From positions 1 to 64,000 of the forward strand of contig JADLBV010000111.1 in assembly GCA_020847545.1 (NCBI GenBank): 64,000 bases of DNA, in the 5' to 3' direction. The translations under genes and the position numbers were made by a program. The notes beneath the pieces are model-generated. The model was not told the DNA's origin. It saw only the letters and a program-made list of their open reading frames with translations, and ran no database searches. This DNA is from Phycisphaerales bacterium. GTDB taxonomy: Bacteria > Planctomycetota > Phycisphaerae > Tepidisphaerales > Tepidisphaeraceae. Below, piece by piece: positions 1-64,000 of this stretch (positions are counted from its first letter, which is position 1; the number at the start of each line of letters is the position of its first letter).

Positions 1-59
1 CAGGGCAATCGCATTTATATTATTAGCGGTATTCATAAGGCCCGCAGAGCCTCTTTATC

Positions 60-164
60 CCCTCCCCCGGTACTCCGGGGGAGGGTTAGGGTGGGGGTTT
101 TTCCTCGAATTCGGCGATACGGCCCCCCTCCCCAACCCTCCCCCGGAAATACCGGGGGAGGGGG
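60..164. repeat. REP-like pair of GC-rich hairpins
   Basis: Two copies of a C-rich/G-rich unit lie head to head. Each contains a hairpin with arms CCCTCCCCCGG and CCGGGGGAGGG (about 60-85 and 136-164), and the flanking parts (TTAGGGTGGGGG, CCCCCCTCCCCAACC) are also inverse to each other. This is the layout of a REP doublet (BIME-like). It lies downstream of the minus-strand gene ending at 220 and could also act as its terminator. No ORF crosses it convincingly. Confidence 0.7.
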
Positions 165-219
165 AAATATAAATGCGTTTGCCCTGCCGACGCCATGCAA
201 TGCAACGTCCGAAAATCTG

Positions 220-1236
220 TTATGCAACCTGTCCGGCCCAGGCATTCATGACCGCATCGGCAATATCCAGTTTGGCGCCGGCACCCAGTTCAAATTGAGC
301 GATGACGCCCCCTTCGGGACGCCGCAGGGCGCTGGCGACGCGGGCGACCGCCAGTCGGGCCTCATCCGGCGTGCCATTGCACAGGATGTGCTGGCGGTCG
401 ATTTCGCCCCAGAAGGTGATTCGGCCGGCAAAACGCCTGCCGATTTGTTCGATATCCATCACAAAGAGCTGACTGTTGACCGCGTCGATGCCGATCTCGA
501 TCAGGTCTTCATAGATATCGAAAATATGGCCATCGCTGTGCATCAGAATCTTTTTCCCCGCCTGATGGGCGATCTTCGCATACTCGGCATACAGTGGCTT
601 GAACCACCGACGCCATTGTGCCGGGTCGATGAGCATGCCGCGCTGTGATCCCCAGTCATCGGCGATGAAGACCGCGTCCACTTCGGTTTTGGCCCATGCC
701 TGGGTCTGTCTTACGAAAAATTCATGAAGTTGCCGCAGAAGGTCGCGGAACTCGGCCGATTCATCCGCCAGATCGACGAATACATTTTCCGTGCCACGCA
801 GGAACTGAATGCGCTCAAATGGCCGGGCGGTCATGTCGGCGACGATGAATTGTTCCGAAGCCCGGCACCTTCTGTTGATCGCATCGGTGTCGATATTCAG
901 AATATTCCATGGCACGCGAAGGTTTTCCAGTTTGGACCAATCGTCAATTTGAGGGGATTTGACTTCACCGATCACACCGGCCTGTGCATTGTCGAACAGG
1001 CATCCCCACTCATCGACATAGGCGCCGATCGCAAATGGATCACCCTTGGTCATGCGGGAAAGTTCGCTGTTGGGGATGCCGGCGGGGGCCATGTCGACCG
1101 GCCAGCGGCGAAGGAAACGATCAACCGTGTCGTCGCCGCAGAGCAGCCGAACGATCGGAAGCATCCAGATGTCGCGCGGCACCCGGTCGGGACGGTCAAA
1201 TTCCAAGGCTCGAATGACCCGTTCTCGTGATGTCAT
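220..1236 (-). CDS. Uroporphyrinogen decarboxylase (URO-D) domain protein
   Basis: A 338-residue protein beginning TSRERVIRALEFDRPDRVPRD, the usual opening of the URO-D/MtaA-like methyltransferase branch rather than true heme HemE. Later segments (DAVFIADDWGSQRGMLIDP, KILMHSDGHIFDIYEDLIEIGIDA) fit the TIM barrel of this superfamily. Members in planctomycetes are often encoded beside sugar-use genes and are thought to move methyl groups or act on unknown substrates, so no precise reaction can be assigned. It lies 16 bases downstream of the desaturase gene on the same strand, so the two probably share a transcript. Family assignment is firm and function is open. Confidence 0.85.
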   Translation of the reverse strand: MTSRERVIRALEFDRPDRVPRDIWMLPIVRLLCGDDTVDRFLRRWPVDMAPAGIPNSELSRMTKGDPFAIGAYVDEWGCLFDNAQAGVIGEVKSPQIDDWSKLENLRVPWNILNIDTDAINRRCRASEQFIVADMTARPFERIQFLRGTENVFVDLADESAEFRDLLRQLHEFFVRQTQAWAKTEVDAVFIADDWGSQRGMLIDPAQWRRWFKPLYAEYAKIAHQAGKKILMHSDGHIFDIYEDLIEIGIDAVNSQLFVMDIEQIGRRFAGRITFWGEIDRQHILCNGTPDEARLAVARVASALRRPEGGVIAQFELGAGAKLDIADAVMNAWAGQVA

Positions 1237-1252
1237 GGGATAATATCCTTAC

Positions 1253-2293
1253 TCAATCGCCACTTGCCGGCAGAGGCGGCGCATACTGGTATGTTTCGTC
1301 CACTTTTTGCCGTTGAAGGATCCGACCGATCTCAAGCCATGTCTGAACAAGCCCGCGCGAACACCTCGGCATGTCTGATTTGATCAGCCGGTGCAATTTT
1401 CCAAGGTTGTAACAGGGAACCGCGGCGTACATGTGATGTTCGGTGTGATAATTCATGTGCCAGTACAGGAACTGGAGCAGGGGGTTGAGGTAAATCGTCC
1501 GACAGCACAGGCGGTAGTCCGGCACGCTGTCCTTGAGGCCGATGTGCTGGGTGTTGTTGCACAGAAACTGAATCGCGCCGCCGTAAAACGGCGCCAGCGA
1601 TGTCACAACCGGCAGCATCCAAAGGCCAAAATAAATCGACAGGCCGATGATCAGGCCATGGCCAAGAAGCAGGATCATCGCCCAGGATGACCACCGCCGC
1701 CGATTCGGCGAATTGCGATCCGGGAACAGATGCTTGTCCCACCGGCTCAGGCGAATGCCCAGCGCCGCGGCGAATGTGTTGCGAAGTGTAAAATAAAATC
1801 CCGACACATTGACGAATCCACCCTGGATAAAATTCCAGAGAGACAATTTCGTCGGCAGCACGACCTCCAGATCATCGGGTTGATGAAGTGTGTATTTGTG
1901 GTGTTCGGTGTGGCTGGCCCAGAACCAGACGGGGTTGTGCCATCCCAGGAAGCTGAAAATCGCAAGGAAGAACCGGTTGGGCCAGCGTGTCTTGAAGACC
2001 GAATCGTGCACCAGTTCGTGAACGCCGTTGATGAGAAACGCGTAGCAGGTGCCGTGGAGAAACAGCAGCATCGCGACAAACACCCAATTGAGGCGGCCGA
2101 CGGCTGCATATGCCGCGAATCCTGTCGCCGCCAGCGTGAGCAGATAGCCAAGTGATTGAGCCAGCCCTTTGATGTCGCTGCGCCGATTCAATTTCGACAG
2201 TTGTTCCCGCGGCACCGGGCAGCGATACCACGAAATGCGAGGTGGATGGTGGCGCTCGGCCGTTTGAGGGCCTGATTTTGCATCGGTACTCAT
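1253..2293 (-). CDS. Membrane fatty acid desaturase family protein
   Basis: A 346-residue integral membrane di-iron enzyme. The three histidine boxes of the type 1 desaturase/hydroxylase family are visible: HELVHD near residue 93, HTEHHKYT near 129 and HTEHHM near 286, with hydrophobic segments between them. It should introduce a double bond or hydroxyl into an acyl or related lipid substrate, which the sequence does not specify. It is the first gene of a two-gene minus-strand unit with the URO-D protein. It is divergent from the AraC regulator, which is a natural candidate for its control. No strong Shine-Dalgarno site is visible before the ATG. Confidence 0.85.
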   Translation of the reverse strand: MSTDAKSGPQTAERHHPPRISWYRCPVPREQLSKLNRRSDIKGLAQSLGYLLTLAATGFAAYAAVGRLNWVFVAMLLFLHGTCYAFLINGVHELVHDSVFKTRWPNRFFLAIFSFLGWHNPVWFWASHTEHHKYTLHQPDDLEVVLPTKLSLWNFIQGGFVNVSGFYFTLRNTFAAALGIRLSRWDKHLFPDRNSPNRRRWSSWAMILLLGHGLIIGLSIYFGLWMLPVVTSLAPFYGGAIQFLCNNTQHIGLKDSVPDYRLCCRTIYLNPLLQFLYWHMNYHTEHHMYAAVPCYNLGKLHRLIKSDMPRCSRGLVQTWLEIGRILQRQKVDETYQYAPPLPASGD

Positions 2294-2331
2294 ATGGTGC
2301 GGGATCGTATGCGAGACACCATTCCCTTGGC

Positions 2332-2361
2332 TTGGCGATTCCTTCGTAATTTGTATATAAT
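2332..2361 (+). promoter_or_regulatory. Candidate sigma-70 promoter of the AraC gene
   Basis: TTGGCG at 2332-2337 and a perfect TATAAT at 2356-2361 are separated by 18 bases. The ATG at 2374 is 12 bases past the -10 box, so the transcript would have a leader of only about 5 bases, and there is no Shine-Dalgarno site. Confidence 0.5.
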
Positions 2362-2373
2362 CTTCCGATCAGC

Positions 2374-3282
2374 ATGAGATATTATCGCCCTGACAACCTG
2401 CTGGCCGGGTTTCATGCGAGCATGCCGGACCCGGCCGTGTCCGAGCTGGAACATGCCGGCGAACAATGGGCGCCCACCACGCTCTTTATCGACGCACACG
2501 AACACACCGTCTGGGAGTTTTACCTTCAACTCGATGGCACAACCGAATGGATCAGCGGCCGTTCGCGGCGGGGAGGGCCGCCGGACAGTTATGTCCTACA
2601 TCCGGGGGCATTTTTTGCCGCTCCCCCTCATGTGGTTCACTCGATGAAGCATCTTCCGCGAGCCAGGCATCACTTTTATTTCGCGGGGATCGATCTCGAA
2701 TCCGTCTTTAAGCGACATGTACAGCTACGGGACATCTGGCAAAACGCGTTGGCATCGGCGGCGGGGCGATGTCTTCATATGCCCGGCGGGCATTCGTTGC
2801 AGCAACCATTCCGCCAGCTCATCCGTGAAGTTTCCATGATGCTGCCGCTTCGCTCACAGGGTTTGCGGACGTCGTTGGATTACGTTGTGATCGAGGCATC
2901 TCGTCTGCTGCAACATCGACACGGGGGCAATTCCAATTCACCATTTCTCGCCATTCATCCGGCCGTCGAAAAGGTGCGCGATCTGCTCGATCATCATTAT
3001 GCCCAGCCGTGGCGATTGGCGGACCTGGGTCACCTTGCCAACATCTCGCCAAATCATCTGGTGCAGGTTTTCACAAAGGAAATCGGCATCTCGCCGCATC
3101 AGTACCTCCTTCGCCAGCGGATCGAGCGGGCCAAGGAGCTGCTTCGTGACAGCGATCTGTCGATCACTCAGATTGCCATGGACCTGGGATTCTCATCCAG
3201 TCAGCATTTCGCCAGGAGCTTCCGACAGGCCGTTCGGATGCCCGCGGCCCGTTTCAGGAAAACCCGTGCGAGAAGGGTCTAG
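2374..3282 (+). CDS. AraC family transcriptional regulator
   Basis: A 302-residue protein. The N-terminal half looks like an AraC cupin effector domain (HTVWEFYLQLDGTTEW and a following HVVHSMKH segment). The C-terminal 100 residues hold the double helix-turn-helix: RLADLGHLANISPNHLVQVF, then a second helix set in DLSITQIAMDLGFSSSQHF, ending with the usual FRQAVRMPAARFRK. It probably senses a sugar and controls adjacent genes, either the divergent desaturase/URO-D pair or the glycosidases. The start at 2374 follows directly on a TATAAT box and lacks a Shine-Dalgarno site, which suggests a leaderless message. Confidence 0.9.
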   Translation: MRYYRPDNLLAGFHASMPDPAVSELEHAGEQWAPTTLFIDAHEHTVWEFYLQLDGTTEWISGRSRRGGPPDSYVLHPGAFFAAPPHVVHSMKHLPRARHHFYFAGIDLESVFKRHVQLRDIWQNALASAAGRCLHMPGGHSLQQPFRQLIREVSMMLPLRSQGLRTSLDYVVIEASRLLQHRHGGNSNSPFLAIHPAVEKVRDLLDHHYAQPWRLADLGHLANISPNHLVQVFTKEIGISPHQYLLRQRIERAKELLRDSDLSITQIAMDLGFSSSQHFARSFRQAVRMPAARFRKTRARRV

Positions 3283-3288
3283 CGACTC

Positions 3289-4374
3289 CTATGCCGCGCG
3301 TCGGCGGCCTCGTCCGCCGACGGTCATCATGTACGCGCTGACGAACATGATCATCGTCATCCCCAAAGCCGGTTCCGGCACGGTGTGTGCGGCGATAAAG
3401 CTCTGCAGGGCATAGTATGCCGGCTTTGGGCTTAGATCATCATTCACGATGGAATAGCTGAAATCAGGGGCGCCATGGGCCATTTCAAAAAAGAAGATTT
3501 TATCAAGCCAATTACGGTTGGGGTTCTCCGTCATCCACTGGTTTAACATCGTGGTGTAATTGTCGGCCTGACCCTGCAGCCCGTAGTCGCCGCTCATCCA
3601 GCCAACCTCGGTCAGCCAGACGGGTTTGTTCCACCCATGGTCATCCAGCACATCCTTCAGGCCGTTGCCAAATAACCATCCTTCCAGGTTCCGATTGATC
3701 GTTGAGTTGCTTCCATAGGAATGATGCGAAAGGATATCCATCTTGTCGCTGGCCTGTGTCAGGATGTCATTGAGCCAGTTTTCCCAGTTCCGATCACCGC
3801 TGACCAGATGCGCCAGTTCCGGGCCAACCACCTTCGCATTGGGGTTGGCGGCATGGATGGCATCCGAACCGGGCTTGAGAATCACATCAATATATTGCTG
3901 CCTCGTCCCCGACCAGAAATCGGTCAGGTTCGGTTCGTTCCAGATGCCCCAGTTGGTGATGGTCGGATAACGCTGGACAACCTTGGTAAGGAAGTTGGTC
4001 CAATCCGCAGTTTGAGGCACGCCGCTCCACATCGGACCGCCGCTCGACCAGGTCGGTGCATACGCCACGGATGGATAGACGTTGATCCCACGTTGGTTGG
4101 CCTTCTGAACAATCCGATCCGTGGGCGTCCATGAATAGGTATTGGGGCCAGGCTGCATATTGAGCCAGTTGAAATCAACCCGGACCCATTTCATGCCCGA
4201 TGCCACCACCCGGTCCAGAATCGTATCGATGTCCTGGGCCGTTGGTTCATGAATATCGATCCCGATTCGATTGCCAACCGTCTGTGCGCCGGCCGGCGAA
4301 CCGGCTGACAAAAGCCACAATCCGATCATGCAGAAAGTCACAATTCGAGCGGTCATTGCCGTGGTGCGATTCAT
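3289..4374 (-). CDS. Secreted clan GH-A glycoside hydrolase with PEP-CTERM tail
   Basis: A 361-residue protein with a signal peptide (about residues 1-30), a TIM-barrel glycosidase body and a PEP-CTERM tail (VPEP, a hydrophobic stretch, then GRGRRR at the end). Two catalytic glutamates of clan GH-A are visible: the acid/base in GIWNEPN and the nucleophile in WLTEVGW. It resembles GH39/GH5-type enzymes, but the exact family cannot be set by eye. The tail should send it to an exosortase (not encoded in this window) for surface anchoring or release. The ATG has a good AGGAGG site 4 bases upstream. It shares direction with the two following glycosidases. Confidence 0.85.
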   Translation of the reverse strand: MNRTTAMTARIVTFCMIGLWLLSAGSPAGAQTVGNRIGIDIHEPTAQDIDTILDRVVASGMKWVRVDFNWLNMQPGPNTYSWTPTDRIVQKANQRGINVYPSVAYAPTWSSGGPMWSGVPQTADWTNFLTKVVQRYPTITNWGIWNEPNLTDFWSGTRQQYIDVILKPGSDAIHAANPNAKVVGPELAHLVSGDRNWENWLNDILTQASDKMDILSHHSYGSNSTINRNLEGWLFGNGLKDVLDDHGWNKPVWLTEVGWMSGDYGLQGQADNYTTMLNQWMTENPNRNWLDKIFFFEMAHGAPDFSYSIVNDDLSPKPAYYALQSFIAAHTVPEPALGMTMIMFVSAYMMTVGGRGRRRAA

Positions 4375-4410
4375 GGTTCCTCCTGATGTGTGTTGCTGGT
4401 GTCGGGTTGA

Positions 4411-5616
4411 TTATTTTCCGTCCGCTTTGGGTTTTTCCACGTAGATGGGCGTCCCAGTCAGGTTGATGCTGCCCCAACCATCCACTTCCAGCGTGTGGGC
4501 CAGCTTGGCGGCCGTCCATGCGGCCAGAATCTGCTCGCCATCAGGACCGGTAAAGACCAGGAGCCAATCCTCGTTGGAAGCGGTAATCAAACGCTCGCTG
4601 TAGGTCTTCCCTTTGATCGCCTGGGTCATTTTCTGCATGGCCAGGTATGCGGGCTTGGCATCCTTGATCGTCGGCTCCAAAGGGGTGTTCATCACACCGT
4701 AGTTGGTTTCAGGATTGGTGCGCTCGGAATTGCCGTTTCTGAACTCATACTCGATCGAACCGCAGATGTTCTGGCTGAGGTTGATCAGTTGGTATCGCAC
4801 CAGATAGTCGGCCTGGGTTTTCAGGGAGACGCCATTGGTCGCCGGCACGGTGTACCAACCGTTCTCGGAAGACATCAGGGGAACGACCTTGCCGCCGTAC
4901 CGCTGCATCCAATAACGCACGTTGGCGTAGATCTGGACCATCTTTTCGGGTGGCCCCTGCCAGGTGTACGGATGCACGCTGACGGCATCGACAATGTCCA
5001 ACAATCCCAGCTTGAACCATTCCTTGAGATAGTCGGCCGCAAACTCCGGCGTGGGGCCGACGGCCGGACCGATGATTTTCACGGTGGGATCGACCTCACG
5101 CATCGCCTTGGCGGCGCGCCGGGCCAGATCCACATACAGGGTTGCCGGATATTTGTCCGTAATCGGGCCGCCGAACGATTCGTTCAGCAGCTCATACATG
5201 CTGTTGCTCCCCTTGTAATGGGCGACGGTTTCCGCGGCGAATTTGACGAACCCATCCTGCCACTCCGGCGAGAACGGCGCGCCATGCACATTTGGCCCCA
5301 CATCACAGATGAGGAACAGAAGGCGGTTGCCCAGCTTCTTGTGCCAATTTTCATAAATCACATCGATAGGCCATTTGCCGCCGTAGGCGAAGTTGTATTC
5401 ACCCTTGACGGTCTCCACGCGGGGCCAGTTCAGGTCCACCCGGACCAGTTTCCAGCCCCCTTCGTCGATCAATTTCAACTCGGCCATGGTTGGATCGGTC
5501 GTGTGAAGATTGATGCCGATTATTTCCGATGTTCCCGGCTTGGGCAGGTCGGCCGCATGGACGCACGACAATCCCGATCCGAGCAACAAGGCGATGCCCA
5601 TCAACGCTTTTCGCAT
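4411..5616 (-). CDS. Secreted clan GH-A glycoside hydrolase lacking PEP-CTERM
   Basis: A 401-residue protein with a signal peptide ending near VHAAD. The start at 5616 is preferred over a longer upstream one because a GAGG site lies just before it. The body is a TIM barrel with the acid/base Glu in ELLNESFG (Ser replaces the usual Pro of NEP) and the probable nucleophile in SSENGW. It is a clear paralogue of the next gene upstream (5660-6937): both share IIGxNxHTxDPTxAEL, the same inner motifs and the TxTPxY end. Here the protein stops where its paralogue begins the PEP-CTERM tail, so this copy should be released or periplasmic. Substrate unknown. Confidence 0.85.
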   Translation of the reverse strand: MRKALMGIALLLGSGLSCVHAADLPKPGTSEIIGINLHTTDPTMAELKLIDEGGWKLVRVDLNWPRVETVKGEYNFAYGGKWPIDVIYENWHKKLGNRLLFLICDVGPNVHGAPFSPEWQDGFVKFAAETVAHYKGSNSMYELLNESFGGPITDKYPATLYVDLARRAAKAMREVDPTVKIIGPAVGPTPEFAADYLKEWFKLGLLDIVDAVSVHPYTWQGPPEKMVQIYANVRYWMQRYGGKVVPLMSSENGWYTVPATNGVSLKTQADYLVRYQLINLSQNICGSIEYEFRNGNSERTNPETNYGVMNTPLEPTIKDAKPAYLAMQKMTQAIKGKTYSERLITASNEDWLLVFTGPDGEQILAAWTAAKLAHTLEVDGWGSINLTGTPIYVEKPKADGK

Positions 5617-5659
5617 GGCGATTCCTCTTTCCTGTAAGGAGTGATTCTCTGACGGTTCC

Positions 5660-6937
5660 TTAGATATTGCTTGTGTGCCGGCCGCGCCGACCAAGCCCCA
5701 TTAGCCCGGCCCCAAGCGACAACAATAAAATCCCGCCCGGTTCGGGCACGGTGATATACTGTGGGGTGGAGGTTAAATTCAGATCGCCCCAGCCCGGCAG
5801 GTTGATCTGTTGATCAGCCCCGGCCGTCCAATAGGCCAGGGTTTGCACACCGCCGGGCGCCGTGAACAGCAGCAGCCAGTTGTTGCTGTTGCCGTCGTCT
5901 AGCTTTGTACTGAATGTCTTGCCGTTTAAGTTCTGCGCCAACTCCTGCATGGCAAAATACGCCGGCTTGGCGTCCGCCAAGGTCGGCTCAGAGGCTGTTG
6001 CCATCACGCCGTAATTCGACTCAGGATCGTTCGGGTCCACCTGATAGTCCCGGAACTGATACTCCACCGAGCCATAAATATTCTGGCTCATGTTGATCAG
6101 GTTGTAGCGTGTTAGGTAGTCGGCCTGAGTTTGTGGGGAGACGCCGTTGGTCGCCGGTGTCGTATACCAGCCCGCTTCGGAGGAGACGATCGGGATGACC
6201 TTTCCGCCGTACTGCTGCATCCAGCTTCGGACATCGGCATACATCGAGACAATCTGTTCGGGTGCCTGGTTGTATGTATAGGGATGCAGGCTGATCGCAT
6301 CAACATCGTTGAGCAGGCCGTTCCAAAACCATTGCCTCAGATAATTGGGAGCAAATAATGGGCTGACGGCCGGTCCGATGATCTTGACATCAGGATCGAT
6401 TGCCCGCATCGCCTGCGAGACCCGATGAGCCAGGTTGGTATATAGACCCGGCGGGTATGAGGGATCAACCGGATCATTGAACGGCTCATTGAGAATTTCG
6501 TAAATGTTATTGCTCCCCTTCCACTTGGCCGCTACCGCCGCGGCAAAATTGACAAACCCATCCTGCCAGGTTTGTGACCATTTCGCGCCGTAGATTGGGT
6601 TGGTCGCCACCACGTCGTTGAGAATAAACAGATTCTGTTTTCCCAGTTGTGTTGACCAATTGTCATAGAGTACGTTCACAGGCCATTGGCCGCCGTAGTC
6701 AAAGTTGTATTGGCCCTGCACCGTCTCGACCCGATTCCAATTAATGTCCATCCGGACCATCGACCAGCCGCCATTCTTGATCAAATTCAGCTCAGCCAGC
6801 GTGGGGTCGGCGGTGTGAACATTCATTCCGAGGATTTTTGTTGTGCCCGGCTGAGGAAGGTCGGCCGCATGGATGAAAGTCGACACGCATCCCAAAGCCA
6901 ATGCCGCCGCCAAGGCTCCAATGCGCTGAAACTGCAT
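5660..6937 (-). CDS. Secreted clan GH-A glycoside hydrolase with PEP-CTERM tail
   Basis: A 425-residue paralogue of the adjacent 4411-5616 product. A signal peptide ends near IHAAD. Catalytic glutamates are in EILNEPF and VSSEAGW. The C-terminus is a PEP-CTERM tail (VPEPGG, a hydrophobic run, then GRRGRH). A good AGGAG site lies 4 bases before the ATG. It is the first gene of a three-glycosidase minus-strand run with gaps of 43 and 36 bases, which suggests an operon. The 430-base AT-rich stretch upstream separates it from the divergent GntR-type regulator at 7405, which may control it. Confidence 0.87.
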   Translation of the reverse strand: MQFQRIGALAAALALGCVSTFIHAADLPQPGTTKILGMNVHTADPTLAELNLIKNGGWSMVRMDINWNRVETVQGQYNFDYGGQWPVNVLYDNWSTQLGKQNLFILNDVVATNPIYGAKWSQTWQDGFVNFAAAVAAKWKGSNNIYEILNEPFNDPVDPSYPPGLYTNLAHRVSQAMRAIDPDVKIIGPAVSPLFAPNYLRQWFWNGLLNDVDAISLHPYTYNQAPEQIVSMYADVRSWMQQYGGKVIPIVSSEAGWYTTPATNGVSPQTQADYLTRYNLINMSQNIYGSVEYQFRDYQVDPNDPESNYGVMATASEPTLADAKPAYFAMQELAQNLNGKTFSTKLDDGNSNNWLLLFTAPGGVQTLAYWTAGADQQINLPGWGDLNLTSTPQYITVPEPGGILLLSLGAGLMGLGRRGRHTSNI

Positions 6938-7368
6938 GAACTCCTCACTTTTGAGCTTGACTCATCAAAGTTGTCCGATCACCCATTGTTTAATCTATCA
7001 GGGATTGGATGGTAGTCAAATAAAAAATTTCTCCATCACTCGAAAAGATCATATAAAATTCACATAACACATTGTTATTACTTTAGTTGTGTATTATCGC
7101 ATTGATGGCGATTGAATAGTAACTTATCTGTTTTGGATCATGGGGAAGTTGTCAAAGTTGTAATTATCTACGCCGAACACCAGGCGGGACGAAAGGTGCT
7201 CAAAGTACCAAACACGTATCCTATGCGACATTTTTCTGACGCAAATCAATATCTGACAATAGAATCGCAAATCATTATATAATAAATATTTATACATCAA
7301 TTCCGGATAGAATACTCACCTTTGATGGCGTTCAAGAAACACATCGAACTAAAAAATTTATTTTTTGC
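6938..7368. other. AT-rich divergent intergenic region
   Basis: About 430 bases with no coding signal, clearly richer in A+T than its neighbours, between the divergent glycosidase run and the GntR regulator. It should contain the minus-strand glycosidase promoter. Two copies of the word TTGATGGCG occur (near 7101 and 7322). I see no RNA fold or mobile element. Confidence 0.5.
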
Positions 7369-7396
7369 TTGACACACCCAAGAGTTGGTGTAAATT
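7369..7396 (+). promoter_or_regulatory. Promoter with palindromic operator in its spacer
   Basis: TTGACA at 7369-7374 and TAAATT at 7391-7396 are 16 bases apart. The spacer carries an imperfect palindrome, ACACCCAAGAGTTGGTGT at 7374-7391 (7 of 9 positions pair), the expected place for a repressor to block RNA polymerase. The downstream ATG at 7405 lies 8 bases past the -10 box. The arrangement points to autoregulation by the GntR/LacI-type product. Confidence 0.6.
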
Positions 7397-7404
7397 TATG
7401 TGGG

Positions 7405-8556
7405 ATGATTGGACAACTTGAAAAACCTTCCGAGAATGAGATCGCCGTCGAGACGGTGGGGAAAGTCGCCTCCGCGCGAGGGCATCTGCTCGAGGCAATT
7501 CAACGCGGCGAATATCCGCTGGGGAAGCGAATTCCGACAGAAAAAATATTGGCCGACCGGATGGGGATTTCCCGCAATACGGTGCGCGAGGCATTGGCAT
7601 CGCTGGTTCAAGATGGCCTGTTGAATCGTCGCCAAGGCAGCGGCACCTATGTTCTGAAAACGCAATTGCAGCAGCAGCAAAAGAAGCTGGCGGATGTGAA
7701 GTCCGTTCGCATCGGATTGGTCCTCCCCCCAAGCTCGGCCCCCATGAATTCGTATCTTCAGCGCTTGATTCATGGGATGACGCACGTCAAGGAGGGTGAG
7801 CCGGCGATCAAGGTTCGATTTTTGACCTCCGACAGCGCCTATCGCGGGCCTGCCGGCGTGCATTATCTGGATGCGATCGAGCATCGCAGCATCGATGTCT
7901 TGTTGATCACCGTTTTTGAGATCAACCAGGATGAGCTGGATCAGGCGATCAAAAGCAAAATCCCGATCATCTTTTGCGGCCTCTCTACTCCACGGCCGGG
8001 GATTGCGTTTGTTCGGTCGAATCTGGCCGCGGGCGTTGCCCGGATGACGAATCATTTACTCGACACCGGCCGCAAGCGGATCGGCCTGCTGATGAACGAC
8101 CGCGTCGGCGCCCTTCGGGCCTCTTATCTGTCGGGTGTGGTTGATGCGATGGCGCGTCGTGGGCACGATCCGGACCTTTCCCGCATCGCCTATTGGAACA
8201 AGCACCGCGACCGCCTGGAAGTCGCCCTCAAGTCGCTGCTCGATCAGGATGCCGATGCGATCATGTGTTATGACGACGATGCGGCCATCGAGGTGCTGAG
8301 TCTGCTGAAAAAATGGAATATCGAAGTGCCCAACAGCGTGGCGGTCGTCGGCGCCAATGATACGGCCGCCAGCGACGGTTCGGAATTTGTGCCTCTGACC
8401 ACGCTTCGTGTCCACATTGAGGAGATGGGCGCCGCGGTGCGCGATCTGGCGATTGGCGCCATGATCCGGGGTGTGGTTCCGCCCAGAACCCTGGACATTG
8501 AGCCGCAGTTGATCGTGCGCGACAGCGCGCCGGCGCTTGGCCAAGTGGATGCTTAA
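7405..8556 (+). CDS. GntR family regulator with LacI-type effector domain
   Basis: About 383 residues from the ATG at 7405. The N-terminal winged helix (KRIPTEKILADRMGISRNTVREALASL, then DGLLNRRQGSGTYV) is GntR type. After a Q-rich linker (QQQQKK) comes a periplasmic-binding-like sugar domain (VRIGLVLPPS, IPIIFCGLS, KRIGLLMND, DADAIMCYDDDAAIEVL, VAVVGANDTAAS). This is the AraR-like chimera that binds DNA until a sugar ligand arrives. A TTG at 7369 would extend the frame, but it is the -35 box of the promoter, so it is rejected. It heads the first regulator/PEP-CTERM/pseudopilin cassette. Confidence 0.9.
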   Translation: MIGQLEKPSENEIAVETVGKVASARGHLLEAIQRGEYPLGKRIPTEKILADRMGISRNTVREALASLVQDGLLNRRQGSGTYVLKTQLQQQQKKLADVKSVRIGLVLPPSSAPMNSYLQRLIHGMTHVKEGEPAIKVRFLTSDSAYRGPAGVHYLDAIEHRSIDVLLITVFEINQDELDQAIKSKIPIIFCGLSTPRPGIAFVRSNLAAGVARMTNHLLDTGRKRIGLLMNDRVGALRASYLSGVVDAMARRGHDPDLSRIAYWNKHRDRLEVALKSLLDQDADAIMCYDDDAAIEVLSLLKKWNIEVPNSVAVVGANDTAASDGSEFVPLTTLRVHIEEMGAAVRDLAIGAMIRGVVPPRTLDIEPQLIVRDSAPALGQVDA

Positions 8557-8585
8557 CAAACGTGTAACAGGGGGTCATCATGTCG

Positions 8586-8603
8586 CCGCGAGAAATCTCG
8601 CGG
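8586..8603. promoter_or_regulatory. Perfect 8-base inverted repeat before the PEP-CTERM gene
   Basis: CCGCGAGA-AA-TCTCGCGG, 11 bases upstream of the GGAGG site at 8614. It may be an operator, or an RNA hairpin that shields or frees the ribosome site between the regulator and the PEP-CTERM gene. A rho-independent terminator is unlikely because no T run follows. Confidence 0.5.
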
Positions 8604-8622
8604 AAAGTTTGTGGAGGTTCTT

Positions 8623-9663
8623 ATGAGTCGGTACAGTTCGTGGACGAAGTTGGGCGTCATGGCAGCGGTGGGCCTGGGGGTCTCAGCTACCACCGGCAAT
8701 GCCGCAACCGTGTTGAATTGGAATTTCGAGACCGGCGCGCCGACATCGAAAGATGTTCCGTGGGCTGGCGGGACAGTGCCTGGTTGGGCGGTGGAGCAGG
8801 ATGCCTCGCCCAACGACTTTGATGGCTTATTGCAGAGCGCTTATCCCAGCGCCAATAGCATATATAATTCAGGCGGCGCATATTCAGGATCAAATTACTC
8901 CTACGGTCTTACTAGCGTCTTCCAGGATGGATACGATATTTCGCAGGATTTTATCAGGCAGACTACGCGGGATATGACCAACCCTGCAGGTGGCCCGTAC
9001 ACCGTCGAGCCCAAGTTCGCCAATCTTATCCCAGGCACCAATTCGTTTACTTGGCAGATCTTCATCAAGGCCCCGCAAGCGCTGCAATTTCAACAGACTG
9101 GCTATATCGCGCACATGGTGGGATCGAACAACACAGAGTCGGACATCGGCATTCAGATGGGTGGTGCCGGCACGGCTGATGCGGGTAAACTGCTGTTTAA
9201 TGTGACGGCCCAGGATACCCCTTCTGACAATGGTGTCTTCAAGCTGAACAATTTTAAGACAGCCGGAACCTACAATGATGACCAGTGGCATCACCTGGCG
9301 ATCGTGCGAGATGCCGTGGCTGAAACGGTCACGTACTACGTTGATTATCAGCAGGTATACTCCCACACCGACTACTCAGGTTGGGATGCCAGTGCCAATG
9401 GCGGTCTCGGTGCTCCGATGCCGGGCGTGAGCAACATCAGTGCCTTTTCTCCCGTGGCCCAATCGTCGGGAATTGTGCTCGGTGGCGGCTGGCCGGTAGA
9501 CGCGCGTTTCGGCGTCACCTTGGGCATCGATGACTTCCAAATCGACGATGTGGCGCTCTCTGCGAACCAGTTCAATGGCGCACCGGTGCCGGAGCCGGCC
9601 TCCATCGGATTGCTGATGGGCGGAGCCACATTGCTGGTCATGCGGCGCAGGCGTTCTTCGTAA
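8623..9663 (+). CDS. PEP-CTERM protein with LamG-like (concanavalin-like) domain
   Basis: 346 residues from the ATG at 8623, which has GGAGG five bases upstream. It has a signal peptide (ending near TGNAAT), a beta-rich jelly-roll segment of LamG/lectin type (FTWQIFIKAPQALQF, QWHHLAIVRDAVAETVTYYVD, FGVTLGIDDFQIDDVALS) and a PEP-CTERM tail (VPEPASIGLL, hydrophobic, then MRRRRSS). It should be exported and processed by an exosortase, displaying a possible glycan-binding domain. It is followed by a strong stem-loop and then a pseudopilin gene, an order repeated three more times in this window. Confidence 0.88.
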   Translation: MSRYSSWTKLGVMAAVGLGVSATTGNAATVLNWNFETGAPTSKDVPWAGGTVPGWAVEQDASPNDFDGLLQSAYPSANSIYNSGGAYSGSNYSYGLTSVFQDGYDISQDFIRQTTRDMTNPAGGPYTVEPKFANLIPGTNSFTWQIFIKAPQALQFQQTGYIAHMVGSNNTESDIGIQMGGAGTADAGKLLFNVTAQDTPSDNGVFKLNNFKTAGTYNDDQWHHLAIVRDAVAETVTYYVDYQQVYSHTDYSGWDASANGGLGAPMPGVSNISAFSPVAQSSGIVLGGGWPVDARFGVTLGIDDFQIDDVALSANQFNGAPVPEPASIGLLMGGATLLVMRRRRSS

Positions 9664-9682
9664 CGCTCCGCGGGATGATATA

Positions 9683-9716
9683 CTTCACGGGTGGGCGAAC
9701 ATGCCCACCCGTGAAG
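9683..9716 (+). terminator. Strong stem-loop between PEP-CTERM and pseudopilin genes
   Basis: A perfect 14-base stem, CTTCACGGGTGGGC and GCCCACCCGTGAAG, with a 6-base loop, followed by GTTTA. It lies between two genes of the same strand, so it may terminate part of the transcripts or protect the upstream message from decay. Confidence 0.75.
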
Positions 9717-9788
9717 GTTTATCCGCGGCTGTTGGCCGTAAGAAGTGAATGATCTGGATGCAAACACTTTGATACAAGGCGGTTGGCG

Positions 9789-10517
9789 ATGAAATATTCC
9801 ATCTCAAAGAATCGCAGACGTGGATTTACACTCGTCGAGTTGCTGGTCGTCATAGGCATTATCGCCCTTCTTATCAGCATCCTGCTCCCCTCATTGTACA
9901 AGGCGCGGGAATCGGCGAAGCGAACGCAATGTTCGAACAACATGCGCCAGATATTGCTGGGGTACATCTTTTGTGCCAACGACAACAAGGGAGCGATCCC
10001 CAGCGTACCGATGCATTATGTTCCCTACGCAGGGCGATATTCTCCCTCTACCCCAATCGGTTCACCCAGCTTTAGTTCCTATAATTACTGGTCGAACAGC
10101 TATATCACCTATGCGGGGACAAGCCCGTATTATTGCATCACGAGCTATGCCCGATTGTGGTACCGCAAGTATCTCTCAACGGTAAAACTGTTCTGGTGTC
10201 CATCGGATCCTTATTTTTCGATGGAGTCTCAATGGACTCCATACATCACCGATAAAGGGCCGGACAACATCACCGCATTCAACTTTCCGTTCGCGACCAA
10301 TGGAAGTTATTGGGTGCGCTACGCGCCCAACGCAATTTACGTCGGCGGTTTCATGCCGACCGAGGAACAGGAATCAAAAATCACGAAGGTGCGTTCTGAC
10401 TGGTGGATCATGGAGTGCCGGAATCATTACCTCGACAAAAGCAAAATCACCCTGCATGGATACACCGACGCCCATATCGAGGTCCAACAGGCCGACCGCT
10501 CGACCCTGGGATGGTAA
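9789..10517 (+). CDS. Pseudopilin-like protein (prepilin-type N-terminus)
   Basis: 242 residues from the ATG at 9789. It has a basic leader (KNRRRG), a prepilin peptidase cleavage point G|FTLVE, and a hydrophobic helix ([17 protein letters not shown]) followed by the [17 protein letters not shown] segment common to planctomycete H-X9-DG pseudopilins. The C-terminal half is Tyr/Ser/Trp rich and private to this copy, ending in a degenerate version (TDAHIEV) of the usual DGHVE tail. It is expected in the inner membrane or a type II/IV filament after cleavage by a peptidase not encoded here. Its job is unknown. Confidence 0.85.
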
Positions 10518-10591
10518 TGGCCCTTGCCTCGCCGGTAATTCCGTGTCCATGACAATGTACGCCTTGTCAAGGATACCAGATGTGCGTGGAT

Positions 10592-11722
10592 TCAATACGC
10601 ACGGGTCTGGGTGGTTTGATTTTGCGGCGTGGCGATTGATTGCCGGTCGAGGTATTGCATGGGGATGGCGATGGACTGGCCTCTCAGGGCATCATCCCAG
10701 CGGTTCAGACACGAGCCGAGCGTTTTGGCCATGGCGGCCGGATCGGATCGGATCACGGAGATTTCCTGACCCAACACGCCGATATAATGGTCATTGGGAT
10801 CGTCCATGCCGATGATCGACAAATCCTGCGATGCATTTAATTTCTGTTCGCGTGCCGCATCAGCCAGATAGTGTATGCCGCCGGCGAATGTGCTGATCCA
10901 TGCGCGAACGGTATCGAGCGGGAAATCACCGGCAACGGGCTTGGCGCCACCGTCAAAGCAACGAATAATTCCCTTGGGATGAATGGGTAAATCCAACTCA
11001 CGGCACGCATCCAGATAGCCATTCAACGCCATTCGATAGTCGTTGTGCTCCAGGTCATGCACGATGATCCCCACGCTTCGGTGTTGTGCCTGGGCCAACC
11101 GCCGCACGGCCTGATTGACGGCCGGACGACTGTCATCGTACAGGTTCAAGGCGAAATACATGGGATAGGATGGTGTGGCCACCACGATCCGCGCCCCGGC
11201 CGAGGCCAGTGCGGCCAGACGTTGAACCATTGATCCTCTCGGATCGATGACAAAACAGGTCAATGCGGAGGGATCGTCAAACTCCAAAGGGTCATTCGCA
11301 TGACGGATTTCGATGGCGTATCGACGTAAATCCTCGGTGGCGGTCATGGCATGGATGACATGGGCGGCATAAAAGCCTTCAGTCGAATCATCCCATTGCG
11401 GCAACAGGGTGATCAGTCTGCGGTGATTGGTTGAGGCCAAAACGCGATTGGCCGATGGTTGCGGGCGTTGTTTGGGTGCGGGTGGGGCACCGCTCTGACC
11501 TGGAATTTGAAGGATGATGCTCCCCCGGCCGCGCTGGCGCTGCAGATAACCCCGGTTTTCAAGTTCTCCCATGGCCCGCCGGATGGTGTTGCGGCTGACC
11601 TGATAGCGGCTGGAAAGTTGAGCCTCGGTGAAATACCGCTGGCCGGATTTAATATCCAACGACGCCAGATCGGCCAATATATGGTCGCGGACTTTGGTTG
11701 AAAGCAGTTGATTAGGAGACAT
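10592..11722 (-). CDS. GntR family regulator with LacI-type effector domain
   Basis: 376 residues. The N-terminal winged helix contains YFTEAQLSSRYQVSRNTIRRAM and GYLQRQRGRGSIIL. The remainder is a periplasmic-binding-like domain (RRLITLLPQWD, VRRLAQAQHRSVGIIVHDLEHNDYRMALNGYL, LSIIGMDDPNDHYIGVLGQEISVIRSD). It is divergent from the second PEP-CTERM cassette, so that cassette's sugar operon is the likely target. The promoter contains two direct repeats, and a TATAAT lies 10 bases before the ATG with no Shine-Dalgarno site. It converges on the first pseudopilin gene. Confidence 0.9.
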   Translation of the reverse strand: MSPNQLLSTKVRDHILADLASLDIKSGQRYFTEAQLSSRYQVSRNTIRRAMGELENRGYLQRQRGRGSIILQIPGQSGAPPAPKQRPQPSANRVLASTNHRRLITLLPQWDDSTEGFYAAHVIHAMTATEDLRRYAIEIRHANDPLEFDDPSALTCFVIDPRGSMVQRLAALASAGARIVVATPSYPMYFALNLYDDSRPAVNQAVRRLAQAQHRSVGIIVHDLEHNDYRMALNGYLDACRELDLPIHPKGIIRCFDGGAKPVAGDFPLDTVRAWISTFAGGIHYLADAAREQKLNASQDLSIIGMDDPNDHYIGVLGQEISVIRSDPAAMAKTLGSCLNRWDDALRGQSIAIPMQYLDRQSIATPQNQTTQTRAY

Positions 11723-11731
11723 TTAAGTCAG

Positions 11732-11760
11732 ATTATAAGGTACAAATAAGGTATATGCAA
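11732..11760 (-). promoter_or_regulatory. Divergent promoter with paired ATAAGGTA repeats
   Basis: On the minus strand, TTGCAT (11760-11755) and TATAAT (11737-11732) are 17 bases apart, driving the GntR gene. Within and overlapping the spacer the plus strand carries ATAAGGTA twice, at 11735-11742 and 11746-11753, 11 bases apart (about one helical turn). These are candidate regulator sites. Confidence 0.55.
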
Positions 11761-11873
11761 GTAAAATATTCGATTATAAAAATAATTGTTGACTTAATTT
11801 ATTCCTGAGTTATCCTTCTTAGGTATGTGAGCGTTTGTTCACAGTCAGAACCACTTTTTTGGAGGATCGAATC

Positions 11874-12743
11874 ATGTTGCGGATCAATTCGATTTTAGGC
11901 GCGGGGTTGGTTTCTTTGGTAACGGCCGTTCCGGCGTTTTCGTCGGTGGCGTATTATCGGTTTGAGAACAATCTGGCCAGTCAGGACAACTCGCCGACGT
12001 TGGATGCGACGGCCGGTTCGACAGTCAGCTACTCAAGCGACCTTCCGGGCAGTTCCATTTTCGATCCAATCGGGAACACAACTGTCGCCAACACCAAATC
12101 CTACGACAACGGCACGGGAACGGCATCGGTGATTTCAGATTCTTCCATCTTGAACAATGCGGTGAGCGCCCATGGATTCACGATTGAGGCATTTGTCAAA
12201 TTGACCTCCTCTGACGTGAATGATGTTAAATTTGATCTGATCATTGGAAACATGAATGGCGCTGGGACGGAAGGCTGGATGTTTGGGATTAACGGTTCTG
12301 GCAAGCTGCGATTTTCCGGGGTGCAGACCAATGGTTCAGCGTACAAGGAAGTCAGTTCAACGGATGCGTTGACGGCCAATGTCTGGCATCATGTGGCGGC
12401 CGTGGGTACATACTCTGAAAGAACAGGGGATGGGCTTGTGGATTTCACGGATGTGCAGTTGTATGTGGATTATGTGGCGACCGGAACGACTGGTAGTGCG
12501 GCTCGATTCTTCGGGCCAACCAGTTCCGGGCTGCCGGGCAATTCCGGGCCTAACTTTGTTACCTCGACGTCCAACTTCAACATCGGCGCTGTGAATCCCT
12601 TCAGCGGGTATATCGATGAACTGCGGATTTATGAAGTGCCCTTGTTAACCACGCAGATGTTGCAGGCTGTTGTGCCGGAGCCGGCATCGCTGGGTCTGCT
12701 GGGATTGGGTGGGTTGTTGATGATGCGAAGACGCTTGGCTTGA
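11874..12743 (+). CDS. PEP-CTERM protein with LamG-like domain
   Basis: 289 residues from the ATG at 11874, eight bases after a GGAGG site; an upstream in-frame start lacks such a site. A signal peptide ends near PAFSS. A LamG/concanavalin-like fold follows ([16 protein letters not shown] at the start, [55 protein letters not shown]), which is the typical LamG order. The tail is [16 protein letters not shown] then MRRRLA. It is the first gene of an operon running to 20839 and is divergent from the GntR regulator at 10592. Confidence 0.9.
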
Positions 12744-12771
12744 TATCGTTGTCCATGAATCATTCGTTCCT

Positions 12772-12823
12772 GCCCTCTCCTTGGGTGCAGCATGGTAATG
12801 CCCGCTCAAGCCAGAGAGAGGGC
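12772..12823 (+). other. Stem-loop between PEP-CTERM and pseudopilin genes
   Basis: GCCCTCTC at 12772-12779 pairs with GAGAGGGC at 12816-12823 across a loop of about 36 bases. It is weaker than the three equivalent stem-loops in the other cassettes, but sits in the same place. Confidence 0.45.
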
Positions 12824-12844
12824 GGAGAAACATGGGAGATCCTC

Positions 12845-13543
12845 GTGAAACAGCGCAGAGCGTTTACCTTGGTGGAACTGCTGGTGGTGATCGGCATTAT
12901 AGCGCTTCTGATCAGTATCTTGCTGCCGTCGTTGAATAAAGCACGGGAGGCGGCCAAGACGGTGCAGTGTGCCAGCAATATGAAGCAGATGGGGATGGCG
13001 TTCATCATGTATCGCAACGACAACAAGTTGTTTTTCCCACCGCACTGGGGGACGGCAACATACCAGTGGCCATCGGGATCGACGGCAACTCTTTGGTATG
13101 GTTTCCTGGCAAAGTACCTTGGTTGGAACGGCGACACCACGAACATGACGTTTTCGAGAGTGTTTCACTGCCCATCCGATCCTGCCCTGGACATGGATAT
13201 TCGGCAAAACCAGACGTATGAGAGTACCGTCGCCAACGCGCAGCCACAGTCGTATGGTTACAATTACACTTATTTTTCCAGCAATCCCAACATGACATCG
13301 GCGGCGCCACATCAAAAGCACCTCAAGCAACAGGTGGTTTTGGTGGCCGACAGTGCGAACGTGGTCAACTTCAGCGCGCCCAATTACGGGTATTGTGTAT
13401 GGCCATTATCAGTGACCTTTCCATTGGGCGATCGTCACAGCCAGGGGTTGAACGCGCTGTTTATTGATGGTCATGTGGAGTATTTCAAGACGGCATTTCT
13501 GAACAGTCCCGATAGCTTTACAAAGTATTGGTGGCCGGATTGA
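12845..13543 (+). CDS. Pseudopilin-like protein (H-X9-DG type)
   Basis: 232 residues from the GTG at 12845, chosen because GGGAG lies six bases upstream and because it gives a short basic leader (KQRRA) before FTLVE. The residue before the cleavage point is Ala, not Gly. The hydrophobic helix and [18 protein letters not shown] segment match the other three copies. The C-terminus shows the full H-X9-DG signature, [16 protein letters not shown]. It lies between the PEP-CTERM gene and a secreted DUF4838 enzyme in what looks like one operon. Confidence 0.87.
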
Positions 13544-13595
13544 TAAAGGGTGGCAGTGGGGAAATTCACCGATTCATACCAGGAGTTGTAGTGCC

Positions 13596-15917
13596 ATGCG
13601 CCGATTAACCTTCGCTTTGATCCTGATGTTGTTCTCATGGAGCGTGGCCGGCGCGTCGTCTGTGGCGGTGTATTCGCAGGGAGAGGCTCGAATATATTTT
13701 GCGCCGATTGAGCAGGCCGAGCTGGAGCAATGGATTAAAAGCGATGGGCCAATCCTGGAGGGTTCACAGGGGGGTAATGGCTTGGGTGCTGCGATTGCGG
13801 ATTTTGCGCGATGTTATCAATTGATGACCGGCATCGCCTTGCCCCGCGAAAAGGGTGAGGGACTTTTTCCGCTGAAACTGAAATATCAGAGGGAGTTGCT
13901 GGGAGAATTGAAGGAGCGAGGCTGTCGGATTGATGTATCAGCCGACCAGATTGTAATCACGGCCGCCAGTCGGTTGGGGTTGGTGAATGGTTTGTATACT
14001 TTGCTGGATGGGTGGGGTTGTCGATGGGTGATGGCCGGCGGGCTGGGCGAGGCGATTCCTTCGCATAAGAGCTTGGAATTGACGGCGGGGACGATTGTAT
14101 TTCAACCGCCCGGCGAGACGACGATGCACTCGGCTTATGGGGGCAATTCACAGGAGAACAGTGAATGGTTGCGACGAAACCGAGCGGGTTATGATCGGTG
14201 GATGACGGGGCAGCATTATTATTTTTACGCCTTGCCGCCGGATAAATATTTCAAAGATCATCCCGAATATTATTCCTTGATCGGAGGCAAGCGCACCGCG
14301 ACGCAGTTGTGTACGACCAATCCACAGGTAATTGAACTGGTGGCGGAGGATGCGAGGCAATTTTTGCGCAAACATCCGGCGACTGTCAGCTATCCAATGG
14401 ATCCGGAGGACAATTATGATTTTTGTCAATGTGCCAACTGCACGGCGCTGGACCCGCCGGGCCAGTGGCAGGGGCAGCCGCTGTTGACAGATCGCGTGAT
14501 CGCGTTCGCCAACGAGGTGGCATCGCGGATCGAAAAGGATTTTCCTGATCGATCAGTGGCATTGTACGCCTATCAGAGCCATCAACAGCCGCCGGTCCGA
14601 ATCAATCCACGGCCAAACGTCAACATCATCATTACCCGCGGGAATTACTGCTATGTCCATTTGACGCCGACGGATTTCTGTCAGGACCTCTCGGCGTATG
14701 AGACGATGGTGGATGGGTGGGGGAAAGTATGTGACCACCTGTATGCGTACGAATACAACCCGATCTACTGGACGGCGCAGTTGCCTTGTCCGATTTATAT
14801 GGAACAGGCGATGACGGTTCGCCGCCAACAGGCGCAGAAGATTTATGAACGGCATGAAGATGCCTCATATCCGGGCAGCACATCCAATTACCTTAATCAT
14901 TACATGCCAATTCGCATGATGAATGATCTGAAGCTGGACCCCAATCAGGAGTTGGCGGACATCTGTAAAGCATTTTTCGGTCCGGCGGGCGGTGCGATGA
15001 ACCGGTATTACCTGGCGTTGGCGCGGGTGTCGGAATATCAGCATCCCGGTTCGCCGCGCGTGGGGGGCGGGCTGGAAGGGTATGATCGGATGTTCAGCGA
15101 TTCATTGATGGCCGAGGCGCGTTCGGCGATGGATCAGGCGATTGGGACGGCCGGGTTGGAAGGCGATTCCCTGGCCCGTGTGAAGATGGTGGACACGACA
15201 CTGCGCTATCTGGAGGCCTATTTGAGTGGGATTCATCAGGCGCAGGCGGGGCATTATGATCAATCTGTGGAGGGGTTTGATCGGACGGATGCGTTGTTGG
15301 ACGAGATGGGGGTGGTGGATTACCTGGCGAAGGATGGACACATCCGGCTGAAGACATCGCGGTTGAAAACCATCGCTGAATATTTCCCTGATCGGCTGGG
15401 TTTCGTGCGGACCTGGCGGATTCTGGGTCCATTTGACAATGATCGGCGCGATGCGCTGGTGTTGCACGAGGACTTTGAGGGGGATGCCAAGCCGACGTTG
15501 ATGGGGGAGATCGCAGACCATACCGGCCGCAAGGCACGATGGCGGACCTATACCAGTCCGGGCGGGTTTGTCAGTTTTGAAAATGCGTTTGATAAGGATC
15601 AGAAGGACTGGCGGTTCAGCACGGCCTATGCGGCGGTGCGTGTCCATAACAAACAGGCTCGGAGGGTTCAATTCCGCATGGATAGTTTCAATGGGTTTCG
15701 GGTGTATCTCAACGGCAATCAGGTGTATGAGCGTCCAGGATTGGATGCCGATTCACCGGATAAACGCATGGTAGAGGTCGATTTGCCGGCCGGTGACAGC
15801 ACAATCCTGATCAAGGTGGGAAAGAGTTTTGAAGGAGTGGGATTTCACTGGGGATTTTATTTCCGCATCACCGATGCCAAAGGAAATCCCATACAGTCGC
15901 TGAGTTATTCCCCGTAA
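13596..15917 (+). CDS. Secreted DUF4838 protein (glycosidase-like)
   Basis: 773 residues. A signal peptide (ending near AGASS) is followed by an N-terminal domain like those of alpha-glucuronidases and GH20 enzymes (LGAAIADFARCYQLMTGIALP, then ITAASRLGLVNGLYTLLDGWGCRW). The DUF4838 TIM-barrel-like core has the hallmark YFKDHPEYYSLIGGKR and MDPEDNYDFCQCANC. After about residue 590 there is a beta-rich C-terminal module (WRILGPFDND ... VQFRMDSFNGFRVYLNGNQVY), typical of a carbohydrate-binding jelly roll. It is probably a secreted glycan-acting enzyme, but no activity is established for DUF4838. It sits between the pseudopilin and GH1 genes in the operon. Confidence 0.85.
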   Translation: MRRLTFALILMLFSWSVAGASSVAVYSQGEARIYFAPIEQAELEQWIKSDGPILEGSQGGNGLGAAIADFARCYQLMTGIALPREKGEGLFPLKLKYQRELLGELKERGCRIDVSADQIVITAASRLGLVNGLYTLLDGWGCRWVMAGGLGEAIPSHKSLELTAGTIVFQPPGETTMHSAYGGNSQENSEWLRRNRAGYDRWMTGQHYYFYALPPDKYFKDHPEYYSLIGGKRTATQLCTTNPQVIELVAEDARQFLRKHPATVSYPMDPEDNYDFCQCANCTALDPPGQWQGQPLLTDRVIAFANEVASRIEKDFPDRSVALYAYQSHQQPPVRINPRPNVNIIITRGNYCYVHLTPTDFCQDLSAYETMVDGWGKVCDHLYAYEYNPIYWTAQLPCPIYMEQAMTVRRQQAQKIYERHEDASYPGSTSNYLNHYMPIRMMNDLKLDPNQELADICKAFFGPAGGAMNRYYLALARVSEYQHPGSPRVGGGLEGYDRMFSDSLMAEARSAMDQAIGTAGLEGDSLARVKMVDTTLRYLEAYLSGIHQAQAGHYDQSVEGFDRTDALLDEMGVVDYLAKDGHIRLKTSRLKTIAEYFPDRLGFVRTWRILGPFDNDRRDALVLHEDFEGDAKPTLMGEIADHTGRKARWRTYTSPGGFVSFENAFDKDQKDWRFSTAYAAVRVHNKQARRVQFRMDSFNGFRVYLNGNQVYERPGLDADSPDKRMVEVDLPAGDSTILIKVGKSFEGVGFHWGFYFRITDAKGNPIQSLSYSP

Positions 15918-15936
15918 GAGGTGGAAAGTTGTGAAG

Positions 15937-17355
15937 ATGAGTGATTTATTGTTGAAAAAAGCCCCCGCAGCCAACTTTACAAGGGTGCGGCCACCGCTTC
16001 AGCTTCATCGGGAGAAGCCCGGGGCGCGATTTGTGTTTCCGTCGTCGTTCAAATGGGGCGCTGCCAGTTCGGCATTTCAGATTGAAGGGGCGGCCGAGAG
16101 TGATGGCCGTGGGCCGAGTGTCTGGGATGCGGCGTGGGCGCGGGATGCGGAATTGTTTTATCAGCGGCATTCCCCGGCCGTGGCGGCGGATTTTTATCAT
16201 CATTATCGCGAGGATGTGGCGATGATGAAGGCGCTGGGGCTGACCAGCTTTCGTTATTCCATCTCATGGTCGCGCGTGTTGCCGGATGGGCGGGGGCGGG
16301 TCAATGAGAAGGGGATGGCGTTTTATGAGCGACTTGTGGATTGCCTTTTGGAGAACGGCATCGAACCGCTGCTCGATCTGTATCACTGGGATTTGCCACA
16401 GGCGTTGATGGAGGATGGCGGTTTTCTCAATGACCGCATCGTGGCGGATTTTGAGGCGTATGCCACGTTGTGTTATCAGCGGCTCAGCGATCGGGTGAAG
16501 CAATGGAGCACGCTCAATGAGCCATCCGCAATCGATTATTACAACCCGTTCTGTGCCGCCAATGCCGACATTTCACAACGACTGATCGTTGACCGCAATT
16601 CGCTGTTGATGCATTTCGCGGCCGTGCGGGCGTTTCGACAACATGATCGCGGGAATGGACAAGTCGGCGCGGTGATCGCGTATATGCCGGTGTATGCGGC
16701 CACGCATGAACAGGCCGACATTGAAGCCGCCGCGCGCCAGCAGGCGATGATCACCGACCGCTGGCTGGACCCGATGCTGGCGGGGCAATATTCGCAGGTG
16801 TTGTTGGACCATCCGCATTATGGGCCGAAGCTGCCAAAGGGCTTTCTGCGGGATTGCGGGAACGCATATGCCCCGATGGACTATATCGGGTTGAATTATT
16901 ACACGCCCGCGGTGATCGCCCATCGGCCGGATGAATTTCTGGAATCCGAAACCGCCAAGCCGTTTGCCGCCCAGAGTGATTATGGGTTTGTGATTTATCC
17001 GCCCGGCCTGTTCGATTCGGTGATGGCGGTGTCACAACGCTATGACAACCCGATCATCTACATCACCGAAAATGGAATGGCCCATGATGGCACCCGCGCC
17101 GACAGAAACCTGATGGACGATGATGATCGCATCGCTTACATCCGCGAACATCTTCGCGAGGTGCATCGATGCCTGACCGCCGGCGCCGATGTGCGCGGAT
17201 ATTATTACTGGTCGATCATGGATACATTTGAAGCCATGAGCGGATATCGCTATCGCTTTGGACTGGTGAACATCGACTTTGACACGCTCAAACGCACGCC
17301 ACGAAAAAGCTGGAGCAGTTATCAGAAGATCATCCACCATCGCGCGGTGGATTGA
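15937..17355 (+). CDS. GH1 family beta-glycosidase
   Basis: About 472 residues (a GTG six bases earlier is an alternative start). There is no signal peptide, so it is cytosolic. The GH1 hallmarks are present: FPSSFKWGAASSAFQIEGA at the start, the acid/base in STLNEPSA, YIGLNYYTPAVI, and the nucleophile in YITENGMAHDGTR. It hydrolyses beta-linked glucosides or related disaccharides after uptake. It lies 19 bases downstream of the DUF4838 gene and 14 upstream of an amidohydrolase gene. The long N-terminal extension before FVFPSSF (about 32 residues) is unusual and unexplained. Confidence 0.93.
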   Translation: MSDLLLKKAPAANFTRVRPPLQLHREKPGARFVFPSSFKWGAASSAFQIEGAAESDGRGPSVWDAAWARDAELFYQRHSPAVAADFYHHYREDVAMMKALGLTSFRYSISWSRVLPDGRGRVNEKGMAFYERLVDCLLENGIEPLLDLYHWDLPQALMEDGGFLNDRIVADFEAYATLCYQRLSDRVKQWSTLNEPSAIDYYNPFCAANADISQRLIVDRNSLLMHFAAVRAFRQHDRGNGQVGAVIAYMPVYAATHEQADIEAAARQQAMITDRWLDPMLAGQYSQVLLDHPHYGPKLPKGFLRDCGNAYAPMDYIGLNYYTPAVIAHRPDEFLESETAKPFAAQSDYGFVIYPPGLFDSVMAVSQRYDNPIIYITENGMAHDGTRADRNLMDDDDRIAYIREHLREVHRCLTAGADVRGYYYWSIMDTFEAMSGYRYRFGLVNIDFDTLKRTPRKSWSSYQKIIHHRAVD

Positions 17356-17369
17356 CCGGGATTGGATGA

Positions 17370-18122
17370 ATGAAATTTCTTGATTGCAACTGTTTTGTCG
17401 GCACGCCGACCCATCGGGAGATCTGGCCGCCGGCCGATGCGCCGGCGCTGGCGCGCGAGATGGACCGGGCCGGCATCGAGCGGTCGCTGGTCTGGCACAT
17501 CGCCCAACTCGACCTGCATCCGGGCGTGGGCAATGACCTGTTGTTGCGCGACATCGCGCCGTATCGCAATCGACTGATTCCCTGTCTGGCCATCCCATGC
17601 CCACACACCGATGAGATGGGGGACATGGATGAATGGTTTGGCAAGGCGTTGTCGGCGGGGGTTGGGGCGATGCGCATCTGCCAGCCGCGCGGCAATTATC
17701 TGGTCCGCCCGGAAGTGGTTGGGGGAATCGCTCAGAAACTGATTCAACATCGAATCCCGCTCATCTACTCCATCGAACGGGGTGGAAACTGGAACGAACT
17801 GTACGACCTGCTCAAGGCATTTCCAGAACTTCGCATCATCATCAGCGACCTGGGTGTCTGGCCGGCCGACCGGATGTTTCGGCCCCTGCTGGATCTGTAT
17901 CCCAATGTCCATGTCGAAATCAGCCAATATTTTGTCCCCGGCGGGATTGAAGCCAATGTGCACCGTTATGGAGCGGGGCGATTGCTGTATGGTTCGGGTT
18001 TTCCGGCCTGTTATCACGGCGCATTGATGCTGTTGACGGCTCACGCAAAAATTTCGGAGGCCGACAAAATGGCCATCGCCGGTGGAAACCTTCAACGACT
18101 CATTGAACAGGTGCGGCCATGA
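17370..18122 (+). CDS. Amidohydrolase 2 family protein, possible sugar lactonase (1)
   Basis: 250 residues. The overall order fits the metal-dependent amidohydrolase_2 (COG2159/COG3618-like) TIM barrel, with FLDCNCFVG at the N-terminus in place of the usual HxH, DLGVWPADRMFRPLLDLYPNVHVEIS and the terminal GRLLYGSGFPACYHG. The N-terminal HxH is missing (DCNC), so its metal centre is atypical and it may be inactive or use other ligands. It overlaps the next amidohydrolase gene by 4 bases. In an operon with a dehydrogenase and a dehydratase, a lactonase role is plausible but unproven. Confidence 0.75.
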   Translation: MKFLDCNCFVGTPTHREIWPPADAPALAREMDRAGIERSLVWHIAQLDLHPGVGNDLLLRDIAPYRNRLIPCLAIPCPHTDEMGDMDEWFGKALSAGVGAMRICQPRGNYLVRPEVVGGIAQKLIQHRIPLIYSIERGGNWNELYDLLKAFPELRIIISDLGVWPADRMFRPLLDLYPNVHVEISQYFVPGGIEANVHRYGAGRLLYGSGFPACYHGALMLLTAHAKISEADKMAIAGGNLQRLIEQVRP

Positions 18123-18922
18123 TCTGCGACAGCGATTTATCCCGTGAATTTGTCCAACAGGGCCGCGGCGCTAACTGTCCGGTCATTGACGTTCACGTTC
18201 ATCTGGGACCGGTCTATACAGGTTGGATGCCCAAATGGTCGATTGACGGCCTGATCGACACGATGGATCAGGCCGGCGTGCAGGTGTCGGTGCTTTGTCC
18301 GCACAGCGCCCTCTTTTCACCCGACATCGGCAACGAGGAGACGCTCGCGGCAGCCCGGCGCCACCCCGGGCGCATCCGTGGATACATTGGAGTCAATCCC
18401 ACCCACCCCCGCAATATCGAAAAGGACCTTGCGAACTTCGACCGCAATCGCGATCTGTTGTCCGGCCTGAAGATGTTGGCTTCATACCATCGTGTGCTCA
18501 TGGATGATGATGCCTATCGGCCGGCGTGGGAATATGCCGATGCCCATCGGTTGGCGGTTTTGTGCCACACATGGGGGGGCGATGGTTCCGAACAATCCAT
18601 GCGAAATATCGCCGCAAGACATCCCAACGCACGCATCATCATGGCCCATGCGTTGCATGGACAATGGGAAGATGCGATCGACATCGCGAAGCAATATGAC
18701 AATGTTTATCTCGATTTGTGCGCAGTACTGGATGACCGTGGACCGGTGGAACGGTTTGTGGAGGCGGGGTTGGTCAAGAAACTGTTGTTCGGCACGGACA
18801 ATCCCTGGTTTCATCCACACCACGGGATCGGCGCGCTCTTGTCGGCCGATCTGAGCGATGAGGATCGACAGGACATCCTCCACCGCAACGCACGGCGATT
18901 GTTCGGGGTTACAATCCCATGA
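18119..18922 (+). CDS. Amidohydrolase 2 family protein, possible sugar lactonase (2)
   Basis: 267 residues. VIDVHVHLGP supplies the HxH metal motif, VLCHTWGGDG and IIMAHALHG the later histidines, and LLFGTDNPWFHPHHG the aspartate. It is therefore a complete amidohydrolase_2 active site, unlike its upstream neighbour. The family includes L-fuconolactonase and related sugar-acid lactonases, and the adjacent SDR and enolase-superfamily genes make that role likely. It overlaps both neighbours by 4 bases (ATGA), so translation is coupled. The pairing of a metal-site-deficient and an intact copy suggests a heteromer or a recent duplication. Confidence 0.8.
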   Translation: MICDSDLSREFVQQGRGANCPVIDVHVHLGPVYTGWMPKWSIDGLIDTMDQAGVQVSVLCPHSALFSPDIGNEETLAAARRHPGRIRGYIGVNPTHPRNIEKDLANFDRNRDLLSGLKMLASYHRVLMDDDAYRPAWEYADAHRLAVLCHTWGGDGSEQSMRNIAARHPNARIIMAHALHGQWEDAIDIAKQYDNVYLDLCAVLDDRGPVERFVEAGLVKKLLFGTDNPWFHPHHGIGALLSADLSDEDRQDILHRNARRLFGVTIP

Positions 18923-19677
18923 TGCTTAAAGACAAGACCTGCTTGATCACGGGAGGTGGCACGGGCATTGGCAAATCCGCCGCCAAGCGATTTGCCGAGG
19001 AGGGGGCGCGGGTCTGGATCACCGGCCGCCAACAACAGCATTTGGCCGAAACCGCCGCCGCCATCGGATCGGCCTGTGTCGCACGCCAGGGGGATGTGAC
19101 CGATGTTGAGCAGATGCGGGCCATCGTCCATGAAATGCCGGCGTTGGATATTGTTGTCTCCAATGCCGCCGTCAGTTTTCCGGTTGATCCGATCAATGAT
19201 CCACCGGAAAAATGGCGGCAAATGCTGGAGGTCAATGCGTGGGGGACGATCAATGTCTGCCGAATCGCCGGGGAACGGATGATCCAGCAGGGGACCGGTG
19301 GACGGATCATCATCGTCAGTTCGATCCTGGCTGAACTGGCCGAACCGGGCAGCGCCCCATACGGCATGGCCAAGGCCGCGATCAATCAACTGGCCCGCCA
19401 GCTTGCGGTGGAATGGGCAACCCATGACATTCTGGTCAATGTCGTCGCTCCGGGGTTTGTGCATACGCCGATGAGTTATGTCTCCGGTTCCAATGAATTG
19501 GAAAGCGAGTGGTGCAAAACGTTTTTTCTCAATCCGCGCCGGCCGCGTGTGCCGTTGTTGCGGCCGGGTGAACCGGATGAGGTCGCCGAGGCCATTTTGT
19601 TTTTCGCCAATCCACGCAATACCTACTGCACCGGCTCAATATTAACCGTGGATGGCGGGTTGACGGTCAGTTTCTGA
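18919..19677 (+). CDS. Short-chain dehydrogenase/reductase (SDR), probable sugar dehydrogenase
   Basis: 252 residues, the classical SDR length. The Rossmann motif TGGGTGIGK, the NAA motif (VVSNAAVSF), the catalytic Ser in IIIVSSILAEL and YxxxK in YGMAKAA are all present, and the terminal ILTVDGGLTVSF is typical. It probably oxidises a sugar at C1 to a lactone with NAD(P), feeding the amidohydrolases and the dehydratase next to it. The gene begins with ATGATG, and either codon could be the start. It overlaps the upstream gene by 4 bases. Confidence 0.9.
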   Translation: MMLKDKTCLITGGGTGIGKSAAKRFAEEGARVWITGRQQQHLAETAAAIGSACVARQGDVTDVEQMRAIVHEMPALDIVVSNAAVSFPVDPINDPPEKWRQMLEVNAWGTINVCRIAGERMIQQGTGGRIIIVSSILAELAEPGSAPYGMAKAAINQLARQLAVEWATHDILVNVVAPGFVHTPMSYVSGSNELESEWCKTFFLNPRRPRVPLLRPGEPDEVAEAILFFANPRNTYCTGSILTVDGGLTVSF

Positions 19678-19696
19678 TCCACTTTGTGAAAGTATC

Positions 19697-20839
19697 ATGA
19701 AAAATTCTCATACAATTCGCGAAATCCGTGTCATTCCCCTTTATGGTGTGCCCTATTCGGATTGGCCCGCCCGATTTGGGCAGCGTGAGCAGACACGCAC
19801 GCTCGTGGAGGTCATCACCCACAGCGGCATCGCCAGCTTGGGTTGCGTCTACACGTCGGCCGATCTGGTTGAAGGTTCATTGAAGCTGTTGCGGCCGCTT
19901 TTTCAGGACGCCAGCGCCATCGACCCGGCCGCCACCTGCGAAAAACTGCATCAGAACACCTTCTGGCAGGGTCGCGGCGGGGCGATCACGCACACCATCA
20001 GCGGGATCGACATGGCGTTGTGGGATATTCTGGGCAAAGTGACCGGCCAGCCGATCTGGCGGCTTTTGGGTGGCAAATATCGGGATCGCATCAAACCCTA
20101 TGCATCCATGCTGATGACCGAGCCGAAGGAATTGTCGGCCAAATTACAATCAGCCCACGGCCGGGGTTTTCGTGCGTTCAAGATCGGGTGGGGGCCGTTT
20201 GGACGTCGTGATGACCGGACCGATGAATCGATCGTCAAGGCCGCCCGCGAGGCGGTGGGGGATCAGTGTGATCTGATGGTGGATGCCGGCGGGTCGGATG
20301 CCTTTTGGCCGCATGGATACAAATGGGCGCTGGAAAAATCGCACATGTTGCGTGATTACAACGTCAACTGGTTTGAGGAACCGCTGCGCCCGGATGACAT
20401 CGACGGATACGTTGAACTCACCCGCCATTCCCGTGTCAAAATCGCCAGCGGCGAATGCCTGACGCGGCGACAAAGCTTTATCCCATGGATCGAACGCCGC
20501 GCGGTGGATTATCTACAGCCGGATGTGACCAAGGTGGGGGGGTTAAGCGAACAACATCGCATCGGCCAATATGCGGATGACCATTCAATCCTGGTCGTTC
20601 CCCACGGCTGGAACACCGGCGTGGGCCTGGCGGCTGATCTTCACCTGGCCGCTGCCGCCGCCAATGCCGGCTGGGTGGAATATCTGACCCCCGAACCATA
20701 CATGGACGATGTTTTCGCGGTGCCGTTGCAACTGGAAGAAGGTTACTTGCGCATTCCGGATGGCCCGGGTTATGGCTACGAATGGAACGTGGAGGGGATC
20801 AAACGACTGAGCGATGGGGTGGTGATCGGCAAACCATAA
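19697..20839 (+). CDS. Mandelate racemase/muconate lactonizing enzyme family, probable sugar acid dehydratase
   Basis: 380 residues of the enolase superfamily. The N-terminal capping domain is followed by a barrel with FRAFKIGWG (the Lys region), metal ligands in MVDAGGSD, WFEEPLRPDD and IASGECLTRRQ, and a His in VVPHGWNTGVGLAA, the placement seen in sugar acid dehydratases of the mandelate racemase subgroup. It is the last gene of the 11874-20839 operon. With the SDR and lactonase-like genes it suggests a non-phosphorylative route from sugar to lactone to acid to 2-keto-3-deoxy acid. No aldolase for that product is seen in this operon. Confidence 0.85.
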   Translation: MKNSHTIREIRVIPLYGVPYSDWPARFGQREQTRTLVEVITHSGIASLGCVYTSADLVEGSLKLLRPLFQDASAIDPAATCEKLHQNTFWQGRGGAITHTISGIDMALWDILGKVTGQPIWRLLGGKYRDRIKPYASMLMTEPKELSAKLQSAHGRGFRAFKIGWGPFGRRDDRTDESIVKAAREAVGDQCDLMVDAGGSDAFWPHGYKWALEKSHMLRDYNVNWFEEPLRPDDIDGYVELTRHSRVKIASGECLTRRQSFIPWIERRAVDYLQPDVTKVGGLSEQHRIGQYADDHSILVVPHGWNTGVGLAADLHLAAAAANAGWVEYLTPEPYMDDVFAVPLQLEEGYLRIPDGPGYGYEWNVEGIKRLSDGVVIGKP

Positions 20840-20943
20840 TTGTTGGAATTGTTGTTTGGCATCACATTATGGATGCGGGAACACTTCGTAATAATCGAGT
20901 AAATCACGCCCGATAAACGATTTACATCAATTTCGGAATTTTC

Positions 20944-20989
20944 TTGACAATCTTCTAACATGTGTTAGACTGTTCCTAACAGGTGTTGG
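20944..20989 (+). promoter_or_regulatory. Promoter with two tandem LacI-type operators
   Basis: The -35 box is TTGACA (20944-20949) and the -10 is TAGACT (20966-20971), 16 bases apart. Operator 1, TCTAACATGTGTTAGA (20954-20969), fills the spacer. Operator 2, CTAACAGGTGTTGG (20976-20989), covers the start of the message and the GGAAGG ribosome site. The two share the CTAACA-NN-TGTTRG core and their centres are 21 bases apart, two helical turns, as expected for cooperative LacI-family binding. The gene just downstream encodes a LacI protein. Confidence 0.75.
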
Positions 20990-20995
20990 AAGGTT

Positions 20996-22069
20996 ATGGC
21001 ACGTTCCCAGTTCATAACGACCCGACGAATTGCCGAAGAAGCCGGCCTGAGTCATTCCACCGTCAGCCTGGTGCTAAACCAGCGTGGCGATGAATTGGGG
21101 ATCAAGCCGGAAACACAAAACCACGTCAGAGAAATCGCCAAACGGCTCAATTACACGCGCAATCCGCTAGCCAGCGGGCTAAAAGGCGGTCGGACTCAAA
21201 CCATCGGCGTGATGTGGATTTTGGGTGGCCCACATCCCAGCGACGAGATGACACACCGCATCGTCCGCCGTATCCAGGACAGGGAATACGTCGCGAATCT
21301 GGCGGACCATCTGTCGCAGATCAAGGATACCGTACGCATCCTCACGGACTTTTCCCGACGCAGGATGGATGCGGTCATCATGCAGGATGGCGATGAAGAT
21401 CAGCTTCACACGCCGGAGATCCTGGAATTGCTCAAAAGCTTTCCGGCGGCGGTCATCGTCTCCACCCATGAGTGGGATGCGCCCTGCGACCTGATCATCC
21501 ACGATCGCCTGTCGGCGTATCGCCAGGTGGCGGATCATTTCGCCGATATCGGCCGACGCCGGCCGGCCATTCTGCTTCCGGTGCCGGGATCGCGTGCCAA
21601 AACAGGTGCGTTTCTTGACCAGGCCCGCGCACGCGGGATGCGGGTTACGCCGCACAGTGCCATCGACATGACACCCCGTCCGGACCAAAAGATCACCGAT
21701 GCCAGCACCGAAGCGCTGGACCGCGAATTTCCGGGTCAATTCCCTTTTGATTGCCTGCACTGCTCAACTGATGAAGGCGCCGTGGCCGCGATGTCCTGGC
21801 TGCGACGGCGCGGAATCAGGATTCCGCACGATGTCGCCATCTCCGGCTTCAACGACAGCCAGTTTTCCGACTGTCTTGATCCCCCCCTCGCCAGTGTGGC
21901 TCGCCGCGACAATGAAGTCGTCGATGCCATCGAAAAACTTGTCTTTCAACGATTGTCCAGCCCCCAGGCCCCGCTCAGCCGCACGCATGTTGCGATGCGA
22001 TTTCTGGCGCGGGCCTCGGCGGGCGCTGTGTCTCATCTCAACCACCTTTTACAGGAGGATGTATCATGA
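20996..22069 (+). CDS. LacI family transcriptional regulator
   Basis: 357 residues. The helix-turn-helix TTRRIAEEAGLSHSTVSLVLN and hinge RLNYTRNPLASGLKGGRTQTIGV mark the LacI family, and the sugar-binding body has AAVIVSTHEWD, RPAILLPVPGS and VAISGFNDSQFSD. GGAAGG precedes the ATG. The double operator upstream implies autoregulation. Its stop overlaps the start of the PEP-CTERM gene by 4 bases, so regulator and surface protein are made from one message. It is the head of the third cassette and of a long operon to 33108, and is the probable repressor for that route. Confidence 0.93.
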   Translation: MARSQFITTRRIAEEAGLSHSTVSLVLNQRGDELGIKPETQNHVREIAKRLNYTRNPLASGLKGGRTQTIGVMWILGGPHPSDEMTHRIVRRIQDREYVANLADHLSQIKDTVRILTDFSRRRMDAVIMQDGDEDQLHTPEILELLKSFPAAVIVSTHEWDAPCDLIIHDRLSAYRQVADHFADIGRRRPAILLPVPGSRAKTGAFLDQARARGMRVTPHSAIDMTPRPDQKITDASTEALDREFPGQFPFDCLHCSTDEGAVAAMSWLRRRGIRIPHDVAISGFNDSQFSDCLDPPLASVARRDNEVVDAIEKLVFQRLSSPQAPLSRTHVAMRFLARASAGAVSHLNHLLQEDVS

Positions 22070-22878
22070 AGTTCTGCAATGCACACATTGCGGCGTTCGG
22101 TTTGATGGGTCTGTTGGCCGGCAGCGCGTCCGCGGCCACGGTTGCCCAGTATAATTTCGACTCATTTCAGTCAGATCCCCCGCCGGTTGTGGCCGACATG
22201 AGCGGCAACGGGCATGATGTGACATGGAGTGCAAATAATTACGCCGAATTGGATACATGGGATCCATTTAATGTGGACGATAGCAAAAGTGTCGTTGTCA
22301 ATTACAACACAGGGCTTATTAGCAACCCTGGCACCATCAATCTGAACAATGGTGGCTCTAGTCAGTTTACTTTTGAAGGATGGGTGCGACCTGCATCGTC
22401 TGGCATCGATTCGGATTTGGTTACCTTGAACAGCGATCAGGGAGGCAATACAACCCAACTGACTTTGGCTGTGATCGGAAGCACAGGCCAGGCATATGGT
22501 CGGGTCTACAACGGAGGCGGGCCGTCGTTGACGAGTTCCAATAATGCGTTGGTAATAGATCAATGGAATTATTTGGCACTGGTTTATGATGGCAACAATG
22601 CGCGTTTATACATCAAAAACAGCAATTATCCCACACTGACTGAAGTTGCGACGGCTCTGGATGCGGGCAAATCAATGCCCACTTACATGACTCAAAGTTG
22701 GGTTGCCAGCACTTCAGCGAGTTGGTACACGGGTTTTGACGATATCCGCATTTCTGACACGGCCTTGTCTGACGCTCAGTTGGGATATCACGCTTCGTTC
22801 ACACCCGTTCCGGAGCCGGCATCGTTGTCTCTGCTGGGATTGGGCGCGCTGGTGATGATTCGCCGGCGCAAGGCGTGA
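22066..22878 (+). CDS. PEP-CTERM protein with LamG-like domain
   Basis: 270 residues. A signal peptide ends near ASAATV. The LamG order is clear (VAQYNFDSFQSDPPPVVADMSGNGHD, SSQFTFEGWVRPAS, DQWNYLALVYDGNNARLYIKN, GFDDIRISDTALSDAQ). The tail is VPEPASLSLLGLGALVMIRRRKA. The ATG overlaps the LacI stop (ATGA), an exception to the usual regulator gap. Sequence composition is lower in G+C than the adjoining regulator, as for the other PEP-CTERM genes here. A strong hairpin and a pseudopilin follow. Confidence 0.9.
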   Translation: MKFCNAHIAAFGLMGLLAGSASAATVAQYNFDSFQSDPPPVVADMSGNGHDVTWSANNYAELDTWDPFNVDDSKSVVVNYNTGLISNPGTINLNNGGSSQFTFEGWVRPASSGIDSDLVTLNSDQGGNTTQLTLAVIGSTGQAYGRVYNGGGPSLTSSNNALVIDQWNYLALVYDGNNARLYIKNSNYPTLTEVATALDAGKSMPTYMTQSWVASTSASWYTGFDDIRISDTALSDAQLGYHASFTPVPEPASLSLLGLGALVMIRRRKA

Positions 22879-22902
22879 GAATTGGTTTGACGAAAACTCT
22901 CT

Positions 22903-22940
22903 CCTCATCCCTCTGTCTATAACAAGGCGGAGGGATGAGG
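22903..22940 (+). other. Stem-loop between PEP-CTERM and pseudopilin genes
   Basis: A perfect 11-base stem, CCTCATCCCTC (22903-22913) and GAGGGATGAGG (22930-22940), with a 16-base loop. No T run follows. It occupies the same position as in the other three cassettes. Confidence 0.65.
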
Positions 22941-22961
22941 ATTGAGTGAAAGGATGCCTGT

Positions 22962-23735
22962 ATGAAAAAGCGCAGTGCGTTCACGCTCGTGGAATTGCTG
23001 GTCGTCATCGGCATCATAGCTCTTTTGATCAGTATCCTGCTGCCGGCTCTCAACAAGGCGCGTTTGTCGGCCAAGCTTGTGCAGTGCCAGAGCAATCTTC
23101 GGCAGATCGGACTTGGGGTTGCCATGTACGCCAACGACTGGCGCGGCGTCTGGCCGAGGTATTACGACGGTGACACCTCGTACAGCCCGGCCGGTGACAG
23201 CGGCGGCTGGACGACAAACGTCCTGTGGTATCAATACGGCGGGTGGGGGCAGGGCAGCCCAGGCAACTGGCAGGCGCTGGGGCGAATCTATCCGTATATG
23301 AAGAATCAGCAGGTCTTCTTCTGCCCCAACGATGAGTTTAATGCCGGTTACGCGGGGTTGAATTTCGCCTCATTTCCGCAGAGTTTGCCCAGTCCATCCT
23401 ACAACGTGTTTGGCAGCTATTGCCTGCGTGGATGGAGGCAGCCTGTCAGCAATACATGGGGCTCACCCGATGTCGATCCATTGGGAATACCGGGAAAGAC
23501 GCTGACAAGCCTGAAATATCGGGCCTTGGCATCCTGCTTTTTCATGTGGACGCCGGGTTACAACTGGCCGGTGATGTTGCATCGGACGATGGGTAAATAT
23601 CCGGTTCTTTACGGAGATGGGCACGTCACGGCGATCTCCAAGCCATCCTGGTTGGATCTGTCATCCCCGCCGGACTTCTGGAACATCACGGCAAAGCAGA
23701 CACAGTTCTGGAATACAGCGAATCACGATAGATAA
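22962..23735 (+). CDS. Pseudopilin-like protein (prepilin-type N-terminus)
   Basis: 257 residues. Leader MKKRSA, cleavage A|FTLVE (Ala, not Gly, at -1), hydrophobic helix, then [21 protein letters not shown] as in the sister proteins. The C-terminus has LYGDGHVTA in the position of the DGH tail. It lies between the third PEP-CTERM gene and the frameshifted DUF4838 gene. Filament-forming or secretion-pilus partner functions are possible, but nothing in the sequence fixes one. Confidence 0.87.
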
Positions 23736-23753
23736 GGTTTTTTACGGACAGAC

Positions 23754-26029
23754 ATGAATAAATTATTTCAAGCGGCCGCACTGTTGCTGGCAATGGTCAA
23801 TGTGTCATCAGCCGCGGTGGCGCTGGTGGAAGGGGGCAAGCCGACCGGCCGGATCGTCGTGCCCGATGAGGCGACGGCCGGGGAGACATTCGCGGCCGAG
23901 GAACTCCAGACTTTGTCCAAAAAATAAGCGGCGCCAAGCTGGAGATTGTCAAGGCGGACCAGAAATGGGAGGGTCCAGCGATCCTGGTGGGCAATCAGCC
24001 GGGCAACCGTGATGTGATCGACCAACTCAACAAAGAGCATGGAGAGACCATCGATGCGTTCGCGGTGGTGGGCAAGGGGGATCGCCTGTCGCTGGTGGGG
24101 CGTTCGGATGATTCAACCATCTGGGCGGTGTGGCAATGGCTCAACAATCAGGGTGTGGTGTGGGTCATGCCGGGGGAACACGGAACCTATGTTCCAAAGA
24201 ATCAGACCATCGAGATCGTGGAGATTCACGAGATTGAAGCGCCCGGAGTCAACCAACGGGGCGGCGGATATGGCCTGCCCGATGAGGATGCTCCCGAGGG
24301 GTTTAACACCAAGGAACATGGTGTGACGGCCGGCCAACTGTTCGCATCGCGGATGCGGTTTAACGAGAATAGGGCCATTGAGGTCAAAGACACGATCGTG
24401 GCACTGGGTTCGGGGCATTCCTATGAGCATTATCTGCCGGCGTCGACCTATTATAAAGCCCATCCCGAATGGTTTAACCTGATTGATGGCAAGCGAATGG
24501 ATGGGGCGAGGGGGACGCAGGTCTGTTTCACCAACCAGGAGGCGGCGGCACAGGTGGCCCGGAATGTGGAGGTTGAGATTCGCCATGAATTGGACCGGGG
24601 CATCCCCATCGAAAGGTTGCCGGTCTCCATATCGCCCAATGACTGGAATGCCATGTGCGAGTGCGACAATTGCAGGAAGCTGATCGACAAGGATGGATCT
24701 GCCAGTTCGCTGGTGACTCATTTCTGCAACCTCGTGACGGCGGAGATCCGCAAGGTCTATCCGAAGGCCACCACCAAGTTTTATGCGTATGACAACTATG
24801 CCACTCCCCCTGATTATGCCAAACCCGGGCCGGGAGTGAGACCGCAGATCGTGTTCTGGTCATCCGCCATTGCGTTCGCGGCCAATTCGGCACAGCCGAT
24901 GTTTTCGCAGGCGAATCACAGGTATCGCGATGGGTTTGCCGCGTGGGAAAAGATCAGCGAGGCCCTCTCCGCCCACACCTATTACGCCCATTATACGTGG
25001 ATCACACCATGGCCCATGATCACCCAGATGTCGAAGGACATCCCACACATGGCGGCCGATCCGAAGTTTTGCGGGATGTACAGCGAACTGCACCTGCACT
25101 GGGGGACGCAGGGGTTGAATTTGTGGCTTTATCCCAAGCTGTTGTGGAACCCGAAGCTGGATGTGAAAAAGGCGATCAAGACCTATTGCCAGGCGGCGTA
25201 TGGGCCGGCCGCCATCCAGATGGAGGCTTACTACCGGACGGTTCAGGAGTCGATGGATAAACAGGGGTATATCTGCGGATATGCGGTTGAGATTCCGCAT
25301 GTTTTGACGCCGGAAGTGGTGCAAAAGGTCAATGGATTCATCTCCCAGGCCGAAGGGAGGCTGGATCAGATGGACCCGGACACGCGCTGGCGGACGGAGC
25401 TGGTGTGCAAATCATGGCGGGCCAGCGCCAAATTCGCACAGGCGACCCGTCTGTTCGTGCATGGAAATGGGCCGGCCGATCGGGCGAAGATTCTGTCGTT
25501 GGTTGATGAGGTGAAACAATTCGCCGATTCGCCGATGGGAAAATGGGCATTTGAGCAACGGATCGCCACCCAGACGATCGATTCAGTCGCGAGGAGTCTG
25601 AATGTTGACCTGGCGGCACTGCCGGTCGGTAAGCAGATGTTCAATGATGAATTCAACATGGGTGGGGCGATCAAGTTTTATGCCAAGATGCAGGGTTGGC
25701 AGGTGGGGATGTGGGGTTATTCGCTGCCGGTGAATGGAAGCGGTGAGATGGAAATACCGCTGAAGGCGGCGGAGGGGCATCGGATCACCTCGGCGCGGGT
25801 GCAATGGAGCATGGCCAACCCGCAGCGGGTGGTGGGGACGTTGTCGGTGGTTTCGGACGATGGCGCTGAGCGGGTGTTGACCGATGATGTGCAACAGATG
25901 ATCAAGGGCGTGGATGTGCCGGCCGAGGCGCTGGGTGGTGTTGTTCGGCTGAAACTTCGTCTGTTAAGCCAATACCACGATCCATCCATCGTGTTGACAG
26001 GATGTAATATCGAGGCGCAGGTGGAATAG
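23754..26029 (+). CDS. Secreted DUF4838 protein interrupted by a -1 frameshift at an A6 run
   Basis: The start ATG at 23754 opens a signal peptide (MNKLFQAAALLLAMVNVSSA) and a domain that reads through GETFAAEELQTLSKK, then stops (TAA at 23925-23927) right after an A6 run at 23919-23924. In the -1 frame the text continues without a gap (KISGAKLEIVKADQ, then ILVGNQPGNRDV) to 26029. The joined product, about 758 residues, would be a normal DUF4838 protein: alpha-glucuronidase-like N-terminus, YYKAHPEWFNLIDGKR and MCECDNCRKLIDKDG. Either one A is missing from the assembly, or the ribosome or polymerase slips, or the gene is newly broken. It is a paralogue of the 13596-15917 product. Confidence 0.8.
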
Positions 26030-26085
26030 CGAGTGGGGTTTGACCAACCTGCCGACAATGAAAAAATGGCGTAGACTGGTGGGTC

Positions 26086-27852
26086 ATGTTGTCGTCTAAA
26101 TCGAGTCGATTTTACATTGATTATGCCACCGCTGATCAATGTGTATGCGAGGATGCGGCTCGCATCTTGCGCACCCGGATCCAGAGTAGGTGTGGCGTCG
26201 TGTATGATCGGGGCAACCCGCAATTTGTTCTGACATTGAAGCAAGACCGGGCATTGTCACCGGAGAGTTTCGTCATTGAACTCCCCGCGGCCAATTCGGC
26301 GGTCATTCGAGGCTTGGACAAACTCGGCATCCTGTATGGAGCGGGGCGATTCCTGCGTGACTGCACCTTTCATGAACAGGGATTCAGCACTGGTTTATGG
26401 ACGGGAACCAGCCGGCCGGCCAAGCCCGTGCGCGGAATCTACCTGGCAACCCATTTCCATAACTATTATCACGATGCGCCCGTTGAACAAATCATTGAAT
26501 ATCTGGAGGAACTCGCACTGTGGGGGTTCAATGTGGTGCAGGTCTGGTTTGACATGCATCACTATACGGACATTGATGATCCAAAAGCCCGGCGGATGAT
26601 TGACCGCCTGAAGCGCATACTTGTCGGCGCCAGGCGGATCGGCATGCGTGTCTGTCTGGTCAACCTCGGTAATGAAGCATTTGCCGACAGTCCTGTTGAA
26701 CTGCGTGCCGATTTCAACACCGGGCGTTCGATTTATCGTTGTGAATTATGCCCAAGCAAACCAAAGGCAAGGGAATTGCTGCTTCAGTGGTTCAATGAGG
26801 TGCTGGATGCGTTTGCCGAGGTGCAACCGGATTTCATTGCATTTGGGCCGTATGACCAGGGGGGTTGCGCCTGTGGCAACTGTGCGCCTTGGGGAAGCAA
26901 TGGATATTTGAAAATCTGTGAAGCGAAGGCGCGTCTTCTTAAAAGTCGGTGGCCCGATGCGAAGGTGATTCTCAGCACCTGGCTGTTTGATCTTGAACAT
27001 GATCAGGGTGAATGGCGGGGGTTGGCGGATGTTTTTGCCCGTGGGGTCGATTGGTGTGACTATATTCAGGCGGATTCCCATACCAACTATCCTGAATTTC
27101 CGCTCACGCAGGGTGTGCCGGGCCATCTTCCGCTGTTGAATTTTCCCGAGATCAGCATGTGGGAGATGCATCCGTGGGGTGGTTTTGGAGCCAATCCGTT
27201 GCCGTCGAGATTCCAAAGGTTGTGGCAAACGGTCAAGTCGGAAGTCTCCGGCGGCTTTCCCTATTCAGAGGGACTATTTGAGGACATCAACAAGGTCTTG
27301 TGCGCCCGGTTTTATTGGGATCCGGATCGATCTGCCGACAGCATTCTCCGGGAATATATCGCTTATGAGTATTCTCCCGATGTGGTGGAGGAGGTCATTG
27401 AGGCAATCGATATTCTGGAGGCCAATCACAATCACTCCTGGTATGTGGACTGGAGGCTGTGTCGACAGATTCGACGTCCGATCCGATTTCGTAAGGATCC
27501 CCGCCGGGCATACGAACTGATCAAACAGGCCGATGCCCGTCTGACCGCCAACGCCCGCGGACGGTGGCGCTGGCGGATACTTTATCTGCGGGCTTTGATC
27601 GACCAGGAACTTGCACCCTACGAAGGATATTGGGGCAACGAGGTCTGTGAATCGGCTTTTGAGGAGTTGACGGAAATCTATCATGCCCAGAAGGCGGAGA
27701 CCACATTGGCGCCGCCCACCCGCCGGGCGCGCCGGCATTTGCGGACCAGTGAGAACGATTTTTACATTAAAGAAGGAATAAAATCGGGATTGATTGATCT
27801 CGATTCGGAAAACATGCCAATTGTCGGATTGACGGATACACAGGACGACTGA
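26086..27852 (+). CDS. Uncharacterised GH-like protein with alpha-glucuronidase-type N-terminus
   Basis: 588 residues with no signal peptide, so probably cytosolic. The first 120 residues resemble the N-terminal domain of alpha-glucuronidases and GH20 enzymes (QFVLTLKQDRALSPESFVIEL, IRGLDKLGILYGAGRFLRD). A TIM-barrel-like body follows (RGIYLATHFHNYY, NVVQVWFDMHHYTD, DFIAFGPYDQGGCACGNC). The CACGNC motif copies the CxCxNC seen in both DUF4838 proteins of this window, so it may be a distant relative. Catalytic residues cannot be named. It lies 12 bases upstream of the GH4 gene in the third operon. Confidence 0.65.
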   Translation: MLSSKSSRFYIDYATADQCVCEDAARILRTRIQSRCGVVYDRGNPQFVLTLKQDRALSPESFVIELPAANSAVIRGLDKLGILYGAGRFLRDCTFHEQGFSTGLWTGTSRPAKPVRGIYLATHFHNYYHDAPVEQIIEYLEELALWGFNVVQVWFDMHHYTDIDDPKARRMIDRLKRILVGARRIGMRVCLVNLGNEAFADSPVELRADFNTGRSIYRCELCPSKPKARELLLQWFNEVLDAFAEVQPDFIAFGPYDQGGCACGNCAPWGSNGYLKICEAKARLLKSRWPDAKVILSTWLFDLEHDQGEWRGLADVFARGVDWCDYIQADSHTNYPEFPLTQGVPGHLPLLNFPEISMWEMHPWGGFGANPLPSRFQRLWQTVKSEVSGGFPYSEGLFEDINKVLCARFYWDPDRSADSILREYIAYEYSPDVVEEVIEAIDILEANHNHSWYVDWRLCRQIRRPIRFRKDPRRAYELIKQADARLTANARGRWRWRILYLRALIDQELAPYEGYWGNEVCESAFEELTEIYHAQKAETTLAPPTRRARRHLRTSENDFYIKEGIKSGLIDLDSENMPIVGLTDTQDD

Positions 27853-27863
27853 CTGGAATATAT

Positions 27864-29249
27864 ATGAAAGAAAAAATCGTATTGGTTGGCGCGGGCAGCG
27901 CCATGTTCACCCGTGGGTTGATCGCCGATCTGATCAATCTCAAATGGGATGCCGAGTTGGTCCTGGTGGACATTGACCCGCAAGCCCTGCGCGTTGCCGA
28001 GCAACTGGCCAGAAAAATGGTGGCTGCCGGGCGCGCGCCGATTCGTGTCAGCGCCTCAACCGACCTGCGGGAAGTCCTGCCCGGCGCGACCGCGGTCATC
28101 TGCACCATCGGTGTCGGCGGCCGGCGGGCATGGGAGCAGGATGTCATCATTCCACGACGCTATGGCATTTTTCAACCCGTCGGCGACACCGCCATGCCCG
28201 GCGGCAGCTCACGGTCCTTGCGCATGATCCCCGCGATGGTGGATATCGCCCGCGATGTGTTGGATTTGGCCCCCGATGCGTTGTTTTTCAACTATGGCAA
28301 TCCGATGTCATCCACCTGCCGGGGCGTTCGCAAGGCCACCGGCGCGAATGTGATTGGTCTTTGCCACGGCGTCCATAATGTTGCTGGTTATCTGGCGGAG
28401 TGTATGGACATACCCAAGGCCGACCTTCAATACACCGCCATCGGCATCAACCACCTGACCTGGTTTGTCGGCCTTCGGGCCTATGGCAAGGACATGATGC
28501 CTCGCTTGAAGGGGGTTGCGCACCAGCGTCAAAAACTGCCGCTGGATGCCAAACGGTTGGGCCGTCACTTTGCCGAGGCCGGCAATGAAGGGGATGGTCC
28601 GAACACGCCTCACGAAGACAATCCGTTCTGTTGGTGGTTGACGCGATTGTTCGGATCGTTTCCATCCGCCAGAGATCGCCATGTGACCGAATTTTTCCCA
28701 CAATTCTTCGCCGATGGCTCATATTACGGCAAAACCCTCGGGAAAGACGCTTACTCATTTGAGAAAACCATCGCGTTGGGGGACAAGATTTATCAGGACA
28801 TGGCGAACATCGCCGACTCATCCGACCCGCTGCCGGCCGATTTCATGAAGCGTGGTGTTGGCGAACACGAACAGGTTCTGGAGATCATCTCCAGCATCCG
28901 CGGCAATTTGAACCAGGTCTTTTCGGTCAATCTTCCCAATCAGGGTCAGGTTGCCAATCTCCCACCGGAGGTTGTGATCGAATGTCCCGGAATTGCCAAT
29001 TCATCCGGCATTCGCGCACTGATGCAGCCTCCGCTTCCCACCGCATTGGCCGGGACGCTGTCCACTCGATTTATGTGGGCCGAGATGATCGTGGAGGCGG
29101 CATTGGAAGGCAGTCGCGACAAATTCATCCAGGCGCTGGTTCTGGATGGCGCGATCCGCGATGTGCGGAAGGCCGCCGAATTGGCGGATGAATTGCTGGC
29201 CGCTCAGGCGGCTTATCTGCCGCAATTCAAAAAGCCCAAACCAGCGTAA
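27864..29249 (+). CDS. GH4 family NAD-dependent glycosidase
   Basis: 461 residues. The Rossmann start is IVLVGAGSAMFTRGL and the NAD site motif is VICTIGVGGRRAWEQD. The GH4 signatures are NPMSSTC, VIGLCHGVHN (the metal Cys/His) and GINHLTWFVGLR. These enzymes break glycosides by a redox-elimination mechanism with NAD and Mn(II). The CHG form of the motif has been linked in the literature to alpha-glucuronidases, so a uronic-acid substrate is likely but not certain. It is cytosolic, and the ATG follows the upstream gene by 12 bases. Confidence 0.9.
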   Translation: MKEKIVLVGAGSAMFTRGLIADLINLKWDAELVLVDIDPQALRVAEQLARKMVAAGRAPIRVSASTDLREVLPGATAVICTIGVGGRRAWEQDVIIPRRYGIFQPVGDTAMPGGSSRSLRMIPAMVDIARDVLDLAPDALFFNYGNPMSSTCRGVRKATGANVIGLCHGVHNVAGYLAECMDIPKADLQYTAIGINHLTWFVGLRAYGKDMMPRLKGVAHQRQKLPLDAKRLGRHFAEAGNEGDGPNTPHEDNPFCWWLTRLFGSFPSARDRHVTEFFPQFFADGSYYGKTLGKDAYSFEKTIALGDKIYQDMANIADSSDPLPADFMKRGVGEHEQVLEIISSIRGNLNQVFSVNLPNQGQVANLPPEVVIECPGIANSSGIRALMQPPLPTALAGTLSTRFMWAEMIVEAALEGSRDKFIQALVLDGAIRDVRKAAELADELLAAQAAYLPQFKKPKPA

Positions 29250-29286
29250 TCGCAATATAATCAATAAACCTCGGGAGCATGATAGA

Positions 29287-30342
29287 ATGACGCATTATCT
29301 CCAGAACATCTTGAACGAACCGGGTGAACTTCGCATATCGTTGGAGTACACACTTGCTGATGGAATGGCTGATCTGCGCCGGGCGGCGAATATTGTCCGA
29401 TCCGCAAATGCGATCTACATCACTGGCATTGGCAGCAGTTGGCATGCGGGAATGGCGGTACAGTCGCTGTTTGATGTCGCGGGGAGGCCCGCCATGCTGG
29501 TTGATGCATCGGAATTGCTGCATTTCACGCGGTTTGCGTCCAATGCCTGTCTGATCGTGTTGTCTCGAAGCGGCAAGAGTGTCGAGGTCGTCAATCTGTT
29601 GGACAAAGCCGAGCGGGCCGGATGCCGAGTGCTGGGCATCACCAACACCCCCGACAGTCCCTTGGGCCGCAAGGCGAATGTTGTTCTGCCACTGAAGGCC
29701 GCGTTCGATCATAATGTCTCGGTGACGATGTATTCGGCCCTGACATTGATCGGCGGCCTGCTGGCAACCGAAGCAACCAGTGGCATCACGCCGTCGCTTG
29801 GACAGGCGTTGCACAACATGCTCGGTGCGGCACAGAATCAGCTTGGTACGTGGCAAAGACGGATTACCGATAGCGAGTGGATCAAGAGGGTCGATCTGCC
29901 GACCTATTTTCTGGCGCGCGGATCGAGCCTGGCCAGTTGCCATGAAGCCCGTCTGGTCTGGGAAGAAGCCGCCAAAGTCGCCGCCACCGCGATGACCACC
30001 GGCGGCTTTCGCCACGGTCCACAGGAGATCCTCGCCGGTAGCGGCGCCCGCATCGGCATCTGGTTGTCGCCATCAACGCTGCGGGAGCAGGATTTACATC
30101 TGGTCAAAGACCTGAGCGGGCGTGATGTGCCGGTCATGCTTATCGGGCAAAGCCTGCCGGCCGACACGGCCAATCTGACACTGGAGACGCCGGCGCTCGC
30201 ACCGGAATACAGCCATTGGCAGTTCCTCGTCGATGTGATTCCCGCGCAACTGGCATCCGAGGTTCTGGCCCGTTACCGCGGAGCGGACTGTGATTCATTT
30301 TTATACTGTCCCTACATCATCGAGGCCGAAGGTGGATTGTGA
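29287..30342 (+). CDS. SIS domain protein (GlmS-like isomerase/deaminase)
   Basis: 351 residues from the ATG at 29287, which has GGGAG upstream; earlier in-frame codons overlap the GH4 gene. Two SIS halves are visible: GIGSSWHAGMAVQSLFD with VLSRSGKSVEVVNLLDKAE, and YFLARGSSLASCHEARLVWEEAAK with GFRHGPQEI. This matches GlmS-type isomerase domains and AgaS or fructoselysine-6-phosphate deglycase relatives. It probably interconverts or deaminates a phosphorylated amino sugar. In the run with two PfkB kinases and a class II aldolase, a tagatose-6-phosphate-like route is suggested. Confidence 0.85.
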   Translation: MTHYLQNILNEPGELRISLEYTLADGMADLRRAANIVRSANAIYITGIGSSWHAGMAVQSLFDVAGRPAMLVDASELLHFTRFASNACLIVLSRSGKSVEVVNLLDKAERAGCRVLGITNTPDSPLGRKANVVLPLKAAFDHNVSVTMYSALTLIGGLLATEATSGITPSLGQALHNMLGAAQNQLGTWQRRITDSEWIKRVDLPTYFLARGSSLASCHEARLVWEEAAKVAATAMTTGGFRHGPQEILAGSGARIGIWLSPSTLREQDLHLVKDLSGRDVPVMLIGQSLPADTANLTLETPALAPEYSHWQFLVDVIPAQLASEVLARYRGADCDSFLYCPYIIEAEGGL

Positions 30343-30428
30343 GGTGGAGCCAGAGTGCCATCATGCAGTTTCAACCATGAGGTTTCATCCGCGCCGCCAT
30401 AAAATATGAGAGTCGCGATCTCACCAAA

Positions 30429-31364
30429 ATGGATAAATCTGAACCATCCCGACGACTTGATGTTCTGTGCGTTGCCGATCTGTGCGTGGACGTGATCCTC
30501 CGCGGCGGCGATGTGCGACCCCGTTTCGGGCAAGTTGAGCAACTGATTGATGACTACACGATCGAGTTGGGCGGATCGGCCACGATCTTCGCCGCCCAAT
30601 TTGCGAAGCTCGGCGGATCGGCGGGGATCATCGGTACTCTTGGCCAGGACCTCTTCGGCCGGTTCGCGCAGGAACGTCTTGCAAATCTCGGTCTGGACAC
30701 CCGATATGTCACAATCGATCCCAAGGTCAGAACAGGAGCGGGGTTTGCTCTCGCCGAACCCACCGACCGGGCGATCCTCACATGCCTTGGCGGCATCGAC
30801 GCAACCGGGCCGGAAACACTAACGGGTGAGCTGATCGGCAACTGTCGTCACTGGCACATCGCCAGCTACTTTTTACTCAACCGCCTGCGGCCGTCGTGGG
30901 TACAATGGCTCAGCCGGCTTCGTGCCGCCGGTGTCACTTCGTCGCTGGACCCAAATTGGTGTCCCGATGATAACTGGAAGTCGGTACGCGAGCTTATTCC
31001 ATTGGTCGATGTTTTTCTTGCCAATGAAAACGAGGTGCGGGCCATCACCGAATGTGATGACTGGGCAAAAGCGGGAATGACACTGTCCACCGGCGGCCCG
31101 ATTGTGGCCATCAAGCGCGGTGCCAATGGAGCAACAGCCTTCTACCGTGGCCAGCGATGGGATTCACCGGTCCCTGTGCCAGTTTCGCCGGATCGTATCG
31201 TTGACACCATCGGCGCGGGCGATTGCTTTGACGCAGGCTTCATCCGCGCGTGGAAATTGGGCAAGCCTGTGGATCAATGCCTCGAATTGGCGATACGTTG
31301 CGGCCAGGCAAGCCTGGGCGCGGCCGGCGGTTTTACGGGTCAATTGTGCGAGGAAATCGGATGA
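30429..31364 (+). CDS. PfkB family sugar kinase
   Basis: 311 residues. IELGGSATIFAAQFAKLGG at the N-terminus and the C-terminal anion hole motif DTIGAGDCFDAGFIRAW are PfkB/ribokinase hallmarks. It should phosphorylate a sugar, amino sugar or nucleoside-like substrate with ATP, and it could feed the SIS protein. It overlaps the next kinase gene by 4 bases (ATGA). It lies 86 bases after the SIS gene, the longest gap in this part of the operon. Confidence 0.88.
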   Translation: MDKSEPSRRLDVLCVADLCVDVILRGGDVRPRFGQVEQLIDDYTIELGGSATIFAAQFAKLGGSAGIIGTLGQDLFGRFAQERLANLGLDTRYVTIDPKVRTGAGFALAEPTDRAILTCLGGIDATGPETLTGELIGNCRHWHIASYFLLNRLRPSWVQWLSRLRAAGVTSSLDPNWCPDDNWKSVRELIPLVDVFLANENEVRAITECDDWAKAGMTLSTGGPIVAIKRGANGATAFYRGQRWDSPVPVPVSPDRIVDTIGAGDCFDAGFIRAWKLGKPVDQCLELAIRCGQASLGAAGGFTGQLCEEIG

Positions 31365-32281
31365 TCCTCTGTGTCTGTCCCAACCCCTCCGTTGACACGC
31401 TCGTGAACGTTCCCCAATTCTCACTCGGCCAGGTCAACCGCGTCACCACCGAGCAGCATTATCCCGGCGGCAAGGGGATTCATGTGGCCATGGCCGCTCG
31501 TGAGCTTGGTGCGGACAAGGTCCATGTACTCGGATTCTGGGCCGGACCGACCGGCATATGGTTGCGCGAACGGCTTGCTCACCGGAACATCGCGGCCAGC
31601 GGACCTGCCGTGGATGGCTGGACACGGTTGTGCCTGACATTTCGTGCGCCTGAACCATACAACGAGACGGAACTGCTCGGCGTCGGACCTGTGATTGAGC
31701 ACAAGGATGAGGACGAACTAAAGACAGTATTCAATCGGCTGATATCCTCTGCATCAATCGTAACCATGAGCGGTTCGTGGCCCGTCGGCGCAGGTGAATC
31801 CGGTTATGGCGACCTGATCAGGTCATGTGCAGGACGCGGCATACCCACCGTGTTGGACTGTACCGGCATACAACTCGAACACGCATTGCCGGAACGACCC
31901 TATGCCGTCCATCTGAATGCTTCCGAAGCCGAAGCGGTCTTTCACACACAAGACCCGGCCAAGGCGGCCGGATGTCTGGCCAAGCAGTGCGAACTATCCA
32001 TTGTCACGGACGGGCCACGCGGCGCATACTTTGTCGCCAATGGTCAGTTGATCCATGCAAACTGCCGAATCGAATCGCAACAATACAGTTCAGTCGGTTC
32101 GGGCGATTGTCTCGTAGCGGGGATCGCATTGGCCATATCCCGCGAGCTGCCATTGATGGAGACGGCCGCCCTGGCCTGTGCCTGCGGCGCCGCCAATTGC
32201 CTGCGTCCCGAACTTGGCATGTTGTATCGAGCCGATGTGGACCGACTGTTGCCAACGGTGAAAATAAGGAGCCTGCCTTGA
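31361..32281 (+). CDS. PfkB family kinase of the FruK/LacC (1-phosphofructokinase/tagatose-6-P kinase) type
   Basis: 306 residues from the ATG overlapping the previous stop. Opening MILCVCPNPSVDTLVNV, then YPGGKGIHVAMAARELG, is the FruK/LacC subfamily signature; a late GSGDCLVAGIALA is the catalytic loop. It should make a hexose bisphosphate from a hexose phosphate (tagatose-6-phosphate or fructose-1-phosphate). With the class II aldolase immediately after it, the pair would split a hexose bisphosphate into trioses. Overlapping ends show tight coupling. Confidence 0.88.
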   Translation: MILCVCPNPSVDTLVNVPQFSLGQVNRVTTEQHYPGGKGIHVAMAARELGADKVHVLGFWAGPTGIWLRERLAHRNIAASGPAVDGWTRLCLTFRAPEPYNETELLGVGPVIEHKDEDELKTVFNRLISSASIVTMSGSWPVGAGESGYGDLIRSCAGRGIPTVLDCTGIQLEHALPERPYAVHLNASEAEAVFHTQDPAKAAGCLAKQCELSIVTDGPRGAYFVANGQLIHANCRIESQQYSSVGSGDCLVAGIALAISRELPLMETAALACACGAANCLRPELGMLYRADVDRLLPTVKIRSLP

Positions 32282-33108
32282 ATATCTTGCAATCCATGCG
32301 TCGGCATCGTGATCAAAAGACCGCGTTGCTGGCGACAAACTTTTATAATTACGAGACGCTTCTCGGCGTTCTCCATGCCGCCCGTCAGCAAAAAAGCGAG
32401 ATCATTCTTCAGACATCCCCCTCCACGATTTCTTACCTTGGAAGCCCCGCCGTGGCCGCAGCGATGGCGCGGTCGGTGGCGGACCAGGAAGGTGTCACCG
32501 CCTATCTCCACCTCGACCATGCCACCGACATGGACATGCTCCGGGCGTGCGTGGATGCCGGTTATGACTCCGTGATGATCGATGCCAGCGAGAAGCCGCT
32601 GAAAGACAACATCGCGATGACAAGGCAGGCCGTTGACTACGCCCATGCCGCCCATGTGGCCGTGGAGTCGGAACTGGGTTATGTGCCGAAGCTCGGCCAG
32701 CATGATGTCACAACCGACGGCTTTACCCGCCCGGATGAGGCAAAATTGTTCGCTCAGGAGACCGCCGTGGACACACTGGCCGTGGCGATTGGCACCGCCC
32801 ACGGGTTTTATAAGCAGACACCGCGCCTCGACTTTGATCGGCTCGCGGCCATCCGTGCCGTCGTCGATATTCCGCTCGTCCTGCATGGTGGATCGGGCCT
32901 GGCTCCGGAAATGTGGCAAAAAGCAATTGATCGCGGCATCGCCAAGATCAACTTCGCGACCGAAATCAAAAATGCGTTCATCCGAGGCATCAAAAAAGAG
33001 TTTCAAACACAGGAATCAATTGATCTGCGAACCATCTTCCCACCGGCCATTGCCGCCGTCACAACGCTTGTGGCGTCGAAAATAATGATTTGTAATGGAA
33101 CCCACTGA
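32278..33108 (+). CDS. Class II fructose/tagatose-bisphosphate aldolase family
   Basis: 276 residues. Zn ligands and loops of the class II family are visible: AYLHLDHATDMDM, ESELGYV, IGTAHGFYK and LHGGSGLA, followed by GIAKINFATEI. The start is taken as TTG at 32278, six bases after AAGGAG and overlapping the previous stop by 4 bases; an ATG at 32296 is the alternative but lacks a good site. It closes the operon begun at 20996 and most resembles GatY/KbaY tagatose-1,6-bisphosphate aldolases by context. Fructose-1,6-bisphosphate is the other option. Confidence 0.87.
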   Translation: MNILQSMRRHRDQKTALLATNFYNYETLLGVLHAARQQKSEIILQTSPSTISYLGSPAVAAAMARSVADQEGVTAYLHLDHATDMDMLRACVDAGYDSVMIDASEKPLKDNIAMTRQAVDYAHAAHVAVESELGYVPKLGQHDVTTDGFTRPDEAKLFAQETAVDTLAVAIGTAHGFYKQTPRLDFDRLAAIRAVVDIPLVLHGGSGLAPEMWQKAIDRGIAKINFATEIKNAFIRGIKKEFQTQESIDLRTIFPPAIAAVTTLVASKIMICNGTH

Positions 33109-33142
33109 GCGGGTGGACAATTCAATTCATCATTCCAGAGCG

Positions 33143-35452
33143 TTATTTCTGACTTTCATCAAGTAACGTGCCGGCATCATTTCGCCATTGCGTGGCCAGT
33201 GCGGGGTTGTTTCGATTGTCAATCACATCGGCAAACCGCTTGCCCAGCAGCGCATCACGCCGTTCGCCCGGCGGTAATTGTTGAATCATGCGATAAAGCT
33301 TCGCATCCTCCAGCGCCTCGCGGGCCAGTTCCCAGCGGACGCTCATGAGAAGTTTATTTTGACCTGGATAGACCAGAAAGACGCCGCTGCTGCTGGAGGT
33401 GGTGCCGTCAAACGGGTCTTCGCTGGTTTCGGCCTGATAGCAGTAATGCCAGTACCCGACGCCGACAAGCCCATCGCGCAGCGCCCGCCAGGTCATCAAT
33501 CGGTAATAATCGTAGGCATCGACGGCGCGTGATCGCACACCCGTCTTGCATTCGTAAACCCATATCTCCTTTTTGCCATATTTCCTTAACTCGGGCAGCA
33601 GATCGGGATTGGCCAGCAGAGCGACAGCCTCGTTGGGGTTCCAGATATCCGTCACCGCCATCAATTGGCGGTTCAATTCCTCATCCGCATAGAGTTCACT
33701 GCCGTTGATGAATATCTGAATCTTCGGGTCGATTTCCTTGATGATGCCGCCAACCAGCCGATATCGATCCAGTTCGGCCGTGTCCGGTTCATCCGTCAAA
33801 TAGAATGCGTAGTCGCCGGTGGAGAGGCCCAGCGATTGAAGATGCCGCGTCCAGTCGGTGAACCAGACACGCAGGCCCTTTTTCCACGCATCCGATCCCG
33901 GTTCAAGGTTGTTGCGCAGCGTCCAATTGGGCATCTCGCTCTTCACATCAAAATTCAGGCACATTTTGAAGAACGGCCGGTTGCCGTTCTGGCGGAAGAA
34001 TGCGATGGCGCGATCGTGCTGTGTGTAATCAATCGGCTCGGCCAGATCACCCTGCGCGGTGAGCTTGGGATACGGAACCTGCTTCGTCGCCGCGTCCGGC
34101 CACAACGTGAAGACGTTGACGCCGTAATCGACCATGTTTTCAAACGCCTGCTCTTCCTTGCCATGAATGATTCGATATTGCGGGATGGATGACAACCCCG
34201 TGTAGAGCGTCATGCGAAGTGGTTTGGCATTGGCGTAATCAAAACCCCAAGCCCGAATCGCAACCGGCAACTCCGTGACTCCTCCGCTGCGCAAATTGCG
34301 TATGCGCAGACGTGCCGAATAGTCACCGTTTGGCAGATCAAAATGCTTGCGATCCAGCCGCAACCACAATTCAACCGTTTCCGATGCCCCCACCGTGACC
34401 GCCGACATCTCATCGAGCGGCACAAGCACATCGCCGACGATCGATTCATCCTGCGCCCGCACCGACTGATTACGGCGAAGGCTCAACGCTTTCCCTATCG
34501 TCTGATTATCCGACCACACCTCGATTCGCAGATCCTCAACAGCCTGTGTCAGGTTGGTCAGTCGAACAATGACATCCTCATATTCCCCTTTCCCGGCCGA
34601 GATGGTGAGTTTTTCGGCCCGTTCGCGGTAGTCGCTCAACGCTTCACCCGGCCGAAACGCGGTTCCAACCGGCACGGTCCATGCCAGCAACCCCTCGCCG
34701 CCGGCCTTGTCCGCCAGCGACGCCGCCAGCAACATCGAATGCACCGCCGACAGTTCATTGCGACACTGCTGCGATTTTCCAGTGATTGACGCATACTTGC
34801 CCAGCGCGGCCGTCCACTGTTCAATCGTCCGCGTCGCGGCAGAAATTTGATCCTTTGACAGATGAGATGATCCCCTGGCATGGTCGAGCGCGGCGCGCGT
34901 CTGTATCAGCAGCGCATCCAACTGCCCCATCGTCGTCGTATCGGGATGATCTGTATACAGCTCTACTCGGTGAATCTTCCAGACAAACACATGCGATGGT
35001 TCGGTGCGATAAAAGCTGATCTCCTCAACCGCCGTCCAATCCACCGAGCCGGTGCCCATGTTTTGAAAATCAACATGGATCGTCCGCGTCGATTTTGGCG
35101 GAACTGTCGCCACCGCCGCCGCCCGTCGGCCGGCCGAATCCTTGAAACTGATCTGCAACGGTTGGGGCAGATCGGTGGGATTGGTCAATTCCGCGCGCAA
35201 ACCGTTGAACTGGCCAAGGTTGATCTCCCCCACGCTTCGCGCGGCACTGGGCCAGCGGGCCGAATCATCCGGAATATACGCCGGAAACTCCGCCCGCAGC
35301 ACACCATCCTCATTCGAGATGACGGCCTTGTCCCCCGCGATCCATTGGTCATGCGATGTCGATTTAGAAAAATCGTCCAGAACCAATGACTGGGCACAAA
35401 CAAACTCGGCAAACAACACCAACGCCAGCAGGGGGATAAATATCAATTTCAT
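33143..35452 (-). CDS. Secreted DUF4091/GH123-like glycoside hydrolase
   Basis: 769 residues from the ATG at 35452, with a signal peptide ending near FVCAQS. The N-terminal part is beta-rich (binding-like), then a coiled segment. The C-terminal half is a GH123/DUF4091 TIM barrel with YLTDEPDTAELDRY, where the adjacent Asp-Glu pair matches the substrate-assisted dyad of GH123 beta-N-acetylgalactosaminidases, and GLVGVGYWHYCYQ, GVFLVYPG and SVRWELAREALEDA near the end. A hexosaminidase activity would suit the amino-sugar-like operon just before it, though it faces the opposite way. It is the last gene of the fourth (reversed) cassette. Confidence 0.85.
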   Translation of the reverse strand: MKLIFIPLLALVLFAEFVCAQSLVLDDFSKSTSHDQWIAGDKAVISNEDGVLRAEFPAYIPDDSARWPSAARSVGEINLGQFNGLRAELTNPTDLPQPLQISFKDSAGRRAAAVATVPPKSTRTIHVDFQNMGTGSVDWTAVEEISFYRTEPSHVFVWKIHRVELYTDHPDTTTMGQLDALLIQTRAALDHARGSSHLSKDQISAATRTIEQWTAALGKYASITGKSQQCRNELSAVHSMLLAASLADKAGGEGLLAWTVPVGTAFRPGEALSDYRERAEKLTISAGKGEYEDVIVRLTNLTQAVEDLRIEVWSDNQTIGKALSLRRNQSVRAQDESIVGDVLVPLDEMSAVTVGASETVELWLRLDRKHFDLPNGDYSARLRIRNLRSGGVTELPVAIRAWGFDYANAKPLRMTLYTGLSSIPQYRIIHGKEEQAFENMVDYGVNVFTLWPDAATKQVPYPKLTAQGDLAEPIDYTQHDRAIAFFRQNGNRPFFKMCLNFDVKSEMPNWTLRNNLEPGSDAWKKGLRVWFTDWTRHLQSLGLSTGDYAFYLTDEPDTAELDRYRLVGGIIKEIDPKIQIFINGSELYADEELNRQLMAVTDIWNPNEAVALLANPDLLPELRKYGKKEIWVYECKTGVRSRAVDAYDYYRLMTWRALRDGLVGVGYWHYCYQAETSEDPFDGTTSSSSGVFLVYPGQNKLLMSVRWELAREALEDAKLYRMIQQLPPGERRDALLGKRFADVIDNRNNPALATQWRNDAGTLLDESQK

Positions 35453-35471
35453 GTTATAAGCGGCAGAAAAA

Positions 35472-36167
35472 TCAACGGTTGTAATAGAAAATCTTCTCGG
35501 GCAGATGGCCCAGCGAATCATATTCCACCGGCGCGGAATGCCCATCCACATACACGACGTTGGTGGCGTTCATTCCCTTGTTGGAATGCGGCGCCTTGTG
35601 GCACTGGAGATGGTTCAGGGGGATCAAATCATCGTAATCCTTGGTCCACATCATCGTATCCGGTGTGAACAACGGCAGCGCAAGCCCGCCCGACCATTGA
35701 ATGTCGAACAGCATCGCTTTTTCCGCCGAGCTTTTCACCTGGCTGATTTTTCGGGTGAACAATCCCCAGTAGGGATAGGGTTGGCCACCCTCCCACCAGG
35801 GTATTTCGCTGGCGTTGATCATGTACGTCCGTTCGATCAGCGGTTCATTGTAGGTCATCGGGTAGAGCGGGCATCGGAAAATCTGGCGATTGTCCCCAAC
35901 GTACTTGAAGATCAACCACACCCAACTGTCCTGCTCGGAATAGTTGCCATCCAAGTCGGCGTCCGGCGGAGGAAACGCCCCTTTGTAGTCATTGGTGTAG
36001 GCAATCATCGCCATGCCGACTTGCCGCATCTGCGACAGACATTGCACATCCACCGCCGACCGACGGGCCTTTTGCAAAGCGGGCAGCAGTATGGAGATCA
36101 AAAGGGCTATAATGCCGATGACGACCAGCAATTCGACAAGGGTAAAGCCCCTTCGCACCGTTTTCAT
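35472..36167 (-). CDS. Pseudopilin-like protein (prepilin-type N-terminus)
   Basis: 231 residues from the ATG at 36167, which has GGAGAT upstream. Leader MKTVRRG, cleavage G|FTLVE, hydrophobic helix, then [22 protein letters not shown]. The C-terminus has [16 protein letters not shown], a DGH tail. It lies between the fourth PEP-CTERM gene (upstream) and the GH123-like enzyme (downstream, 19 bases away), the same order as in copies two and three. Confidence 0.87.
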
Positions 36168-36197
36168 GTCGATCTCCATCGAAGAAATAAATGGAAC

Positions 36198-36257
36198 CAC
36201 GGATGAACACGGAAGGCTGGAGTAATACTTGTTTACTCTGTTCCGTGTTCATCCGTG
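36198..36257 (-). repeat. Long inverted repeat between PEP-CTERM and pseudopilin genes
   Basis: CACGGATGAACACGGAA (36198-36214) is the exact reverse complement of TTCCGTGTTCATCCGTG (36241-36257), a 17-base stem with a 26-base loop. The CCACGGATGAACACGGA sequence is a familiar dispersed extragenic repeat in several bacterial phyla, so this may be an inserted REP-like element. It sits in the same place as the stem-loops of the other three cassettes. Confidence 0.75.
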
Positions 36258-36280
36258 ACATCCGTGATCCAAACTAAAAC

Positions 36281-37018
36281 CTACTTCCGACGCCGAATCG
36301 CCAGCAATCCCAGGGCAAGCAGCGAAAGGCTGGCCGGCTCAGGAACGGCCGGGGAATATCCACCCGCCGTAAAGCGGAAATAATCCACCGAACCCTTGGA
36401 ACCGTAACCACCCGATCCATCACCAAAATACAACATGCTGCTGCCGGTGCTGACGCCATCCATGTCGCCGCCGATCAGTACGCCATCCCGCCAGACTGAA
36501 TATTTGGAACTGCCGGCATCACGGGCCATTCGGAAGACATGATAACCATCGGTGTTGTCCACACTTGTCAACGTACCGGCACCGGCAAAGGCGACACTGT
36601 CCAGGCTGATCGTTAATGCGCCATAGGTGGTTCCATCCCCCATCACAATGCCAAATGCCTTGTTCGCTTCATTGACTGCTGCAACACTGTCCAGCCGCAC
36701 CCTCACTTCCACAGTCCCACCGGCCGCGTTTGTCAGGAGCGCCGGAGCCGTCACCGATTTCCAATAATCCGATAGTGCGGCGTTAACGGTGGAATCATAT
36801 TCCAGATATCCGCCACTCAGCGACGCGGTCGCTCCATACACGGTATCAACATGTGCAGTCCATTCACTGGTATTGGCGGTTGGGTCCAGTTCACTGGGGC
36901 CCGCTGTCGTCATTTCGAATTTCTTGCTGAAACTCGATGAATCCAAGGGTGTGATGGCCGCCTGAGAGACCGCCGCAACGCCCAGCAACGCCGCCGAAGC
37001 CAAAATCAAAGTACGCAT
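36281..37018 (-). CDS. PEP-CTERM protein with concanavalin-like domain
   Basis: 245 residues from the ATG at 37018, five bases after a GGAGG site. A signal peptide ends near VSQAAI. The beta-rich body (GGTVEVRVRLDSVAAVNEAN, FRMARDAGSSKYSVWRDGVLIG, GSVDYFRFTAGGY) fits a LamG/lectin-like fold. The tail is VPEPASLSLLALGLLAIRRRK. It is divergent from the GntR regulator at 37179 and heads the reversed fourth cassette. Confidence 0.88.
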   Translation of the reverse strand: MRTLILASAALLGVAAVSQAAITPLDSSSFSKKFEMTTAGPSELDPTANTSEWTAHVDTVYGATASLSGGYLEYDSTVNAALSDYWKSVTAPALLTNAAGGTVEVRVRLDSVAAVNEANKAFGIVMGDGTTYGALTISLDSVAFAGAGTLTSVDNTDGYHVFRMARDAGSSKYSVWRDGVLIGGDMDGVSTGSSMLYFGDGSGGYGSKGSVDYFRFTAGGYSPAVPEPASLSLLALGLLAIRRRK

Positions 37019-37134
37019 CTGTTCCTCCAAAGAAAGGGTTAATGACTATGCACTAATATGAATTTATCTCGTATATTGGGATCTGCCAAGTAAAAAATAT
37101 TTAATAATTTCAATTGCCAGGCGGCAGTTAATGA

Positions 37135-37163
37135 TATAATATCCATAAGACTACGGGTATACT
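37135..37163 (+). promoter_or_regulatory. Candidate promoter of the GntR gene
   Basis: TATAAT at 37135-37140 and TATACT at 37158-37163 are both possible -10 boxes in an AT-rich divergent region. TTGCCA at 37114-37119 is a weak -35 for the first, 15 bases away. GATATAATATC is a short perfect palindrome around the first. No Shine-Dalgarno site precedes the ATG at 37179. Which box is used cannot be told by eye. Confidence 0.35.
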
Positions 37164-37178
37164 AAGAAACTTTGTTCT

Positions 37179-38288
37179 ATGTCAACGACGTTTGTAATTG
37201 ATCGCAACCGACCAAGCCCGGTCTATCACCAGATCAGCCAGCGGCTGCGCGAGCGCATCGTCAACGGCGAGCTTCCCGCTGGCACGCGCCTTCCCACAGG
37301 TCAGGATTTGTCCAAGCAGTACGGCGTCGCCTATCGCACGATCATCAAGTCCCTCGAATTGCTCAAAAAAGAGGGGCTGCTTGTCGGCGTGCCATCACGC
37401 GGAACCTTCGTTCGTGGCCAGGCCAGCAAAATCGTGCGCAACATCGCCGTCACCGTGGATCAGATGTATCACCATGCGATCGCCTCGCATCTCGATCTGT
37501 TTCAGCGGGCCGTCAATAGTTCCTGCATGGAATACGGCTTCCATTTGCAGCTCTTTTCCCTACCCCGCGGCGCGATTTTCGATCAGGCCGAGCCGACGCT
37601 TCTTTCCACCCTTTTGCGCGAACGCCATGTGGATGGGCTGATCACCTATCACGGCCCACCGGTTGAAGACATCACCAAGCTCGCACGGATGAACGTGCCG
37701 GTGGTCACCAACCGCAACATGTATCCCGGAACCGGAGTGCCTTGGGTGATGGAAGATGTTGCCGATGCGGCACGCAATCTCGTGCGACTGCTTGTCGGCG
37801 GGCTGGGTCATCGGCACATCCGGCTGATCATGGCACGACCATTTGACCCATCCGCTGGTCTCATCCGACCCAGTGCAATCCTCGCCAACGCCCTCATTCA
37901 GGAGTTGCATGGTGTCGGTATCGACTTGCGGCCATCGGACATCGTCTACAGCGAATACTTCTGGGACAAAACCGCCCCGGCCGTGCGGCAATGGCTGACC
38001 GCCGACCGCAAACCCACCGCCATCATCTCATGCGATGACAACCTCGCCATGAAGACCCTCGAGTTGGCCGGCGAACTGGGGCTGCGCGTGCCGCAAGACC
38101 TGTCGGTGACAACCTACGGCGACATCATGCCGCAATCAACCCTGACCGCCATCCACCTGCCCATCCGGAAAATCGCCGACCAATGTGTGAGCATTCTCAA
38201 CCAAATGCTGGCCGGCGAAAAACCCCAAGTGGCGGAGTTTCCCGCCGAACTAATCATCCGCCAAACCTGCGGCCCGGCAAACCCCTAA
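37179..38288 (+). CDS. GntR family regulator with LacI-type effector domain
   Basis: 369 residues. The N-terminal winged helix (SPVYHQISQRLRERIVNGEL, RLPTGQDLSKQYGVAYRTI, LLVGVPSRGTFVRG) is GntR type and the rest is a periplasmic-binding-like sugar domain (HVDGLITYHGPPVEDITK, RHIRLIMARPFDPS, TAIISCDDNLAMKTLELAG, LSVTTYGDIMPQSTLTAIHL). It is divergent from the PEP-CTERM/pseudopilin/GH123-like run, the obvious target. A short hairpin at 38298 may end its transcript. Confidence 0.9.
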   Translation: MSTTFVIDRNRPSPVYHQISQRLRERIVNGELPAGTRLPTGQDLSKQYGVAYRTIIKSLELLKKEGLLVGVPSRGTFVRGQASKIVRNIAVTVDQMYHHAIASHLDLFQRAVNSSCMEYGFHLQLFSLPRGAIFDQAEPTLLSTLLRERHVDGLITYHGPPVEDITKLARMNVPVVTNRNMYPGTGVPWVMEDVADAARNLVRLLVGGLGHRHIRLIMARPFDPSAGLIRPSAILANALIQELHGVGIDLRPSDIVYSEYFWDKTAPAVRQWLTADRKPTAIISCDDNLAMKTLELAGELGLRVPQDLSVTTYGDIMPQSTLTAIHLPIRKIADQCVSILNQMLAGEKPQVAEFPAELIIRQTCGPANP

Positions 38289-38297
38289 AAACGAAAA

Positions 38298-38318
38298 ACC
38301 CCCACAAACTGCGGGGGT
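38298..38318 (+). terminator. Short hairpin after the GntR gene
   Basis: ACCCCC (38298-38303) pairs with GGGGGT (38313-38318) around a 9-base loop, followed by CTTCG rather than a T run. It is a modest terminator candidate between the GntR gene and the opposing tRNA-Glu. Confidence 0.5.
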
Positions 38319-38354
38319 CTTCGTATAAGTACCTGTCGGTACACAACTTGTAAA

Positions 38355-38427
38355 TACCCCCAAGGGGAGTCGAACCCCTGTCCTCTGGCTGAGAACCAGA
38401 TATCCTGGGCCACTAGACGATGGGGGC
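38355..38427 (-). tRNA. tRNA-Glu (CTC)
   Basis: On the minus strand the 5' end is GCCCCCATCGTCTAGTGG and the 3' end TGGGGGT plus A73. The 7-base acceptor stem, T arm (GGGGTTCGACTCCCC) and anticodon arm CTGG-TTCTCAG-CCAG with anticodon CTC are all present. The CCA is not encoded. The length of 73 is normal. Confidence 0.95.
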
Positions 38428-38518
38428 GTTTATCCTGCCAGGATGGTTCCGATTATTATGGGCGTCAGCGGGCACGTCAAGCGGCCGTCTGATTCGGCGG
38501 CGGTTGGGGATTCGGCCT

Positions 38519-39130
38519 ATGATCGGTACAGTCGAGCGGCGTCTCGCCGATGCAACTTCCGATCCCTTTGCGCATGATCGAATGAGGATAGACGATTCCG
38601 GCAAGATCGACCCCACCATTGCCCTGTTTGAACAGGCGGTGGAGGCCCATTCCAAGCGGCTGTTGACGATTGCGCGAGCGATCATCGGATATCGCGGCTC
38701 CCCGGAAGATGTGGTGCAACAGGCGATGATGAATCTGTACCGGCATCGTCAGCGATACGACTGGCGCGAGCCGGGGGGGTTGATGCGGCGGGCCGTGGTC
38801 AATGAATCACTGCGGCTTCTGCGACAACCCCGCATGAGCATGGTTGCCGATGATCACCCCGGCCGATCGCAAACACCGCCGGGCGAGATCATCGCCAACG
38901 AGACCGTCCAGCAGGTTCGACGTGCCATCGAACGGCTGCCGGAACATTTTCGAGCTGCGTTGGTGTTGTGCGAGTACGAAAATTTGTCTTATGCACAAAT
39001 CGCCGAAGCTTTGAACGCCAGCATCCCACAGGTGAAAACCTGGCTTCATCGCGGCCGAAAACAGTTGGCCCAGATGCTCAAAGGTTATGTCGAAGGTGAA
39101 CGTGAACGGGTGGAAAACAGAAAATTATGA
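38519..39130 (+). CDS. ECF-type sigma-70 factor
   Basis: About 203 residues from the ATG at 38519 (one at 38582 is possible; an earlier in-frame start would lie inside tRNA-Glu). Region 2 (HSKRLLTIARAIIGYRGSPEDVVQQAMMNLYRHR) and region 4 (AIERLPEHFRAALVLCEYENLSYAQIAEALNASIPQVKTWLHRGRK) are clear. Genes for a membrane anti-sigma and an HtrA-like PDZ protein follow within 30 bases, like an RpoE/RseA/MucD unit. It would direct an envelope response after release from the anti-sigma factor. Confidence 0.88.
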   Translation: MIGTVERRLADATSDPFAHDRMRIDDSGKIDPTIALFEQAVEAHSKRLLTIARAIIGYRGSPEDVVQQAMMNLYRHRQRYDWREPGGLMRRAVVNESLRLLRQPRMSMVADDHPGRSQTPPGEIIANETVQQVRRAIERLPEHFRAALVLCEYENLSYAQIAEALNASIPQVKTWLHRGRKQLAQMLKGYVEGERERVENRKL

Positions 39131-39157
39131 CGATAACTCCTTGTAGGAGCGTTGGTT

Positions 39158-39733
39158 GTGGATGAACAGATGGAACAAGATCAACTGCTGGACAGCTATC
39201 TGGACCAGGCGCTGACGGCCGATGAGTCGGCCGAGCTGGAAGCTCGTCTGCAATTGGAGCCGGAACTGGCCGGGCGATTGGATGAGCTGCGCCATGAGCG
39301 CAACATTCGCCAAAAGGTCTGGCAGTTGATGGAACCAACCGAATTGCAGGGTGAGCAATTCAACGACCAGCTCAAAGCGCAAATCCAAGCCCGCGATCCG
39401 TGGTTGCGGCGGGTGCGGGTCTTGCGTTGGGCCGGCGCGGTGGCGGCCTGTCTGCTGATCGGGTTTATGAGTGGTTATGTCAACCGCGGCACATTGTTTG
39501 GACCGGATGTGCCGGCCGGCACATCCCAGGTGCGGATGGTGTCGGATACATCCGATGGCGGTCACAGGGGATATCACGTCAGTTTGGTCGATGAGACCGG
39601 GCAAGTTATCGCCACGCAAACTTTTGACACACTCGAACAGGCGCAGGAATTTGCCAACGATGTCGGCCGATGGCAGGCCACGCGAAGACAAGCACAGGAT
39701 GGGCACATCCAGTTTGTGGCCGATCAATTTTAG
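39158..39733 (+). CDS. Membrane-anchored anti-sigma factor-like protein
   Basis: About 191 residues from a GTG at 39158, eight bases after AGGAG. That site is half of a small hairpin, CTCCT-TGT-AGGAG (39137-39149), which could limit translation. The acidic N-terminus (QLLDSYLDQALTADESAELEARL) is helical and anti-sigma-like, a single transmembrane helix (VLRWAGAVAACLLIGFMSGYV) comes near residue 90, and the rest would be periplasmic. There is no zinc HxxxCxxC motif, so it would be a non-ZAS type. Its role is assigned mainly from position after the ECF gene. Confidence 0.7.
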   Translation: MDEQMEQDQLLDSYLDQALTADESAELEARLQLEPELAGRLDELRHERNIRQKVWQLMEPTELQGEQFNDQLKAQIQARDPWLRRVRVLRWAGAVAACLLIGFMSGYVNRGTLFGPDVPAGTSQVRMVSDTSDGGHRGYHVSLVDETGQVIATQTFDTLEQAQEFANDVGRWQATRRQAQDGHIQFVADQF

Positions 39734-39753
39734 GCCATGCGGAAATTGTGGTT

Positions 39754-40950
39754 ATGAATCAGCCTGTTGAGCCTGACAATTTCACAAGCCGCCGACTCAG
39801 GATGGTATTGGGGTTGGTGTTGTTGACCTTGGGCGGGGCGTGGTTGATCGCCGATGCGGCCCCCTCCACTCAGCCCGTTTCGTTGGAACGCCTCAGTCAG
39901 GAGACCCGTGATGCCTATCAAAAAGTGCGTGGCGGGATCGTATGCCTGCAACTCCCGACACCGCGCTGGTTGATGCAACTCGCCGAGCAACAGAATCCAC
40001 TGCACAAATGGAACAGCCGATTGCATCCCGATGTCCGCCGCCGACTCGAAGAGGAGCAGGCGCATCCGAATCAGCATCCCCATTTTGCGACCGTCATCAT
40101 GCCCTCGACGATCCCGGCCACAACGCAACCGGTGGGGCGGACCTGGCGGGTGGTTTTGCCGGATGGGGGGCAGGTTGTGGTTGTGGAGTCGGCCGATCAC
40201 GGCGACTCGCCACGGGCCGCCGAGGGCCGATTTGCCGCCAACAACATCGGATTGTTGCTCGATGGCGAAGGTCACATACTCGTTCCGCTCTATATTGAGA
40301 AGGAAGCCTTCGCGGAACATTCCGCACCGGCGATGTTGGGGGATGGAACATTGACCGCGGCTCATTTTGTCAGTTCCGATCGACCCACCAATCTGACATT
40401 GATGCAATTGGATCGACCCGCAGGCCATGCGGTTCGTTTGTCGATGCAGAAACCAGAGGAGGGAAGCTTGGTGTTAATGCTTGCTCCCGAAGGTATTCCA
40501 GCCCGGTTGACGGTCTGGACCGGCGGCATACGTGATTATGGCGTGGTGGTGGCGTTGGATGGCAATGTGGCAGGATTTTCCCGATTCGGGCAATTCATGG
40601 ATGGCGCAACCTGCCGGCCGGTGGTGGATCAGATGATCCAGTATGGCCGGGTAAATCGTGCCGTGCTGGGTGTATTGGTCAGCACGGTTCGGCCTGATGA
40701 CCCGGCGCGTCGATGGAACGATGCGTTGGGCATTCGGCCGGCCATTCGCATCGAACAGGTCAACGATGGGTCGGTCGCCGATGCCGCCGGGTTGCGAAAA
40801 GGGGATTATATCCTGTCACTGGGCGATCAGACGATCAGCGACACGCCGACATTCGCCGCAGTCATGGCCGCGCGGGAGGGGAAGACTGATTTTCAGATTC
40901 TGCGCGGTGATGAAACAATCAAAATCACCATCGATCTCAAACCGCGCTGA
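39754..40950 (+). CDS. HtrA/DegP-like PDZ protein with lost catalytic triad
   Basis: 398 residues from the ATG at 39754. An N-terminal transmembrane anchor (MVLGLVLLTLGGAWLIADA) precedes a trypsin-like fold and a C-terminal PDZ domain (AIRIEQVNDGSVADAAGLRKGDYILSLGDQTI). Lining it up with HtrA family text, ILTNNHV becomes ILVPLYI (His lost), the DLAVLK segment becomes NLTLMQLD (Asp lost) and GNSGGALVN becomes IRDYGVVVA (Ser lost). It should bind peptides or sense misfolded proteins without cutting them. It lies just after the anti-sigma gene, where DegS or MucD would normally be. Confidence 0.75.
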   Translation: MNQPVEPDNFTSRRLRMVLGLVLLTLGGAWLIADAAPSTQPVSLERLSQETRDAYQKVRGGIVCLQLPTPRWLMQLAEQQNPLHKWNSRLHPDVRRRLEEEQAHPNQHPHFATVIMPSTIPATTQPVGRTWRVVLPDGGQVVVVESADHGDSPRAAEGRFAANNIGLLLDGEGHILVPLYIEKEAFAEHSAPAMLGDGTLTAAHFVSSDRPTNLTLMQLDRPAGHAVRLSMQKPEEGSLVLMLAPEGIPARLTVWTGGIRDYGVVVALDGNVAGFSRFGQFMDGATCRPVVDQMIQYGRVNRAVLGVLVSTVRPDDPARRWNDALGIRPAIRIEQVNDGSVADAAGLRKGDYILSLGDQTISDTPTFAAVMAAREGKTDFQILRGDETIKITIDLKPR

Positions 40951-40968
40951 AATCACCGGCGGGGGGGG

Positions 40969-42381
40969 TTAAATGTCGAAATACATGCAGAATTCGTAAG
41001 GATGGGGACGCATCCGAATGGCATCCACTTCGTTTTCACGCTTGTATTTGATCCAGTAATGAATCACATCGGCCGTGAAGACATCCCCATTGAGCAGGAA
41101 CTGGTGATCGGATTCCAGTTCATTGAGCGCCTCCTCCAATGAACCGGGCGCGGAGCCGATGCGTTCGTATTCGGCCGGCTTGAGGTTGTAGATGTCCTTG
41201 TCCATCGGGTCGCCGGGATGGATTTTGTTTTCGATCCCATCCACGGCCGCCATGACGATGGCGCTAAAGGCGAGATAAGGGTTGCACGAACTGTCTGGGC
41301 ATCGAAATTCAAGGCGTTTGGTCTTGGGGTTGTCGCTGTACATGGGGATGCGTATGGCGGCCGAGCGGTTTCGGCTGGAATACACCAGATTAACCGGCGC
41401 CTCATATCCGGGGACCAGCCGCTTGTAGCTGTTGGTGGTCGGGTTGCACAGCGCGCACAGGGCGCGGGCGTGTTTGAGGATGCCGCCGATGGCGTACAGC
41501 CCCATGTCGCTCAGGCCGGCGTAGCGGTTGCCCGCGAAGAGCGGCTTGCCCCCTTTCCAGAGTGAAAAATGAACGTGCATCCCCGAACCATTGTCCTGAA
41601 ACAGCGGCTTGGGCATGAACGTGACCACCTTGCCATGTCGGGCGGCCACGTTTTTGCACACATATTTGTACATCATCACATTGTCGGCCATCGTCACCAA
41701 ATCCTGGTAACGCATGTCGATCTCGCACTGGCCGCCGGTGGCGACTTCGTGGTGATGGGCCTCAACCGGAATCCCAAGGTCCATCAGCGTCGACACCATT
41801 TCGCCGCGGATGTTGTGCATGGAATCCATCGGCGGGGTGGGAAAATATCCCTCCTTGAGCCGGATTTTGTAACCCAGATTGGTGGGGTCCTCATCCCCGC
41901 GCCCCCAGATTCCTTCACGCGAGCCGACATAATATTTGGCGAAATTGATCCCCTGGTCGTAGAAGGCCTGATCGAAGATGAAAAATTCCAGTTCCGGGCC
42001 AAATTGGGCTGAGTCGGCGATTTTGGATTTTTGCAGATATTGCGTCGCCTTGCGGGCGATGGAGCGGGGATCGCGGGAATATTCCTTTTTGGTGGTGGGA
42101 TCGCGCACGTCGCAGATCATCGCGAGTGTCGGATGGAGCATGAACGGGTCGATTTTGGCGGTGTCGGCGACCGGAACCAGCAGCATGTCCGATTCGTTGA
42201 TCGCCTGCCATCCGCGGATCGAGCTGCCGTCAAAACCAAACCCGCGCCGAAAACTGTCGGCCGTCAGTTCGCTGATGGGGCAGGTGGTGTGTTGCCACAA
42301 ACCCGGAAAATCCATGAACCGCAGGTCAATGAACTGGACTTTTTTCTGGTTGCACAGCTTGATGACCTCTTGTGGGGTCAT
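40969..42381 (-). CDS. glnA: Glutamine synthetase type I
   Basis: 470 residues, the full GSI length. [33 protein letters not shown], the ATP/metal segments [23 protein letters not shown] and [17 protein letters not shown], and [15 protein letters not shown] are all present. [12 protein letters not shown] carries the Tyr that is adenylylated in the GSI-beta form, so regulation by GlnE is likely. GGAGAAACC gives a clear ribosome site. It makes glutamine from glutamate, ammonia and ATP in the cytosol. tRNA-Ser lies just upstream. Confidence 0.97.
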
Positions 42382-42435
42382 GGTTTCTCCATTCCGGGAT
42401 AAAGAACACCGGCCGCGAGGATATAGGAACGGAAA

Positions 42436-42526
42436 CGGAGAGGCCGGGATTCGAACCCGGGGTAGCAGTTTTAGCCGCTACAACGGTTTAGCAAACCGTC
42501 GCCTTCAGCCGCTCGGCCACCTCTCC
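42436..42526 (-). tRNA. tRNA-Ser (GCT)
   Basis: A class II tRNA, 91 bases with a long variable arm. The 5' end is GGAGAGGTGGCCGAGCGG and the 3' end CCTCTCC plus G73. The anticodon arm ACGGT-TTGCTAA-ACCGT gives GCT, reading AGC/AGU. The T arm GGGTTCGAATCCC is intact. CCA is not encoded. Confidence 0.95.
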
Positions 42527-42633
42527 GGCAAGTCGATCAAAAAAGTAAGCCCATCGGGCGTTAATTGCAAGCATCCGTACCTGCCCTCCACTTTTTCGTC
42601 ACCCCGAGACGCGAGCGCGTATATAAACCCGCG

Positions 42634-42912
42634 TTATGCCACAAACTTTCGCTTTACCAAAGCCAACTCCTTCTCAAGGCGTTCAAGCCGCCCTTCAGTT
42701 TTACGCCTCTGCGAGAGATTTTCTTTCAAGAGAGAATTCAAGAGCCTCTGGTATGGCACACCCGTTCTTTCAGACTCGGCCTTCAGGGCAGATAGACTTT
42801 CAGCATCAACGTTAATAGTGATTTTCACATACTTCTGTTTGCGCATGGCCGAACGAATCTTCTTGGTCCCGGCCCAGTCAATCTTCAGATTGTCCAATTT
42901 TGTTCGCTTCAT
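42634..42912 (-). CDS. brnA: BrnA-like antitoxin
   Basis: About 92 residues from the ATG at 42912, inside the end of the toxin gene (35-base overlap); a longer in-frame start upstream is unlikely. YVKITINVDAESLSALKAESERTGVPYQRLLNSLL resembles the ribbon-helix-helix DNA-binding part of BrnA/COG3514 antitoxins, followed by a charged helix. It should neutralise the BrnT RNase and repress their shared promoter. The order toxin first, antitoxin second is normal for BrnTA. Confidence 0.85.
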   Translation of the reverse strand: MKRTKLDNLKIDWAGTKKIRSAMRKQKYVKITINVDAESLSALKAESERTGVPYQRLLNSLLKENLSQRRKTEGRLERLEKELALVKRKFVA

Positions 42913-43177
42913 AATAGTACCTCCGATATTTTCGCCAATATCCACATCCAATGATACGGATCTTCGCTCCTCGTTGGGTGAAACGAACGGTGATGATTTT
43001 GCCGCTTAAATCTTCACCTACCCAGTAATAGCGACGCTCCGTAGATGAGTGTGTAACGTCTTTAAGCCGGATGCCCTTCGGGTCTCGAAAAGCTTCAATT
43101 GCGTGAGCAAAAGAAACTCCGTGTTTACGCAGATTGTCCCTTTCCTTGGACTCATCCCATTCAAACTCCATTACCAT
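42878..43177 (-). CDS. brnT: BrnT-like toxin (DUF497 family)
   Basis: 99 residues. FEWDESKERDNLRKHGVSFAHAIEAF is the BrnT family signature; the C-terminal FTQRGAKIRIIGCGYWRKYRRYYYEAN corresponds to the basic RNase face. BrnT is a ribosome-independent RNase held in check by BrnA. The start could also be the third codon. The gene begins three bases after a perfect palindrome at 43180-43201, which overlaps its promoter region. Base composition is lower in G+C than the neighbouring glnA, in keeping with transfer. Confidence 0.9.
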   Translation of the reverse strand: MVMEFEWDESKERDNLRKHGVSFAHAIEAFRDPKGIRLKDVTHSSTERRYYWVGEDLSGKIITVRFTQRGAKIRIIGCGYWRKYRRYYYEANKIGQSED

Positions 43178-43179
43178 AT

Positions 43180-43201
43180 GTTACCATATTGATATGGTAA
43201 C
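43180..43201. promoter_or_regulatory. Perfect palindromic operator of the BrnTA pair
   Basis: GTTACCATAT-TG-ATATGGTAAC is a perfect 10-base inverted repeat with a 2-base centre, directly before the brnT ATG. A further half site, TTACCATATG, at 43171-43180 overlaps the start codon. This is the expected place for BrnA autoregulation. Confidence 0.75.
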
Positions 43202-43262
43202 GGCGATCGAAGTTCTGTCGAGTGTGTACTGCTGGTTAGGGAGGAGCAATATCTTACAGCCG

Positions 43263-43919
43263 TCATCGTTTGACCAGCCGCAATGGGTCGGCTTTGGCTG
43301 ATTGCTGGAATGCCGCCTCGCGTCCGCGACAACCCCGGCACGCCCAGCAGGGTTCGGGGCTGTCGGCCGTGCAGCTCCAGGTTTTTTCAAACGGAGCGCC
43401 CACCTGATGCCCCACATCCACCACCTGCCACGGTTCCAGTTCCAGCAATGGCAACATCAGTTCCAATTCACCCTGGCCGCACGGCAATTGGATCAATTCA
43501 TTCCAAACCTGCCCAAATTCCGTTGCCCGCGCCAATTCATCCAGACCCGGCCCCACGCGCAGCCCCATATAAATCGCGGCCGCCTGATAATGGGCCGCGA
43601 ATCGGCTCGCCAATGCCACCAGCGGCAGCAGTTCCATCAACGCCGGCCCCATCTCCGGCCGATAGCGCGGATCGGGAACGGTCGGCGCCTGCGGCGTCGA
43701 GGTCTGCACGGCCGACAAAAATGGCATTGACAGCGTATGTTCGCGATACGGCTTGAAATGCGCCACCTGCTGGTCATACGCCCCCCGTCCGCGCGAGCCG
43801 GACTGGTCCACCACCTGGCCATACAACATGACCAGCCGGTGTTTCTGTGCCGCCAATGCCGAGATCACCGCCGAGTTGACACTGCCGTTGTTCAGGACGA
43901 TCGCCAGATCCTTGGCCAT
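43263..43919 (-). CDS. QueC-like protein with degenerate PP-loop
   Basis: About 218 residues from an ATG at 43919 (GTG at 43928 also possible). The C-terminus carries the QueC zinc site, KTWSCTADSPEPCWACRGC, in the exact C-x8-C-x2-C-x2-C pattern, followed by REAAFQQSAKADPL. The N-terminus AIVLNNGSVNSAVISAL sits where QueC has the ATP pyrophosphatase loop SGGxDS, but the key residues are gone. It probably cannot make 7-cyano-7-deazaguanine the normal way. Function is unknown; it may be a regulatory or modified family member. Confidence 0.7.
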   Translation of the reverse strand: MAKDLAIVLNNGSVNSAVISALAAQKHRLVMLYGQVVDQSGSRGRGAYDQQVAHFKPYREHTLSMPFLSAVQTSTPQAPTVPDPRYRPEMGPALMELLPLVALASRFAAHYQAAAIYMGLRVGPGLDELARATEFGQVWNELIQLPCGQGELELMLPLLELEPWQVVDVGHQVGAPFEKTWSCTADSPEPCWACRGCRGREAAFQQSAKADPLRLVKR

Positions 43920-44002
43920 AAGGACCACATCCTATCCCCATCGACACCTTGACGCCACCGGCCCGCCGTTCAACAATGCGGGGCTGTTTACACAAGGAAA
44001 TT

Positions 44003-44581
44003 ATGGCCCGAACCTTAGACCACCCCTCGTTGCCGCCGTTGAAGGCGAAATTCCCCCAGATGAAGCTGCTGGCCGGCGAATTTCGCGACCAGACCACTGT
44101 TGTCGTGCCGCGCGAGTCAATCATCGAAGTCGGCACGTTTCTTCGCGACGACCCGGCCCTTCGTTACGATTTATTGTCCGAATTAAACGGCGTCGATTAT
44201 CTCAATTATCCCGGCGCAACCCATCGATTCGCCGTCAATTACGGCCTGGTTTCAACCACCAACAGCCGTCGGCTCTGGCTCAAGGTCTTCCTTGATCCCA
44301 CACAAGACACCGCCCCCAAAACCGCCCCGCGCGATGAAAACATCATTGCTGAAGGCGATCCCGGCCTGAAAGTCGATTCGGTCACTTCCATCTGGCCCGG
44401 CGCTGAATGGATGGAACGCGAAACCTACGACATGCTCGGCATCATCTTCCTCAACCACCCCGATCTGCGCCGAATCCTCACCTGGAACGGATACGGCTCC
44501 TATCCGCTGCGCAAGGATTATCCCCTGCGCGGCATCGGCGAGCGGGAAAATTACAAGATCGTCACCCGACAGGGAGCCTAG
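44003..44581 (+). CDS. nuoC: NADH-quinone oxidoreductase subunit C (stand-alone)
   Basis: 192 residues from the ATG at 44003, with AAGGAA upstream. The family signature is clear: DLLSELNGVDYLNYPG near the N-terminal third and WMERETYDMLGIIFLNHPDLRRIL late, then YPLRKDYPLRG. The protein belongs to the peripheral arm of Complex I. It is unusual that no other nuo gene lies beside it: upstream is the divergent QueC-like gene, downstream nadB nine bases on. The other subunits must be elsewhere in the genome. Confidence 0.92.
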   Translation: MARTLDHPSLPPLKAKFPQMKLLAGEFRDQTTVVVPRESIIEVGTFLRDDPALRYDLLSELNGVDYLNYPGATHRFAVNYGLVSTTNSRRLWLKVFLDPTQDTAPKTAPRDENIIAEGDPGLKVDSVTSIWPGAEWMERETYDMLGIIFLNHPDLRRILTWNGYGSYPLRKDYPLRGIGERENYKIVTRQGA

Positions 44582-44590
44582 GTTCCGGTC

Positions 44591-46273
44591 ATGTTTGAAT
44601 CGATCACCCAACGCCGATATCTGCTCCCTTTCAAGGCCGCCCGACTGCCGCAGCAGTTCACGGATGTATTGGTGATCGGCGGGGGGGTGGCAGGGTTGCG
44701 TGCCGCCATCGCCGCGGCGCAGGATGGGGCCGAAGTTCTGCTCCTGACCAAGGACACCATCGACCAGTCCAACACATGGTACGCCCAGGGGGGCATCGCG
44801 GCCGTCCTTCAGCCGCTGGACAGCGTCGAATCCCACGAACAGGACACCGAAGTCGCCGGCGCGGGCCTCTGCGACCACAAGGCGGTTGAAATTGTCATCC
44901 GCGAAGGCCCGCAGCGTGTACTGGAACTCTTGCAGTGGGGGGCGCATTTTGACCGTCAGGCCGGCAACGCCTACGACCTGGCCTTCACCCGCGAAGGGGG
45001 GCACAGTTTCGCCCGCATCGTCCACGCCTATGGCGACGCCACCGGCAAGGAACTCGCTCAAACGCTCATCCGCACCGTCCGCGCATGCGACACCGTGCGC
45101 ATCCAGGAAAAAAGTTTCGTACTCGATCTGGTGACGGACAATGGCCGCTGTCTGGGTGCATTGGCGTTGGTCAACAACCAGCTTCACCTGATCTGGGCCA
45201 AAACAACCATCCTCGCCTCCGGCGGGGCGGGCCAGCTTTATCGCGAATCGACCAACCCCGAAATCGCCACAGCGGATGGCCACGCCATGGCCTATCGCGC
45301 CGGCGCCACCCTGCAGGACATGGAGATGGTCCAGTTCCATCCCACCACCCTCTATGTCGCCGGGGCCAGCAGGGCGCTGGTTACCGAGGCTGTTCGCGGC
45401 GAAGGGGCATATCTGGTCGACCGTACCGGCTACCGTTTCATGAAGGATTACCATGAAATGGCCGAACTCGCCCCCCGTGATGTGGTCTCCCGTGCCATCG
45501 TTGAACAAATTCGCAAAACCCACTTTACCCACGTCTTCCTTGACGTGCGTCACCTTCCCACGGCCGAGTTTCGCGAGCGATTCCCCCAACTGGCCCAACT
45601 GGTTGATCAGTTCGAGATCGACATCTCCAAGGATTTAATCCCCATTCACCCGGCCGCCCATTACATGATCGGCGGCGTGGATGCCGATGAGATGGGTCGC
45701 AGCAGCCTCAATGGTTTATATGTGGTGGGGGAGGCAAGTTGCAGCGGCCTGCACGGCGCCAATCGCCTGGGGAGCAATTCATTGCTGGAAGGCCTGGCCT
45801 TCGGCGCCCGAGCCGGCAAACACGCCGCCGAAACCGCCCGCAACGGCAAAATCGATTTTCCCCTCAACCTCGAACACCGCGTGCCACCCTCCACCCGCAC
45901 CGAGTTGGACATCACCGATGTCAAAAGCAGTCTGCGTTCCATCATGTGGCGCAATGTCGGCATCGAACGCACCGGCGATCGTCTCTCTGAAACCCGCGAA
46001 ATCATCGCCTTCTGGTCACGCTATGTGATGGACAAGGTCTTTTTGCCCGACATGCCCACCAATCCCGCGCGTCCGATCTCGCCGCAGGCCGGTTGGGAAT
46101 TGCAAAACATGCTCACCGTCTCGTTCTTGATCACCACCGCCGCACACGCCCGCACCGAATCACGCGGGGCGCACTACCGGCTGGATTATCCCCAGCGCGA
46201 TGATGACCACTGGCGGCTTCACCTGCTGTGGCGTCGGGCCACCGAAACGCCCACACCAGAACCCTTGTCTTAA
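44591..46273 (+). CDS. nadB: L-aspartate oxidase
   Basis: 560 residues. FAD-binding VLVIGGGVAGLRAAIAAAQDGAEVLLL, NTWYAQGGIAAVL, TREGGHSFARIVHAYGDATGKEL, LASGGAGQLYRESTNP, PIHPAAHYMIGGVD and GLHGANRLGSNSLLEGLAFGARAG are all NadB hallmarks. It oxidises aspartate to iminoaspartate for NAD synthesis (partner NadA not in this window). A helical C-terminal domain with RNVGIERTGDRL follows. It lies nine bases after nuoC, so the two may be co-transcribed. Confidence 0.95.
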   Translation: MFESITQRRYLLPFKAARLPQQFTDVLVIGGGVAGLRAAIAAAQDGAEVLLLTKDTIDQSNTWYAQGGIAAVLQPLDSVESHEQDTEVAGAGLCDHKAVEIVIREGPQRVLELLQWGAHFDRQAGNAYDLAFTREGGHSFARIVHAYGDATGKELAQTLIRTVRACDTVRIQEKSFVLDLVTDNGRCLGALALVNNQLHLIWAKTTILASGGAGQLYRESTNPEIATADGHAMAYRAGATLQDMEMVQFHPTTLYVAGASRALVTEAVRGEGAYLVDRTGYRFMKDYHEMAELAPRDVVSRAIVEQIRKTHFTHVFLDVRHLPTAEFRERFPQLAQLVDQFEIDISKDLIPIHPAAHYMIGGVDADEMGRSSLNGLYVVGEASCSGLHGANRLGSNSLLEGLAFGARAGKHAAETARNGKIDFPLNLEHRVPPSTRTELDITDVKSSLRSIMWRNVGIERTGDRLSETREIIAFWSRYVMDKVFLPDMPTNPARPISPQAGWELQNMLTVSFLITTAAHARTESRGAHYRLDYPQRDDDHWRLHLLWRRATETPTPEPLS

Positions 46274-46295
46274 AACCCTTCTCCTGACCGGATTG

Positions 46296-48149
46296 TTATC
46301 CCAGCCACGCCGGCAAAATGCAGGCGGTCGGACCGTTTTTCAGTTCCTCCGCATTTAAATCCAGCCGTTGCATCCGCACAAACATCCCCCACGCATTGCC
46401 GTGATTGGAACCCAATGCGATGACCAGCTCATGTTTCCCCTCCTTGACTTCAAACGGATCGGAGATGGCCGTATCGGCCACGGCCGGATTGATTCCCTGC
46501 GGATAGTGCAAAATCTCCCTCCCATCAATCCACATCTTGATCGGCCCATCCGGCCCGGCTCGCATCACCAGTTTCATCGCCTCGGATGCATAAAATCCGC
46601 ACACCATCCAGACCAGCACATCATCGGACCCCCTTGAGGCAAATTCCGGACGAACAATGATCATCTCGGTGGAAAACATCCTTGTTTTCAGGTTCAACCC
46701 GCTCAGGTCGGTAGGATAGTCCAGATCGTGCAACTTCCCGGCCGAGGGCATCAGATCACTGACTCTCAACCTCTGAATAAAGGGCGTTACCACCTTGAGT
46801 CGTGGTTGATTCAAGCGGAACGCGGGGATCCCCTGGTCGCTCAAATCCGTCACATTGACCGATGGGTCCAATCCCCGTCCATAATGAATGCTGACATTTT
46901 TCGCCTGCTCATATGGCGTGGTCGTGCGAATCACCACGCGATCCTTCAATAATTCCGTCCGATACCCCACCGGAATGCTCCCCTCTGATAAAACCTCAAA
47001 CCCCATCGGGTATCCATCGCGGCGAAATCCACCCCGCACGTTCTTGAATTTGATTTCGACATCCAGCATCCCCGTCGGCCGGCGCTTCTTGAACGTCACC
47101 GCCCCCAGTTCAATCGGCAGGCCGACTTTTTTGTCCCCTTTGATTGCCCTCATCGCCCGCGCCATCCGCGCCCCAAGTCGTTTTGGACCATCGGCCCCGA
47201 TGTGGATCGGGTCTTCCATCGGCAGATCGATCGTGGGCACCACCGCCAGATGCGGGATGATCTTCGGCATTCGCCGTTGCTGATCCTGAATCTCATTCCA
47301 TGAATCGCCGACCGAATAGGTGACGACAAACCGCCCGATCTGCGCCATCACCATCGGCAGTTTCGCATCGTTAAAATCCCGCCGAATCGAACCGACCAGT
47401 TTCTTCATCCGCTGAATATACTTTTGCGTCTCAAAGTTTAACGCATCCGATTCCCCCTGATACCACAATACGCCGGCAACTTTTCCCCCGTTTTTACGAA
47501 CCCGCCGAACCATCGCTCCATATAAACTCTTACCCTCAAGACGTTTAAGCGCAGGGTCCCAATGCAACATCGACGACCCACCATGCGCACAGGCGATCAA
47601 CCCTTGCGGCACCTGCGTTTCCCGACGCATGTTCAATGCAAAATACAATCCCGGCCCCACAACATGGATGGGGTCCTCAGTCGTTTGGCCATGCAATGTG
47701 TTGTGTATCGGATCCACCGCTTTCCAGAGTGTGTGCAACGGCTCTTGAGCCTTGTCCCAATGGTCGGTCATGTAAAACGCCCGCACCTGCGGATGAGGTT
47801 GGGCGGCATCCGTCCGTGCGGCGATTCCCTGCATGTTGGACTGGCCCGCCAATATCCAGACATCACCCACCAGCACATCCTCCACCCGCAGCCGATCCTC
47901 ACCCGCCGACAGCTCTATATTGTAAGGCCCGCCCGTCTCCAAACCTTTTAGTATGGCTGAAAACTTCTCCCCGGCCGCCTTCCCCACCTTGCGTTGATTC
48001 CACCCACGCAGTGGCTTGTTACCCTTCCATACCGTCGCCACAATATCCCCGCGCCAGATGGTTCGGCCGATGATTTTCGCTTCGCTGACCCCACGCTTAT
48101 TTCGCTGCAGGACCATGTGATCCCATAACCCGCTTTCAATTTTCATCAT
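46296..48149 (-). CDS. Sialate O-acetylesterase-like (SASA) protein
   Basis: About 617 residues from ATGATG at 48149/48146. SGNH-like esterase features are present: WILAGQSNMQGIA (nucleophile Ser), GVLWYQGESDALN and MEDPIHIGADG (Asp-His), the order of the SASA family. The N-terminal GLWDHMVLQR is the usual start of such proteins. There is no convincing signal peptide. It should remove O-acetyl groups from sialic acid or other glycans. A beta-rich C-terminus (VWMVCGFYASEAMKLVMRAG, DGPIKMWIDGREI) may bind sugars. It is divergent from the large acyl-CoA synthetase gene. Confidence 0.85.
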   Translation of the reverse strand: MMKIESGLWDHMVLQRNKRGVSEAKIIGRTIWRGDIVATVWKGNKPLRGWNQRKVGKAAGEKFSAILKGLETGGPYNIELSAGEDRLRVEDVLVGDVWILAGQSNMQGIAARTDAAQPHPQVRAFYMTDHWDKAQEPLHTLWKAVDPIHNTLHGQTTEDPIHVVGPGLYFALNMRRETQVPQGLIACAHGGSSMLHWDPALKRLEGKSLYGAMVRRVRKNGGKVAGVLWYQGESDALNFETQKYIQRMKKLVGSIRRDFNDAKLPMVMAQIGRFVVTYSVGDSWNEIQDQQRRMPKIIPHLAVVPTIDLPMEDPIHIGADGPKRLGARMARAMRAIKGDKKVGLPIELGAVTFKKRRPTGMLDVEIKFKNVRGGFRRDGYPMGFEVLSEGSIPVGYRTELLKDRVVIRTTTPYEQAKNVSIHYGRGLDPSVNVTDLSDQGIPAFRLNQPRLKVVTPFIQRLRVSDLMPSAGKLHDLDYPTDLSGLNLKTRMFSTEMIIVRPEFASRGSDDVLVWMVCGFYASEAMKLVMRAGPDGPIKMWIDGREILHYPQGINPAVADTAISDPFEVKEGKHELVIALGSNHGNAWGMFVRMQRLDLNAEELKNGPTACILPAWLG

Positions 48150-48243
48150 GCCTACGATTGTCCGTGCCGGTGACAACGTTTCAAGGGACAACCTTGTCCA
48201 ATTCCTCTTTGGCGCGTACTCTTAATCCACAGGAGATTTGTTT

Positions 48244-50988
48244 ATGACGCAAATCAACTCCCACCCCCAAGCCGACCGTTCGCACGATGTTCTGCGTGAA
48301 GTTCGCCAGCCGTTGGAAGCCTTTTTTTCTCCGCGCAATGTCGCCCTGATCGGCGCCACCGAAGCCCCCGGCAGCGTGGGGCGGACGTTGCTTTGGAATC
48401 TGGTCTCCAATCCCTTCGGCGGGACGATTTTTCCTGTCAATCCCAAGCGCCCCAGCGTTCTGGGGATCAAGGCCTATCCCGACATTCGTTCCGTCCCCGA
48501 CAAGGTGGACCTGGCTGTCATCGTCACCCCTGCGGCAAGCGTTCCCGGCATCGTCGGCCAGTGCATCGACGCCGGCGTCAAGGCCGCCATCATCATCTCG
48601 GCTGGCTTCAAGGAACTGGGCGCGCCGGGCATCGCGCTGGAGCAGAACATTCTCGAACAGGCCCGCCGTGGCAAGTTGCGCATCATCGGCCCCAATTGCC
48701 TGGGCGTGATGAATCCCATCACCGGCCTGAACGCCACATTCGCCGGTGCCATGGCCCGGCCGGGCAATGTCGCCTTCATCAGTCAGAGCGGCGCGCTCTG
48801 CACGGCCGTACTGGACTGGAGTTTCAAACAACAGGTCGGTTTCAGCGCCTTCATCTCCATTGGCTCGATGCTGGATGTCAACTGGGGCGATCTGATCGAC
48901 TATTTCGGGGATGATCCGCGCACCGGCAGCATCGTCATTTACATGGAATCGATCGGCGATGCCCGCGCGTTTTTGTCCGCCGCCCGCGAGGTGGCGCTCA
49001 ACAAGCCAATCATCGTCATCAAGGCCGGCCGAACCGAAGCCGCCGCCAAAGCCGCCGCCTCGCACACCGGCTCATTGACCGGCAGCGACGAGGTGCTGGA
49101 CGCCGCATTCCGTCGGTGTGGCGTGCTGCGCGTCAATGACATATCCGAAGTCTTCGACATGGCCGAGGTGCTGAGCAAACAGCCTCGCCCCAAAGGCCCG
49201 CGTCTTTCCATCATCACCAACGCCGGCGGGCCGGGTGTGCTGGCGACCGATGCCCTGATTCTCGCCGGTGGCGAATTGTCTCCGATTTCCCCACAGACCC
49301 TCGAACAACTCAACGGGTTTCTCCCCGCTGCATGGAGCCGCAACAACCCGATCGACATCCTTGGAGACGCCGATCCCGAACGCTATGCCAAATCGCTCGA
49401 AGTCGCCGCCCAAGACCCCGCCAGCGATGGTTTGCTGGTCATTCTCACTCCGCAGGACATGACCGATCCCACCCAGACGGCCGAAAAACTGCGCCCATAT
49501 GCCAAAATCCAGGGCAAGCCGATCTTGGCCAGTTGGATGGGAGGCCCGGTCGTCACCGCCGGCGAAAACATCCTCAACAGCAGCGGCATCCCCACCTATC
49601 CCTACCCCGACACCGCCGCCCGCGCCTTCTATTACATGTGGAAATACAGCTACAACCTGCGCGGGTTGTATGAAACACCCTCCATGGCCACGGACGCCGA
49701 AAGCGCCATCAACCGCGACGCCGCCAACGCCATCATCCAAAATGCCCGCCAGGAGGGTCGGACGATTTTGACCGAAGTGGAATCCAAAAAACTCCTCTCC
49801 ACCTATGGCATCCCCACGGTTTTGACTTCGATCTCCGAATCGGCCGATCAGGCCGTAGAACAGGCGGATCGCATCGGCTATCCGGTCGTCCTCAAACTCT
49901 ATTCCCGCACCATCACCCACAAAACGGATGTCGGCGGCGTCAAGCTCAATTTGCGCGACAGCGCCGCCGTCCGCGATGCCTTTGCGCAGATTCAATCCTC
50001 GGTCGGCCAAAAAGCCGGCGCCGATCATTTTCATGGTGTCAGCGTCCAGCCCATGGTCCGTCTTGATGGGTATGAAATCATCATCGGCAGCAGCATCGAC
50101 CCGCAGTTTGGCCCGGTTCTGCTCTTTGGCACCGGCGGTCAACTGGTTGAAATCTTCAAGGACCGTGCCCTTGGCCTTCCTCCCTTAAATGCGACATTGG
50201 CCCGGCGGATGATCGAACAGACCCGCATTTATAAAGCCCTCAAAGGGGTGCGCGGCCGTCCGCCGGTCGATCTGGCCGCGCTGGAACACCTGCTGGTCCG
50301 CTTCAGCCAACTGGTGGTTGAACAAAAATGGATCAAGGAGATCGACATCAACCCGCTGCTGGCCTCCGATCAGCAACTGATCGCGCTCGACGCCCGCGTC
50401 GTCGTACATGGTCCGGATGTCGGCGAGCAATCCCTCCCCCGGCCGGCCATCCGCCCCTATCCAACTCAGTACATCACCCCATGGACGCTCAAGGATGGAG
50501 CCAGTGTCACCATTCGCCCCATCCGTCCTGAAGATGAGCCGCTGCTGGTTCAATTTCACCAAACCCTCAGCGAACGCAGCGTGCGGTTGCGCTATTTTCA
50601 TCATATGAAACTCAATTTGCGCACCACCCACGAACGCCTGACAAGGGTCTGTTTCAACGATTATGACCGCGACATTGCGTTGGTCGCCGACCACCACGAC
50701 CCCGCCACCGGCCGCCACGAAATCCTCGGCGTGGCCCGCCTCGGCAAACTCCCCTTCGGCAATCAGGCCGAATTCGCCATGCTGATCAGCGATCAATGGC
50801 AAAATCGCGGCCTGGGCAGCCGAATGCTCGACCTGCTCATTCAGGTTGGTCGTGATGAAAAACTCTCAAGAATCGTCGCCGATATCCTGCCCGACAATCT
50901 CGAAATGCAACGCATCTGCAAGAAACTCGGCTTTACCCTCACCCAAGACCCCCTCGCCCCAGTCATCAAGGCGGCCATCGCGCTGTGA
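48244..50988 (+). CDS. NDP-forming acyl-CoA synthetase fused to a GNAT acetyltransferase (Pat-like)
   Basis: 914 residues from the ATG at 48244, eight bases after AGGAG. Order of domains: CoA-binding ([33 protein letters not shown]), succinyl-CoA ligase-like ([34 protein letters not shown]), ATP-grasp ([42 protein letters not shown]) and C-terminal GNAT ([37 protein letters not shown]). This is the Pat/PatZ arrangement used for protein lysine acetylation. The SHTGS motif keeps the His used by active synthetases, which the enteric Pat proteins are reported to lack, so it might also make acyl-CoA. Confidence 0.88.
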
Positions 50989-51001
50989 TGCAAATTCGTA
51001 G

Positions 51002-51018
51002 GTCCGGCTCCGCCGGAC
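51002..51018. terminator. Bidirectional stem-loop between convergent genes
   Basis: GTCCGGC-TCC-GCCGGAC, a perfect 7-base stem with a 3-base loop, lies between the converging acyl-CoA synthetase and kinase genes. No clear T run follows in either direction. Confidence 0.55.
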
Positions 51019-51039
51019 ATGATTGCCGCACACGAAACC

Positions 51040-51837
51040 TTATTTACTCCCCTCCGGCAACAGCCGCCCCGAATTTCGCAATCGCCCCATGATCCAACGG
51101 CGGATCACGAAATAGGGTTTGAATATGAATCGATGCAGCCGGATCAGCGGGCTTTTGTGTTCGGCGATGCGCCGTTCGGCCTCGGTCAATTCATCCGGCC
51201 GCATTCGACGCTTGTGTTTCAAAATGTGATAAATATCCGCCCGCTGCAACCGGCCCAGCCACCAGCGGCTCAATGGATTAAACCTTCGCGCCTCCCAACT
51301 GATCTGAAAATCAATCAAATGCGGCCGGCCATCATCCCCCAATAAAATGTTCTGCGGCTTGTTGGTGTCCACATAGGCCATCCTCCGCCGGTGCAATTCC
51401 ACCATCAATTCCTGCAACTGGGCAAAAAAACCATCCGGCACAGGATGTTCCTTGGAGAGTGGCCGCCCCTCAACATAGGCGTGCGCAAAACCGGTCTTAC
51501 CAACATTCCCCAAAACGGCCGGCACATTGGGCAAATCCGCCAGTCGTCGATAAAACCGCAACTCCCTCCCGCACAACCACCGCCCGATCCATTCCAGCGG
51601 CAACCCCGCCAGCGGCGCGGTTCGCCCCATCTTGACCACCGCCCGGACTCCATCCGCCCGCTGATAAAAACCAGTCACGGCAAAAAAATCGTGCTTAAAC
51701 GTCTGCAAGAGTTGATATTCCCCATCGACCAACTCCACCTTTTCCGGCAACCGATCCCGCCCCAATGCCCGCAGCGCATACGCCAACCCGGATTGACGAA
51801 CCGGCGCTTCCAGATGCTTAATGTCCTGATCGGCCAT
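51040..51837 (-). CDS. Protein-kinase-like fold protein (Kdo/RIO-like)
   Basis: About 265 residues from an ATG at 51837 (51849 also possible, overlapping ygfZ). It has the outline of a small kinase: a glycine-poor N-lobe, the Lys in GVRAVVKMGRT, and catalytic loop RMAYVDTNKPQNILLGDDGRPHLIDFQIS, in which YVD replaces HRD and DFQ replaces DFG, so it is nearer KdkA/RIO-like lipid or small-molecule kinases than Ser/Thr kinases. A basic C-terminal tail may contact membrane. It starts one base after ygfZ ends, so the two are coupled. Substrate unknown. Confidence 0.7.
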   Translation of the reverse strand: MADQDIKHLEAPVRQSGLAYALRALGRDRLPEKVELVDGEYQLLQTFKHDFFAVTGFYQRADGVRAVVKMGRTAPLAGLPLEWIGRWLCGRELRFYRRLADLPNVPAVLGNVGKTGFAHAYVEGRPLSKEHPVPDGFFAQLQELMVELHRRRMAYVDTNKPQNILLGDDGRPHLIDFQISWEARRFNPLSRWWLGRLQRADIYHILKHKRRMRPDELTEAERRIAEHKSPLIRLHRFIFKPYFVIRRWIMGRLRNSGRLLPEGSK

Positions 51838-51838
51838 G

Positions 51839-52978
51839 CTAATCACCATGGACGAATGGCAACCCCACCACCTTGGCCGGTCGCATTTGCCCCTCGGCCG
51901 CGATGCACACGGTCGTCCCATCGGCCACGAATGGGCGTTTGACATATCCCAGCGCGATTGCCGCGTTGCTCAGCACCGGCGAAACCGTGCTGCTGGTCAC
52001 GCCGCCGATCATGTTTTCGCCTTCATCGTGAATGGGCGCGCCTTCGATCGGCAACGCATCGCCATCCATTCGCAGTCCCACCAGTTGCCGCGAAAATTGT
52101 CCCCGCGCGTGCATCCGCGCCACGATCTCCTGACCCAGATAACACCCTTTGGTCAAACTGACCGCTTTTTTCATCAATCCCGTCTCGGCCGGCAGCACCG
52201 AATCATCAAAATCGATCCCATACATCGGCCTGCCCGCCTCGATCCGTGCCGCATTAAACGCCGCCCAACCCACCGGCCGCAGCCGACGTTTGCCCAGTTC
52301 TTCGCCTTGAGCAAATCTCTCGATCAGTTGATCCCAGACCGCCGATACCGCCGAAGTCGCAGCATTCAGGTAAAATCCCGGCACACCCGCCCGGTCGTCA
52401 CGATAGATTGTGATCTCTTGATCGAACGCCTCGGCCGACATCGAACCCAGTTGCGGCAGTTGATCCACATCGCGCCCCGTGGATTCTTTCAATATCTCCA
52501 CAGTCAGCGGCCCATGCAGCGACAACTGGTGTAACTTCCCCGATTGCGGCTCGATCTTCACCCGCTCGGCGAACAGATACTTTTCCAGCATCGCCGCCAT
52601 CGACTCAACTTTGCGGGCTTCCATCTCCAGAAAGGTCGATTCCTCCCGATTCAGCACATTGACATCGGTTTCGATCCGTCCCTTGCCATTGAGGAAAAAC
52701 CCATAAACCCCCTGGCCGGCCGACAGTCCGCTTTTGGTCCCCTTGTCCCAGGTCTGATTGGTCAGCAGATTGTTCAAAAAGGCCAGCCGATCCGCCCCCG
52801 TCAATTTCAACAATCCGCGATGCGGCAGGTCCATCAACCCACACACCTTGTGGATGGCCGCATATTCCGCCTGCGGCTGGCCAAAAGTGCTGACGATCGG
52901 TATCGATCCATAATCCTGAAATTCAGCCCCGGCCCGTTCGTGCAATTCTCGTAACGGGTTGTCGATTGTCTCGGACAT
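51839..52978 (-). CDS. ygfZ: YgfZ/GcvT-type folate-binding protein
   Basis: 379 residues with the YgfZ signature KGCYLGQEIVARMHARGQFSRQLVGLRM and the GcvT-like start LMDLPHRGLLKLTGADRLAFLNNLLTNQ. YgfZ proteins bind folate and help keep Fe-S enzymes such as MiaB in working order. At about 380 residues it is slightly longer than the usual 330 or so. It is followed directly by the kinase-like gene and preceded by purQ on the same strand. Confidence 0.9.
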   Translation of the reverse strand: MSETIDNPLRELHERAGAEFQDYGSIPIVSTFGQPQAEYAAIHKVCGLMDLPHRGLLKLTGADRLAFLNNLLTNQTWDKGTKSGLSAGQGVYGFFLNGKGRIETDVNVLNREESTFLEMEARKVESMAAMLEKYLFAERVKIEPQSGKLHQLSLHGPLTVEILKESTGRDVDQLPQLGSMSAEAFDQEITIYRDDRAGVPGFYLNAATSAVSAVWDQLIERFAQGEELGKRRLRPVGWAAFNAARIEAGRPMYGIDFDDSVLPAETGLMKKAVSLTKGCYLGQEIVARMHARGQFSRQLVGLRMDGDALPIEGAPIHDEGENMIGGVTSSTVSPVLSNAAIALGYVKRPFVADGTTVCIAAEGQMRPAKVVGLPFVHGD

Positions 52979-53005
52979 ACATCACCTGAAACACAACCTG
53001 TGAAG

Positions 53006-53821
53006 CTAAACCCCCGCCCCAACCTGCTGGACATGCGCCACCGCGTTGCGGAACAGTTTTAATCCCCGTCCCTCGCCGCCGGACTGGCGAATGCTCGTCC
53101 ATGCCGGATGTTGCCACGGGGAGACGAATCGTTCCGGATGAGGCATCAACCCGAAGACCAATCCCGTCCGGTCGCAAACCCCCGCGATGTCATCCACCGA
53201 TCCATTGGGATTGTCAGGATATTCCCCCCGCGCCGGCGAACCATCGGCCCGGCAATAAATCATCGCCACCTGTTCATTTTCCCACAGTTCCTTACGGACC
53301 GATTCATCGGCCGGGATGAATTTCCCCTCACCATGCGCGATCGGCAGCGGCAACGGTTCGGATGCGCCCAATTCGCGCGTCCAGATGCACAACTCGCTCT
53401 TGGAACACAAATTGACCCATCGATTGATGAATCGCCCGCAGTCGTTGTTGGTCAGCGTCGCCGTCTGTCGGCCGGTTTGATTCGCCCCAATCGCCCCCGG
53501 CAGCAACTCGGTCTTCACCAACACCTGAAACCCATTACAGATTCCGATGATCGGCTTACCCGATTCGACAAAGCGCCTCAGCGCATCACCCAGATGATGG
53601 GTGATCTGATTGGCCAGAATCCGCCCAGCGGCGATGTCGTCGCCGTAACTGAATCCACCTGGAATCGCAAGGATTTGATAATCATCCAGCAGCGTCGGCT
53701 TTTCCAACAGGCGATTGATGTGAACCCGTTGGGATTCCGACCCGGCCAGTTCAAAGGCATGGGCGGTTTCCCGGTCACAATTGGTACCCGCGGCGCGAAG
53801 AATCAGGGTGCGTGGCAACAT
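53006..53821 (-). CDS. purQ: Phosphoribosylformylglycinamidine synthase, glutaminase subunit
   Basis: About 271 residues from ATG at 53821 (53830 possible). PRTLILRAAGTNCDRETAHAFELAG, the glutaminase Cys in IIGICNGFQVLV, and the His/Glu pair in FGLMPHPERF are complete. PurQ supplies ammonia to PurL in purine synthesis. It is an ordinary class I amidotransferase but somewhat longer than the small Gram-positive PurQ (about 225); the extra length lies in the middle and around GRFINRWVNLCSKSELCIWT. No purL or purS is next to it. Confidence 0.92.
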   Translation of the reverse strand: MLPRTLILRAAGTNCDRETAHAFELAGSESQRVHINRLLEKPTLLDDYQILAIPGGFSYGDDIAAGRILANQITHHLGDALRRFVESGKPIIGICNGFQVLVKTELLPGAIGANQTGRQTATLTNNDCGRFINRWVNLCSKSELCIWTRELGASEPLPLPIAHGEGKFIPADESVRKELWENEQVAMIYCRADGSPARGEYPDNPNGSVDDIAGVCDRTGLVFGLMPHPERFVSPWQHPAWTSIRQSGGEGRGLKLFRNAVAHVQQVGAGV

Positions 53822-53882
53822 GCCACACATTGTATCGCGAATTGAAACCAGTGAAACGTCAGATGATCAAAAATGGGGCGTA

Positions 53883-54293
53883 TCAGCGGGCTTCGCCCCA
53901 GACAATGTCCAGTTGGCTGATCGCCTTGGCGACGGTCAATCCAGTTCGTGCAGCGGTGTGCGTGGTGGGCTGGGTGGCGTCGGCCGGCGGGCCGGCACGG
54001 TCGAGGGCTTCGTGAAGTTGATCCTGCAGGGATTGGCCGCTTTTGGGGTCGGCGACGTTGTTTAATAGTTCACTTTTGCCAAGCTCGATCATTCGACGGG
54101 TGACATCGGCGTGTTTGACCACATCATCCATCGTCCATGCACGGGTGTCCACATAGGTGTCACGCAAACCCAGACGGTTTTTTGGGACAATGGTGATGGT
54201 GGAAGGGGTTCGGATCACATGCAACGACGCGGCCGCCAAACCCCAGCCGCCCAACATCAGAACAAGGACGATCAGTCGAATAATGGTTTTCAT
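53883..54293 (-). CDS. Small secreted or anchored protein of unknown function
   Basis: 136 residues with a clear N-terminal hydrophobic signal (MKTIIRLIVLVLMLGGWGLAAAS) and a good GAGGAGGG site just upstream. The rest is hydrophilic and mostly helical (DVVKHADVTRRMIELGKSELLNNV, QSLQDQLHEALDRAG). I recognise no domain. It lies downstream of the next hypothetical gene on the same strand but over 180 bases away, so is probably expressed alone. Confidence 0.7.
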   Translation of the reverse strand: MKTIIRLIVLVLMLGGWGLAAASLHVIRTPSTITIVPKNRLGLRDTYVDTRAWTMDDVVKHADVTRRMIELGKSELLNNVADPKSGQSLQDQLHEALDRAGPPADATQPTTHTAARTGLTVAKAISQLDIVWGEAR

Positions 54294-54473
54294 GCTTCCC
54301 TCCTCAAGAACATCGACGGTCGGGAGATTAGAAATCGACGCAAGGCAAGCGAATCAGACCCAAAAATCAAAATTCCGACGAAGGTTGCATCGTTCGTGCG
54401 GGTTGTAGGAGCGCAGGGTCTGATAATCAGTCGGCGGGCTACAGTGTTGCGGCCAATTGACGACGCCCTTGCG

Positions 54474-54947
54474 TTACCCCTGGCCTTCTTCCGTCACATC
54501 TTCTGAGGTGTGAAGGGGTTCGGCTTCCACGACCGGTTCATCGGCGGGGGCCACTTCTTCGGGCAAGGGGTCTTCGTCTTCAGTGGATTCTGTTCGTGAA
54601 AGGGACATCGGCAGCACACCCTGATAATACCCGACGGCGAACAGCCCCTGTTGCTGTTGATAGGGGAAATTGATCAGCTCGCAAAATTCGGCGATCAGGG
54701 CCTGCGCGGAGGCATCGGTTCGTTCAGCGCTCTGGACTGACAACTGATGGCGGCGGTCGCGAAATCGCATGATCTGGACGAACCGCCCGGTGGTTTCGCC
54801 GCTGGACCAGTTGTGGCCGACCTGTTCGTAAATCTCAAAGTTGTCGCAGCCGAGACGATTCAACGTCTGACGAAATCGACGAATCAGCCGCGCGTGTTCG
54901 GCGCGTTTTTCCTTGGGGACGATGTAACTGTTGGTTTGCAATAACAT
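54474..54947 (-). CDS. Hypothetical protein with acidic tail
   Basis: 157 residues. The N-terminal 115 residues (NSYIVPKEKRAEHARLIRRF, FEIYEQVGHNWSSG, RFVQIMRFRDRRHQLSVQSAERTD) look like a compact alpha/beta domain, possibly of the ferredoxin-like dimeric barrel kind. The last 40 residues (TESTEDEDPLPEEVAPADE) are acidic and disordered. No family was recognised. The clean codon pattern and a lack of better frames support it as real. Confidence 0.65.
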   Translation of the reverse strand: MLLQTNSYIVPKEKRAEHARLIRRFRQTLNRLGCDNFEIYEQVGHNWSSGETTGRFVQIMRFRDRRHQLSVQSAERTDASAQALIAEFCELINFPYQQQQGLFAVGYYQGVLPMSLSRTESTEDEDPLPEEVAPADEPVVEAEPLHTSEDVTEEGQG

Positions 54948-55111
54948 GCGGCATTACCCTGTCGACGACGACTCGAAACGACGAACGGTGCGGAATTGTG
55001 CCACAAGTGTGCCTTGGGTTCAAATATTGAAGCGGACATGAAATCGATTGCAACATGGCGGGCGGCGTTTTGGCATCCTACAATCCGACCAGCAAGAGGA
55101 GTTCGATCGAA

Positions 55112-56044
55112 ATGAAATATCGCAGACTGGGAAAGACCAATATCCGCGTATCGGTGGTGGGGGTGGGCACATGGCAATTCGGGGGTGAATGGGCCAGGGA
55201 TTTTTCACAAGATGACGCGGATCAAATCCTCAACACGGCCCATGAATTAGGGATTAACCTGATCGACACGGCCGAATGTTACGGCGATCACACCTCCGAA
55301 TCACTGATCGGCAATGCTGTCCATCGCAACCGCGACCGGTGGATCATCGCAACCAAGTTTGGCCACCAATTTCAAGGCTTTCTCAAGCGTACCGATGAAC
55401 GCACGCCGCGGGATGCCGTGCGTCAGCTCGAAGATTCGCTGCGGGCGTTGCGGACGGATTATGTTGACATCCTGCAATACCATTCGATACGCAATGAGGA
55501 GTTTGACAACTCGGAATTGCAACAGACATTGATCCGGCTCAAGGAACAGGGAAAGGTTCGCCACATCGGCAATTCAATCGCGCCCAATGACAATCTCCAC
55601 CAGACGGAGGCATCTCAACAGGCGCAGGTGGAGACGATCCAGGTGCTTTACAATCGTCTGGATCGCAAGCCCGAAAAGGGTGTGTTCGATTCCTGCCGAC
55701 GACAGGACCTTGGCGTACTGGCCCGCGTGCCGCTGGCCAGTGGTTTTTTAACCGGCAAGTACAAACCTGGAGACCGATTCGCGGCCGACGACGTGCGCAG
55801 CGGTTACAAACTTCAGGAAGTGGAAAACCGCCTGCGCGAGGTGGAACAAATCGAAAAATCCGAACTCCCACCCAGCGTGCCGATGGCGACCTGGGCATTG
55901 GCCTGGGTGCTGCAACACCCGGCCGTGACGACCGTCATTCCGGGGTGTAAAAACCCCAAACAAGTCCGATCCAACGCATCCGCCGCCGATTTGGAGATGG
56001 TCCGCGACGACCACCCCCAGGCATGGAAATCCACCTCCCGTTGA
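55112..56044 (+). CDS. Aldo/keto reductase
   Basis: 310 residues from the ATG at 55112 (AGAGGAG upstream). NADP-dependent TIM-barrel reductase: YRRLGKTNIRVSVVGVGTWQFGG, INLIDTAECYG with the catalytic Asp/Tyr, RWIIATKFG with the Lys, and DILQYHSI with the His. VTTVIPGCKNPKQV is the C-terminal cofactor loop. Substrate unknown. It lies just upstream of tRNA-Leu and is not linked to the sugar region. Confidence 0.9.
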   Translation: MKYRRLGKTNIRVSVVGVGTWQFGGEWARDFSQDDADQILNTAHELGINLIDTAECYGDHTSESLIGNAVHRNRDRWIIATKFGHQFQGFLKRTDERTPRDAVRQLEDSLRALRTDYVDILQYHSIRNEEFDNSELQQTLIRLKEQGKVRHIGNSIAPNDNLHQTEASQQAQVETIQVLYNRLDRKPEKGVFDSCRRQDLGVLARVPLASGFLTGKYKPGDRFAADDVRSGYKLQEVENRLREVEQIEKSELPPSVPMATWALAWVLQHPAVTTVIPGCKNPKQVRSNASAADLEMVRDDHPQAWKSTSR

Positions 56045-56086
56045 TCCTCGACATGATCAACTCGGCCGATATAATGCCCCACGCAA

Positions 56087-56168
56087 GCCCAGGTGGCGGA
56101 ATTGGCAGACGCACTACTTTGAGGTGGTAGCGCCGCAAGGCGTGCAGGTTCAAATCCTGTCCTGGGCA
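56087..56168 (+). tRNA. tRNA-Leu (GAG)
   Basis: 82 bases, class II. Acceptor GCCCAGG/CCTGGGC with A73, D arm TGGCGGAATTGGCAGACGC, anticodon arm CTACT-TTGAGGT-GGTAG giving GAG, a variable arm of moderate length, and T arm CAGGTTCAAATCCTG. CCA not encoded. Confidence 0.95.
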
Positions 56169-56253
56169 ATTAAAAGAGCATTCCAATCCAAATCAACCAG
56201 CACGAAAACAGCCCTGTATTGGGGTTTGGGGTTCGATTTTGATAAGGAATTGC

Positions 56254-56282
56254 TTGCAAAAGTGCCGATTATGACTCATAAT
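56254..56282 (+). promoter_or_regulatory. Candidate promoter of infC
   Basis: TTGCAA (56254-56259) and CATAAT (56277-56282) are 17 bases apart, about 190 bases before the AUU start. A second TATAAT at 56342-56347 lacks a matching -35. The rest of the 303-base gap between tRNA-Leu and infC shows no gene; a leader RNA structure is possible. Confidence 0.5.
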
Positions 56283-56472
56283 GTGGACGTGCGGGCGCGG
56301 GGTTAAACCCTTGCGGTCGCACCGTCAATGCCATTTTGACGTATAATTCCGGGGAGATAACCTGCGGGACAGGCTGTAATTTTCCCCTTTTGGCTTGATA
56401 TTTGCACCCCATACCGCGTGACGGGAGAGTGTTTTTCCCAACGGATGGGTTTATTTTCAGGAGAAGAACGCC

Positions 56473-57084
56473 ATTTCTACGAATTTCCGCCACAACGAAC
56501 AGATCCGGATCTCACCGATCCGCCTGATCAACGATAAGGATGAGCAAGTCGGCATCGTCTCCACCAACGAAGCGCTCCGCATGGCCCGCGAAGTTGGGAT
56601 GGACCTGGTTGAAGTCGCCCCCACCGCCCGCCCACCCGTTTGCCGAATCATGGATTACGGCAAATGGCGCTATCAACAACAAAAGAAGGAAGACAAGAGC
56701 CGCGCCAGCAGCCGTGCCGGCCAGCTCAAGGAACTGAAATTCAAGACGGTGAAGATTGGCGATCACGACTTGATGATCAAGATCAACCGCGCCCGCGATT
56801 TCCTTAAAGAGGGAAACAAGGTTCAATTCACCCTGCAATTTCGCGGCCGCGAAATGGCCCATATCGAGCTGGGCCGCGACATCATGAAAAAGGTCAAGGA
56901 TGAACTGGTCCTGGTCAGCAAGATCGAACGGGATGCCAAAATGGAAGGCCGGCGGATGACGCTGGTTCTTCAACCGGACCACAAGACCGGAACCGCCACC
57001 ACCGCCAAGCCCGCGGGGCCATCAGGCGCGGGCGAACGGCTGAACATACCGGCCCGTCCGGTCGCGGTGGCCGTGGGTTCATAA
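56473..57084 (+). CDS. infC: Translation initiation factor IF-3, AUU start codon
   Basis: 203 residues when begun at the ATT at 56473, nine bases after AGGAG (56459-56463). From there the text FRHNEQIRISPIRLINDKDEQVGIV is the expected IF-3 N-terminus, followed by LVEVAPTARPPVCRIMDYGKW, LKFKTVKIGDHDLMIK and FLKEGNKVQFTLQFRGREMAH. The first in-frame ATG (56581) would cut off the N-terminal domain. An AUU start is how several infC genes control themselves, since IF-3 rejects such codons. The C-terminus is extended by about 25 residues rich in Ala and Thr. No rpmI/rplT follows. Confidence 0.9.
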   Translation: MSTNFRHNEQIRISPIRLINDKDEQVGIVSTNEALRMAREVGMDLVEVAPTARPPVCRIMDYGKWRYQQQKKEDKSRASSRAGQLKELKFKTVKIGDHDLMIKINRARDFLKEGNKVQFTLQFRGREMAHIELGRDIMKKVKDELVLVSKIERDAKMEGRRMTLVLQPDHKTGTATTAKPAGPSGAGERLNIPARPVAVAVGS

Positions 57085-57111
57085 AAGCCACTGAAATTCC
57101 TGGAAAAAACA

Positions 57112-57144
57112 GAAACGGGAGCGTTATCATAACGCTCCCGTTTC
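57112..57144. terminator. Bidirectional terminator between infC and hsp20
   Basis: GAAACGGGAGCGTTAT (57112-57127) and ATAACGCTCCCGTTTC (57129-57144) form a perfect 16-base stem around a single centre base (real loop a few bases more). TTTCC and AAA runs flank it, so it can serve both converging genes. Confidence 0.85.
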
Positions 57145-57165
57145 CGTTGGGTTCATACGTCGGAC

Positions 57166-57630
57166 TCAACTGACCTGAATCTTGCGCGGTTTGGTCTCTT
57201 CGCGCTTGTTCAGCGTGATCCGCAGCACACCATCGGACAGCTTGGCATCCACCGTCCGCTCATCCACGGTCGGCGGCAGCGTGAAGCTGCGAAGAAACTT
57301 CGAGTACCGCCGCTCGTTTAAGAGCAACTGTCCCGGCTTGCCGTGCGGTTCCTTTTTCGGATCGCCACTTTGTTCATTTCGCTCGGCCGAGATCGTCAGG
57401 GTTTGATTCTCCAGCGTGATGTCAACATCCTCTTTTCTGAAGCCGGGTAATTCGGCCTCAACGTAAAAATGATCGGCATCTTCGCGAATATCAACGCCAT
57501 AAGGCGCCAGACCCATGCCGTCATATTGTCGGCCGGTGAACAGCCGCCCAAGCATGGTGTCAAAGTCGCGCTGAGCAAGCTCAAGCGGGTCCATTTGCGT
57601 TGAACGATTCACTCGGGTAGGTAATGCCAT
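57166..57630 (-). CDS. Hsp20 family small heat shock protein
   Basis: 154 residues. The alpha-crystallin domain runs from about residue 45 to 140 (YGVDIREDADHFYVEAELPG, KEDVDITLENQTLTISAE, RSFTLPPTVDERTVDAKLSDGVLRITL), with the C-terminal KPRKIQVS motif for oligomer contacts. AAAGGAGA lies before the ATG. It is a cytosolic ATP-independent holdase. It converges with infC across a strong terminator. Confidence 0.95.
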   Translation of the reverse strand: MALPTRVNRSTQMDPLELAQRDFDTMLGRLFTGRQYDGMGLAPYGVDIREDADHFYVEAELPGFRKEDVDITLENQTLTISAERNEQSGDPKKEPHGKPGQLLLNERRYSKFLRSFTLPPTVDERTVDAKLSDGVLRITLNKREETKPRKIQVS

Positions 57631-57814
57631 GATAGGTCTCCTTTCTTAATGTTTGTAAAACCTTTAACTCATAGCCACACTGGTACTATTACAAAACCTG
57701 TGCCAACCAAAGGTTGGTTCAGTGGCGATGTAATACATTGCTGAATAACAAGTTATGATGCGTCCATAAATTGATGATATTGCCGGTTCTGCCAATGTGG
57801 CAGCCAAGTACGAA

Positions 57815-58729
57815 ATGACACATTCGATCTTGACGATCCTGGGACCAACCGCATCGGGTAAATCCGAACTGGCTTTGGCGTTGGCCCGTCGGCGGGGGGC
57901 CGAGCTTCTGAATGTGGATTCCATGCAGGTGTATCGCGGCATGGACATTGGAACCGCCAAGGCATCGCCGGCCGAGCGGTCGGAAATCCGCCACCATTTA
58001 CTGGATGTCGTGGAGCCGAATGAAAGCTATACCGTGGCCCGGTTCGTTCAAGATGCGGATCAGGTGATCGCCGATTGCCGCGAACGAAGTGTGCCATTGA
58101 TCGCGGCGGGGGGAACGCCTCTATATTACAAGTCATTGTTTCAGGGAATATTTGAAGGGCCGGGGGCGGATGAATCGTTGCGGCAGCGGTTGCGGGAGCA
58201 AAACCCGACCGACTTGTACCAGCAGTTAAGTCAGGTTGACCCGGCGGCGGCCGGCCGAATCCATCCCAATGACAGCAAACGGCTGATTCGTGCCCTTGAG
58301 GTCTATGAACTGACCGGCAAGCCAATTTCAAGTTTGCAGACGCATTGGCAGAGTGAACCCAAGCGACATCAGACGGTCTGGGTGGGACTTACCACCGATC
58401 GGGATAAACTCAATCGCCGGATCAATCAACGGGTCAAACAGATGGTTGAATCGGGATGGGTGGACGAAGTTCAACGCTTGCTGGAGCGATATGGCACCTT
58501 ATCCCCCACGGCCGCCGAGGCGGCGGGATATACACAGATCATCGACCATCTCCACGGAAAATCGTCGTTGGAAGAAGCCATCGAGCAGATCAAAATCCAA
58601 ACCCGTCAACTGGCCCGCCGACAGATCAAATGGTTCAGGCGGTTTGAAGGGGTTTTATGGCTGGATGTGGATGAACCCTTGGATCAAAAGGTGAATCGCG
58701 TATTGAGCGTTTGGTCCGATCTGCCCTGA
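57815..58729 (+). CDS. miaA: tRNA dimethylallyltransferase
   Basis: 304 residues from the ATG at 57815 (GTG at 57797 also possible; neither has a good ribosome site). P-loop LGPTASGKSELALALA, NVDSMQVYRGMDIGTAK, DVVEPNESYTVARF, IAAGGTPLYYKSL, PNDSKRLIRALEVYELTGKPIS and the late AEAAGYTQIIDHLHG and RQIKWFRRFEG are MiaA hallmarks. It adds the isopentenyl group to A37 of tRNAs that read U-starting codons; the tRNA-Ser (GCT) and tRNA-Leu (GAG) here are not such. Confidence 0.95.
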   Translation: MTHSILTILGPTASGKSELALALARRRGAELLNVDSMQVYRGMDIGTAKASPAERSEIRHHLLDVVEPNESYTVARFVQDADQVIADCRERSVPLIAAGGTPLYYKSLFQGIFEGPGADESLRQRLREQNPTDLYQQLSQVDPAAAGRIHPNDSKRLIRALEVYELTGKPISSLQTHWQSEPKRHQTVWVGLTTDRDKLNRRINQRVKQMVESGWVDEVQRLLERYGTLSPTAAEAAGYTQIIDHLHGKSSLEEAIEQIKIQTRQLARRQIKWFRRFEGVLWLDVDEPLDQKVNRVLSVWSDLP

Positions 58730-59716
58730 TCAAATGTTGACCGCCTTCATGCCCGAATCGGAATACCGATCACCCACCACCGCATTGGATTGGGTCAGGT
58801 CGTCCAGTTCACGCAGATCCTGATCATCCAGTTGAACTTTGCCGGCGGCGGCGTTTTGTTCGAGGTAATTGAGCCGTTTGGTGCCGGGGATCGGAACCAC
58901 ATCCGTGCCGCGTGACAAAACCCACGCCAATGCGATTTGTGACGCAGCGCACCCTTTTTTCTTTGCGATGCGTTCGACCCCATCGACCAGTTTCAGATTT
59001 TGTTGAAGGTTTTGATCCTGAAACCGTGGACTGTTTCGCCGCCAGTCTTCGGGGGCCAAATCCTGCTTGCCGCGAATTTTGCCGCTCAGGAATCCCCGTC
59101 CCAGCGGGCTGTAGGAGACAAATCCGATTCCCAACTCGCGGCAGGCGGGCAAAATCTCCCGCTCCACATCGCGTGTCCAGAGCGAATATTCCGTCTGCAA
59201 CGCGGCGATCGGATGCACCTTGGCCGCCCGACGGAGCGTCGCAACCGATGCTTCGGACATCCCCAGATATCGAACCTTTCCCTGCTTGACCAGGTCGGCC
59301 ATCGCGCCGATGGTCTCTTCGATGGGGGTCTTCGGATCGACGCGGTGCTGGTAATACAGGTCGATCACATCCACACCGAGTCGCTTCAAACTCGCCTCAC
59401 AGGCACTGCGGACATAATCGCGTGAGCCGTTGACTCCCAGGAACGATCCACCCGGCCCGCGCATGTTGCCGAATTTGGTCGCCAGTATGACCCGCTGTCG
59501 CCGATCCGCAATCGCCCGGCCCACCAATTGCTCGTTGTGGCCGCTGCCATACATGTCGGCGGTGTCCAGAAAATTGATCCCCAGGTCCAATGCCCGAAGA
59601 ATCACACGGATGGACTCATTCTCATCATGCGGGCCATAAAATTCGGACATCCCCATGCACCCCAACCCCTGTTCCGACACGCGCAGGCCGCTTTTTCCAA
59701 GTTCACGAGTTTGCAT
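58730..59716 (-). CDS. Aldo/keto reductase
   Basis: 328 residues from the ATG at 59716, with AAGGAG well placed. [48 protein letters not shown] (Asp, Tyr), [12 protein letters not shown] (Lys) and [12 protein letters not shown] (His) are the family's marks; [20 protein letters not shown] closes it. This is the AKR13/YajO-like group, reducing aldehydes. It converges with miaA and is unrelated to the other reductase upstream beyond the family. Confidence 0.93.
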
Positions 59717-59791
59717 GGTTCGATCTCCTTTTATTTCCCTCATGATAGGGTGGTGAAAGTCAGAGTGTAAAGGTCATTACAGAATGGACTG

Positions 59792-60340
59792 TTATTCCCC
59801 AATGCGCGTGTGGTCTCGCGCCCGCTCCGCCAGGTCCAGTTCGACCGGGTTGATGGTCTCCTTGCGCAACGTGCCGGCATAGATCGCCCAACCCTGCCAT
59901 CCGCGGACGATGAGGTTGCTTCGCATCTTGTACAACCCTCCCTCGGCCACAAATCGCATACCGGGGAGCGTGGGGTCGAATTCTTTGCTGAGCAGGATGG
60001 CTTCCCCTTCGGATTTTTTCATCTCGCGAAGAAAAAAGGGCAGCACAAAATCGGCATTCACCGGCAGCGGCAGCGAAAAGTGAATCACCCCGTAGGCGGT
60101 GTGACCGGTGGGGCTGAGCCATACCTGATGGTCATGTCGTCCGGAATGTTTCAGTGGATCGGCCTTCCAACCCAGGGGTGGGGTACACATCGCATCAACC
60201 GGATCGACCAGTAGCGGATTGGACAAGCCGGTCATTGATGGGCCGGTGGTGGGGACCATTGGGCGGGCGGAGCTTTGGCAGCCGGCCAATGCCGTCGCCA
60301 ACAGCAAAGCCGTCAACAGTCTCCCCAAAAGTTGCTTCAT
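59792..60340 (-). CDS. Lipoprotein of unknown function
   Basis: 182 residues from ATG at 60340. The N-terminus MKQLLGRLLTALLLATALAGC is a type II signal peptide with lipobox LAGC, so the mature protein is lipidated at Cys. The rest has no domain I recognise (WLSPTGHTAYGVIHFSLPLP, FVLPFFLREMKKSEGEAI, RFVAEGGLYKMRSNLIVRGWQGWAIY). It lies on the same strand as the aldo/keto reductase with a gap of 75 bases. Confidence 0.8.
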   Translation of the reverse strand: MKQLLGRLLTALLLATALAGCQSSARPMVPTTGPSMTGLSNPLLVDPVDAMCTPPLGWKADPLKHSGRHDHQVWLSPTGHTAYGVIHFSLPLPVNADFVLPFFLREMKKSEGEAILLSKEFDPTLPGMRFVAEGGLYKMRSNLIVRGWQGWAIYAGTLRKETINPVELDLAERARDHTRIGE

Positions 60341-60366
60341 GCTGATGTTATCCAGGCGCATTATAA

Positions 60367-60388
60367 AGCCCAGGGAAGCCCCTGGGCT
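60367..60388. terminator. Stem-loop downstream of rpmE
   Basis: AGCCCAGGG (60367-60375), loop AAGC, CCCTGGGCT (60380-60388) make a 9-base stem. On the minus strand it follows rpmE and precedes TTTATAA. Confidence 0.7.
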
Positions 60389-60416
60389 ATATTTTGCAAA
60401 TTGGAATAAGGGCCAA

Positions 60417-60650
60417 TTACTTGGCCGCGGCGGCGGTCTTCTGGAAACTGTAGGTTCCGCCGAATTTCTTGCTGAATCGTTCCAGTCTGCCGGCGGTGTC
60501 CACGAATTTCTGTTTGCCGGTGAAAAACGGGTGGCAGGAACTGCAAATATCGACGTTGATCCGGCTCAGCGTGCTGCGGGTGGTGAAGGTGCTGCCGCAG
60601 GCGCAATGCACGGAACAATTCTGATATCGCGGGTGAATCTTCGGTTTCAT
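60417..60650 (-). CDS. rpmE: 50S ribosomal protein L31
   Basis: 77 residues. [27 protein letters not shown] and [26 protein letters not shown] match L31 closely. Cysteines in CACG and CSSC suit the zinc-binding form. GAGGAG lies before the ATG. It is divergent from the mrp gene, and the 248 bases between them hold the promoters of both. Confidence 0.95.
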
Positions 60651-60898
60651 GGTCCAAAACTCCTCTTGTCCGTCGTGCGTAGGGCGAAATGGCCTGTACG
60701 TCAGCCGAACATTATTGTTACGCCGCCACCGAACGCCCGGTTTGCGGAAAGTCCGGTACTATACCCAACGCCGGGCGCAGCGCCAAATGGCCGCAAGAAA
60801 AATAAAATTGTCCGAAACGGGCGAAAAGATTTTCTCATCCGATTGGCTTGGGGGCAAATCAATGCCTACAATCCTCAAAATTTTACATGAAAGGGATC

Positions 60899-61972
60899 AT
60901 GGATCTGACGCGTGAGCAGGTGATGTCGGCTTTGAAGACGGTGAACGACCCGGAATTGTTCAAGGACATTGTCGCCTTGAACATGGTGAAGGAGGTCCGG
61001 GTGGATGGGCGCAAGGTGTGGGTCCATGTGGAGCTGACGACGCCGGCGTGTCCGTTGAAGGATGTCATTAAAAAGGACGTTGAAGATGCGCTGAAGAAGA
61101 TCGGCGCTGAGCAGGTGGAACTGGAACTGAGCGCCAAGACGCGCGGGGCGGCCATCTCCCGCAACAGCAATCTGCTGCCGCAGGTGAAAAATGTGATCGC
61201 GGTGGGTGCGGGCAAGGGGGGCGTGGGGAAAAGCACCGTGTCGGTGAATCTGGCGGTGGGGCTGGCGCGATCCGGGGCGCAGGTGGGTTTGATGGATGGA
61301 GACATTTACGGCCCATCGATGCCGACGATGCTGGGGATTCGCGGCGTGCCGGCGCGGGCTCGCGGGCCTAAGATCATGCCGCACAATGTGCATGGCATCC
61401 ACGCGATCACAATCGGGTCATTGGTGGAACAGGACAAGCCGTTGATCTGGCGCGGACCGATGGCGCATGGGGCGTTCAAGCAGTTGTTCGCCGACAATAC
61501 CGAATGGCCGGAATTGGATTATCTGGTGGTGGATTTGCCGCCGGGGACGGGGGATGTGCCGTTGACGTTGTGCCAGTTGCTGCCGTTGACCGGCGCGGTG
61601 GTGGTGGCGACGCCGCAACAAGTGGCACTGGACGATGCAATCCGTGCCGCACGGATGTTTTTGCAACTGGAAACGCCGGTGCTGGGCGTGGTCGAGAATA
61701 TGAGTTATTTCGTCGCGCCCGATGGTTCGGAACATGACATATTCGGGCGGGGCGGGGCGGAACGTGCGGCACAGAGCCTGGGGCTGCCCTTTTTGGGATC
61801 GATCCCGATGTTCACTGAATTGCGCGTCAACAGCGACGCCGGCAATCCGCACGCGAACTTCACCGGCAATCCCAAACTGGCGGCCGCACTCGAATCGATG
61901 GTGAGAACGCTGGCCGGTCAGGTCAGCCTTAGAAACCTGAGCGCCCCGACGCCTGAATTGACCGTATCGTAA
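60899..61972 (+). CDS. mrp: Mrp/ApbC-like P-loop ATPase without CxxC
   Basis: About 357 residues from the ATG at 60899. An N-terminal DUF59 domain (MSALKTVNDPELFKDIVALNMVKEV ... HVELTTPACPLKD) precedes the ParA-like ATPase with deviant Walker A GKGGVGKSTVSVNLA and DYLVVDLPPGTGDVPLT. Family members carry Fe-S clusters for transfer and usually have a C-terminal CxxC, as in YFVCPxCG. Here it reads YFVAPDGSEHDIFGRGG, with both cysteines absent. It may still bind ATP, but a cluster by the usual site is unlikely. Confidence 0.9.
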   Translation: MDLTREQVMSALKTVNDPELFKDIVALNMVKEVRVDGRKVWVHVELTTPACPLKDVIKKDVEDALKKIGAEQVELELSAKTRGAAISRNSNLLPQVKNVIAVGAGKGGVGKSTVSVNLAVGLARSGAQVGLMDGDIYGPSMPTMLGIRGVPARARGPKIMPHNVHGIHAITIGSLVEQDKPLIWRGPMAHGAFKQLFADNTEWPELDYLVVDLPPGTGDVPLTLCQLLPLTGAVVVATPQQVALDDAIRAARMFLQLETPVLGVVENMSYFVAPDGSEHDIFGRGGAERAAQSLGLPFLGSIPMFTELRVNSDAGNPHANFTGNPKLAAALESMVRTLAGQVSLRNLSAPTPELTVS

Positions 61973-61981
61973 AACTAATAC

Positions 61982-62017
61982 GGGTAGCGCCGCGTTGGTT
62001 TTGCGCGTGCGCTACCC
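61982..62017. terminator. Stem-loop between convergent mrp and rpmH
   Basis: GGGTAGCGC (61982-61990) pairs with GCGCTACCC (62009-62017), and inner CGCG/CGCG parts extend the fold. It lies 10 bases past the mrp stop and 40 before the rpmH stop. Confidence 0.6.
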
Positions 62018-62056
62018 TGTGTACATCATCGAAATGCGTACAAGCCAACAGTGAAA

Positions 62057-62191
62057 TCAGACCACCTGCACCGCGCGGCCGACCCGGCGTTTGCGGTTGA
62101 TGGTCTTACGACCGTTGCTGGTCTTCATGCGGGCGCGAAAGCCGATCTTGCGGGCCCGCTTCACCTTGCTGATTCTATGTGGGTAATGCAT
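62057..62191 (-). CDS. rpmH: 50S ribosomal protein L34
   Basis: 44 residues, typical for L34. MHYPHRISKVKRARKIGFRA, then the family core FRARMKTSNGRKTINRKRR, identify it. GGAAAG lies upstream of the ATG at a suitable distance. In most bacteria rpmH is followed by rnpA and lies near dnaA; here the space downstream holds only a terminator and the converging mrp gene. It follows closely on the beta-propeller-like gene's end on the same strand. Confidence 0.9.
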   Translation of the reverse strand: MHYPHRISKVKRARKIGFRARMKTSNGRKTINRKRRVGRAVQVV

Positions 62192-62223
62192 CGTCTATCT
62201 TTCCAATCAATTCCAAGGCCCGA

Positions 62224-64000
62224 TCAGCGGCCAACTTCGGCGGGTTTATCCACCGTCACCAGGACATTTTCGTACACGGTATTCCCGTGGGAATCGGTGG
62301 CCCGGACCGTGATCTGATGCGGTCCAACGCCAATCCCTTTGACCGCCATTTCCACGGCTTCATCGGGATCGTCGAATATATTATCCGAAGGAAAGACCGC
62401 TTGCCAGTTGTCGCTCGAATCAACCGCATATTCGGCCGAAGCGACCGTACTGGTGTGATCCACCACACGGAAGGTCACTTTGACCCCGCCCGGCTGCTTG
62501 AGCCATTTCAAATCCCCGATCATCGGGGGGGTATTGTCCACCTGGATCGGGTCGCTCAGGCGGGTGGACGTCCGCCCGGCCCCCGGTTCGTTGGAAGCCA
62601 CATCCGAGGCCTCCACCTTCAACCAATATCGCCCATCCGCCACCTGTCGGGTGTCCCAGTCATACGTCGGCTGCGACAATTTGTCCTTGAGTAAAATCCA
62701 CGGTCCATTGATATTTTGACGGAAAAACAGGGAATATTGAAGCGGATCGGCGTTGGGGTCGGCCGCCTCCCATGCGATCTGAATGTGGCCATTGTTGCTG
62801 GATGGGGCGACAGTGGGCGTATTGGATGCCGATGCTGGTGCCGAACGGACGGAGCTGATGTGTGGCGCCAGATTGGGGATCTGATACGCCACATTGACCG
62901 AATCCACCACGGGCGAATCCTTGCCATTTTCGCTGACAAATTGCAGTCGATACTGGAAAAATCGCGCGGAGGGGGAGGTAATTTTCACAAACATTTGTGC
63001 CGAAACGGGTTGCGACCAGTCTGACCAGCCGCCGAAACCCGGTTCGCGCACGTTGCCACTTCGGGTTTGGACTTGAAGGGACGTTAATTTGGGTAATGTC
63101 CCTCGAAGTTGGATTTTGCCCAATCGGCTGATCTGGGTGGCATCGAGTACGGCACTGGTATAGGTTCCTTGTTCGGCAAATCCGCCGCTCATGGCCGCGA
63201 TGCCGCCGACGTTGGCCAGACCCATGAGAATCCGCCCATCAGAGGCCGCCAGCAGACAGACGACCTGTTTGGGATCGACTTTGGCCAGAACGGTGGTTTC
63301 TTCGGCCTGCGGATTGACCTGATAAACCTGTCCTTCATCGCCGGTGCCGACCAGCAATACGCCATTTTGTTCGATCATCGCAAGGACGGTCGCGGGTTGG
63401 CGGAAGATTTCGTTGACGAATCCTTCGCGGTCGATGCGGTAAATGGCGTTGCCGTTGGGGTTGGGGGAGACGGACGGCTGGGCGGCCGGTTGGGGTTGGG
63501 TGGCTTCCGGAGCGACGGCCTGGGGTGCGGGAGCTTGTTCTGGTGGGGCGTCTCCATCGTCTTCGGGCAAAATATCCATATGCAAGGGGATATCGGTGGA
63601 GATGGAGGATTGTTTTGGAATTGGCTGCGGCTCGCCCGGATTGGGGTCGGGGACTTCCGGCGGATTGGGATTGCCCGGGGGTTGCGAAGGGATCGGCACG
63701 CCGGGGGTGGATTCAGGACGGCCCACCTGCTCGGTCATGCCGGGGTTTTCAGCGGCGGCAGGCGATTCGCCGGCCTGGGCGGTGGCGGCGTACAAAATTC
63801 CATTGCCATCCAACGCCAAGGCCGAAATTTCAGATTCCGGGGCATCGTACAAGACAAACGCCTCGCCGGTTTTGCGGTTGATGCGATAGACCAGGCCGTT
63901 GGGGTCGGTCCCGATGTAGAGCAGATCGCCCCCGTCGGAGGTCATGCTCATGAGATTGCGTTCATCGGAATCAAACAGAAGTCGGGATTTTCCTTCGGGT
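62224..64000 (-). CDS. Beta-propeller-like protein, C-terminal part (5' end outside the window)
   Basis: At least 592 residues; the frame stays open to the end of the window with no stop, so the true start is beyond 64000. YIGTDPNGLVYRINRKTGEAF, IYRIDREGFVNEIF and LLVGTGDEGQVYQVNPQAEET are blade-like repeats of a WD/SMP-30 type propeller, broken by a long Pro/Glu-rich low complexity linker (about 63440-63770). The C-terminal 250 residues have beta-sandwich-like text (WSDWSQPVSAQMFVKI, VEASDVASNEPGAGRTSTRLSDPIQVDNTPP). Probably secreted; function unknown. Confidence 0.75.
   Translation of the reverse strand, partial: PEGKSRLLFDSDERNLMSMTSDGGDLLYIGTDPNGLVYRINRKTGEAFVLYDAPESEISALALDGNGILYAATAQAGESPAAAENPGMTEQVGRPESTPGVPIPSQPPGNPNPPEVPDPNPGEPQPIPKQSSISTDIPLHMDILPEDDGDAPPEQAPAPQAVAPEATQPQPAAQPSVSPNPNGNAIYRIDREGFVNEIFRQPATVLAMIEQNGVLLVGTGDEGQVYQVNPQAEETTVLAKVDPKQVVCLLAASDGRILMGLANVGGIAAMSGGFAEQGTYTSAVLDATQISRLGKIQLRGTLPKLTSLQVQTRSGNVREPGFGGWSDWSQPVSAQMFVKITSPSARFFQYRLQFVSENGKDSPVVDSVNVAYQIPNLAPHISSVRSAPASASNTPTVAPSSNNGHIQIAWEAADPNADPLQYSLFFRQNINGPWILLKDKLSQPTYDWDTRQVADGRYWLKVEASDVASNEPGAGRTSTRLSDPIQVDNTPPMIGDLKWLKQPGGVKVTFRVVDHTSTVASAEYAVDSSDNWQAVFPSDNIFDDPDEAVEMAVKGIGVGPHQITVRATDSHGNTVYENVLVTVDKPAEVGR

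Follow-up and report, generated by a model that had tools for sequence, protein, structure and literature searches.

The DUF4838 domain (PF16126) is annotated as GH163 in the relevant passage of PMC9870897, and the endo-beta-N-acetylglucosaminidase activity of GH163, as described in an excerpt of PMC10154615, is the hydrolysis of the GlcNAc-Man bond. The singleton frameshifts of GeneTack are characterised by one break, by two halves that are both homologous to an intact protein, and by a site that is not conserved; in the sections of PMC3711429 that deal with them, singletons validated by BLASTp are expected to be mostly sequencing errors, not genuine indels. Thermus dnaX, with nine As, and mxiE are slippage genes in which a run of As lies near an out-of-frame stop codon (PMC1088944, section on these genes). 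According to the same source in its pertinent parts, many genomes show signs of selection against A/T runs once these reach nine nucleotides, although this varies, and shorter runs may allow slippage in some genomes. In an excerpt of PMC5574713, insertion frequency climbs exponentially with run length; a restored frame is found there in no case.

The gene described here lies on the forward strand of the window, i.e. the whole 64,000-nucleotide stretch of DNA that was analysed, and shares features with each of these systems. Like other PF16126 proteins, its product has the Pfam match and a signal-peptide-like start; the difference is that its N-terminal part is severed by a frame break. Like the GeneTack singletons, in so far as the cited sections describe them, it has one break at a non-conserved site and two halves homologous to an intact protein, but here relatives place the break within a few bases, from contig sequence alone. 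As in the part of PMC1088944 concerned with dnaX and mxiE, an A run lies near an out-of-frame stop; in the window, however, the run comprises just six As, is not conserved, and is away from the site of frame loss. The break is real in the contig sequence but most likely ordinary, involving no unusual way of gene reading. A recent one-base deletion is the most likely cause, followed by an assembly or consensus error; programmed slippage at the A run is unlikely.

The upstream frame (23754-23927) opens with ATG 23754, encodes a signal-peptide-like N terminus and the first part of the N-terminal domain, and ends at a premature TAA (23925-23927) that is directly abutted by the run AAAAAA (23919-23924). 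The downstream frame (23912-26029), which is the -1 frame relative to this start, carries the rest of the gene and comprises 701 uninterrupted codons, out of about 757 for the whole gene. It is open from about 23870 to TAG 26027-26029, so that both frames are open in the overlap 23870-23924; in it, the A run forms part of CAA AAA ATA (Gln Lys Ile). The DUF4838 domain (about 24170-25234) lies inside the downstream frame, with a PF16126 match of 166.8 bits (gathering cut-off 26.6; E 8.7e-49 for the protein from 23924). The gene product is predicted to be of a GH163-like glycoside-hydrolase type. These results bear out an earlier note on this DNA, which had described a DUF4838 gene with a signal peptide at the start from 23754, a frame stopping at TAA, and a -1 frame that carries the domain onward. 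As causes, the note had put forward an assembly error, programmed slippage and a recent pseudogene. A search of the PDB by sequence at E 0.01 gave no match.

The gene is located in a sugar-use cluster. Its neighbours include a LacI-type regulator, a LamG/PEP-CTERM protein, a pseudopilin-like protein and a GH4 enzyme; further along the cluster there are a GlmS-like sugar-phosphate isomerase, two PfkB-type kinases and a class II aldolase-like protein. For the adjoining 588-aa protein (26086-27852), neither Pfam (E 0.1) nor NCBIfam (E 0.001) gave a match.

The two closest relatives of the window gene are both found in one genome of the same genus (G001). One is the syntenic gene (L013, contig C33), intact within its contig; the other is a related gene (L012, contig C17), intact over its full length, to which the downstream protein is 56% identical. 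An intact homologue with the ancestral frame is thus present, and the start codon of the relatives is the equivalent of 23754. In a family search at E 1e-60, matches were found in two of 26 genomes, both in the genus; with a full-length query at 1e-30, a search of the order across the same genomes matched five of the 26, and a scan of the collection added one distant locus. L012 and L013 are 95% identical over their first 140 codons (about 420 nt) and about 59% identical afterwards, the high identity beginning at the gene start. This N-terminal tract looks like a copied one, such as gene conversion or a swap of N-terminal parts might leave. Since the near-identical tract spans the site of the break, the two relatives count as about one witness. 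In G001, the end of contig C18 (L031) is identical to the start of C33 (L030) over exactly 127 bases, which lie within the DUF4838 orthologue; on the C18 side a stop codon follows right past this overlap, and then other sequence. The orthologue may also be decaying in G001, or this stop may reflect a truncation, or misleading contig ends or an assembly branch.

At the position of the break, the L013 protein reads EEIQ-A-FVQKMSGA and that of L012 EEIQ-T-FVQKMSGA. The corresponding codons are CAG GCG TTT GTC CAG AAG ATG AGC in L013 and CAG ACA TTT GTC CAG AAG ATG AGC in L012; the window has CAG AC TTT GTC CAA AAA ATA AGC, one base short of the relatives' CAG-NNN-TTT. The family frame is therefore the -1 frame already from TTT 23912. 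Homology of the upstream frame to both relatives extends up to CAG 23907-23909, and its residues past this Gln are outside the family frame. When a single gap was slid through 23900-23929, a gap before 23912 gave 40 matches in the 50-nt stretch with each relative, as compared with 39 for a gap at 23911 or 23913-23915 and 35-36 anywhere in 23919-23925. In the optimal global alignments, as enumerated (301/350 with L013 and 280/280 with L012), the sole isolated one-base gap lies before 23912 with either relative. The remaining gaps are in the signal peptide and at 23962-23970; the L013 alignment also has two 2-base gaps that compensate each other at 23874-23880, and the L012 alignment end-of-alignment noise near 24208-24233. 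A pattern built from the relatives and the window, TTTGTCCARAARATRAGCGG, has only one match in the window, a perfect one at 23912-23931.

More distant homologues contribute a modest preference for the upstream site. Against a family profile of 27 homologues, the upstream junction scores 155.7 bits and a junction at the A run 151.7 bits (a difference of 4.0 bits); with L012 and L013 removed, the scores are 109.8 and 107.2 bits (difference 2.6). All 34 loci supplied for this profile have an open frame; 27 were left once same-gene duplicates were removed, and any row with 60 residues or fewer in the cropped block would have been excluded as well. A codon-usage model was not relied on as independent evidence of the site: although its first best path switches at 23907/23908, a switch at 23924 scores only 0.12 nats lower, so that the model is neutral between the upstream site and the A run.

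Judged from these comparisons, the frame is lost where a single base is missing, about 8-13 nt before the end of the A run and not at the run itself; the loss site is bounded by 23909-23915, with the 23911/23912 boundary as the best position. This departs from the earlier note, which had placed the shift at the A run: homology in the -1 frame begins 5' of the run (FVQKISGA in the window against FVQKMSGA in both relatives), and the gap fits 23912 better. Slippage or a miscount at the run as the origin of the break is rejected on the relatives' sequence, the alignments and the sliding gap. Seven As at the run would encode TLSKKISGA, not the TFVQK/AFVQK-type peptide of the relatives, so that a search of reads over 23915-23930 for seven As, as had been proposed, is misplaced; the relevant bases are about 23905-23918. 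A stop codon directly after a homopolymer can be a bystander, formed by ordinary codons read out of frame, and comparing relatives before the run is blamed avoids a false case of slippage.

The reading that we favour, with fair though incomplete confidence, is a recent, inactivating one-base deletion, which would make the gene a very young pseudogene or a loss allele. A secreted DUF4838 gene of the GH163-like glycoside-hydrolase type would have lost one base in the codon after CAG 23907-23909 (at about 23911/23912). Translation from ATG 23754 would then run out of frame for five codons and halt at TAA 23925, itself presumably a chance product of the out-of-frame CAA-AAA-ATA-AGC. The full-length product would be lost, from all cells in the case of a pseudogene and from some of the population in that of a loss allele. 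The break, its position against the relatives and the intact downstream frame are seen in the sequence; that the organism itself carries the deletion, and that the gene no longer functions, we infer.

The downstream part has a dN/dS of 0.14 against L013 (149 codons) and 0.34 against L012 (705 codons); for the short upstream part, the value is 0.63 with both relatives (52 codons, signal peptide included). The value of 0.14 suggests that the gene was under constraint before the lesion. Silent divergence between the window and L013 is high (dS 1.27). In neutral simulations at 0.02 substitutions per site, the probability of an open frame is 0.18 without indels, 0.03 with 0.05 indels per substitution and 0.005 with 0.1; 701 open codons become improbable once divergence exceeds some 0.01-0.05 substitutions per site, a limit that varies with the indel rate. 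An open downstream frame is therefore improbable at a divergence far below that from L013, and the lesion must be recent if the gene is dead. A long simple repeat of the kind expected in a phase-variable gene was sought at the break, and only CAGACTTTG was found; the only direct repeat close by, two 10-nt copies at 23875 and 23893, is not a tandem array.

A consensus error at the loss site is possible, and we would give it perhaps a quarter of the weight: the organism would have the base at about 23911/23912 that the contig lacks, and its gene would be intact. A single lesion in a gene of about 757 codons with a fully open downstream frame is also what consensus errors look like, and the treatment of singletons in the quoted sections of PMC3711429 points the same way. 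The loss site, however, is outside any long homopolymer (CAGACTTTG), and no other unexplained frame break except a transposase remnant was found in a sample of 291,822 bases of G000, the genome to which this contig belongs. The sample consists of 13 stretches, with about 4,000 bases of overlap between the window and L033. A frame model over it gave 32 close same-strand frame changes, and in 30 of these a start codon lies at most 60 nt from the upstream stop, which is the arrangement of neighbouring genes. Unexplained breaks are thus rare: the two junctions without a nearby start codon are the DUF4838 gene and the transposase remnant, in L054. The latter is itself frame-broken (about 17746-19236 of L054, minus strand); its halves match DDE_Tnp_1, one of them just under the gathering score, and it adjoins a fragment with a sub-threshold rve_3 match.

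The type of assembly also speaks against an error. Contig ends overlap by 125-127 bases, which is typical of short-read assembly: the first 125-127 bases of this contig recur at many other contig ends of G000, and two contigs of G001 overlap by exactly 127. These shared ends indicate short-read k-mer assembly, which makes a long-read homopolymer error unlikely. In short-read k-mer assemblies, single-base consensus indels outside long runs are uncommon.

It is improbable that the downstream frame is translated alone from an internal start such as GTG 23987-23989, its first start codon past the break, to give a cytoplasmic protein that has neither the signal peptide nor the first part of the N-terminal domain. 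The 680-aa open reading frame from this GTG does hold the entire DUF4838 match, but the codon sits 62 nt beyond the stop, its use omits conserved sequence encoded from 23912, and the relatives begin at the equivalent of 23754.

Slightly less probable again is that slippage of RNA polymerase or of the ribosome, at the A run or elsewhere in 23870-23924, brings a fraction of the product back into frame. This interval is open in both frames, and the TLSKKISGA peptide that a shift at the run would produce scores only slightly below the family-like peptide in the profile comparison above, whose 27 rows all come from frames open across the break position. Yet the run is not conserved; both relatives carry CAGAAGATG here, in frame and without an A run. 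The zero frame at this position, TCC AAA AAA TAA, gives C AAA AAA and not the slippery heptamer (X XXY YYZ) that programmed -1 ribosomal frameshifting uses in this frame. Nor are runs of six or more As avoided: 180 open reading frames of at least 200 aa in G000 contain 62, against a mean of 50.0 (sd 5.0) in synonymous-codon shuffles. A stimulatory RNA structure was sought at 23925-24010 with a fold test without pseudoknots, in which this stretch is no more stably folded than its shuffles (z -0.58; 60 of 200 shuffles were as good), and an Rfam search of 23500-24400 gave no match. Promoter-like and terminator-like consensus matches inside the gene were set aside and given no weight.

Least probable of all is a one-base loss compensated by slippage at the A run, itself born of third-position G-to-A changes (CAG AAG ATG to CAA AAA ATA, a direction that the relatives' codons would suggest), with the secreted glycosidase kept at a low level; if true, six As would be unusually few for a slippage site, in a genome that is moderately GC-rich (window average 56%).

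At its start, the window contains a MITE-like element (1-186), an imperfect palindrome with terminal inverted repeats CAGGGCAA...TTGCCCTG. A search of both strands of G000 gave 81 matches to it, corresponding to about 40 places; many of the matches lie at the ends of contigs. The palindrome folds far better than its shuffles (z -9.3), and its Rfam matches are all below the gathering scores.
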